A DNA stretch of 27,611 nt from a virus: positions 1 through 27,611 of the IMG/VR virus record IMGVR_UViG_3300006921_000108; one strand, 5' to 3'. The notes beneath the pieces are model-generated. The model made no database searches, was not told the origin of the DNA, and was given only the letters and a program-made list of their open reading frames with translations. A program made the position numbers and the translations under genes. Below, piece by piece: positions 1 to 27,611 of the stretch (positions are counted from its first letter, which is position 1; each line of letters opens with the position of its first letter).

Positions 1-570
1 AGCAACGCTCTCTTCCACCTTCGGATACAATCGAGACAACCAGTCAATATCTTCACAAGACTGACCAGTCTGTGGATGATATACACTCCTGAATGGTTCT
101 GATTGTGCAAGAGTTCTCTTCCACACATTGAAATGATATGGAGGACGCCGGGTATCTTTGAATCCCTGTGAGTAACCATCAGAAACAGGCACAACTGCTT
201 CGTGTGGGTTGCCCATCTTCAGGAACACTCTAGCATGAATACCATCGAGGTAACAGTCTTGGTTGAATGAAATAACATCAGCATTAGGATTTGCCTCGAT
301 GGTTTCCGTCAATCGTTCAATGTAGTTGTCTGCCACATCATCGTCGTCGTCCAACCATGCAATGTGAGTTCCTCTTGCCATACGGAGAAGTTCATTTCTC
401 TTCTCCCAGATGTGTAGAGATTTATTATCAATAACACAAATGACTTCTACATCTTCTCGGTCGCCAATCTGATCGAGGAGTTTGTCTTGTAGAACTCTAT
501 ACTTGTCGAGTCTCGATGGGATCGAAAGCATCAACACACTAAATTTTATATCGTCTTTATTCTTAGGCAT
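1..570 (-). CDS. GT2-like glycosyltransferase, 3' end cut by window edge
   Basis: The frame is open from ATG at 570 to the left edge, giving 190 codons with no stop, so the C-terminus is missing. It opens MPKNKDDIKFSVLMLSIPSR, and an early beta-strand (VEVICVID) is followed by AWLDDDDDVADNY near residue 70. A DDDD cluster there matches the nucleotide-sugar and metal-binding DxD of family 2 GT-A glycosyltransferases. A later CEDIDWLSRLYP looks like the acceptor-side acidic motif. The likely role is sugar transfer from a nucleotide sugar; the acceptor (phage DNA, virion protein or host glycan) cannot be told. It starts 8 bases inside the end of the upstream gene, so the two are probably translationally coupled. 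Family assignment rests on these motifs only. Confidence 0.72.
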   Translation of the reverse strand, partial: MPKNKDDIKFSVLMLSIPSRLDKYRVLQDKLLDQIGDREDVEVICVIDNKSLHIWEKRNELLRMARGTHIAWLDDDDDVADNYIERLTETIEANPNADVISFNQDCYLDGIHARVFLKMGNPHEAVVPVSDGYSQGFKDTRRPPYHFNVWKRTLAQSEPFRSVYHPQTGQSCEDIDWLSRLYPKVEESVA

Positions 571-1276
571 GATTAAGTCTCTTCGCTACTTCCTGAACAT
601 CAAACTGAAGTTCGTTCTTTCTTTTATTGAAAACGCCGCCGTCCTTCTCGTACATCTCAGGACTTTCTTGCATCGTGTGTAGTTCATCAGATTCTTCGTG
701 ACCACCGGGAACCCACTCGTGCTTAATGATACACGTTTCACACACGGCAAATTTACCGAGCATCATACAGAGTTCTGTCATTTCGGTGTCGCAATAAATG
801 CTGGTGTAGTCTGGGTGATACCAATGTCCGATTGCATCATATAGTTTCTTTCCCATAACAGGAAGTGTGCAAAGTGCATCAGGACGAAGGCCATCATTAA
901 ATTTAACTGCACCATCAAACTCAGGCCAAGTGGACTCAAATACCTGAGCAATGATATCATCATACTCTCTCAATTGAGGGATCATATCATCTGATGCCAG
1001 AAGTCCCACATCGAAAGTTTCACCTTCCATGTTTGCATTACATGCTTCAATTTTGGTTTTAGAGTTGCCGTAGTATGCAGTTAAGTTTACGCCACTTTCT
1101 TGTAGGGACGCAAACCAGTTGCGGACTTCGGGGTTGTTCATTGTCTCGTCATCTTCGTCGCATGTAATAACAAAACGCACATCGTGCTTACCAGATAGGT
1201 AATCGATGTACATTTCTAACACTTTTTTGAATTTTTCAGGACGGGAACGGGTAGGAAACTTGATCAGTAGTCGCAT
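563..1276 (-). CDS. glycosyltransferase-like protein (GT-A-like fold)
   Basis: The protein has 237 aa. It starts MRLLIKFPTRSRPEKF, a typical opening strand of GT-A-like proteins. It continues with FVITCDEDDETM near residue 37, GNSKTKIEACNANM near 70, LASDDMIPQ near 93 (a candidate DxD-like site) and IYCDTEMTELC near 160. Such proteins are common in marine T4-like phages, usually annotated only as glycosyltransferase or hypothetical. ATG at 1276 has AAGGA 8 bases upstream. It lies 18 bases after regA and overlaps the next glycosyltransferase by 8 bases, suggesting the two act in one pathway. Substrate and product are unknown. Confidence 0.65.
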   Translation of the reverse strand: MRLLIKFPTRSRPEKFKKVLEMYIDYLSGKHDVRFVITCDEDDETMNNPEVRNWFASLQESGVNLTAYYGNSKTKIEACNANMEGETFDVGLLASDDMIPQLREYDDIIAQVFESTWPEFDGAVKFNDGLRPDALCTLPVMGKKLYDAIGHWYHPDYTSIYCDTEMTELCMMLGKFAVCETCIIKHEWVPGGHEESDELHTMQESPEMYEKDGGVFNKRKNELQFDVQEVAKRLNHA

Positions 1277-1294
1277 AATATAAATCCTTTTATT

Positions 1295-1702
1295 CTATTT
1301 AGTCCGACCTATGTGGTACTTGGGACATAATTCCCAATCACCTTTTTCTTTGTAAGGAAGAATCTTTATTTGACTAATTGGAACTGATGGTTCCACTGCT
1401 TTTGCAGGCAGGACTATCTCTAATAGTTCCCATTCCTCTAGCAATTTAGCAATCGTATTTCGTCTTCCTATATCGTTTTCTGCTATATCGGTTGGCAGAC
1501 CGTCCAGTGCAAAGAGTTCTTTGAAGTGTACAATATAATACTTACCTCTTTTATGTAAGATATGGCATGACTGATACAACTTCTTTTCTTTTCTTGACGA
1601 TACACCAATTCGCGTGAGCGTCTCTTTAATCTTCAAAAAATCATCTGGTTCATATAAGGTGATTTCGAGTAAATCACCTATTTCAATATTCGATTGTCCC
1701 AT
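1295..1702 (-). CDS. regA: RegA translational repressor
   Basis: RegA binds ribosome-binding regions of early phage mRNAs and blocks initiation, including its own. The match to T4 RegA (122 aa) is clear throughout: LLEITLYEPDDFLKIKETLT, LYQSCHILHKRGKYYIVHF, then AKLLEEWELLEIV and the ending WELCPKYHIG. The start is uncertain. ATG at 1717 gives 140 aa but its AAGGA is 14 bases away. ATG at 1702 gives 135 aa and has GGAG at 9 bases, so it is preferred; that GGAG overlaps the first ATG. Either start leaves an N-terminal extension of about 10 to 16 residues relative to T4. It follows gene 62 as in T4. Confidence 0.95.
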   Translation of the reverse strand: MGQSNIEIGDLLEITLYEPDDFLKIKETLTRIGVSSRKEKKLYQSCHILHKRGKYYIVHFKELFALDGLPTDIAENDIGRRNTIAKLLEEWELLEIVLPAKAVEPSVPISQIKILPYKEKGDWELCPKYHIGRTK

Positions 1703-1757
1703 TTGTATAAACTCCATAAAAAGGCACTCTATCCTTCTTATGTATGTTTTATGGGAT

Positions 1758-2141
1758 CTAACCGTCCCTTTTGGACATCATGTCCACAATTTCCAATACA
1801 GTTTCCTTTGGCAACACGTTCAGTGCTTCCCGGGCCTTTGCTTCGGAATACTCAAAGTAGTCCATGACTGCTTGTAGATCATCCGGATTCTCTCTCTTCA
1901 ACCACTTACTGAACCGCTTTCTCTTCCTCAACGAATGTAGATAGAAATCAAACTGCATCTTCTTTGATGTATCTGGTCTGATATTCATCTCATTCACATA
2001 AAAGATTGTGTCTGGGAAGTACGATAGACATCGATTCATAACGAAAGGGACGTACCCCTTCTCGATGGATTCATCATCCGTGTCGAGAAGAGGCACCTTG
2101 GTGTGGTTTACTGCGTTTAGATAGTCACCCAACTTCGTCAT
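1758..2141 (-). CDS. 62: clamp loader small subunit gp62
   Basis: With gp44, gp62 forms the ATP-driven loader that opens the gp45 clamp and places it on primer-template DNA. The protein has 127 aa, well short of T4 gp62 (187 aa). It keeps the recognisable core: FVMNRCLSYFPDTIFYVNEMN, then FDFYLHSLRKRKRFSKWLKRE, which aligns with the T4 FMVENALSQFPE and YLMAAVPRGKRYGKWAK segments. The start codon overlaps the stop of the GroES-like gene (ATGA), and regA follows. In T4 gene 62 directly follows 44; here a co-chaperonin gene separates them. Identity is supported by motif and position; overall similarity is low. Confidence 0.85.
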   Translation of the reverse strand: MTKLGDYLNAVNHTKVPLLDTDDESIEKGYVPFVMNRCLSYFPDTIFYVNEMNIRPDTSKKMQFDFYLHSLRKRKRFSKWLKRENPDDLQAVMDYFEYSEAKAREALNVLPKETVLEIVDMMSKRDG

Positions 2142-2440
2142 GAAATCTCAGTGTCCTTATCGACAACAGCGATAACCTGATCCTGCATAACCAAATCAAA
2201 TCCACCGAAACCCTCCATACCACGCGAGTAATCATACATCACATAATCACCCACTTTATATCCCGGTTCCATTTCTTTTCCGTTTGATAGAACAGTCGAA
2301 TTGCCAATCGAAGAAACCATACCAATCAGATACTTTGGATGTTCTCTTGGAGTATAAACAACTCCAGCATCCGTGGTTCCCTTTTTTACATTCCTCTTGA
2401 TCACAACTTTCCCTCTGACGGGATAAAACTTTTCACTCAT
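2138..2440 (-). CDS. GroES-like co-chaperonin
   Basis: The protein has 100 aa, typical of GroES (about 97) and near T4 gp31 (111), which caps host GroEL during capsid-protein folding. It follows the GroES pattern: FYPVRGKVVIKR at the N-terminus, a flexible mobile-loop segment around residues 19-36 containing AGVVYTP (compare GroES GIVL), GMVSSIGNSTVLSNG, YKVGDYVMYDYS and the final VIAVV strand. The sequence is closer to cellular GroES than to T4 gp31. It overlaps gene 44 upstream and gene 62 downstream by ATGA, so it is fully embedded in the clamp-loader operon. The likely function is folding of gp23 with host GroEL; this is inferred from the family. Confidence 0.85.
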   Translation of the reverse strand: MSEKFYPVRGKVVIKRNVKKGTTDAGVVYTPREHPKYLIGMVSSIGNSTVLSNGKEMEPGYKVGDYVMYDYSRGMEGFGGFDLVMQDQVIAVVDKDTEIS

Positions 2441-3378
2441 TTGAATTCACACTCCAACATCAGTTCTGTTAGGCAAGCAGTCAGGTTAATCTCCTGATCC
2501 GCGACGAAAGCAGACTTGTACTGGTAGTCTGCGAGTACCATGACTGCTTGAGGAATACTTTGTGGGGCGAAATGCTCGTACAGTCCATCATAGATTTTCC
2601 TGAAGATAACGGCAGGATCATTGTCGATACTGTCAATCACCCACTTACGGACATTGGTGAACTCCTTCTTCTTCATGAAGGAGATCAGATCCTTGATCTG
2701 CACATCACCAATGTTCGCAAGAATACCGACATCAATTGTACCAGAAACCGAGTAGCGTTGCAACTCATTAATGATACGCCGGAAGTCAGGGAAATACTTG
2801 GAGATCAGTTCAGCAAGAACCTTCTCGTCGTATGTCACATCTTCCGCATCAAGAATTTTCTTGATGTTGCCCATCAACTGCATTGCCAAATGAGGACGAT
2901 CTGCCTTGGCAATCTTGAAGTCCACGTTCGTGCATCTGGAGTGTAGCGGTTGGATGATTCGATTCTTGAAGTTACATGTCAGAATAAACCGACAGTTCTT
3001 CGAGAACTCCTCAATAAAACCGCGTAGCGCCGGTTGTGTAGACTGTGCGTTAGAATAGTCGAATTCATCTAGAATAACAACCTTCTTCGCATCACTCAAC
3101 GAGATCGTACTTGCAAAGTTTCGAATCTTAGTACGAAGAGTATCGATGTTTCCATCTTCTGAACAGTTGATCAGAATGTACTCAGCACCAAGTTCATTAC
3201 AAAGGGCCCTTGCAATACTAGTCTTTCCACAACCGGCGCCACCCGACAGCAACAGGTTCTGTGCTTCGCCTACACGAACCATGTCTTCGAATGTCTCCTT
3301 GACATTCTCTGGCAAAATGCAATCTTTGATTGTCTGGGGACGATACTTTTCGACCCACAAGAAATCTTTGTTGTCCAT
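2437..3378 (-). CDS. 44: clamp loader large subunit gp44 (AAA+ ATPase)
   Basis: gp44 is the ATPase subunit of the sliding-clamp loader. The protein has 313 aa against 319 in T4. It begins with the conserved WVEKYRPQTIKDCILP. Walker A GGAGCGKT is at residues 46-53, Walker B VVILDEFD at 100-107, and the SRC arginine-finger motif at 147-149 (LHSRCTNVDF). A C-terminal collar-type helical region follows. The ATG shares one base with the gp45 stop (TGATG), with AAGGG 6 bases upstream. The gene sits between clamp gp45 and the GroES-like gene. Function follows directly from the family. Confidence 0.97.
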   Translation of the reverse strand: MDNKDFLWVEKYRPQTIKDCILPENVKETFEDMVRVGEAQNLLLSGGAGCGKTSIARALCNELGAEYILINCSEDGNIDTLRTKIRNFASTISLSDAKKVVILDEFDYSNAQSTQPALRGFIEEFSKNCRFILTCNFKNRIIQPLHSRCTNVDFKIAKADRPHLAMQLMGNIKKILDAEDVTYDEKVLAELISKYFPDFRRIINELQRYSVSGTIDVGILANIGDVQIKDLISFMKKKEFTNVRKWVIDSIDNDPAVIFRKIYDGLYEHFAPQSIPQAVMVLADYQYKSAFVADQEINLTACLTELMLECEFK

Positions 3379-4079
3379 CAGTTACCCTTATAGGAAGAAT
3401 CTGCTTCCAGTGCGATCCAATAACGAAGATCATGTGTAGTCGAAACGAATTCGCTCACACCACGATCGGTAATGTTTGCCGTATACTCACCGGGGAGCAT
3501 CTTAAGGTTCTCCATCTTGAAGAAGAAACAGAACTCTGCATCCGCATCAAACGTACCTTCAACTTCAACACTGAAGTCGTTAGTGGACTTGTCCTGCTTG
3601 TCAAGAACAGTGAGAAGAACTTCGCCACCGGCACCCTTGATGGCAAGATCACTGACACCGAGAACAGAAGATGCTCGCTGAAGTTCGTTGAGAATATCAG
3701 TGGACATTGTGATAGACAGAACAGTGTCTGGCATATCAACCTTCTTGTTCACAGTGGAGAGCAACTTGGGTTCGCTGTAGTGGTACGTCACCGATGCACT
3801 GGAACTATCGTCCGAGATCATCACGGAAGTATCACCGAAGTGAAACCGAGGACTCTTGAAAAGTGAGACCGTACCAAGGAACTTGTTCAGATCCCAGATA
3901 CCAATCTCTGTGTCGAACTCTTCTTCGATCGTACACTCAGACATAATGTTCTTGATCGGTGAAATGGTAGTGAGTACACTGCCAGGTTTGATCAGGATGT
4001 TTGAGTTGATGGTGGAAAAGTTTTTGAGGATAGTGAGTGTATCAGCACTTACTTTCATTCCCTCAGTTGCCGTGGTCAT
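3378..4079 (-). CDS. 45: sliding clamp gp45
   Basis: gp45 is the trimeric clamp that tethers DNA polymerase and, in T4, also activates late transcription with gp55 and gp33. Matches to T4 gp45 (228 aa) include LKNFSTINSNILIKPGS, IWDLNKFLG, FKMENLKMLPGEY and the end WIALEADSS. The frame is open to ATG 4112 (244 aa), but ATG 4079 has a perfect AAGGAG at 9 bases and gives 233 aa, so it is preferred. Another Met, at 4058, aligns with the T4 start. With the 4079 start the gene overlaps the small upstream gene by 17 bases. Its position directly before gene 44 is the T4 order. Confidence 0.96.
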   Translation of the reverse strand: MTTATEGMKVSADTLTILKNFSTINSNILIKPGSVLTTISPIKNIMSECTIEEEFDTEIGIWDLNKFLGTVSLFKSPRFHFGDTSVMISDDSSSASVTYHYSEPKLLSTVNKKVDMPDTVLSITMSTDILNELQRASSVLGVSDLAIKGAGGEVLLTVLDKQDKSTNDFSVEVEGTFDADAEFCFFFKMENLKMLPGEYTANITDRGVSEFVSTTHDLRYWIALEADSSYKGN

Positions 4080-4260
4080 ATCGTTCGTCTCCTTCAAAGT
4101 CATAGTCGTCATATTCTAAATCACCATGTTGTATGTTACGCATAAGATTCTTTACCTCATGCCGTTTTGCTTTTGCTTTCACAGTCTTGTGAAACTTCTT
4201 CTCTGCATTCTTCATCATGCGTTCGTCGTCACGATGGTTGTCTTTGTTTCCGCGTGGCAT
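4063..4260 (-). CDS. small charged hypothetical protein
   Basis: The protein has 65 aa and I do not recognise the family. The N-terminal two thirds is basic and helical-looking (ERMMKNAEKKFHKTVKAKAK). The C-terminus is acidic and tyrosine-rich (DLEYDDYDFEGDERYD). ATG at 4260 has GAGG 8 bases upstream, which supports a real gene. It lies 10 bases after the RNase H stop and overlaps the gp45 start. No cysteines, signal peptide or membrane segment are present. A basic body with an acidic tail fits a nucleic-acid or replication-protein partner, but that is only inference from context. Confidence 0.7.
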   Translation of the reverse strand: MPRGNKDNHRDDERMMKNAEKKFHKTVKAKAKRHEVKNLMRNIQHGDLEYDDYDFEGDERYDHGN

Positions 4261-4270
4261 AGTTATTTCC

Positions 4271-5107
4271 TCAGAAATCCTGAATGTTTTCCATCAGCAT
4301 ACGCAGTTTATTGCTGACAAAATAGTTAAATATATTGCTTCTTGCACCAATAGGAGATTCTTCGAACGCCTCAAGAATTTCCGTGACATATTTTTCCGGG
4401 ATCCTGTCTAGATCTACGAGTTGGGAGTTTCTGTCCCAGTTCCTCTCAAATTCTACACCAAGATCTTCCTCTTGTCTATACAATTTTTCCAACTTCTTCT
4501 TAGAGATTGGACGTTGCCTGATGCTATCAACAAACACATTGTCGGCAGACAATACATTGGGGATTCCGTCTGAGGAATCTCCGTACATGATGTGATCAAA
4601 CAAGAACCTTTGCGGATCTTCCTCAACAAGAAACTGCTTCTTCCGTAGACAATATTGCTTGATGTTATCATATCGTTGCAATTGCTTGAAGTCCTTGTCC
4701 GAAGAGACGATCACTACCTTCTCTGTTGGACTGTACTTCTTGGCAAGGACGGCAATGATATCGTCTGCCTCACATCGTTGGATAGAGATGTTCTTGTATG
4801 GGAATGTCTCCCTAATCTCTCGTCGAATTTTTCCAAGGACATCAAAGATCTTGTTCCAATCTTCGGCATCCTTTTGTTGTGTCTTCTTTCTTCCTGCCTT
4901 ATATTGCGGGAAGATGTCTTTCCTCCAGCAGTTAGAAGAATCCTGACAGATGATAAGTTCGCCGTACTCAGAATAAAACTTATTGCGAATACTACGATAG
5001 ATGTTTAAAGTAATGTGACGTACTTGATCCTCGTCCAGATCCTTTTTGCCTCTTGTTTGAGCAAAGATACTCGACAGGATCACTTGGTTGTTGTCGATCA
5101 AAATCAT
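4271..5107 (-). CDS. rnh: RNase H / 5'-3' exonuclease (FEN family)
   Basis: This enzyme removes RNA primers and flaps from lagging-strand fragments. The protein has 278 aa against 305 for T4 RNase H. Conserved acidic residues of the FEN site are visible: LIDNNQ (Asp5), ICQDSSNCWRKDIFPQYK (Asp56), CEADDIIAV (Glu113, Asp115, Asp116) and SSDKDF (Asp137, Asp139). GDSSDGIPN at 176-184 corresponds to the helix-hairpin DNA-binding region. The C-terminus FNYFVSNKLRMLMENIQDF resembles the T4 end. The start overlaps the previous stop by ATGA. In T4 rnh lies elsewhere, near genes 33 and dsbA; here it joins the clamp operon. Confidence 0.95.
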   Translation of the reverse strand: MILIDNNQVILSSIFAQTRGKKDLDEDQVRHITLNIYRSIRNKFYSEYGELIICQDSSNCWRKDIFPQYKAGRKKTQQKDAEDWNKIFDVLGKIRREIRETFPYKNISIQRCEADDIIAVLAKKYSPTEKVVIVSSDKDFKQLQRYDNIKQYCLRKKQFLVEEDPQRFLFDHIMYGDSSDGIPNVLSADNVFVDSIRQRPISKKKLEKLYRQEEDLGVEFERNWDRNSQLVDLDRIPEKYVTEILEAFEESPIGARSNIFNYFVSNKLRMLMENIQDF

Positions 5108-5643
5108 TTTCTTTTTGCTGCTTTCTTCCGGCGACTAGATGTCTTCTTTGCGATATTCTTATCGAAGGCATCTTGAGTCGTGATACCGGTCTTCTTTGTT
5201 GTTTTCTTACGAGTCTTTTTCTTGGGCGCAGATGTCTCGTTCTTCTTGAACTTTGCCTTCGCTTTCTCAACCTGTTCATGGATACACTTCAGGTGGACAT
5301 TTGCCGCCCTTCGCATGAAGTTACGATCTTCCTTGTTGCGGTTTGTCTGCACCCAGAAAGGAATCTCGATCAAGAATTCATATCCAAGATACTTCTTATC
5401 AAACCAAATCTGAACGCGGAGATCTTTGCCCCTAATGAACTGGGGGTAATCTTCTGCCGGTGCAAGTTTATAGGTCCGAATCTGAAATCTCTTGGAGAAT
5501 GTCTCCAATGCCGTTTTCATGTAAGATTCATATGACATAGGAGAAACCAGATTCAATCCGATTGGATTGTCACCGTTGTCCCATGTCTTCTTGATTGCCT
5601 TTTTAACGATCTTCTTCTTGGTTTTCTTTTTTCGCTTTGACAT
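5104..5643 (-). CDS. lysine-rich hypothetical protein
   Basis: I do not recognise the family. From ATG 5643 the protein has 179 aa. Both ends are strongly basic: SKRKKKTKKKIVKKAIKK at the start, and a tail after about residue 130 with KKKTRKKTTKK and SSRRKKAAKRK. The central domain (QIRTYKLAPAEDYPQF, KDLRVQIWFDKKYLGYEFLIEIPFWVQ) looks like a small beta-rich fold. The frame extends to 5718, but that start lies inside the previous gene with no ribosome site, so 5643 is preferred. The perfect sigma-70 promoter just upstream would start RNA at about this ATG, so it may be leaderless. The basic tails suggest nucleic-acid binding; this is inference. Confidence 0.75.
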   Translation of the reverse strand: MSKRKKKTKKKIVKKAIKKTWDNGDNPIGLNLVSPMSYESYMKTALETFSKRFQIRTYKLAPAEDYPQFIRGKDLRVQIWFDKKYLGYEFLIEIPFWVQTNRNKEDRNFMRRAANVHLKCIHEQVEKAKAKFKKNETSAPKKKTRKKTTKKTGITTQDAFDKNIAKKTSSRRKKAAKRK

Positions 5644-5649
5644 GCTATT

Positions 5650-5678
5650 ATTATAACCCGTGATCGGTGTGTTGTCAA
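5650..5678 (-). promoter_or_regulatory. consensus sigma-70 promoter before replication operon
   Basis: On the minus strand, TTGACA (5673-5678) and TATAAT (5650-5655) are separated by exactly 17 bases. Both boxes are perfect matches to the bacterial sigma-70 consensus. It lies in the 40-base gap between the methyltransferase stop and the lysine-rich gene. The predicted transcription start is near 5643-5644, essentially on the next ATG. It should drive rnh, 45, 44, the co-chaperonin, 62, regA and the two glycosyltransferases early in infection. Confidence 0.88.
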
Positions 5679-5683
5679 GTAGT

Positions 5684-7267
5684 TTATTCTGGTTTGTAAA
5701 AAACCATAATCGGTTCATACTTGAGGAACTTGCCGTCTACCTTACAGTAGTTCTTGCACTTAGGCAATCCATCCTCGCCTATTCGGTTCTGTCCCGGCAT
5801 CGATTCCAATGCCATTTTCAACCTGTATTTATAGACCAAACCAAACGATTCTAGAATATCCTTCGAGTCCTGTTCGAGTGGTAGGTAACTGCCTTTGATA
5901 AGGACATCGGCAATATTCCACAACAGGTATCTACCCGGCCGAAGGTATTCGGCACAAGTCTCAAGTGTCGGTGCAAGGAAACCATGCCTCCATGACTCAT
6001 ACGAACTACCGTACTTTTTGTATGACTGGTTCTCATCCTCACTATATGCTTCACGATTAAAGTATGGCGGCGAAGTGAAGATCATATCCAACTTGCCTTT
6101 GTACTTTCTGAAGTCAGGGTGGATGTGAACTACTTCAGATCCTTCCGAGAAAATTTCGTAAGTATTCGTCTGAGAAAAGAATGGATTGCCTCGGTAAGTC
6201 TTGGCATTGTAAAAATCAGCAATATGTTGATACTTACTAAGACCACTATCGGGAAAAATGTTATCAGGGTTGGGGTCGGTTCCAACATAATGAATATTCC
6301 GATCATCACGCACGGACATAGCGCCAAGGATACGACCACCCCATCCAGAAGAAGGATCGTAAACATTGATCGTCTCTTGATCTTTGATGTGTTCAGTGTA
6401 TCTTTCATACAAATACTTCGCTGTCATCGGCGGGAAGTTAACGGCAGGTTGGATGTATCCAATCCTGAACGACTTTAGTCCGGCCGGGAAGACACGATTG
6501 CCCTTCTTGTAAATGCGAATTGCGTACAACCTATCGTCAGGAAGATTCTCAATATCAAACGTCGAGTGGTGACGATACGAAAGTTTGGGGATCCACTTCT
6601 CCAACTGCTCTTTTGTTAATTGGAGGATGTCTGTCTGTTGGATTTGAAAGTAACCACTATTAAGTCCCTCACGGATCTTCACCTGCTCCAGAAGGAAGTC
6701 ATATCCCTCAAACACTTCCGGACTAGTAAAGAACGCTTTCATCCAAGACATGGCATCAGGAACATCAACCACGGAATACTTCGTACTAAACTTGATAGCA
6801 GAGAGTGCATGGTTGTAGAAAGAGTCACGGCGAAGGTGTCGCAATGCACCTTTGTAAATCCTCTCGAACTTTGTATCGTCGGCAAACAGATCATAAATCG
6901 AGTACCCATTATCACTATCACTATAGTTGATTCTGGTCTTCATCATATTAGAGAAGAACTGATCTACCTCAACACCCATCCGTGACTTGTTTACAATCAC
7001 ATCGTCTTCAACATCAGACAGTTCATCTGTCTTTGTAAATGTGTGTACAGGATACTCAGCAAGTTTGTTCCAGTTGTCGATGATGACATCTTCGGTCTTA
7101 CCCATACGAGGTGGACTGCCGGTTTCATCCCATGACTTGAGAATGGTTTTCCGCATCTCTCCTACCCACACACGAAACTCGTCGGGTGTCATCGACAAAA
7201 GATCTTCGAACAGAACATTCATTTCTGATTCAACGACTGCTGTATTTTTTTCGTAAAAGGGTTTCAT
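5684..7267 (-). CDS. DNA methyltransferase-like protein (N4-C/N6-A type, SPPY)
   Basis: From ATG 7267 the protein has 527 aa. A Rossmann-type methyltransferase domain fills the second half. Motif I VYDPSSGWGGR (residues 302-312) is the S-adenosylmethionine loop, VGTDPNPDN (328-336) the following acidic strand, and TSPPYFN (398-404) the catalytic motif IV of amino-methyltransferases. A further WRHGF-LAPTLETCAEYLRPGRYLLWNIAD segment fits the later strands. The first 230 residues match nothing I recognise and could be a target-recognition or partner domain. A TTG at 7282 is possible, but the ATG forms an ATGA overlap with the upstream PLP-like gene. No restriction partner is visible, so it is probably a modification enzyme; target base and product are unknown. 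Confidence 0.82.
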   Translation of the reverse strand: MKPFYEKNTAVVESEMNVLFEDLLSMTPDEFRVWVGEMRKTILKSWDETGSPPRMGKTEDVIIDNWNKLAEYPVHTFTKTDELSDVEDDVIVNKSRMGVEVDQFFSNMMKTRINYSDSDNGYSIYDLFADDTKFERIYKGALRHLRRDSFYNHALSAIKFSTKYSVVDVPDAMSWMKAFFTSPEVFEGYDFLLEQVKIREGLNSGYFQIQQTDILQLTKEQLEKWIPKLSYRHHSTFDIENLPDDRLYAIRIYKKGNRVFPAGLKSFRIGYIQPAVNFPPMTAKYLYERYTEHIKDQETINVYDPSSGWGGRILGAMSVRDDRNIHYVGTDPNPDNIFPDSGLSKYQHIADFYNAKTYRGNPFFSQTNTYEIFSEGSEVVHIHPDFRKYKGKLDMIFTSPPYFNREAYSEDENQSYKKYGSSYESWRHGFLAPTLETCAEYLRPGRYLLWNIADVLIKGSYLPLEQDSKDILESFGLVYKYRLKMALESMPGQNRIGEDGLPKCKNYCKVDGKFLKYEPIMVFYKPE

Positions 7268-8028
7268 GCTCCAACATTCCAAAAAAGTGCGCCGGGACTA
7301 GCATGTTCTTTAATGAACTGCCAGGCCTTAGCGTCATAGGTAATCGCTGATGGGAAAGGTGGTATCACCTTTGCGGGTTTATTAAAAGCAATCTCGCACT
7401 TGTACGTCTTTGCTCTTCCGTAATTTCCTTTGTGTCCAACGGTAACACAATGAAAGTCTGCATCTGGCCAAGCGAGTTGGAGTCCTCGCGTAAGGGTTCC
7501 TGATGATCCAACTGTCCATACTTCGTTTGGTCGAACATCGCACCGTAAAGCAACCCTAATGATGGAAGCGATAACAGTAGGATGGTCAAAACCAATAGGG
7601 AGTAATGCACGGCGGTTTCTATCTTCTGCAACATAATCTCTCGCTCTCTTTTCTGTGACACTCAACATCCCGTTGGGTATCCATTTCATTATAGCACCTT
7701 CATGTATTGCTTGCAACTGATAATCATGAAGTTTATCCCATGCCCTTTCGGCCATGAAAACTACTGCCTTTTTACCATATCTGCGGCATAAGGAAGCAAG
7801 AGAAATCTGTGCGTACCCAGTTGCCGGAGAACTCCCATATACCCATTCTTCGATCTCCTCGTTAGATTTAATTAAGTAATCGGCGAATCGCATCTTCGAT
7901 CCACCACCAAGTAGGTCATCACGAACAACTTGTATGCCTTCGTGTTCCTCGATCACGGGATCAGGCAACGTGTCTTGCCAATCACCAATCAGAGGAAGGT
8001 AGTCACTAATTGTTTCTTGGAATAACAT
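7264..8028 (-). CDS. PLP-dependent enzyme-like protein (fold type II)
   Basis: The protein has 254 aa. The pattern resembles fold-type-II PLP enzymes such as D-cysteine desulfhydrase, ACC deaminase and cysteine synthase. LLGGGSKMRFADYL (39-52) provides a candidate Schiff-base Lys45. YGSSPATGYAQISLASLCRRYGKKAVVFM matches the substrate-loop plus helix plus strand segment. WTVGSSGTLTRGLQLA (171-186) matches the glycine-rich phosphate-binding loop. The ending YDAKAW...GALFWNVGA resembles the family's last strand, but the protein is shorter than typical 300-plus-residue members. It starts one base after the gp46 stop and overlaps the methyltransferase by 4 bases, so the two are probably partners. 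The reaction is unknown, and assignment by eye is moderate. Confidence 0.62.
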   Translation of the reverse strand: MLFQETISDYLPLIGDWQDTLPDPVIEEHEGIQVVRDDLLGGGSKMRFADYLIKSNEEIEEWVYGSSPATGYAQISLASLCRRYGKKAVVFMAERAWDKLHDYQLQAIHEGAIMKWIPNGMLSVTEKRARDYVAEDRNRRALLPIGFDHPTVIASIIRVALRCDVRPNEVWTVGSSGTLTRGLQLAWPDADFHCVTVGHKGNYGRAKTYKCEIAFNKPAKVIPPFPSAITYDAKAWQFIKEHASPGALFWNVGA

Positions 8029-8029
8029 A

Positions 8030-9745
8030 TCACACCATCTTACTAAAGTTGTTCTTCTTCACAAAGGTCATGGCATCCGGGAACTTGTCCACCAACTGAT
8101 CAGACTTGTGACTGATCACAAAGATGTTGCAGTTCTTGCCTAGTTCATGTAGTAACTTAATGAACTCTTCGGTTCCGCCGGCGTCCAGAGATGAATCAAA
8201 CACTTCGTCTAGAATTAGAAGGTTTGTGTTTGCACTGTTCTTCATTCTGGCAACTTCTCTCCACGCCAGAAGAAGTGCAAGATCTATCCGCATCTTTTCG
8301 CCCTCACTGAAACTCATGTAACTAAACTCATCTCTGTGCCGACTCTTGATTGTCTCGTTGAAGTTCTCATCCAATGTAAACTTAACGAAGAAGTCCATGG
8401 CAGTAAGATACTTGTTGATCAGTTTATTCATGATCGGAAGGTAATACTTAATGATCTTTGCTTTGATTCCCTTGTCCTTCAGGAGATCAAGAACAACAGA
8501 TAAATTATACAACTCTTTAGTTGCCTCATCAATTTGTGTTTTGAAATCTGAAGTCTTTTGTCGCAGTTCATCTAGACGTTCCCTTTCGTCTACAAGATTA
8601 CCACGCTCCGTCATGATCTCGGTAATGTCTTTCTGGAGTTTGCTTGCATACTTCATCAAAGAGTTTTGTGAATGGGTTTCCTGTGATACATCATTCTGTA
8701 GTTTACCCACCGTCTTCATGATCTGTTGTGTTTCTGAAAGAACTGCTTCTTTAGTTTTCAATTGATCAGCAAGTGTAACGATGCCCTCAGCAATCTCATC
8801 GATCTTTTCTTTCTTACCAGAGACACATGTTGTCTTGTGTTCTTCATTTATCTCTTGACCACACGTTGGACAGTTATCGTTATCTGTATAGAAGGTGATT
8901 TCCTTTTCAAGTCTCTTGATATTCTTTTCCATCTGACTAGAAAGGTTATCTAGTTTTCGGATTTCTCCTGTCAACGTATCACTGGAATCGCAATTCTCTA
9001 GGAGTTCATCTACAGTATCTTGAATACCTTTGACTGCTTCTTGTGATAGTGCTATCTGTGACTGAGTTTCTTTCAGTTCATCTTCACACTTTTTGATAGA
9101 TGAGTCTGATTTATCCTCGATTGTTTGAATGAACTTTTCTTGCTGAGATATACGATCGGATGCCAAAGTCATTTGATATTTAAGATCTTTTGTCTCGTCT
9201 TTATTTGTGGAGATTTTACCCTTGATCAATGTATTCATTATGGAGAAAATATTAATGTCAAGGATATCTTCAATCACATCACGGCGATCGGCCGCAGACA
9301 ACTGCATGAAGGGAATGAAAGATGAAGAACCAAGAATCACAACTTGAGTAAATGACTTGTAGTTCATTTTCAAGATTTGTTCTTCAAGCATTCGTTGGTA
9401 GTCCTTTGCTTTGGAGTCTTGATCAAGTAGTTTGCCGTCGTGATATATTTCGAATAACTTCGGAGCAATACCGCGACACACTTTATACTCAGACTTACCA
9501 ATTGTAAATTGAACCTCGACGTAACAATCCTTCTGGTTAATGCTATTGACTAACTGAGGAAGGTTGATTTTTCGAAAAGGTTTTCCAAACAATGCAAAGG
9601 TAATAGAATCAAGCAACGCGAACGATTTACCGTTTCCGTTGTTGCCTGAAACTAATGTAGTTTTCTTATTTTTCAGATCGATTGTGGTAAGATAATTACC
9701 AAACGATCCAAAGTTTTTGAACCGAACATAATCAAATAAAATCAT
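8030..9745 (-). CDS. 46: recombination nuclease subunit gp46 (SMC/Rad50-like)
   Basis: gp46 is the ATPase of the gp46-gp47 complex that resects DNA ends for recombination-dependent replication. The protein has 571 aa against 560 in T4. It shows Walker A GNNGNGKS (34-41), a coiled-coil region from about 180 to 400 with the zinc-hook CPTC (292-295), the ABC signature in FSEGEKMRIDLALLLAW and Walker B NLLILDEVFD, then ISHKSD near the end. It is preceded by the Cys-motif gene (6-base gap) and followed after one base by the PLP-like gene. Partner gp47 is two genes upstream. Confidence 0.97.
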   Translation of the reverse strand: MILFDYVRFKNFGSFGNYLTTIDLKNKKTTLVSGNNGNGKSFALLDSITFALFGKPFRKINLPQLVNSINQKDCYVEVQFTIGKSEYKVCRGIAPKLFEIYHDGKLLDQDSKAKDYQRMLEEQILKMNYKSFTQVVILGSSSFIPFMQLSAADRRDVIEDILDINIFSIMNTLIKGKISTNKDETKDLKYQMTLASDRISQQEKFIQTIEDKSDSSIKKCEDELKETQSQIALSQEAVKGIQDTVDELLENCDSSDTLTGEIRKLDNLSSQMEKNIKRLEKEITFYTDNDNCPTCGQEINEEHKTTCVSGKKEKIDEIAEGIVTLADQLKTKEAVLSETQQIMKTVGKLQNDVSQETHSQNSLMKYASKLQKDITEIMTERGNLVDERERLDELRQKTSDFKTQIDEATKELYNLSVVLDLLKDKGIKAKIIKYYLPIMNKLINKYLTAMDFFVKFTLDENFNETIKSRHRDEFSYMSFSEGEKMRIDLALLLAWREVARMKNSANTNLLILDEVFDSSLDAGGTEEFIKLLHELGKNCNIFVISHKSDQLVDKFPDAMTFVKKNNFSKMV

Positions 9746-9751
9746 CCCTGA

Positions 9752-10234
9752 TCAACTCTCCGTGGTATCTGGTTGATTCTGTTCCAACGCAGCGAGACGC
9801 TCTCGCTCAATTCTGGCGGCCTCACATGGCGCACACTTCTTATCTTCTCTGACTGTGTTAGAACCAATCGATGTAACATTAGCAGGAGTCGATGATGTTC
9901 TTGCCGGAGTCTGTTGTGTCGGAATTGGTCTTTGGGCCCGACTTGCTCGCTGTTGAAATAACTTATCCCGAATTTCTTTTTGTTCTGGTGTCATTACTTC
10001 CTCTGTAACTTGCTTGAATACTTCCTCCGAGTTCAGGCGTTCCTGTTCTTTATTCTCGGCGTGTTTTGCAGTTGCATCACGATACCACTTATATGGAAAC
10101 TTCTTATTCAACCATGCCTGTCTACCCTTACATCCACAACCGGGTTTCTGCTTTACCATTCCAAGAGTCGTGACTGTGATTGCTTTTTTAACAGTGTCGC
10201 CCAACCCACGACTTCGCTTCTTCTGATCACTCAT
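9752..10234 (-). CDS. Cys-motif hypothetical protein between gp47 and gp46
   Basis: The protein has 160 aa and its function is not recognised. A conserved-looking N-terminal block contains RGLGDTVKKA and then GCGCKGRQAWLNKKFPYKWY, with Cys33 and Cys35. A second cysteine pair, CAPC (134-137), lies near the C-terminus. The middle is charged and then rich in Pro, Thr and Ser, so probably disordered. The two pairs could bind zinc or another metal jointly. The ATG overlaps the gp47 stop (ATGA) and gp46 follows after 6 bases. Placement between the two nuclease subunits suggests, but does not prove, a link to that complex. Confidence 0.75.
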   Translation of the reverse strand: MSDQKKRSRGLGDTVKKAITVTTLGMVKQKPGCGCKGRQAWLNKKFPYKWYRDATAKHAENKEQERLNSEEVFKQVTEEVMTPEQKEIRDKLFQQRASRAQRPIPTQQTPARTSSTPANVTSIGSNTVREDKKCAPCEAARIERERLAALEQNQPDTTES

Positions 10235-11286
10235 TGTGAAAGTGCCTCCATATACACTGAACGAATTAATTCTTTAATCTTACCTGTGTTGACATTTTCA
10301 AGTGTGTCAACCTCATTATATATAAGAGTTATTGTGTCTTTCGTCATATCAACAACTTCTTCTTCTTCAATTTCTTCCCCATAGTCCTCAACTATTGTCA
10401 AGTTCTGTACTTGTGTATCATAGAACTTATCACACAGTTTGTCAAACGTATAAGGTTTAGTTTTATTGATAACAAAAATCTTGACGTATGTATTTTTGAA
10501 ATCATCAAAGTCCATTTTGTTTATGATCTCATCATAATCGGTCTTTGAATCATCATAGTACAAGAAGTGAAATAGTTTGTTTGGGTTCTCAACAAACTCA
10601 ATTGCTCTTGTTTCTGTATCGAGAACATGAAACCCCTTCTTCTCTTTGAGATCCGAGAAGGTAATTTGATACTGTGTACCAAGGTAATGAACATTGTTCT
10701 GGCTGTGCTTTCCGTGGAAGTGACCAGAGAGAACCATCTCGAATCTTTTGAGTGGATCATCATCCATTCCCCCATCAAACTTTACACCACGCATCACTTC
10801 ATAACCATTCAATTCAAAATGACCACCTACGATAGATGCCTTCGTATTCTTAAGAAACGACAACACATCTTCTCGATTCCTTTTGTTTATCCAAGGAACA
10901 AGGGCGATTAATGTGCCGTCGTAATCTACCTCAACAGGCGATTCGTGAAGGTGGAAATTGTCATACCTGTCACCAAACAATTCTTTCGGTGAATTTAGAT
11001 CGTTCGTATTCTTAAAGTAAGTATCATGGTTGCCAATAATACAATTGACATTCAATCCATTCTCTCTCATAGGTTCCATGAAGTTTTTGCGAACCTGAGA
11101 CAGCGTACTGAAGTTAACAAACTTGCGGCGATCCATAAGATCACCCAAGTGAATTACCTCTGTAATATTGTGTTCTTTACAATACGGAAAAAATATCTCG
11201 TCAAAGAACTTGTTTATGTACTCTGCGAAAGTAGTGGAGTCATTACGAACTCCAAAGTGAGTATCATTAATCAACGCAATTTTCAT
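10231..11286 (-). CDS. 47: recombination nuclease subunit gp47 (Mre11-like)
   Basis: gp47 is the metallophosphatase-type nuclease partner of gp46. The protein has 351 aa against 339 in T4. All metal-binding motifs are present: INDTHFG (Asp8, His10), HLGDLMDRR (Asp49), IGNHDTY (Asn86, His87), VGGHFE (His156) and LSGHFHGKH (His189, His191). An acidic stretch EEIEEEEVVD lies in the C-terminal third. It overlaps the gp55 stop by ATGA and the next gene by ATGA. It is therefore co-transcribed with the late sigma factor. Confidence 0.97.
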   Translation of the reverse strand: MKIALINDTHFGVRNDSTTFAEYINKFFDEIFFPYCKEHNITEVIHLGDLMDRRKFVNFSTLSQVRKNFMEPMRENGLNVNCIIGNHDTYFKNTNDLNSPKELFGDRYDNFHLHESPVEVDYDGTLIALVPWINKRNREDVLSFLKNTKASIVGGHFELNGYEVMRGVKFDGGMDDDPLKRFEMVLSGHFHGKHSQNNVHYLGTQYQITFSDLKEKKGFHVLDTETRAIEFVENPNKLFHFLYYDDSKTDYDEIINKMDFDDFKNTYVKIFVINKTKPYTFDKLCDKFYDTQVQNLTIVEDYGEEIEEEEVVDMTKDTITLIYNEVDTLENVNTGKIKELIRSVYMEALSQ

Positions 11287-11804
11287 TCAGACTTTTTCCT
11301 TTTAGTCTTCTTCTTTGGTTCAAACTTCACCAAATCATTTTCAGTGATATCAAAAATATCCGTATACTTCTTATCTTCATCGAAGTAATTATTCTTGAAC
11401 CACTTCCTAAACTCGCCGAAGTCATCTGCCTCAATTGTTGCCTTATACTTGATATAATTCTGCTTCTTCTCTTTCTGAATTCTTCGGAGAAATGCAAAAT
11501 AGATTATCTGAGTGAAGTATGAGAACGGGTTTGTTGACTTCTCTGGATCGAAGTTGCTTGCATACATTACACAGTTTTCGATGCCATCACCAATCATATC
11601 ATCCTTAAAAGGATAATTGATAAAGTTTGGTTTGTATGAAAGGTGTTCTGCGATCTTCAAAAAACACTCACCCACATAGTCGGGGATGACTGGTTTCGGT
11701 TCGCCGGCATCTTCTGCTGCCTTTATTTCTTCTTTCCATTCACACATTACACCAAAAAATTCTTTGTTGTCAATGTAGTGGTTTGCTTTTTTCTTCTTTG
11801 CCAT
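11283..11804 (-). CDS. 55: late-transcription sigma factor gp55
   Basis: gp55 redirects host RNA polymerase to TATAAATA-type late promoters. The protein has 173 aa against 185 in T4. Alignable blocks are YIDNKEFFGVMCEWKEEI, the IAEHLSYKPNF helix, KDDMIGDGIENCV, and FDPEKSTNPFSYFTQIIYFAFLRRIQKEKKQ, the region 2-like segment. The C-terminus is basic (KKKTKRKKSE); in T4 the C-terminal end carries a short hydrophobic clamp-binding motif that is not evident here. A sigma-70-type promoter lies just upstream. The T4-style late boxes elsewhere in this window are its expected targets. Confidence 0.93.
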   Translation of the reverse strand: MAKKKKANHYIDNKEFFGVMCEWKEEIKAAEDAGEPKPVIPDYVGECFLKIAEHLSYKPNFINYPFKDDMIGDGIENCVMYASNFDPEKSTNPFSYFTQIIYFAFLRRIQKEKKQNYIKYKATIEADDFGEFRKWFKNNYFDEDKKYTDIFDITENDLVKFEPKKKTKRKKSE

Positions 11805-11829
11805 GATGTACTTCCTTGTCCTTGTTAAT

Positions 11830-11858
11830 ACTATAGTCTATGTTTCTCGCTTTGTCAA
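11830..11858 (-). promoter_or_regulatory. sigma-70 promoter before gp55
   Basis: On the minus strand, TTGACA (11853-11858) and TATAGT (11830-11835) are spaced by exactly 17 bases. The predicted start is near 11823, leaving a leader of about 18 bases that holds the AAGGA ribosome site of gp55. It should transcribe 55, 47, the Cys-motif gene, 46 and the PLP-like/methyltransferase pair. Confidence 0.85.
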
Positions 11859-11878
11859 AGAAATAATTAATTTTTTTC

Positions 11879-11907
11879 TTGACAGGTTTTCAATACCTAG
11901 TTACAAT
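11879..11907 (+). promoter_or_regulatory. plus-strand sigma-70-like promoter, antisense to neighbours
   Basis: TTGACA (11879-11884) and TACAAT (11902-11907) are spaced by 17 bases on the plus strand. It lies back-to-back with the gp55 promoter inside the 131-base gap, the largest in the window. No plausible plus-strand gene follows, so any transcript would run antisense through the 195-aa hypothetical gene toward uvsW. It may be chance in an AT-rich gap. Confidence 0.5.
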
Positions 11908-11933
11908 CATCTGTGCCAGGTTTCAGAAAGGTA
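11883..11933. repeat. imperfect direct repeat in the gp55 leader region
   Basis: On the plus strand, CAGGTTTTCA begins at 11883 and CAGGTTTCAG at 11917, a 34-base period. The first copy is followed by ATACCTA and the second by AAAGGTA. This could be a regulator site near the back-to-back promoters. Two copies only, so the support is weak. Confidence 0.3.
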
Positions 11934-11935
11934 TA

Positions 11936-12523
11936 TTAAAACTTATCTTCATCTGGCCAATCCTTAAACCTATCGTTGTTGTTGAACCAGTCGTCGTCGT
12001 CTTCGATCTCTTCATCGATGTCCTCGGGTTCACCGAGGATACCTTGGTTTAGCATTTGCATGAAAACTTGCGGCGGGATGGCCATATTCATTTGAATGAA
12101 ATCCTGAAACCGTTGTTGCTCCATCATCTTTTGGGTGAGAGCATCTCGTATCATATTTTCTTCTGCAATCGATTTAGGCGGAGTTGCTTGGGGGTTTTTA
12201 ACCTCCGGCAATCCTGCTACATTGTCGTATGGCGGATCCAAATCGTCTGCCTCTTTTTGTTTGAGGTATAGATCGACCGTTGGTGTATCTGGGGTTAGAA
12301 AGGTTGCAACCCAATCCTCTGGGATTTTGGTGTTGGATTCATTTGTGTGATCCAACCAATCTCTCAGGATAAGAACATCACGCCGCATTCCTTCCTGAGT
12401 TATTTGTGTTGTCACTTTCATTTGCATAGGGCGTTCGATGAGCAGTTTGCCGCCTGCTTTGCCTTTGATGCGGGTGATTATATCATCGCCGCTTCTTAAT
12501 TTTAAAATTCGGTAGGGTGTCAT
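11936..12523 (-). CDS. hypothetical protein, possible LSm-like N-terminus
   Basis: The protein has 195 aa and I do not recognise the family with certainty. The first 50 residues (YRILKLRSGDDIITRIKGK, then KLLIERPMQM) have the spacing of an Sm1-type strand pattern: a G-D/E-I-I turn, then a strand ending in a P-M/L hydrophobic motif. The middle (120-160) is rich in Met and Gln (MMEQQRF, QMNMAIPPQVFMQML) and probably helical. The end is very acidic with aromatics (EEIEDDDDWFNNNDRF, DWPDEDKF). ATG at 12523 has a strong AGGAGGAG upstream. It sits between uvsW and the gp55 leader. Possible roles include RNA binding or transcription; both are inference. Confidence 0.78.
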   Translation of the reverse strand: MTPYRILKLRSGDDIITRIKGKAGGKLLIERPMQMKVTTQITQEGMRRDVLILRDWLDHTNESNTKIPEDWVATFLTPDTPTVDLYLKQKEADDLDPPYDNVAGLPEVKNPQATPPKSIAEENMIRDALTQKMMEQQRFQDFIQMNMAIPPQVFMQMLNQGILGEPEDIDEEIEDDDDWFNNNDRFKDWPDEDKF

Positions 12524-12536
12524 TCTATCTCTCCTC

Positions 12537-14030
12537 CTAAATTTTAATATTTACTTGCCGAACTTTAAATTGCTCAGACTTGTAAATCTTAATTCGTTCT
12601 ATAAAATGCCTTAGAGTATGATTTTTATATGACTTCCAACTGAGATCATCTCCAATGTCATATAGGTGTGCTGTCTTCTTATCGTCCGACTTTCGTAACT
12701 GCCTTCCTATACTTTGTAAAACTCGAATTCTGCTTTTTGATGGGGATGCGAAAATGATATTATGTAGTTTGCGAATCGAAATTCCTGTACTAAACGTGCC
12801 ATAAGACGCTACTATGATAGCGTCGTTTTCTTTCTCTGTGATTTTTCTGATTTGTTCTCTGGTTTCAACATCGGTGCCTCCATGAACAAAGAAGATCTTA
12901 CGGTCTGGATTCTTCTTCTCTAGTATACTATGTAGGTATTTTCCGTGGTTATCTACGAATTGAAACAGAACAAGAGTATTACCCTTCAATGAAAGTGCCA
13001 TATCACGAATGAAATTGTTTCGTTTTTCGTTAAACACCAACCATTTCATCTCGTCCTGATACTTTAATTTTTTTGCTTCTTTTTTCTCTTCCTCGGAGTA
13101 AGACAGAAGAATAGAATCGATCTCCAATGATGAAACCAAATCTTTATCCATCAATGACTTCGTAGAGATAACATTGTATGTCGGTCCAAACAGACCCTCG
13201 ATTACTAGTTTGTGTGTTGTCGTACCATCAAGAGTTCCTGTTGTCCCGATGCGATATGGACAGTCGGTTAACTTTGTCATAAGAGTAGTGAGTGACTTCG
13301 CCTTGAACAAGTGACACTCATCTCCGAACACAGCACCGAACTGATCGAAGTATTCTTTCGGTTGCTTGTATATGCTTTGCCATGTGGACACGACAACACG
13401 CTTGTCTGTGTTCTTGTCTCTGCCAGCAAAGATGGCATGGCAGTTCTTTTTAGCATTCCATTTATTAATTTTAGAATAATCTGAAAAATCTGACAACATT
13501 TGAGAAACCAATGATGTTGTTGGAACAATGATCAGAAGTTTCTTGTCCTCTGGAATGATGTCCATATAGTAACGAATCAGGGAGTAGATAATCAAACTCT
13601 TACCAGAGGCAGTAGGAGACAGAAGAAGACACCTATCAGAATTCATTGCGTGTGTTACCGCATCAATCTGATGATCATGTGCTTCGATTGCCTCGCCATT
13701 TGCATGTGGTTTCAGAAACTCGTTTATATACTTTTTCGTTTCGTCTGATGTTTTTCGTTTGCCTTTTTTCTTGGGCATATCCAACGAGTATGAATACTGA
13801 CGATCTTCTGCGAACTTTACAACATAAGACAACAAACCCTTGTATAGAGTTTGATCAAAGACGTTATATAATTTGATAGTGCCGTCCCACATCCGGTTAC
13901 GGTATTGGGGCATGAATTTATAACCCGGAACTTTGAACGTGAAAAAGTCCGAAAGTTCCTTGGAAATGCTTCGTTCACATCGAATCTTGATATGAACGGA
14001 GTCAACATGTTCAATAAACAAATCACTCAT
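12537..14030 (-). CDS. uvsW: DNA/RNA helicase UvsW
   Basis: UvsW is a superfamily 2 helicase that unwinds R-loops and branched DNA, ending early origin use and aiding recombination. From ATG 14030 the protein has 497 aa against 503 in T4. The N-terminal domain (HIKIRCERSISKELSDFFTF, YRNRMWDGTIKLY) matches T4. Walker A SPTASGKS is at 138-145, DECH at 237-240, TTGTL soon after, and motif VI QSIGRQLRK at 439-447. The open frame runs to 14114, but that would overlap the previous gene by 68 bases. The 14030 start aligns with T4, although its ribosome site is weak; ATGs at 14093 and 14090 are alternatives. Confidence 0.95.
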   Translation of the reverse strand: MSDLFIEHVDSVHIKIRCERSISKELSDFFTFKVPGYKFMPQYRNRMWDGTIKLYNVFDQTLYKGLLSYVVKFAEDRQYSYSLDMPKKKGKRKTSDETKKYINEFLKPHANGEAIEAHDHQIDAVTHAMNSDRCLLLSPTASGKSLIIYSLIRYYMDIIPEDKKLLIIVPTTSLVSQMLSDFSDYSKINKWNAKKNCHAIFAGRDKNTDKRVVVSTWQSIYKQPKEYFDQFGAVFGDECHLFKAKSLTTLMTKLTDCPYRIGTTGTLDGTTTHKLVIEGLFGPTYNVISTKSLMDKDLVSSLEIDSILLSYSEEEKKEAKKLKYQDEMKWLVFNEKRNNFIRDMALSLKGNTLVLFQFVDNHGKYLHSILEKKNPDRKIFFVHGGTDVETREQIRKITEKENDAIIVASYGTFSTGISIRKLHNIIFASPSKSRIRVLQSIGRQLRKSDDKKTAHLYDIGDDLSWKSYKNHTLRHFIERIKIYKSEQFKVRQVNIKI

Positions 14031-14046
14031 ACCTACTATGTATGAG

Positions 14047-14541
14047 TTAAGGGAAGAACGATCTTCCTCTGATTTTGACTTCAATTTCATCATGGGTAAA
14101 AATTTTACCTTCATAGTATTCTATATCAACACCGAACCTGTTCAGGAGGTTAAGACCAACCTGACATGACTTTCTTGATTGTGTTGGTACTTTGTCGAGA
14201 GCGTTTTTATGATATACAACTTTAGAGATACCGGCATCTACGATGTACTTGCAAGATCTAGGAGACGATCCCCAAGGAACAAATAGTATCGTACCTTCTG
14301 TTGGTAGATTCGCCATTTTAAATTTATTGATTACGTTTACTTCTGCGTGTTCTGATAAGTAACGAAGATACTGTGGTGCCGACATCCACTCTTGGTAGTT
14401 TTGTATTGTATTAGAAGCACCACCAAGAATTTCTCCTTGGTGTTCAAAACCGATACCAGCGGCATTTTTATCTATTGGGTTTGTACTATTACAGGCAATT
14501 CTATATACTTGCCTAAAGTACAGTCGATGTGCTTCGTTCAC
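14047..14541 (-). CDS. cytidine/dCMP-deaminase-like protein with altered zinc motif
   Basis: The protein has 164 aa. The layout follows the cytidine/deoxycytidylate deaminase fold: an N-terminal helix (QVYRIACNST), a strand AAGIGF, then SEHAEVNVI with His65-Ala66-Glu67, the usual zinc ligand and proton-shuttle glutamate. ILFVPWGSSPRSCKYIVDAGISKVVY (85-110) occupies the place of the usual PCxxC motif. Counted from Trp90, the two ligand positions read Ser93 and Ser96, with Cys97 one residue late. It may be inactive, or use a different site. The start is GTG at 14541, supported by GGAG 7 bases upstream, and shares one base with the uvsY stop. Confidence 0.68.
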   Translation of the reverse strand: MNEAHRLYFRQVYRIACNSTNPIDKNAAGIGFEHQGEILGGASNTIQNYQEWMSAPQYLRYLSEHAEVNVINKFKMANLPTEGTILFVPWGSSPRSCKYIVDAGISKVVYHKNALDKVPTQSRKSCQVGLNLLNRFGVDIEYYEGKIFTHDEIEVKIRGRSFFP

Positions 14542-14978
14542 TATGAAACTCCGTTAGTAAACTTCTTCCATTCGATGGCATTACGGATCTTCCAGTGCCT
14601 GTTATTCAGTTCTTTGATGAAGGACTCGACGTAGTTCAGTTTCTCTTTTGCGAGAACAATTTTGTCTCGCATGAGGCACAAATCATCATCAGAGTCAAGG
14701 TACAGATCAAGATCTTGTTTTAGAATTTTAAGGTCAAAGGGTTCCCACTCAAGGCGTTCCAGATCTTCTTCTGACATTTTACCTGTGTAGTATTCCCACT
14801 TGATTCTCTTGAGAGACCTATAGTCTCGTTCAATCTTAGATAGATCGAACTTACACTCCATGAGAATATTCATGTACTTATTGTGTAGTTGTGGAATCTT
14901 GAGAGATTCGATATCCAGTGCCGTATCGTCAACGACAGAATCTCTCTCTGCCATACGCCGTAGTTCATCAAGTTTCAT
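14541..14978 (-). CDS. uvsY: recombination mediator UvsY
   Basis: UvsY loads the UvsX recombinase onto SSB-covered DNA. The protein has 145 aa against 137 in T4. The pattern matches T4 UvsY: MKLDELRRM and DSVVDDTALDIES at the start, LHNKYMNILMECKFDLSKIE, a basic patch RSLKRIKWEYYTGK, then LKQDLDLYLDSDDDL and the helical end with a RHWKIRNAIEWKKFTNG segment. AGGAGA precedes the ATG. A sigma-70-type promoter lies in the gap to the upstream gene. uvsW is two genes downstream, as expected for a recombination block. Confidence 0.9.
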   Translation of the reverse strand: MKLDELRRMAERDSVVDDTALDIESLKIPQLHNKYMNILMECKFDLSKIERDYRSLKRIKWEYYTGKMSEEDLERLEWEPFDLKILKQDLDLYLDSDDDLCLMRDKIVLAKEKLNYVESFIKELNNRHWKIRNAIEWKKFTNGVS

Positions 14979-15002
14979 AGTATATCTCCTGTGTGATACT
15001 TA

Positions 15003-15030
15003 AGTATACCACACTCACATCAAAAGTCAA
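15003..15030 (-). promoter_or_regulatory. extended -10 sigma-70 promoter before uvsY
   Basis: On the minus strand, TTGACT (15025-15030) and TATACT (15003-15008) are spaced by 16 bases, with TGG directly before the -10, an extended -10 element. The -35 overlaps the TGA stop of the upstream structural gene. The predicted start is near 14996, giving a short leader with the uvsY ribosome site. It marks the change from late structural genes to early-type genes. Confidence 0.78.
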
Positions 15031-15572
15031 GGCAGTATTTCACTCACTTCATAGTAAGTGTATGCGAATGTTGCCGATGCTAGGATAGGTCCGGGATCTG
15101 TATTGGCACTATCGAATTGGATTTCTGTGAGACTGGTAGGGAATATTCGAGAAAATTCTATTCGACGAATGGCCTGCATCTTATTGTTCATTACTAAAAT
15201 ACTTGCATCAGCAAATTGATCTGCTGGTGCCGCTACTCGATCAAACCTGTCTGTTGCCTTTGTGCTGATCATCCAGTTATATACTTCTAACCAGTTGTTC
15301 ATGTTCTCGTCTATAATAAACGAAACAACCAGCGGTTGGTATGTGAAGTCTTGTCCGGGTAATGGCGAAGGAACAAGTGCCGTTGGTTGCACTGCTGCTG
15401 CACTATCGACGCCTGGTATCTGAACCGACTGAACAAAGTAGTTTAGTGTGGGTGTTTTTGGACACGAAAACTGAAACGAGATAGGTTGTAGATAACTCTC
15501 GTTTGTAACAGTCCGACTGTTTACGTCTAGACTCACACCTGCTGGTGGAATATTTGGTAGTGGTTTTGCCAT
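15027..15572 (-). CDS. tail tube-fold structural protein (second gp19-like protein)
   Basis: The protein has 181 aa. The order of features resembles gp19-type tube proteins: ISFQFSCPKTPTLNYFVQSVQIPGVD, then FTYQPLVVSFIIDENMNNWLEVYNWM, an IRRIEFSRIFPTSLTEIQFD strand and a final ATFAYTYYEV strand. Here gp19 itself has FLVRTAQLPASS, WSISVLLDQDF and LTYQYWTTRE in equivalent places. In cyanophages the gene after gp23 is, as I recall, often labelled gp3 (tail completion), so a tail-tip or terminator role is possible. It has its own late promoter and the ribosome site GGAG. Confidence 0.72.
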   Translation of the reverse strand: MAKPLPNIPPAGVSLDVNSRTVTNESYLQPISFQFSCPKTPTLNYFVQSVQIPGVDSAAAVQPTALVPSPLPGQDFTYQPLVVSFIIDENMNNWLEVYNWMISTKATDRFDRVAAPADQFADASILVMNNKMQAIRRIEFSRIFPTSLTEIQFDSANTDPGPILASATFAYTYYEVSEILP

Positions 15573-15590
15573 AAGAAATCTCCTCTACAC

Positions 15591-15598
15591 TATTTATA
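15591..15598 (-). promoter_or_regulatory. late promoter TATAAATA
   Basis: An exact T4-type late box on the minus strand, 18 bases before the ATG of the second tube-fold gene and directly after the gp23 terminator. Recognition would be by gp55 with the gp45 clamp. Confidence 0.8.
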
Positions 15599-15602
15599 CA
15601 AT

Positions 15603-15633
15603 AAAAAAGGGGAGAGTCACTAGGACTCTCCCC
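15603..15633 (-). terminator. intrinsic terminator after gp23
   Basis: On the minus strand, GGGGAGAGTC (15624-15633) pairs perfectly with GACTCTCCCC (15609-15618) around a 5-base loop, giving a 10-bp stem. Six T follow at 15603-15608. It lies 29 bases after the major capsid stop and should end abundant gp23 transcripts. Confidence 0.95.
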
Positions 15634-15662
15634 TGATTTACGTTTTACTTACCGATCAAACA

Positions 15663-17153
15663 TCAGGATGATGCTGTACCGTCATTGAGACCATGGAGGT
15701 TATCAATGCGGAAGACACGGTAATACTGGTTCACACGAACCGCAGTAGATGGATCCGAGGACGAAACGAATGGGTTGTTTACCAGTCCGTAACGAGTCTT
15801 AAATCCGATCTTGGGTTGGAATGTGTTTTCACCAACCGCACGAACCATCTGGAGTGGAACGTATGGGCAGTAGAACATACCAGCGTCGTAAGGTGAAGTA
15901 CCTCTGTAACCAACCACGCAGAAGTTGCGTGAGACGGTATCAGTACCTGCACCTGCGTATGGATCGACGTAAACCTTCATCTTACCGTTGAGGACACCAG
16001 CGAAAGTGCTTGCAGTGTCATCGACGTTGAGGTTGACGTTGAGAGCAGGTGAGATGTTGAGGAATCCACCCATTGCGAGGGCAGAAGCAACATCTGCGGA
16101 GCAGATGATGAAGTTACCCTTACCGCGTCGAGTTTCCTTAGCGATTACGTTTGCTTCACGTTCGATCTGGAACATGAGTCCACGGAATCTTTCAGCACTC
16201 CAACGACCGTCGGAGTCAACATCTAAGTCATAGACACCACCGATACCGCGGCCTTCAGCAGAAGAACCGTCCTGTGAACCACCGAGTGCGGAGGTTACAC
16301 CAGTACCACGACTATTGAGATCGAGGTGCTGTGCGCCAAGTTTAGCGTTGCGATAGATGGTTCGAACGACTTCGCGGTTGATTTCAGCAAGGATTTCCGT
16401 GCTGAGAATGTTTGCGAGTTCCGTCTCTGCATCTAAACCATGAACTGCCTTGAGATCCTGAGCGAGTTCAGTGGTGTACTCTGCCTTGAGGGCGCGAGTC
16501 TTAGCAACAACTGACGTTCTCTCGATCGAGAATGCCATCTGGTTGAAGTGATTGTCAGCAGCGTCACCGAGTTGCTCGGCAGATGCTGTGGACATAGCAC
16601 TACCAGCGTCCATACCCGTAGTAGGTACTGAACTCTGGGTATCATTAGCACCGTAACCCAGAAGTGGGTCAGCAGTGATACCAGAGGTAACTGTTGCACC
16701 ACCATCGCCGGTGTTACCGAACTTGGTTGCGGGTTCGTTGAAGAGTGCTTCAGTACCACCCTGAGTGCTGTACTTGCTCTTCATTGCAAAGATAAGTCCG
16801 GTAGGACCTGTCATTGGTTGCACACCACAGATGTCGTATGCCATTAAGTTGGGCATAGAACGACGGACGAGAGAGATAAGAATTGGATCGTATCCCTGCA
16901 TGTTCGCGTTGCTATTGTTTCCACCGACACCACCAAGACCAGTGTTGCTGGCGTTAGCAGGAATTGCTTCCGAGATGAACTCTCGTCCCTCGGCGTGTGC
17001 CTGTTCACGAAGAGCGTTCTCTTCGTTCTCAAGAAGAATCGCAGTTACGTTCCTCTTATATGAATCGTCGATCTTTGGAAGATCTGAATGCTCAAGAAGT
17101 GGCTTCCACTTCTCGTTTAATGCATCTACATTGAATGTGTTGTTAGGGTCCAT
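15663..17153 (-). CDS. 23: major capsid protein gp23
   Basis: gp23 forms the hexamers of the head shell. The protein has 496 aa against 521 in T4. Typical segments are LLENEENALREQ, DPILISLVRRSMPNLMAYDICGVQPM, GPTGLIFAMKSKY and the conserved GNFIICSADVASAL. The gp21 cleavage site is probably FISE-AIPA, after Glu62 (pattern I-x-E), giving a mature protein of about 434 residues. ATG at 17153 has AAGGAG upstream. A CATAAATA late box precedes it and a strong terminator follows, so it can be made as a single-gene message. Folding would need GroEL with a phage co-chaperonin, such as the one encoded at 2138-2440. Confidence 0.98.
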   Translation of the reverse strand: MDPNNTFNVDALNEKWKPLLEHSDLPKIDDSYKRNVTAILLENEENALREQAHAEGREFISEAIPANASNTGLGGVGGNNSNANMQGYDPILISLVRRSMPNLMAYDICGVQPMTGPTGLIFAMKSKYSTQGGTEALFNEPATKFGNTGDGGATVTSGITADPLLGYGANDTQSSVPTTGMDAGSAMSTASAEQLGDAADNHFNQMAFSIERTSVVAKTRALKAEYTTELAQDLKAVHGLDAETELANILSTEILAEINREVVRTIYRNAKLGAQHLDLNSRGTGVTSALGGSQDGSSAEGRGIGGVYDLDVDSDGRWSAERFRGLMFQIEREANVIAKETRRGKGNFIICSADVASALAMGGFLNISPALNVNLNVDDTASTFAGVLNGKMKVYVDPYAGAGTDTVSRNFCVVGYRGTSPYDAGMFYCPYVPLQMVRAVGENTFQPKIGFKTRYGLVNNPFVSSSDPSTAVRVNQYYRVFRIDNLHGLNDGTASS

Positions 17154-17189
17154 TGTTGTGTTCTCCTTGTTTCCTTTTTAAACACTTTT

Positions 17190-17197
17190 TATTTATG
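17190..17197 (-). promoter_or_regulatory. late promoter CATAAATA before gp23
   Basis: One base different from TATAAATA, in the gp22-gp23 gap, 36 bases before the gp23 start. The same variant stands before gp18, which supports function. Confidence 0.7.
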
Positions 17198-17208
17198 TTT
17201 GACTAGAT

Positions 17209-18465
17209 TTACGAAACTTGTCTGTTTGGTGATGAAGTTCTACTGATTGCGTTTGAGTATACTGACATTACAGGATCTGTGATTGGATCTACAGTTTCTG
17301 CTGAATCTGACTGGGGTGCTTCATTGAAGAGTTCAGTCTTCTTTGAAAACGCATGAGTACCAAAGTAACTTTCCTTAATTACGTTGATCTTCTCCCGGTA
17401 CTGTTCTTCTGTTTCGTACTCAATTCCTTCGACTAACGAACGAAGTTTCTCAACTTCAGTGTCCGCTAAATCTCTCGATACCTCAGAGAAGACACCATCA
17501 CAGGTGGACTCTAAGATGTCCTTACGGAGTTCTACATTGTTTGTGATCTGCTCATTGAGCGAATCTTCAAGATCGCTAACCTTGGTTGCGAGTTCTTCAA
17601 TCAGATCAGTCTTCTCATCGGGGACATCAATGTATGATTCCTCGAAGAGATTTTTGAGTCCGACCATGAAGTCTTCGGCGATTTCGGTTCTAAGACCGTT
17701 GGTGATTGCGAGTTCATTATCCTTCATCCACTGTTCTACAACATAACCCAGATAATCATCTACTTTAGTTGTCAACTCATCAGTGATTGACTCAACTTGC
17801 TCTGCGAGTTGAGTGTTGTGATTCTCAGTTAACTCCTCTTCGATTGCAGTGACTCTTTCGTTTACTGCTGCTTCGAAGATGGTAGTTGCCTTTGTGCGGA
17901 AGTCTTCGGTAAGTTCTTCACCAGTAAAGAGAGCGTCGATATGCTCCTTCATGTTTGGTTTTTCAACCTTACCCTTTGCTCCTGCCTTGGGTGCGTCGGT
18001 TGCTTTCTTACCGTCTGCTGCTTGGTTGTCATCGACATCGAGAAGCGCCTTCATCTTACCCTTGGGTTTGAGTTCATCCTGCTCTTCTACGTCTTCCTTG
18101 TCGTCGTCATCGCCATCGTCTTCACCCTTTTTCTTCTTCATGTTCTTTACGAACTGGGGTGGGACTTTGCCTTCTTCGACTTCCTTATCTTCATCCTCGT
18201 CCTCGTCCTCGTCTTCCTCTTTCTTCATCTTAGAAGCGTTCATTTTACCGTAACCTTCTTCGACCTTAGCGAGTTCTTCTTGAAGACGTTCTGTGATCTC
18301 TTCGGATGAAAGAGTCTTCCAATCAGAAAGTGCTTCTGCGATATCATCGTCAGATGCACCATTGTTCTTCATAAGGGTATGCATCTTGGCCATCTGAAGA
18401 CCAAGATCTGAGTCAGACATCGATTCGTCTAACTGAACTTCTTTTTCTGTGTTATTAGTAGCCAT
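17209..18465 (-). CDS. 22: prohead scaffold protein gp22
   Basis: gp22 is the main internal scaffold, later degraded by gp21. The protein has 418 aa, much longer than T4 gp22 (269). The extra part is a low-complexity acidic and basic N-terminal third (residues 82-170, with EEDEDEDEDEDED and GDDDDKEDVEEQDE). The family core follows: EHIDALFTGEELTEDFR, TIFEAAVNERV, LGYVVEQWMKDNELAI and GLKNLFEESYIDVPDEK, then a coiled-coil-like helix to about 330. The start has AAAGGAG and its own TATAAATA box. gp21 lies upstream and gp23 downstream, as in T4. Confidence 0.95.
   Translation of the reverse strand: MATNNTEKEVQLDESMSDSDLGLQMAKMHTLMKNNGASDDDIAEALSDWKTLSSEEITERLQEELAKVEEGYGKMNASKMKKEEDEDEDEDEDKEVEEGKVPPQFVKNMKKKKGEDDGDDDDKEDVEEQDELKPKGKMKALLDVDDNQAADGKKATDAPKAGAKGKVEKPNMKEHIDALFTGEELTEDFRTKATTIFEAAVNERVTAIEEELTENHNTQLAEQVESITDELTTKVDDYLGYVVEQWMKDNELAITNGLRTEIAEDFMVGLKNLFEESYIDVPDEKTDLIEELATKVSDLEDSLNEQITNNVELRKDILESTCDGVFSEVSRDLADTEVEKLRSLVEGIEYETEEQYREKINVIKESYFGTHAFSKKTELFNEAPQSDSAETVDPITDPVMSVYSNAISRTSSPNRQVS
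18194..18217. repeat. short tandem repeat encoding Glu-Asp run in gp22
   Basis: TCCTCG is repeated three times exactly on the plus strand, flanked by degenerate copies. It encodes the alternating Glu-Asp run of the scaffold and is a place where length may vary between relatives. Confidence 0.6.
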
Positions 18466-18496
18466 TTAAAATGCTCCTTTATTTGTTACTACGACC

Positions 18497-18504
18497 TATT
18501 TATA
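18497..18504 (-). promoter_or_regulatory. late promoter TATAAATA before gp22
   Basis: An exact late box in the gp21-gp22 gap, 31 bases before the gp22 ATG. Confidence 0.8.
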
Positions 18505-18515
18505 TATTTGGGGTT

Positions 18516-19157
18516 TTAGAGTCTACTTAAAAAGTCCTTGAATGCGTTTAGTTTTGTTTCATTGAGTTCGGCAGAAGATGCTGAACTAATCATCTTCTGA
18601 TAACTGTCGATAACTTGTTCTCTCATGAGTCCGTTATCCCAAACCCATTGCTTACCTTCCATGATTCCGTTAACGAAAGCATCTGGTGCAGATGGGTCTG
18701 CCACAATGTCTACAGCAGATAACATGAAGTCCTTCTGAACTTCATTAACTCCGCCTCTTTCTTTCAAGGTTCCCATACCACGGGACGATACACCTAACTT
18801 TGCTCCCTCATCCATCAGATTTTTTACGATCTTTCCGTATGGGGTTTCTAGGATTTTCGCCTTACCAATGATATTGTCATTTTCTTCACGAAGGTCGTTG
18901 ATGATGTGGGACACACGTTCCAGATTGACCGTTGGTCCTTCTGGATGCCCTAATTCACCCATTGCTCGATTCTTCTGTACATACTCTTTATTATATCGCT
19001 TTACTTCATCAAGAAGAGTCTTCTTTGGATATACTCTTCCGTTGCGATTTTTCTTTTCTGCCTGCATGAAGATACCTTCAATGAAGTATTGCTTCTCTCC
19101 ATTGTTCTCTTCAGTCAGGAACTTAACGTCTTCAGTTGTCTCGGTGATAAGAAACAT
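18516..19157 (-). CDS. 21: prohead maturation protease gp21
   Basis: gp21 is the serine-type protease that cuts capsid and core proteins after assembly. The protein has 213 aa against 212 in T4. GELGHPEGP (His71) and LGVSSRGMG (Ser124 or Ser125) carry the expected catalytic residues, and SAVDIVADPSAPDAF near 147-161 is the family's conserved C-terminal motif. NRNGRVYPKKTL near residue 38 is also typical. The ATG shares one base with the upstream stop (TAATG), with AGGAG 10 bases before. It is followed by gp22, one of its substrates. Confidence 0.97.
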   Translation of the reverse strand: MFLITETTEDVKFLTEENNGEKQYFIEGIFMQAEKKNRNGRVYPKKTLLDEVKRYNKEYVQKNRAMGELGHPEGPTVNLERVSHIINDLREENDNIIGKAKILETPYGKIVKNLMDEGAKLGVSSRGMGTLKERGGVNEVQKDFMLSAVDIVADPSAPDAFVNGIMEGKQWVWDNGLMREQVIDSYQKMISSASSAELNETKLNAFKDFLSRL

Positions 19158-19726
19158 TATTTGTTATCTCCTATTCCCTTTTTACGATCCTCTTTATCCT
19201 GAAGACCCTTGATCTTTTCGTTGCTTCTTGCGATTGATTCTTTCTCTCTGGCGATTTCAGTTTCAACACCTTCGAGCATCTTCGATGAATGCTTATCCAT
19301 GAACTTCATCATTTCGGTGTCGTTCTTGAAAGTAAATTTGTACTTTCCTTTACCAACTTTTTTACCACCAGCAGAAACACCATCGGCATCCTTCTTAAAC
19401 TGTAAGGTTGTGGTGACTGATTCGTCTACCTCAACCTGTTCGCTCTTGACTGCCTTCTTAACGGTCTTTCTTCTGTTGTGTAGATACTCATCGCTGCTAT
19501 CTACATCACCATCGTTGTCGATGTCTTTATCTTCACGATCATCGTGATCACCATCGAGTTCATCGTGATCAACAGCATCTAACTTCTTCTTTTCGTCGAT
19601 CGCCTGTGCCAACTCGAACTTCTTTGCTTCGATAGCATCAGTAATCTTTTCCTGCATGATCCCCTCAAAGACTTCTGAGGCCATTGTAAGGTTATCGATC
19701 ATGATTGCTGGTACTAGTTTCTTCAT
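19157..19726 (-). CDS. prohead core protein (gp68 position) with EF-hand-like loop
   Basis: The protein has 189 aa and lies where T4 has gene 68, between 67 and 21. The N-terminal MASEVFEGIMQEKITDAIEAK helix resembles small phage core proteins. Residues 58-80 are extremely acidic and contain DIDNDGDVDSSD, which fits the DxDxDG pattern of an EF-hand calcium loop, followed by a basic helix (YLHNRRKTVKKAVK). The C-terminal half has a KYKFTFKNDTEMMKFM strand-helix and a charged helix. ATG at 19726 has AAAGGA. An internal-core role is inferred from position and composition; sequence similarity to T4 gp68 cannot be shown by eye. Confidence 0.72.
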   Translation of the reverse strand: MKKLVPAIMIDNLTMASEVFEGIMQEKITDAIEAKKFELAQAIDEKKKLDAVDHDELDGDHDDREDKDIDNDGDVDSSDEYLHNRRKTVKKAVKSEQVEVDESVTTTLQFKKDADGVSAGGKKVGKGKYKFTFKNDTEMMKFMDKHSSKMLEGVETEIAREKESIARSNEKIKGLQDKEDRKKGIGDNK

Positions 19727-19767
19727 TTGGTGGTCCTTTTCGTGTATCTAATCTACCTAGTATATAG

Positions 19768-19956
19768 TTATTCTGATGCCTCAACCTCGGGTTGTGTTTC
19801 AACTTCGGGTTGAACATGCATAGAATCCACCGAGATTTCTAGTCGTTTTTGATGCAGTGCGTTTGATGCCCTGTCATTCAGTCCATTTTCTATATGCTGC
19901 TTGAATGCATTTGCATTGTTTATCAGTGCAGCATCGATTGCTTTTCTAGAATCCAT
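19768..19956 (-). CDS. 67: small prohead core protein, gp67-like
   Basis: From ATG 19956 the protein has 62 aa: MDSRKAIDAALINNANAFKQ at the start and an acidic, repetitive end (VQPEVETQPEVEASE). T4 gp67 (80 aa) likewise has a short helical start and an acidic tail and lies between 20 and 21. The open frame reaches 20097, but AAGGAG at 19963-19968 followed by ATGATGATG fixes the start region; the third ATG has a 6-base spacing. It overlaps the gp20 stop by 11 bases. The tail holds a direct QPEVE repeat. Assignment rests on position and composition. Confidence 0.72.
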   Translation of the reverse strand: MDSRKAIDAALINNANAFKQHIENGLNDRASNALHQKRLEISVDSMHVQPEVETQPEVEASE

Positions 19957-21508
19957 CATCATCTCCTTCATCAGAATCAGAATCGATATCACCAGATGCC
20001 GTTTCTGATTTGATCTGTGTATCAATAAGTTTAATATCTTCTTCGCTTTGCTTGAGGATGTTCTTGCGGATATATTCGATCGAGTAATACTTGCCAATGT
20101 AATCGTCTACTGTCTGTAGGAGATCAATACGCTCTTTAAGAAGTTCGTTTTCCTTGAGTTCAGTGAAGTACGAGTCTTTGGTAAAGTCGAAGAAAATTAG
20201 ATCTTCATACTTTGCCCAATCATCCTCGGTAATAATACCTTTACTCATCAACTGAACTTTGAGAAGTACGGAGAATAATTCACTAAACTTCTTACGAAGT
20301 CTCTCGATGAACTTGAAGAACTTAACTTCGTCTCTTGTAATCTCAGAAGAACGACCCATGTTGAATCCGTTCTCTGCTTCTAGTCTAGAGATCGGAACAT
20401 TCAATGACTTGTATAATTTCTTCTGGAAGTACATTACGTCTTCCATCTCACCTAGATTCTGTCCACCATCCAGAGTTGTGATTTCGGTTCCCCGACCACC
20501 TTCTCTTCGTGGCATCCAATAGTCTTCGAGCATAGATTGGTGTCGGTGTTCATCTCGCATTGCACCAGTTGATGCATCATAAACCATTTTATTCTTATAG
20601 CGGTTCATGACATCACGCAGATATTGTTCTGCTTTGTTCTTTGGTAAGTTACCTACATCAACGTAAAAGATTCTACGTTCAGGGGCCCTAGAGATCCTGT
20701 AAATAACAACCGCGTCTTCAATCATGCGAAGTTGATTGAGTGGTTTTATTGCCTTCTGTAAATATCCAAGAACACGTTTCTTTGATGAATCAAACAATCC
20801 AGAATGACAATATGCAATAGAGTCAGGGGACACTTTGATTCCTTGCTCAGACAAAAGTTTATCTGATGTCGTCGCCGTGTTAGATGTGATATCGTCGTTG
20901 TCGAGGTAGACATAAAATTCTTCTACAGAATCAATCAGGGAGATTCCAGATTTAGGATCAACCTTCTTGTTTACCTTGCGAATCTTCTTGATCTTAATTG
21001 GATCAACAGGACGCAATTCATGAATACCCTTTTTAGTATTAGACGGATCAAGAATAATGTGGAAGAATAATTTACCATCCACATACCACCTACGGAATAT
21101 CTCATATCCCTTATTGTAGAAATCCGTTGTCTTCAGAATAAAATCAAACTCTTCTCTGATTTTAGTCTTGATACTCTCTGGTGCATCCAGATCATCAAGG
21201 TAAATTTCTACTGGTTTCTTGAACCCATCAAAGACAATAGACTCGTTAACGATATCGTCAACGGCCATTTCGACTTCAGCATGTAATGCCATGTCTCTAT
21301 ATTTTTTAATGAGATCTACATCATTCCTAGATGCACCCTCAAAGTCAACATAGTGATTTCCGAAAAAACCACCTGCTACAGATATAGCACCATCATCTGA
21401 CTCGGGAGTAATGAAGGATTTTACTGGTTCCTTCTCTACTAGATCCGACTCAGATGAGTTGGTGGCTATCTTTCCACTTCGGGATATATTAAACCCAAAT
21501 ACTTCCAT
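19946..21508 (-). CDS. 20: portal vertex protein gp20
   Basis: gp20 forms the dodecameric DNA entry ring and nucleates head assembly. The protein has 520 aa against 524 in T4. Typical portal segments are AEVEMAVDDIVNESIVFD, FEFILK-type FDFILKTTDFYNKGYEIFRRWYVDGKLFFH, RMIEDAVVIYRISRAPERRIFYVDVGNLP, the RHQSMLEDYWMPRREGGRGTEI block and SRLEAENGFNMGRSSEITRDE. The C-terminus is acidic (DSDSDEGDDDGF). ATG at 21508 has AAGGA 9 bases upstream. It sits between tube gp19 and the core protein genes. Confidence 0.98.
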   Translation of the reverse strand: MEVFGFNISRSGKIATNSSESDLVEKEPVKSFITPESDDGAISVAGGFFGNHYVDFEGASRNDVDLIKKYRDMALHAEVEMAVDDIVNESIVFDGFKKPVEIYLDDLDAPESIKTKIREEFDFILKTTDFYNKGYEIFRRWYVDGKLFFHIILDPSNTKKGIHELRPVDPIKIKKIRKVNKKVDPKSGISLIDSVEEFYVYLDNDDITSNTATTSDKLLSEQGIKVSPDSIAYCHSGLFDSSKKRVLGYLQKAIKPLNQLRMIEDAVVIYRISRAPERRIFYVDVGNLPKNKAEQYLRDVMNRYKNKMVYDASTGAMRDEHRHQSMLEDYWMPRREGGRGTEITTLDGGQNLGEMEDVMYFQKKLYKSLNVPISRLEAENGFNMGRSSEITRDEVKFFKFIERLRKKFSELFSVLLKVQLMSKGIITEDDWAKYEDLIFFDFTKDSYFTELKENELLKERIDLLQTVDDYIGKYYSIEYIRKNILKQSEEDIKLIDTQIKSETASGDIDSDSDEGDDDGF

Positions 21509-21532
21509 TATGTAATATCCTTACTTGAATTA

Positions 21533-22099
21533 TCAGGCAGTGAGTTCGCCAGCGTTGCCATCGGTTGTTTCCCTTGTAGTCCAATACTGATAAGTAAGTG
21601 TGACTGGGAATTCGCCGATACCTGTCGTTGGATCGTTGTTTAGATCAACCGTTCCAATTTCAGATGGCCAGCAACCAACAAAGTTATAACCCTTGCGTCG
21701 AATACCCTGTCTGTCTAACGAATAGACTTGCCAGTTCTGGTAGATTCCTGCACCACCGATTGGTTGTACAGTGAATGCACTAGAGTTATCAACATGCTGA
21801 TTGATGAGACTAGACCATCTCTCGAACGAATCACGAAGAGTGAAGTCTTGATCTAAAAGAACACTGATTGACCAATCAGCGAACGATCTATCGCCTGGAA
21901 TCTTTACGTTTCTACCACGGAATGGTACTTCCACGACACCCACTGAGGATGCTGGAAGTTGTGCTGTTCTAACTAAGAAGTTGAGTTGTTCTAATTCACC
22001 GTCTACTGGACCTACATTACCAACAACTTCAAAGAGGTTTGTACGAACACCACCACCCGCAAATTTTTGGATGAAGTTTTCGATGTTCTGAAATGCCAT
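21533..22099 (-). CDS. 19: tail tube protein gp19
   Basis: gp19 hexamers stack to form the inner tail tube. The protein has 188 aa against 163 in T4. Visible matches are NFIQKFAGGGVRTNLFEV, LEQLNFLVRTAQLPASSVGVVEVPFRGR, GDRSFADWSISVLLDQDF and CWPSEIGTVDLNND, then the last strand PVTLTYQYWTTRE. AGGAG precedes the ATG. It follows sheath gp18 as in T4, with a stable hairpin between the two genes. Confidence 0.96.
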   Translation of the reverse strand: MAFQNIENFIQKFAGGGVRTNLFEVVGNVGPVDGELEQLNFLVRTAQLPASSVGVVEVPFRGRNVKIPGDRSFADWSISVLLDQDFTLRDSFERWSSLINQHVDNSSAFTVQPIGGAGIYQNWQVYSLDRQGIRRKGYNFVGCWPSEIGTVDLNNDPTTGIGEFPVTLTYQYWTTRETTDGNAGELTA

Positions 22100-22141
22100 T
22101 TATTGTTTCTCCTAAAAGTGTTTATTACTTTATATGTAGTA

Positions 22142-22159
22142 GGGCCCCCGAAGGGGCCC
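22142..22159 (-). promoter_or_regulatory. C(UUCG)G mRNA hairpin between gp18 and gp19
   Basis: In the minus-strand RNA, GGGCCCC and GGGGCCC form a perfect 7-bp stem closed by a UUCG tetraloop with C-G closing pair, among the most stable RNA loops and known from T4 intergenic mRNA. No T-run follows on the minus strand, so it is more likely an RNA stability or processing element than a strong terminator. A T-run follows only in the plus direction. Confidence 0.8.
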
Positions 22160-22172
22160 ATCCTACTTTTTA

Positions 22173-24197
22173 TTATCCTAGACCAACTTCGTCGAAATCG
22201 ATACCAGATCGAGTTGCAATGAAGTTCAACTGAATGTAGTTGATCGATCTTGCGGGTTTAACGAAGATGTCTGCAACAAATTCATTTCTATCAATTACTT
22301 CACCAGTGTTGTTTGTTTCGTCACATACAACTCTGAAGTCGGTAATACCTCTTCTACCTTGGACGGTTCTAAGGAACGGAACAACCAAGTTTCTAAACTG
22401 TGATCTTGTAAACTCATCATTGAGTTCGAAGAGTTGGAACTTGGATGCGGAAGCAATTGCTTTCTCAAGAACAATGAACAATCTACGAACATTGATTCTA
22501 TCGAATGCACTTGGTTTACTTTGCATCGTCTTATCACCAAACAGGACTGTTCCCTGTCCGGGGAAGGACACAACTGGGTTGATGTTGTTCTTGTACAGTT
22601 CATCTCTGTGTGTCTTAGATGGGTTGAATGCAAGTCGAACGACACCACGAAGTTGTCCACGGTTAAATCCTGCTGGAGAGAACCATGCATCAGCAATCTC
22701 TTCTGTTCGTGCTGCAAGTCCGGCAATATCACCGTTTAGCGGAACGTGTCGAAGAACATCATTGTAACGGTCAAGCATGACTTTCACGTTACCATCGATT
22801 ACTGCATAAGAACTGTCCTTGTTCAGAGTCGCCTTCTTGTAGTCGATGATTGCCTTAGTTGCTTCTTCGGCAGTCTTGTTCTTAACATCTGCAACTGGTG
22901 GAGAGATGAATGCAACACAATCCTTTCTCTTATCACAGAGATCGACGAGAAGTCCGTCGAGAATTGCATTACCAGGTCCACCGAGGAGGAGAGAAACATC
23001 AACTGTTTCTGGATCCTCGAACTGATCGTAACCATCGGTGTAAAGTGCTGCTGCACTTACTCCCGAAACGGATCCTGCACCACCAGAAAGTCCTGCGTAG
23101 AACGAAGCATCGAAACCAGTTCGAATGTTCACTGCATTTGCTGGAGCAAGACTTGCGTATGTTGCAGTTAGACCAGCAGTGCTGGTGATACCGTTAAAGT
23201 CTGCATTACCGTATACAAAGTCTGATTGATCATTGAGTACGTTCTTCCAGAAGATAGAGTTTCCGTTTCCATCTTTAGCGTCTCTAGACTTGGAAACACC
23301 TTCGAACTTCTCAAGAAGACTACCCTTAACTCCGGTGAATAAACCATCTTCATCAACGATTGCAATGTTCATTGCGTCGTTTGTACCACCACGGTTTTCG
23401 ACCGATGCGGTTGTGGTTGGTTCAGCAACAAAGTCCTTTGCGTACTTGTTGAAGATCTTAAGTGATGTGCCGCCAGTTTGTGAGTCAGTGATAGCAGCAT
23501 TAAGTGGTGGGAAGATTTCAACGAATGAAACCGCACTACCACCATCAAGATCAGTATCGGACGCCGCGGTCCAACCTGTACCACCAAAGATGACTGTAAA
23601 TTCTTCTGCATCAGCAGCACCACTTACACCCTGAACTAAGTGTTCTCGTCTATCATTGAACTTAAGGATATCACCCTTATGCAATGTGATGGAACCAGAG
23701 TTACCACCATTAGATTTCAGTTGGACGAAGTTTGAGTTAATTGAAGCAGTGACTCCGTGAAGACCGCTAGTTGAACCATCTCCATCGAAAACGTGAACTG
23801 CAATCGAGTTACCTCTTACGCCTGGGTACTTACCGATAATTTGTGCAGATGCGTTTAGACCACTTCCTTCATCAAACTCTCGACGGTTTGCAACCTGAGT
23901 TTGACCAGCGGTCTCGTTGTCTGCGTTCTTCCATGTGCTATCGACTGCACGAACGACTTGAAGGTTATTTCCATAACCTAAGAAGTTGGCAGCAGTGAAC
24001 CAATATTCGTAGTTATCCTCGTCTGGATCACCAAAGATCCGACGAAGAGTGTTCTCGCTATCAATTAAAATTCTTGTTTTGGCAGGGCCCCATGCGAATG
24101 GAGCGGCCATTCCAGCAGAAGTTGTTGAAACTGCTGGTACGATCTGCGAAAGATCTTTTTCTGTGACGTTAACGCCTGGACTTACTTGGAATCCCAT
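22173..24197 (-). CDS. 18: tail sheath protein gp18
   Basis: gp18 forms the contractile sheath around the tube. The protein has 674 aa against 659 in T4. The N-terminus SPGVNVTEKDLSQIV, AAPFAWGPAKTRI, WFTAANFLGYGNNLQVVRAVD matches T4 closely. The conserved C-terminal domain shows AWFSPAGFNRGQLRGV, INPVVSFPGQGTVLFGDKTM, NVRRLFIVLEKAI and the closing YIQLNFIATRSGIDFDEV. The middle part is the variable surface domain. AAAGGAG precedes the ATG and a CATAAATA box lies 39 bases upstream. Confidence 0.98.
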   Translation of the reverse strand: MGFQVSPGVNVTEKDLSQIVPAVSTTSAGMAAPFAWGPAKTRILIDSENTLRRIFGDPDEDNYEYWFTAANFLGYGNNLQVVRAVDSTWKNADNETAGQTQVANRREFDEGSGLNASAQIIGKYPGVRGNSIAVHVFDGDGSTSGLHGVTASINSNFVQLKSNGGNSGSITLHKGDILKFNDRREHLVQGVSGAADAEEFTVIFGGTGWTAASDTDLDGGSAVSFVEIFPPLNAAITDSQTGGTSLKIFNKYAKDFVAEPTTTASVENRGGTNDAMNIAIVDEDGLFTGVKGSLLEKFEGVSKSRDAKDGNGNSIFWKNVLNDQSDFVYGNADFNGITSTAGLTATYASLAPANAVNIRTGFDASFYAGLSGGAGSVSGVSAAALYTDGYDQFEDPETVDVSLLLGGPGNAILDGLLVDLCDKRKDCVAFISPPVADVKNKTAEEATKAIIDYKKATLNKDSSYAVIDGNVKVMLDRYNDVLRHVPLNGDIAGLAARTEEIADAWFSPAGFNRGQLRGVVRLAFNPSKTHRDELYKNNINPVVSFPGQGTVLFGDKTMQSKPSAFDRINVRRLFIVLEKAIASASKFQLFELNDEFTRSQFRNLVVPFLRTVQGRRGITDFRVVCDETNNTGEVIDRNEFVADIFVKPARSINYIQLNFIATRSGIDFDEVGLG

Positions 24198-24236
24198 TGT
24201 TTATTCTCCTTTAACGGCTGTTATGCTTAACGATAA

Positions 24237-24244
24237 TATTTATG
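24237..24244 (-). promoter_or_regulatory. late promoter CATAAATA before gp18
   Basis: Late-type box in the 101-base gap between gp17 and gp18, 39 bases before the gp18 ATG. The rest of this gap shows no convincing terminator. Confidence 0.7.
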
Positions 24245-24298
24245 AAAATACTATTTTCGCACCATCACAAAATTACTTCTATACCTCTTATGTAGGGA

Positions 24299-26366
<2,068 letters not shown>

Positions 26367-26381
26367 GATTAATTACTCCAT

Positions 26382-27230
26382 TCAATATGTATTACCCTCA
26401 GCATCAATCGGTGGACCCGCAGTATAACCCGTTGCACCTCTGACGTAAATATTAGTTTCTGCTGTATACCCTGACACAGTACCTGTTGCACCAGATAGTC
26501 CGACATCAACGCGGGAGAACGCACCTGTCGCGCCCTGAGAGGTTGCCCCCGTGGGTCCGTAGATCCAGTCGTTTAGTCCATCATTGAAGAATACAGTCTT
26601 GGTTTGACGGATAACGGAAGAGTTCTTCGTTGGACCGAAGCAGAATGACTTAGCAGTAAAGTCAAAGTTTATCTGGATGTTTCTTCTTGAATCAAAGTCT
26701 CCCTCATAATCTTCAACGATTGACACATTGTTGAGAATGATAGGGACATCTAGTTTGTCATATAAATCTGTGAAGTTGATTGAGACTGTAAACTCTGGAG
26801 TAAAGTAAGGCAGAATCTGTTCCATGATCTGCAAACCATCATCCATGTTTCGTGTAAACGCAGAGACAGCAAAGTTAAAGTTATATGGAACTTCCGCAAA
26901 CGCATAATCCAGAGTAGATCCGGCACCTGTCTGTGTAGATTGTCTGCTCTTCGATAGTGTGTTTCTTTTTCTCGATGGATCGTATGATACATCTGTAATC
27001 TCAAATCCGATACGAGGAAGTGTAATTTCTGCTTTGGCAGAATCACTCAAAGAATTAAAGTTGTTTAGTCGTGTGAGAAACTTTTCCTTTGGTCCATATG
27101 ACAAAGGAACCCGGATACGTTCTACTTCTGCACCCGAAGAATCACTCCGTGCAATAACGATGTCATTGAATAATGATCCGAACGCCACTACGGTTTTTCT
27201 TACGGAACTATTATAGAAATGTGTAAACAT
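26382..27230 (-). CDS. 15: tail terminator / sheath stabiliser gp15, with GATG-repeat tail
   Basis: gp15 caps the tail before head joining. The protein has 282 aa against 272 in T4. MFTHFYNSSVRK, GSLFNDIVIAR, RVPLSYGPKEKFLTRLNN, ITLPRIGFEITDVSYDP and MDDGLQIMEQILPYFTPEF align with T4 gp15. The C-terminal 60 residues differ: GPTGATSQGATG, then GATG at 247-250 and 265-268, a Gly-rich repeat like those in collagen-type or adhesin tails. The ATG shares one base with the upstream stop and has GGAGGG. gp16 follows. Confidence 0.95.
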   Translation of the reverse strand: MFTHFYNSSVRKTVVAFGSLFNDIVIARSDSSGAEVERIRVPLSYGPKEKFLTRLNNFNSLSDSAKAEITLPRIGFEITDVSYDPSRKRNTLSKSRQSTQTGAGSTLDYAFAEVPYNFNFAVSAFTRNMDDGLQIMEQILPYFTPEFTVSINFTDLYDKLDVPIILNNVSIVEDYEGDFDSRRNIQINFDFTAKSFCFGPTKNSSVIRQTKTVFFNDGLNDWIYGPTGATSQGATGAFSRVDVGLSGATGTVSGYTAETNIYVRGATGYTAGPPIDAEGNTY

Positions 27231-27611
27231 TAATAGTTACCCTCCGAGAACGGATCATTCTCTGTGAAGTCGAATATAGAATCGGAATCAATTTCAAATT
27301 CTATTGATTCATTGTCACCATCACTGCCTCCAGTAACACCTTGTGTAATGACTGTTGTCGTAGTTACCTGTGAGTCCAGTGCATAACTGGTCCCGGTTGT
27401 TCGTCCTATGACATTCTGTGAGTTTGAGAATGTTCCTGAGATACCAACAATAGAAAGCAACTTCGTGGATAGTGTCCAGTCCGTAACCTTGGCAAGTGCC
27501 GTCTCTGATCCAACAGAACCCTGATAAACTTCTTCTCCGATACGGAAGTCCTCTCCTGCATTGAGAGTTCCCAGTGTGAGTTCAATCTCAAACTCTTGTC
27601 TATCATCTTCG
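27230..27611 (-). CDS. 14: gp14-like neck protein, C-terminal part (5' end outside window)
   Basis: The frame is open from the right edge to the stop at 27230, giving 126 complete codons. The visible part contains EFEIELTLGTL, FRIGEEVYQGSVGSETALAK, VTDWTLSTKLLSIVGISG and an acidic end (FEIDSDSIFDFTENDPFSE). The GEEVYQGS...A.VTDW pattern is common in structural proteins of marine T4-like phages. Position directly before gp15 points to neck protein gp14. No internal start is needed, as it continues past the edge. Assignment is by position. Confidence 0.62.
   Translation of the reverse strand, partial: EDDRQEFEIELTLGTLNAGEDFRIGEEVYQGSVGSETALAKVTDWTLSTKLLSIVGISGTFSNSQNVIGRTTGTSYALDSQVTTTTVITQGVTGGSDGDNESIEFEIDSDSIFDFTENDPFSEGNY

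Follow-up and report, generated by a model that had tools for sequence, protein, structure and literature searches.

A gene located between uvsY and uvsW in a fragment of an uncultured T4-like virus probably encodes a catalytically dead protein of the dCMP-deaminase fold that is kept for a non-catalytic role. The two halves of this reading differ in strength: zinc-dependent deamination has very likely been lost, because of the residues replaced in the protein, and a selected non-catalytic function is likely, because of the substitution rates of the gene. The window, that is the whole stretch of 27,611 bases analysed here, presents a T4-like gene order on the minus strand, with prohead and capsid genes, a tail-tube-like gene, uvsY, the gene under study (the slot gene) and uvsW (Table 1), followed farther along by a late-sigma-like gene and then by the 47/46 recombination pair; gene names other than uvsY, uvsW and the SbcD-like subunit were assigned by reading, with the help of the annotated order of phage Mosig. 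The stop codon of uvsY and the GTG of the slot gene have one base in common. On the other side, the uvsW frame is open up to position 14114 and an upstream in-frame ATG yields a 68-bp overlap with the slot gene. This overlap is an annotation choice that disappears with the MSDLFIEH start, and the UvsW frames of several relatives also start near that position. Elsewhere on the minus strand, the 532-aa product of 5684-7282 matches a DNA methylase below threshold (24.8 of 26.7 bits), and that of 7264-8028, with 254 aa, weakly matches PLP-dependent enzymes (17.6 of 35 bits).

Table 1. Features of the slot gene and its neighbours in the window
Feature	Coordinates	Strand	Detail
Putative pseudo-dCMP-deaminase gene	14047..14541	-	164 aa, GTG start
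HAE codons, residues 65-67; zinc-His and catalytic-Glu positions kept	14341..14349	-	HAE in 94/94 intact relatives
SSPRSC, residues 92-97; Ser93 and Ser96 on the zinc-Cys columns, Cys97 is Val in L005	14251..14268	-	family alignment
Asn44 codon, kept in the window	14410..14412	-	Asn in 94/94 intact relatives
GGAG, probable ribosome-binding site within the uvsY 3' end	14549..14552	-	7 bases before GTG
uvsY, recombination mediator	14541..14978	-	phrog_231, E 1.9e-40
uvsW helicase, start taken as MSDLFIEH at 14030	12537..14030	-	phrog_16, E 2.3e-97

The region expected to hold the zinc cysteines reads PWGSSPRSC (residues 89-97), and re-reading of the codons gave TCG for S92, TCT for S93, TCT for S96 and TGC for C97. 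In the family alignment, the columns of S93 and S96 are occupied by Cys in 94/94 intact relatives, so the PCxxC cysteines are absent from the window protein while HAE is intact, as the original prediction had described. With the positions conserved in 92-94 of the 94 intact sequences as reference, the window protein carries the changes C93S, C96S, D21N, T24D, Q25K, K57Q, R68V, R98K and W122S. These positions are lost throughout the Ser-Ser group, which is made of three distinct proteins, and S19, N44, E64, H65, E67 and G145 are retained there, together with A66 in two of the three. G(Y/W)N(A/G), described as the allosteric motif of dCMP deaminases in the accessible part of PMC12088426, is absent too, GASNT being found in its place, and the PF00383 score is 19.2 bits, below the gathering cut-off of 25. 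The protein would thus not bind the catalytic zinc nor deaminate, and the inactivity assumed in the first of the options put forward originally, an inactive regulator, fits with the loss of both cysteines along with that of D21, T24, Q25, K57, R68, R98 and W122 on a predicted dCMP-deaminase fold. What speaks against a dead enzyme is that His65, Glu67 and Asn44 are kept in 3/3 distinct Ser-Ser proteins (the HxE motif is present), residues that a protein would not have to retain after a mere loss of catalysis. The protein could then still be an enzyme, a zinc-free or otherwise metallated deaminase or hydrolase using these three residues, and the unrelated dCTP deaminase family is indeed described as working without zinc (PMC12088426, seen in part). 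Nevertheless, this is very improbable in view of the other conserved residues lost and of L005, the most divergent Ser-Ser copy, which has HPE instead of HAE and Val at position 97. The latter substitution also makes a shifted zinc site unlikely, because the Cys97 on which the originally suggested new metal site would depend is not conserved.

The window protein is predicted to keep the dCMP-deaminase fold. From family alignments that include intact members, and so helped both models towards a deaminase fold, AlphaFold2 produced a model of the window protein with a pLDDT of 92.2 and a pTM of 0.88, and one of L063, from a second inactive group presented below, with a pLDDT of 93.1 and dCMP deaminases ranking first among its matches. 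For the window model, rows 1-15 of the Foldseek search of the PDB were all dCMP deaminases (E 3.3e-9 for 7fh4, 8.6e-9 for T4 1vq2 and 2.7e-8 for human 2w4l), and VIA-align superposed it on a dCMP deaminase with a Z of 18.6 and an rmsd of 1.8 over 135 residues. A structure unrelated to deaminases, which had been named as a possible refutation, was therefore not what the model showed.

The Ser-Ser form was found on five contigs, window included, corresponding to three distinct sequences: the window, L001 (= L002 = L003) and L005. An IMG/VR protein search with the window protein returned three contigs at 97% identity, and the genes of L001, L002 and L003 are nucleotide-identical among themselves, with a protein 97% identical to that of the window. 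The L005 protein is 86% identical to the window protein and has Ser at both zinc-Cys columns; its codons at residues 92 and 93 differ from those of the window, the residues being the same. A sequencing error or a mutation of a single phage is ruled out by the same residues in L001/L002/L003 and L005. Homologues with an intact CxxC had been expected to reveal such a local error: 94 distinct ones do exist, but the Ser-Ser form is common to the protein's own lineage, and for that reason it is an evolved loss. Searches with conserved stretches of the whole gene, in the form of two N-terminal patterns, and with its central section gave no further full-length member of the lineage, and the N-terminal patterns added one contig with the first 29 codons only.

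In uncultured T4-like viruses, the uvsY-uvsW slot holds a deaminase-like family, represented by 144 ORFs (106 distinct) in 174 sequences. Among the 106, a tally pooling scans of which A4 used the pattern EHAE[RV]... and A3 was aimed at the second inactive group, 94 are intact (HAE and both Cys), three are Ser-Ser and seven are without His, Glu and both Cys. The remaining states are those of L078, without Glu, and L021, truncated; both were left out of the residue counts, and L021 also out of the trees. L078 (3407-3961, plus strand) keeps both cysteines, HSA replacing HAE. The gene is flanked by uvsY upstream and uvsW downstream in 93 of the 106, by uvsY and then the contig end in 7, by uvsW only in 2 and by uvsW and the contig start in 1, with neither gene in 3. 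The deaminase-like gene between uvsY and uvsW proposed from the window, where its neighbours match phrog_231 and phrog_16, was thus recovered as a family. We also looked at the best 80 of more than 596 uvsY loci, several of them repeat fetches of one contig: a family member directly follows uvsY in 51, uvsW comes next without the gene in 27 and the sequence ends after uvsY in 2. The 51 members comprise 41 intact, 4 Ser-Ser, 4 lacking His/Glu/Cys, 1 without Glu (L078) and 1 truncated (L021). That the inactive copies are full-length frames carries little weight, the search having been confined to open frames.

The family profile matched dCMP deaminases in the PDB (7fh4 at 3e-30, 2w4l at 9e-22, 4p9c at 2e-18 and 1vq2 at 4e-16). 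Intact members are 19-35% identical to the window protein. Four of them (L019, L049, L057 and L082) match PF00383 at 1e-15 to 5e-18 (57-65 bits), and no PF00383 match was obtained for L005, L063 or L074. The intact slot proteins are unusual in their own right: the strict G(Y/W)N(A/G) motif was found in 0/94 of them, and their substrate is, from their sequences, not certain either. The residue before the first Cys is mostly Ala or Ser in these members, and Pro in 1/94.

Seven distinct proteins (L053, L063, L074, L077, L091, L095 and L097) make up the second inactive group, which is also encoded at this slot. All seven have lost D21, E64, H65, E67, R68, C93 (Thr), C96 (Asp) and R98 (Ile), and N44 is lost in 4/7; Q25 is kept in 7/7, T24 and W122 in 6/7 and S19 in 3/7. 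L063 gave no Pfam match at E <= 1 and would probably be annotated as hypothetical. The window protein is 19-22% identical to this group, versus up to 35% to intact members. We favour two separate losses of catalysis, because the cysteines are replaced by Ser/Ser in one group and Thr/Asp in the other, the lost positions are partly different and the identity is only 19-22%; a single origin, as one joint inactive clade, was not rejected by AU tests (p 0.43; p 0.25). The topologies of two trees agree with separate losses. When the motif columns were removed before building the gene tree, the Ser-Ser and His/Glu/Cys-less groups stood apart, with the caution that the Ser-Ser group is where long branches join. 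In a UvsY+UvsW tree, a quick search of 112 rows without L005, the window and L001 group with the intact L098/L099/L125 (SH-aLRT 98).

Selection on the slot gene was estimated by the Nei-Gojobori method. For the Ser-Ser group, which is small and young so that its conservation spans little time, dN/dS was 0.234 (window-L001), 0.143 (window-L005, with 42 synonymous and 28 nonsynonymous changes) and 0.135 (L001-L005). Three pairs of the second group gave 0.093, 0.143 and 0.168, the fourth (L063-L091) being saturated at synonymous sites, and five intact pairs gave 0.124-0.175. In the same genomes, values were 0.02-0.04 for uvsY and 0.02-0.09 for uvsW. With similar ratios, the inactive and intact versions are thus under comparable purifying selection, and uvsY and uvsW are more strongly constrained than either. 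These values bear on whether the gene is simply decaying, catalysis having become redundant and the open frame not being lost yet. Such decay would agree with the absence of the gene from 27 of the best 80 uvsY loci, which makes it dispensable in some lineages, with the mild constraint on window-L001 (one-sided binomial test against neutrality, P 0.006) and with the extra motif changes of L005. We consider it unlikely, given that the same test yielded 1e-11 (window-L005), 4e-17 and 6e-11 (two second-group pairs), and that the confidence of the fold prediction is high.

Retention of a dead deaminase fold as a functional module has precedents. Inactive deaminase-superfamily domains are already known, the eukaryotic ones being partners or scaffolds. 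ADAT3 and the N-terminal APOBEC3 domains are deaminase folds without catalysis that serve as partner or nucleic-acid-binding modules; they retain zinc and act beside an active partner. The Ser-Ser contigs G001 (84.8 kb) and G002 (128 kb), both fragments, gave neither an active partner of this type nor a second copy of the family, and such a partner may come from the host. The closest precedent in the literature consulted is the N-terminal domain of human CDADC1, described in the accessible part of PMC12088426 as inactive, dCMP-deaminase-like and architectural, as we propose for the window protein. In contrast to the latter, it is fused to an active domain, keeps PCxxC and has lost the Glu (HAG) rather than the cysteines (PMC12088426, same part). 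The zinc dCMP deaminases themselves (T4 1vq2, PBCV-1 bi-DCD 7fh4, cyanophage S-TIM5 4p9c and human 2w4l) have the predicted overall fold, HAE, Asn44 and single-domain size in common with the window protein, which differs from these DCTD enzymes by the absence of the zinc cysteines and of the allosteric motif and by the loss of other positions of the slot family. The intact uvsY-adjacent proteins resemble it in their slot (nearly always) and, by profile, in their fold but, unlike it, keep HAE and both Cys.

dCMP deaminases are reported to be ring-shaped homohexamers (PMC12088426, seen in part), an architecture in which a dead subunit could mix with, and block, zinc deaminases of the host, for instance anti-phage dCTP deaminases. 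The cores are related, as the intact L137 and L019 match the anti-phage deaminase model NF041025 (2e-13 and 3e-12) and the PADLOC dCTPase model (6e-14 for both) in the deaminase core. These scores reflect the shared catalytic core, however; none exceeds 50 bits, where the curated cut-off is 400, and the window protein itself reached only E 0.085 on NF041025 and had no PADLOC dCTPase match. A decoy or dominant-negative subunit is thus the least probable of the explanations considered here.

Under the dead-enzyme reading that we prefer, loss of deamination may have been affordable, as dUMP can also be obtained from dUTP. The Ser-Ser contig G002 carries ThyX as well as a dUTPase whose C-terminus has the typical GGFGSTG. 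The dCTP deaminase model also hits this dUTPase gene, at 41 bits, which we read as a cross-match because the dUTPase model gives 66.7. Such a bypass would be permissive at most and not explanatory, because G004 and G006 have ThyX and dUTPase beside an intact slot gene, and neither enzyme was found in G001. The window gave none of ThyX, ThyA and dUTPase, and ThyA was not found in G001 nor in any other of the 13 records examined; the Ser-Ser records are all fragments. PF00383, which missed the window gene in G000 and would therefore miss degenerate copies, was found once each in 7/13 records, the three Ser-Ser records not being among them. The A5 profile, covering 10/13 records, matched the Ser-Ser records at exactly one place, the slot gene.

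Without catalysis, the protein would most likely be kept as a protein-protein module, that is an oligomer partner, a scaffold or a regulator, of the nucleotide-supply or recombination machinery. T4 dCMP deaminase reportedly binds other replication proteins in the dNTP synthetase complex, according to the Mathews laboratory. A scaffold or partner role tied specifically to the neighbouring recombination or nucleotide proteins can be proposed tentatively: the link of the slot gene to recombination is its position next to uvsY alone, and the gene is missing from about a third of the best 80 uvsY loci. The regulator or recombination-linked nucleic-acid-binding derivative suggested originally would likewise draw on the position beside uvsY and uvsW only. 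Somewhat more speculative is a second, non-catalytic job of the whole family in recombination or nucleotide supply, already present in the zinc-bearing members. Catalysis would then be dispensable and would have been shed independently, through Ser-Ser, through His, Glu and both Cys in the L063/L074 group and through Glu alone in L078.

Concerning cultured phages, the window protein has distant matches only (12 records, each below 60% identity), L063 has none, and the A4 scan of bacterial and archaeal genomes gave no relative. An annotated deaminase between uvsY and uvsW was seen in 0 of the ten cultured phages opened, namely nine at uvsY, out of 574 records matching it, and one at a deaminase match, out of 958 records. 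In five of the nine (DSL-LC02, Melnitz-3, ACP17, DSL-LC03 and S-SCSM2R), the gene right after uvsY is uvsW, a helicase or one of the size of uvsW. Mosig and syn9 have a 2OG-Fe(II) oxygenase there (Pfam match), HTVC008M a 276-aa protein without Pfam match and Cr30 several reversed small genes. Slot contents vary also across L178, L180, L182, L183 and others (oxygenase, 276-aa protein, reversed genes, deaminase-like gene or nothing). The uvsY-uvsW slot is a site where small accessory genes come and go, and position therefore weighs less as evidence for a role in recombination. A deoxycytidylate deaminase has been reported in pelagimyophage group C (PMC7029224, seen in part). No report of an inactive uvsY-linked deaminase was found in the literature searched, whose coverage leaves out most subscription papers.

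Active-looking and inactive phage versions thus occupy one syntenic position by a recombination mediator, the inactive ones under selection. Together they are a naturally occurring collection for seeking a non-catalytic function of the dCMP-deaminase fold, and they offer a concrete way to test for physical ties between the nucleotide-supply and recombination proteins of phages. In addition, 'dCMP deaminase' labels on such genes can mislead about activity. Finally, synonymous divergence between L005 and the window is uneven along the locus, with 0.54 in the slot gene, 0.26 in uvsY and 0.10 in uvsW (255 codons), which suggests a mosaic ancestry around the slot.
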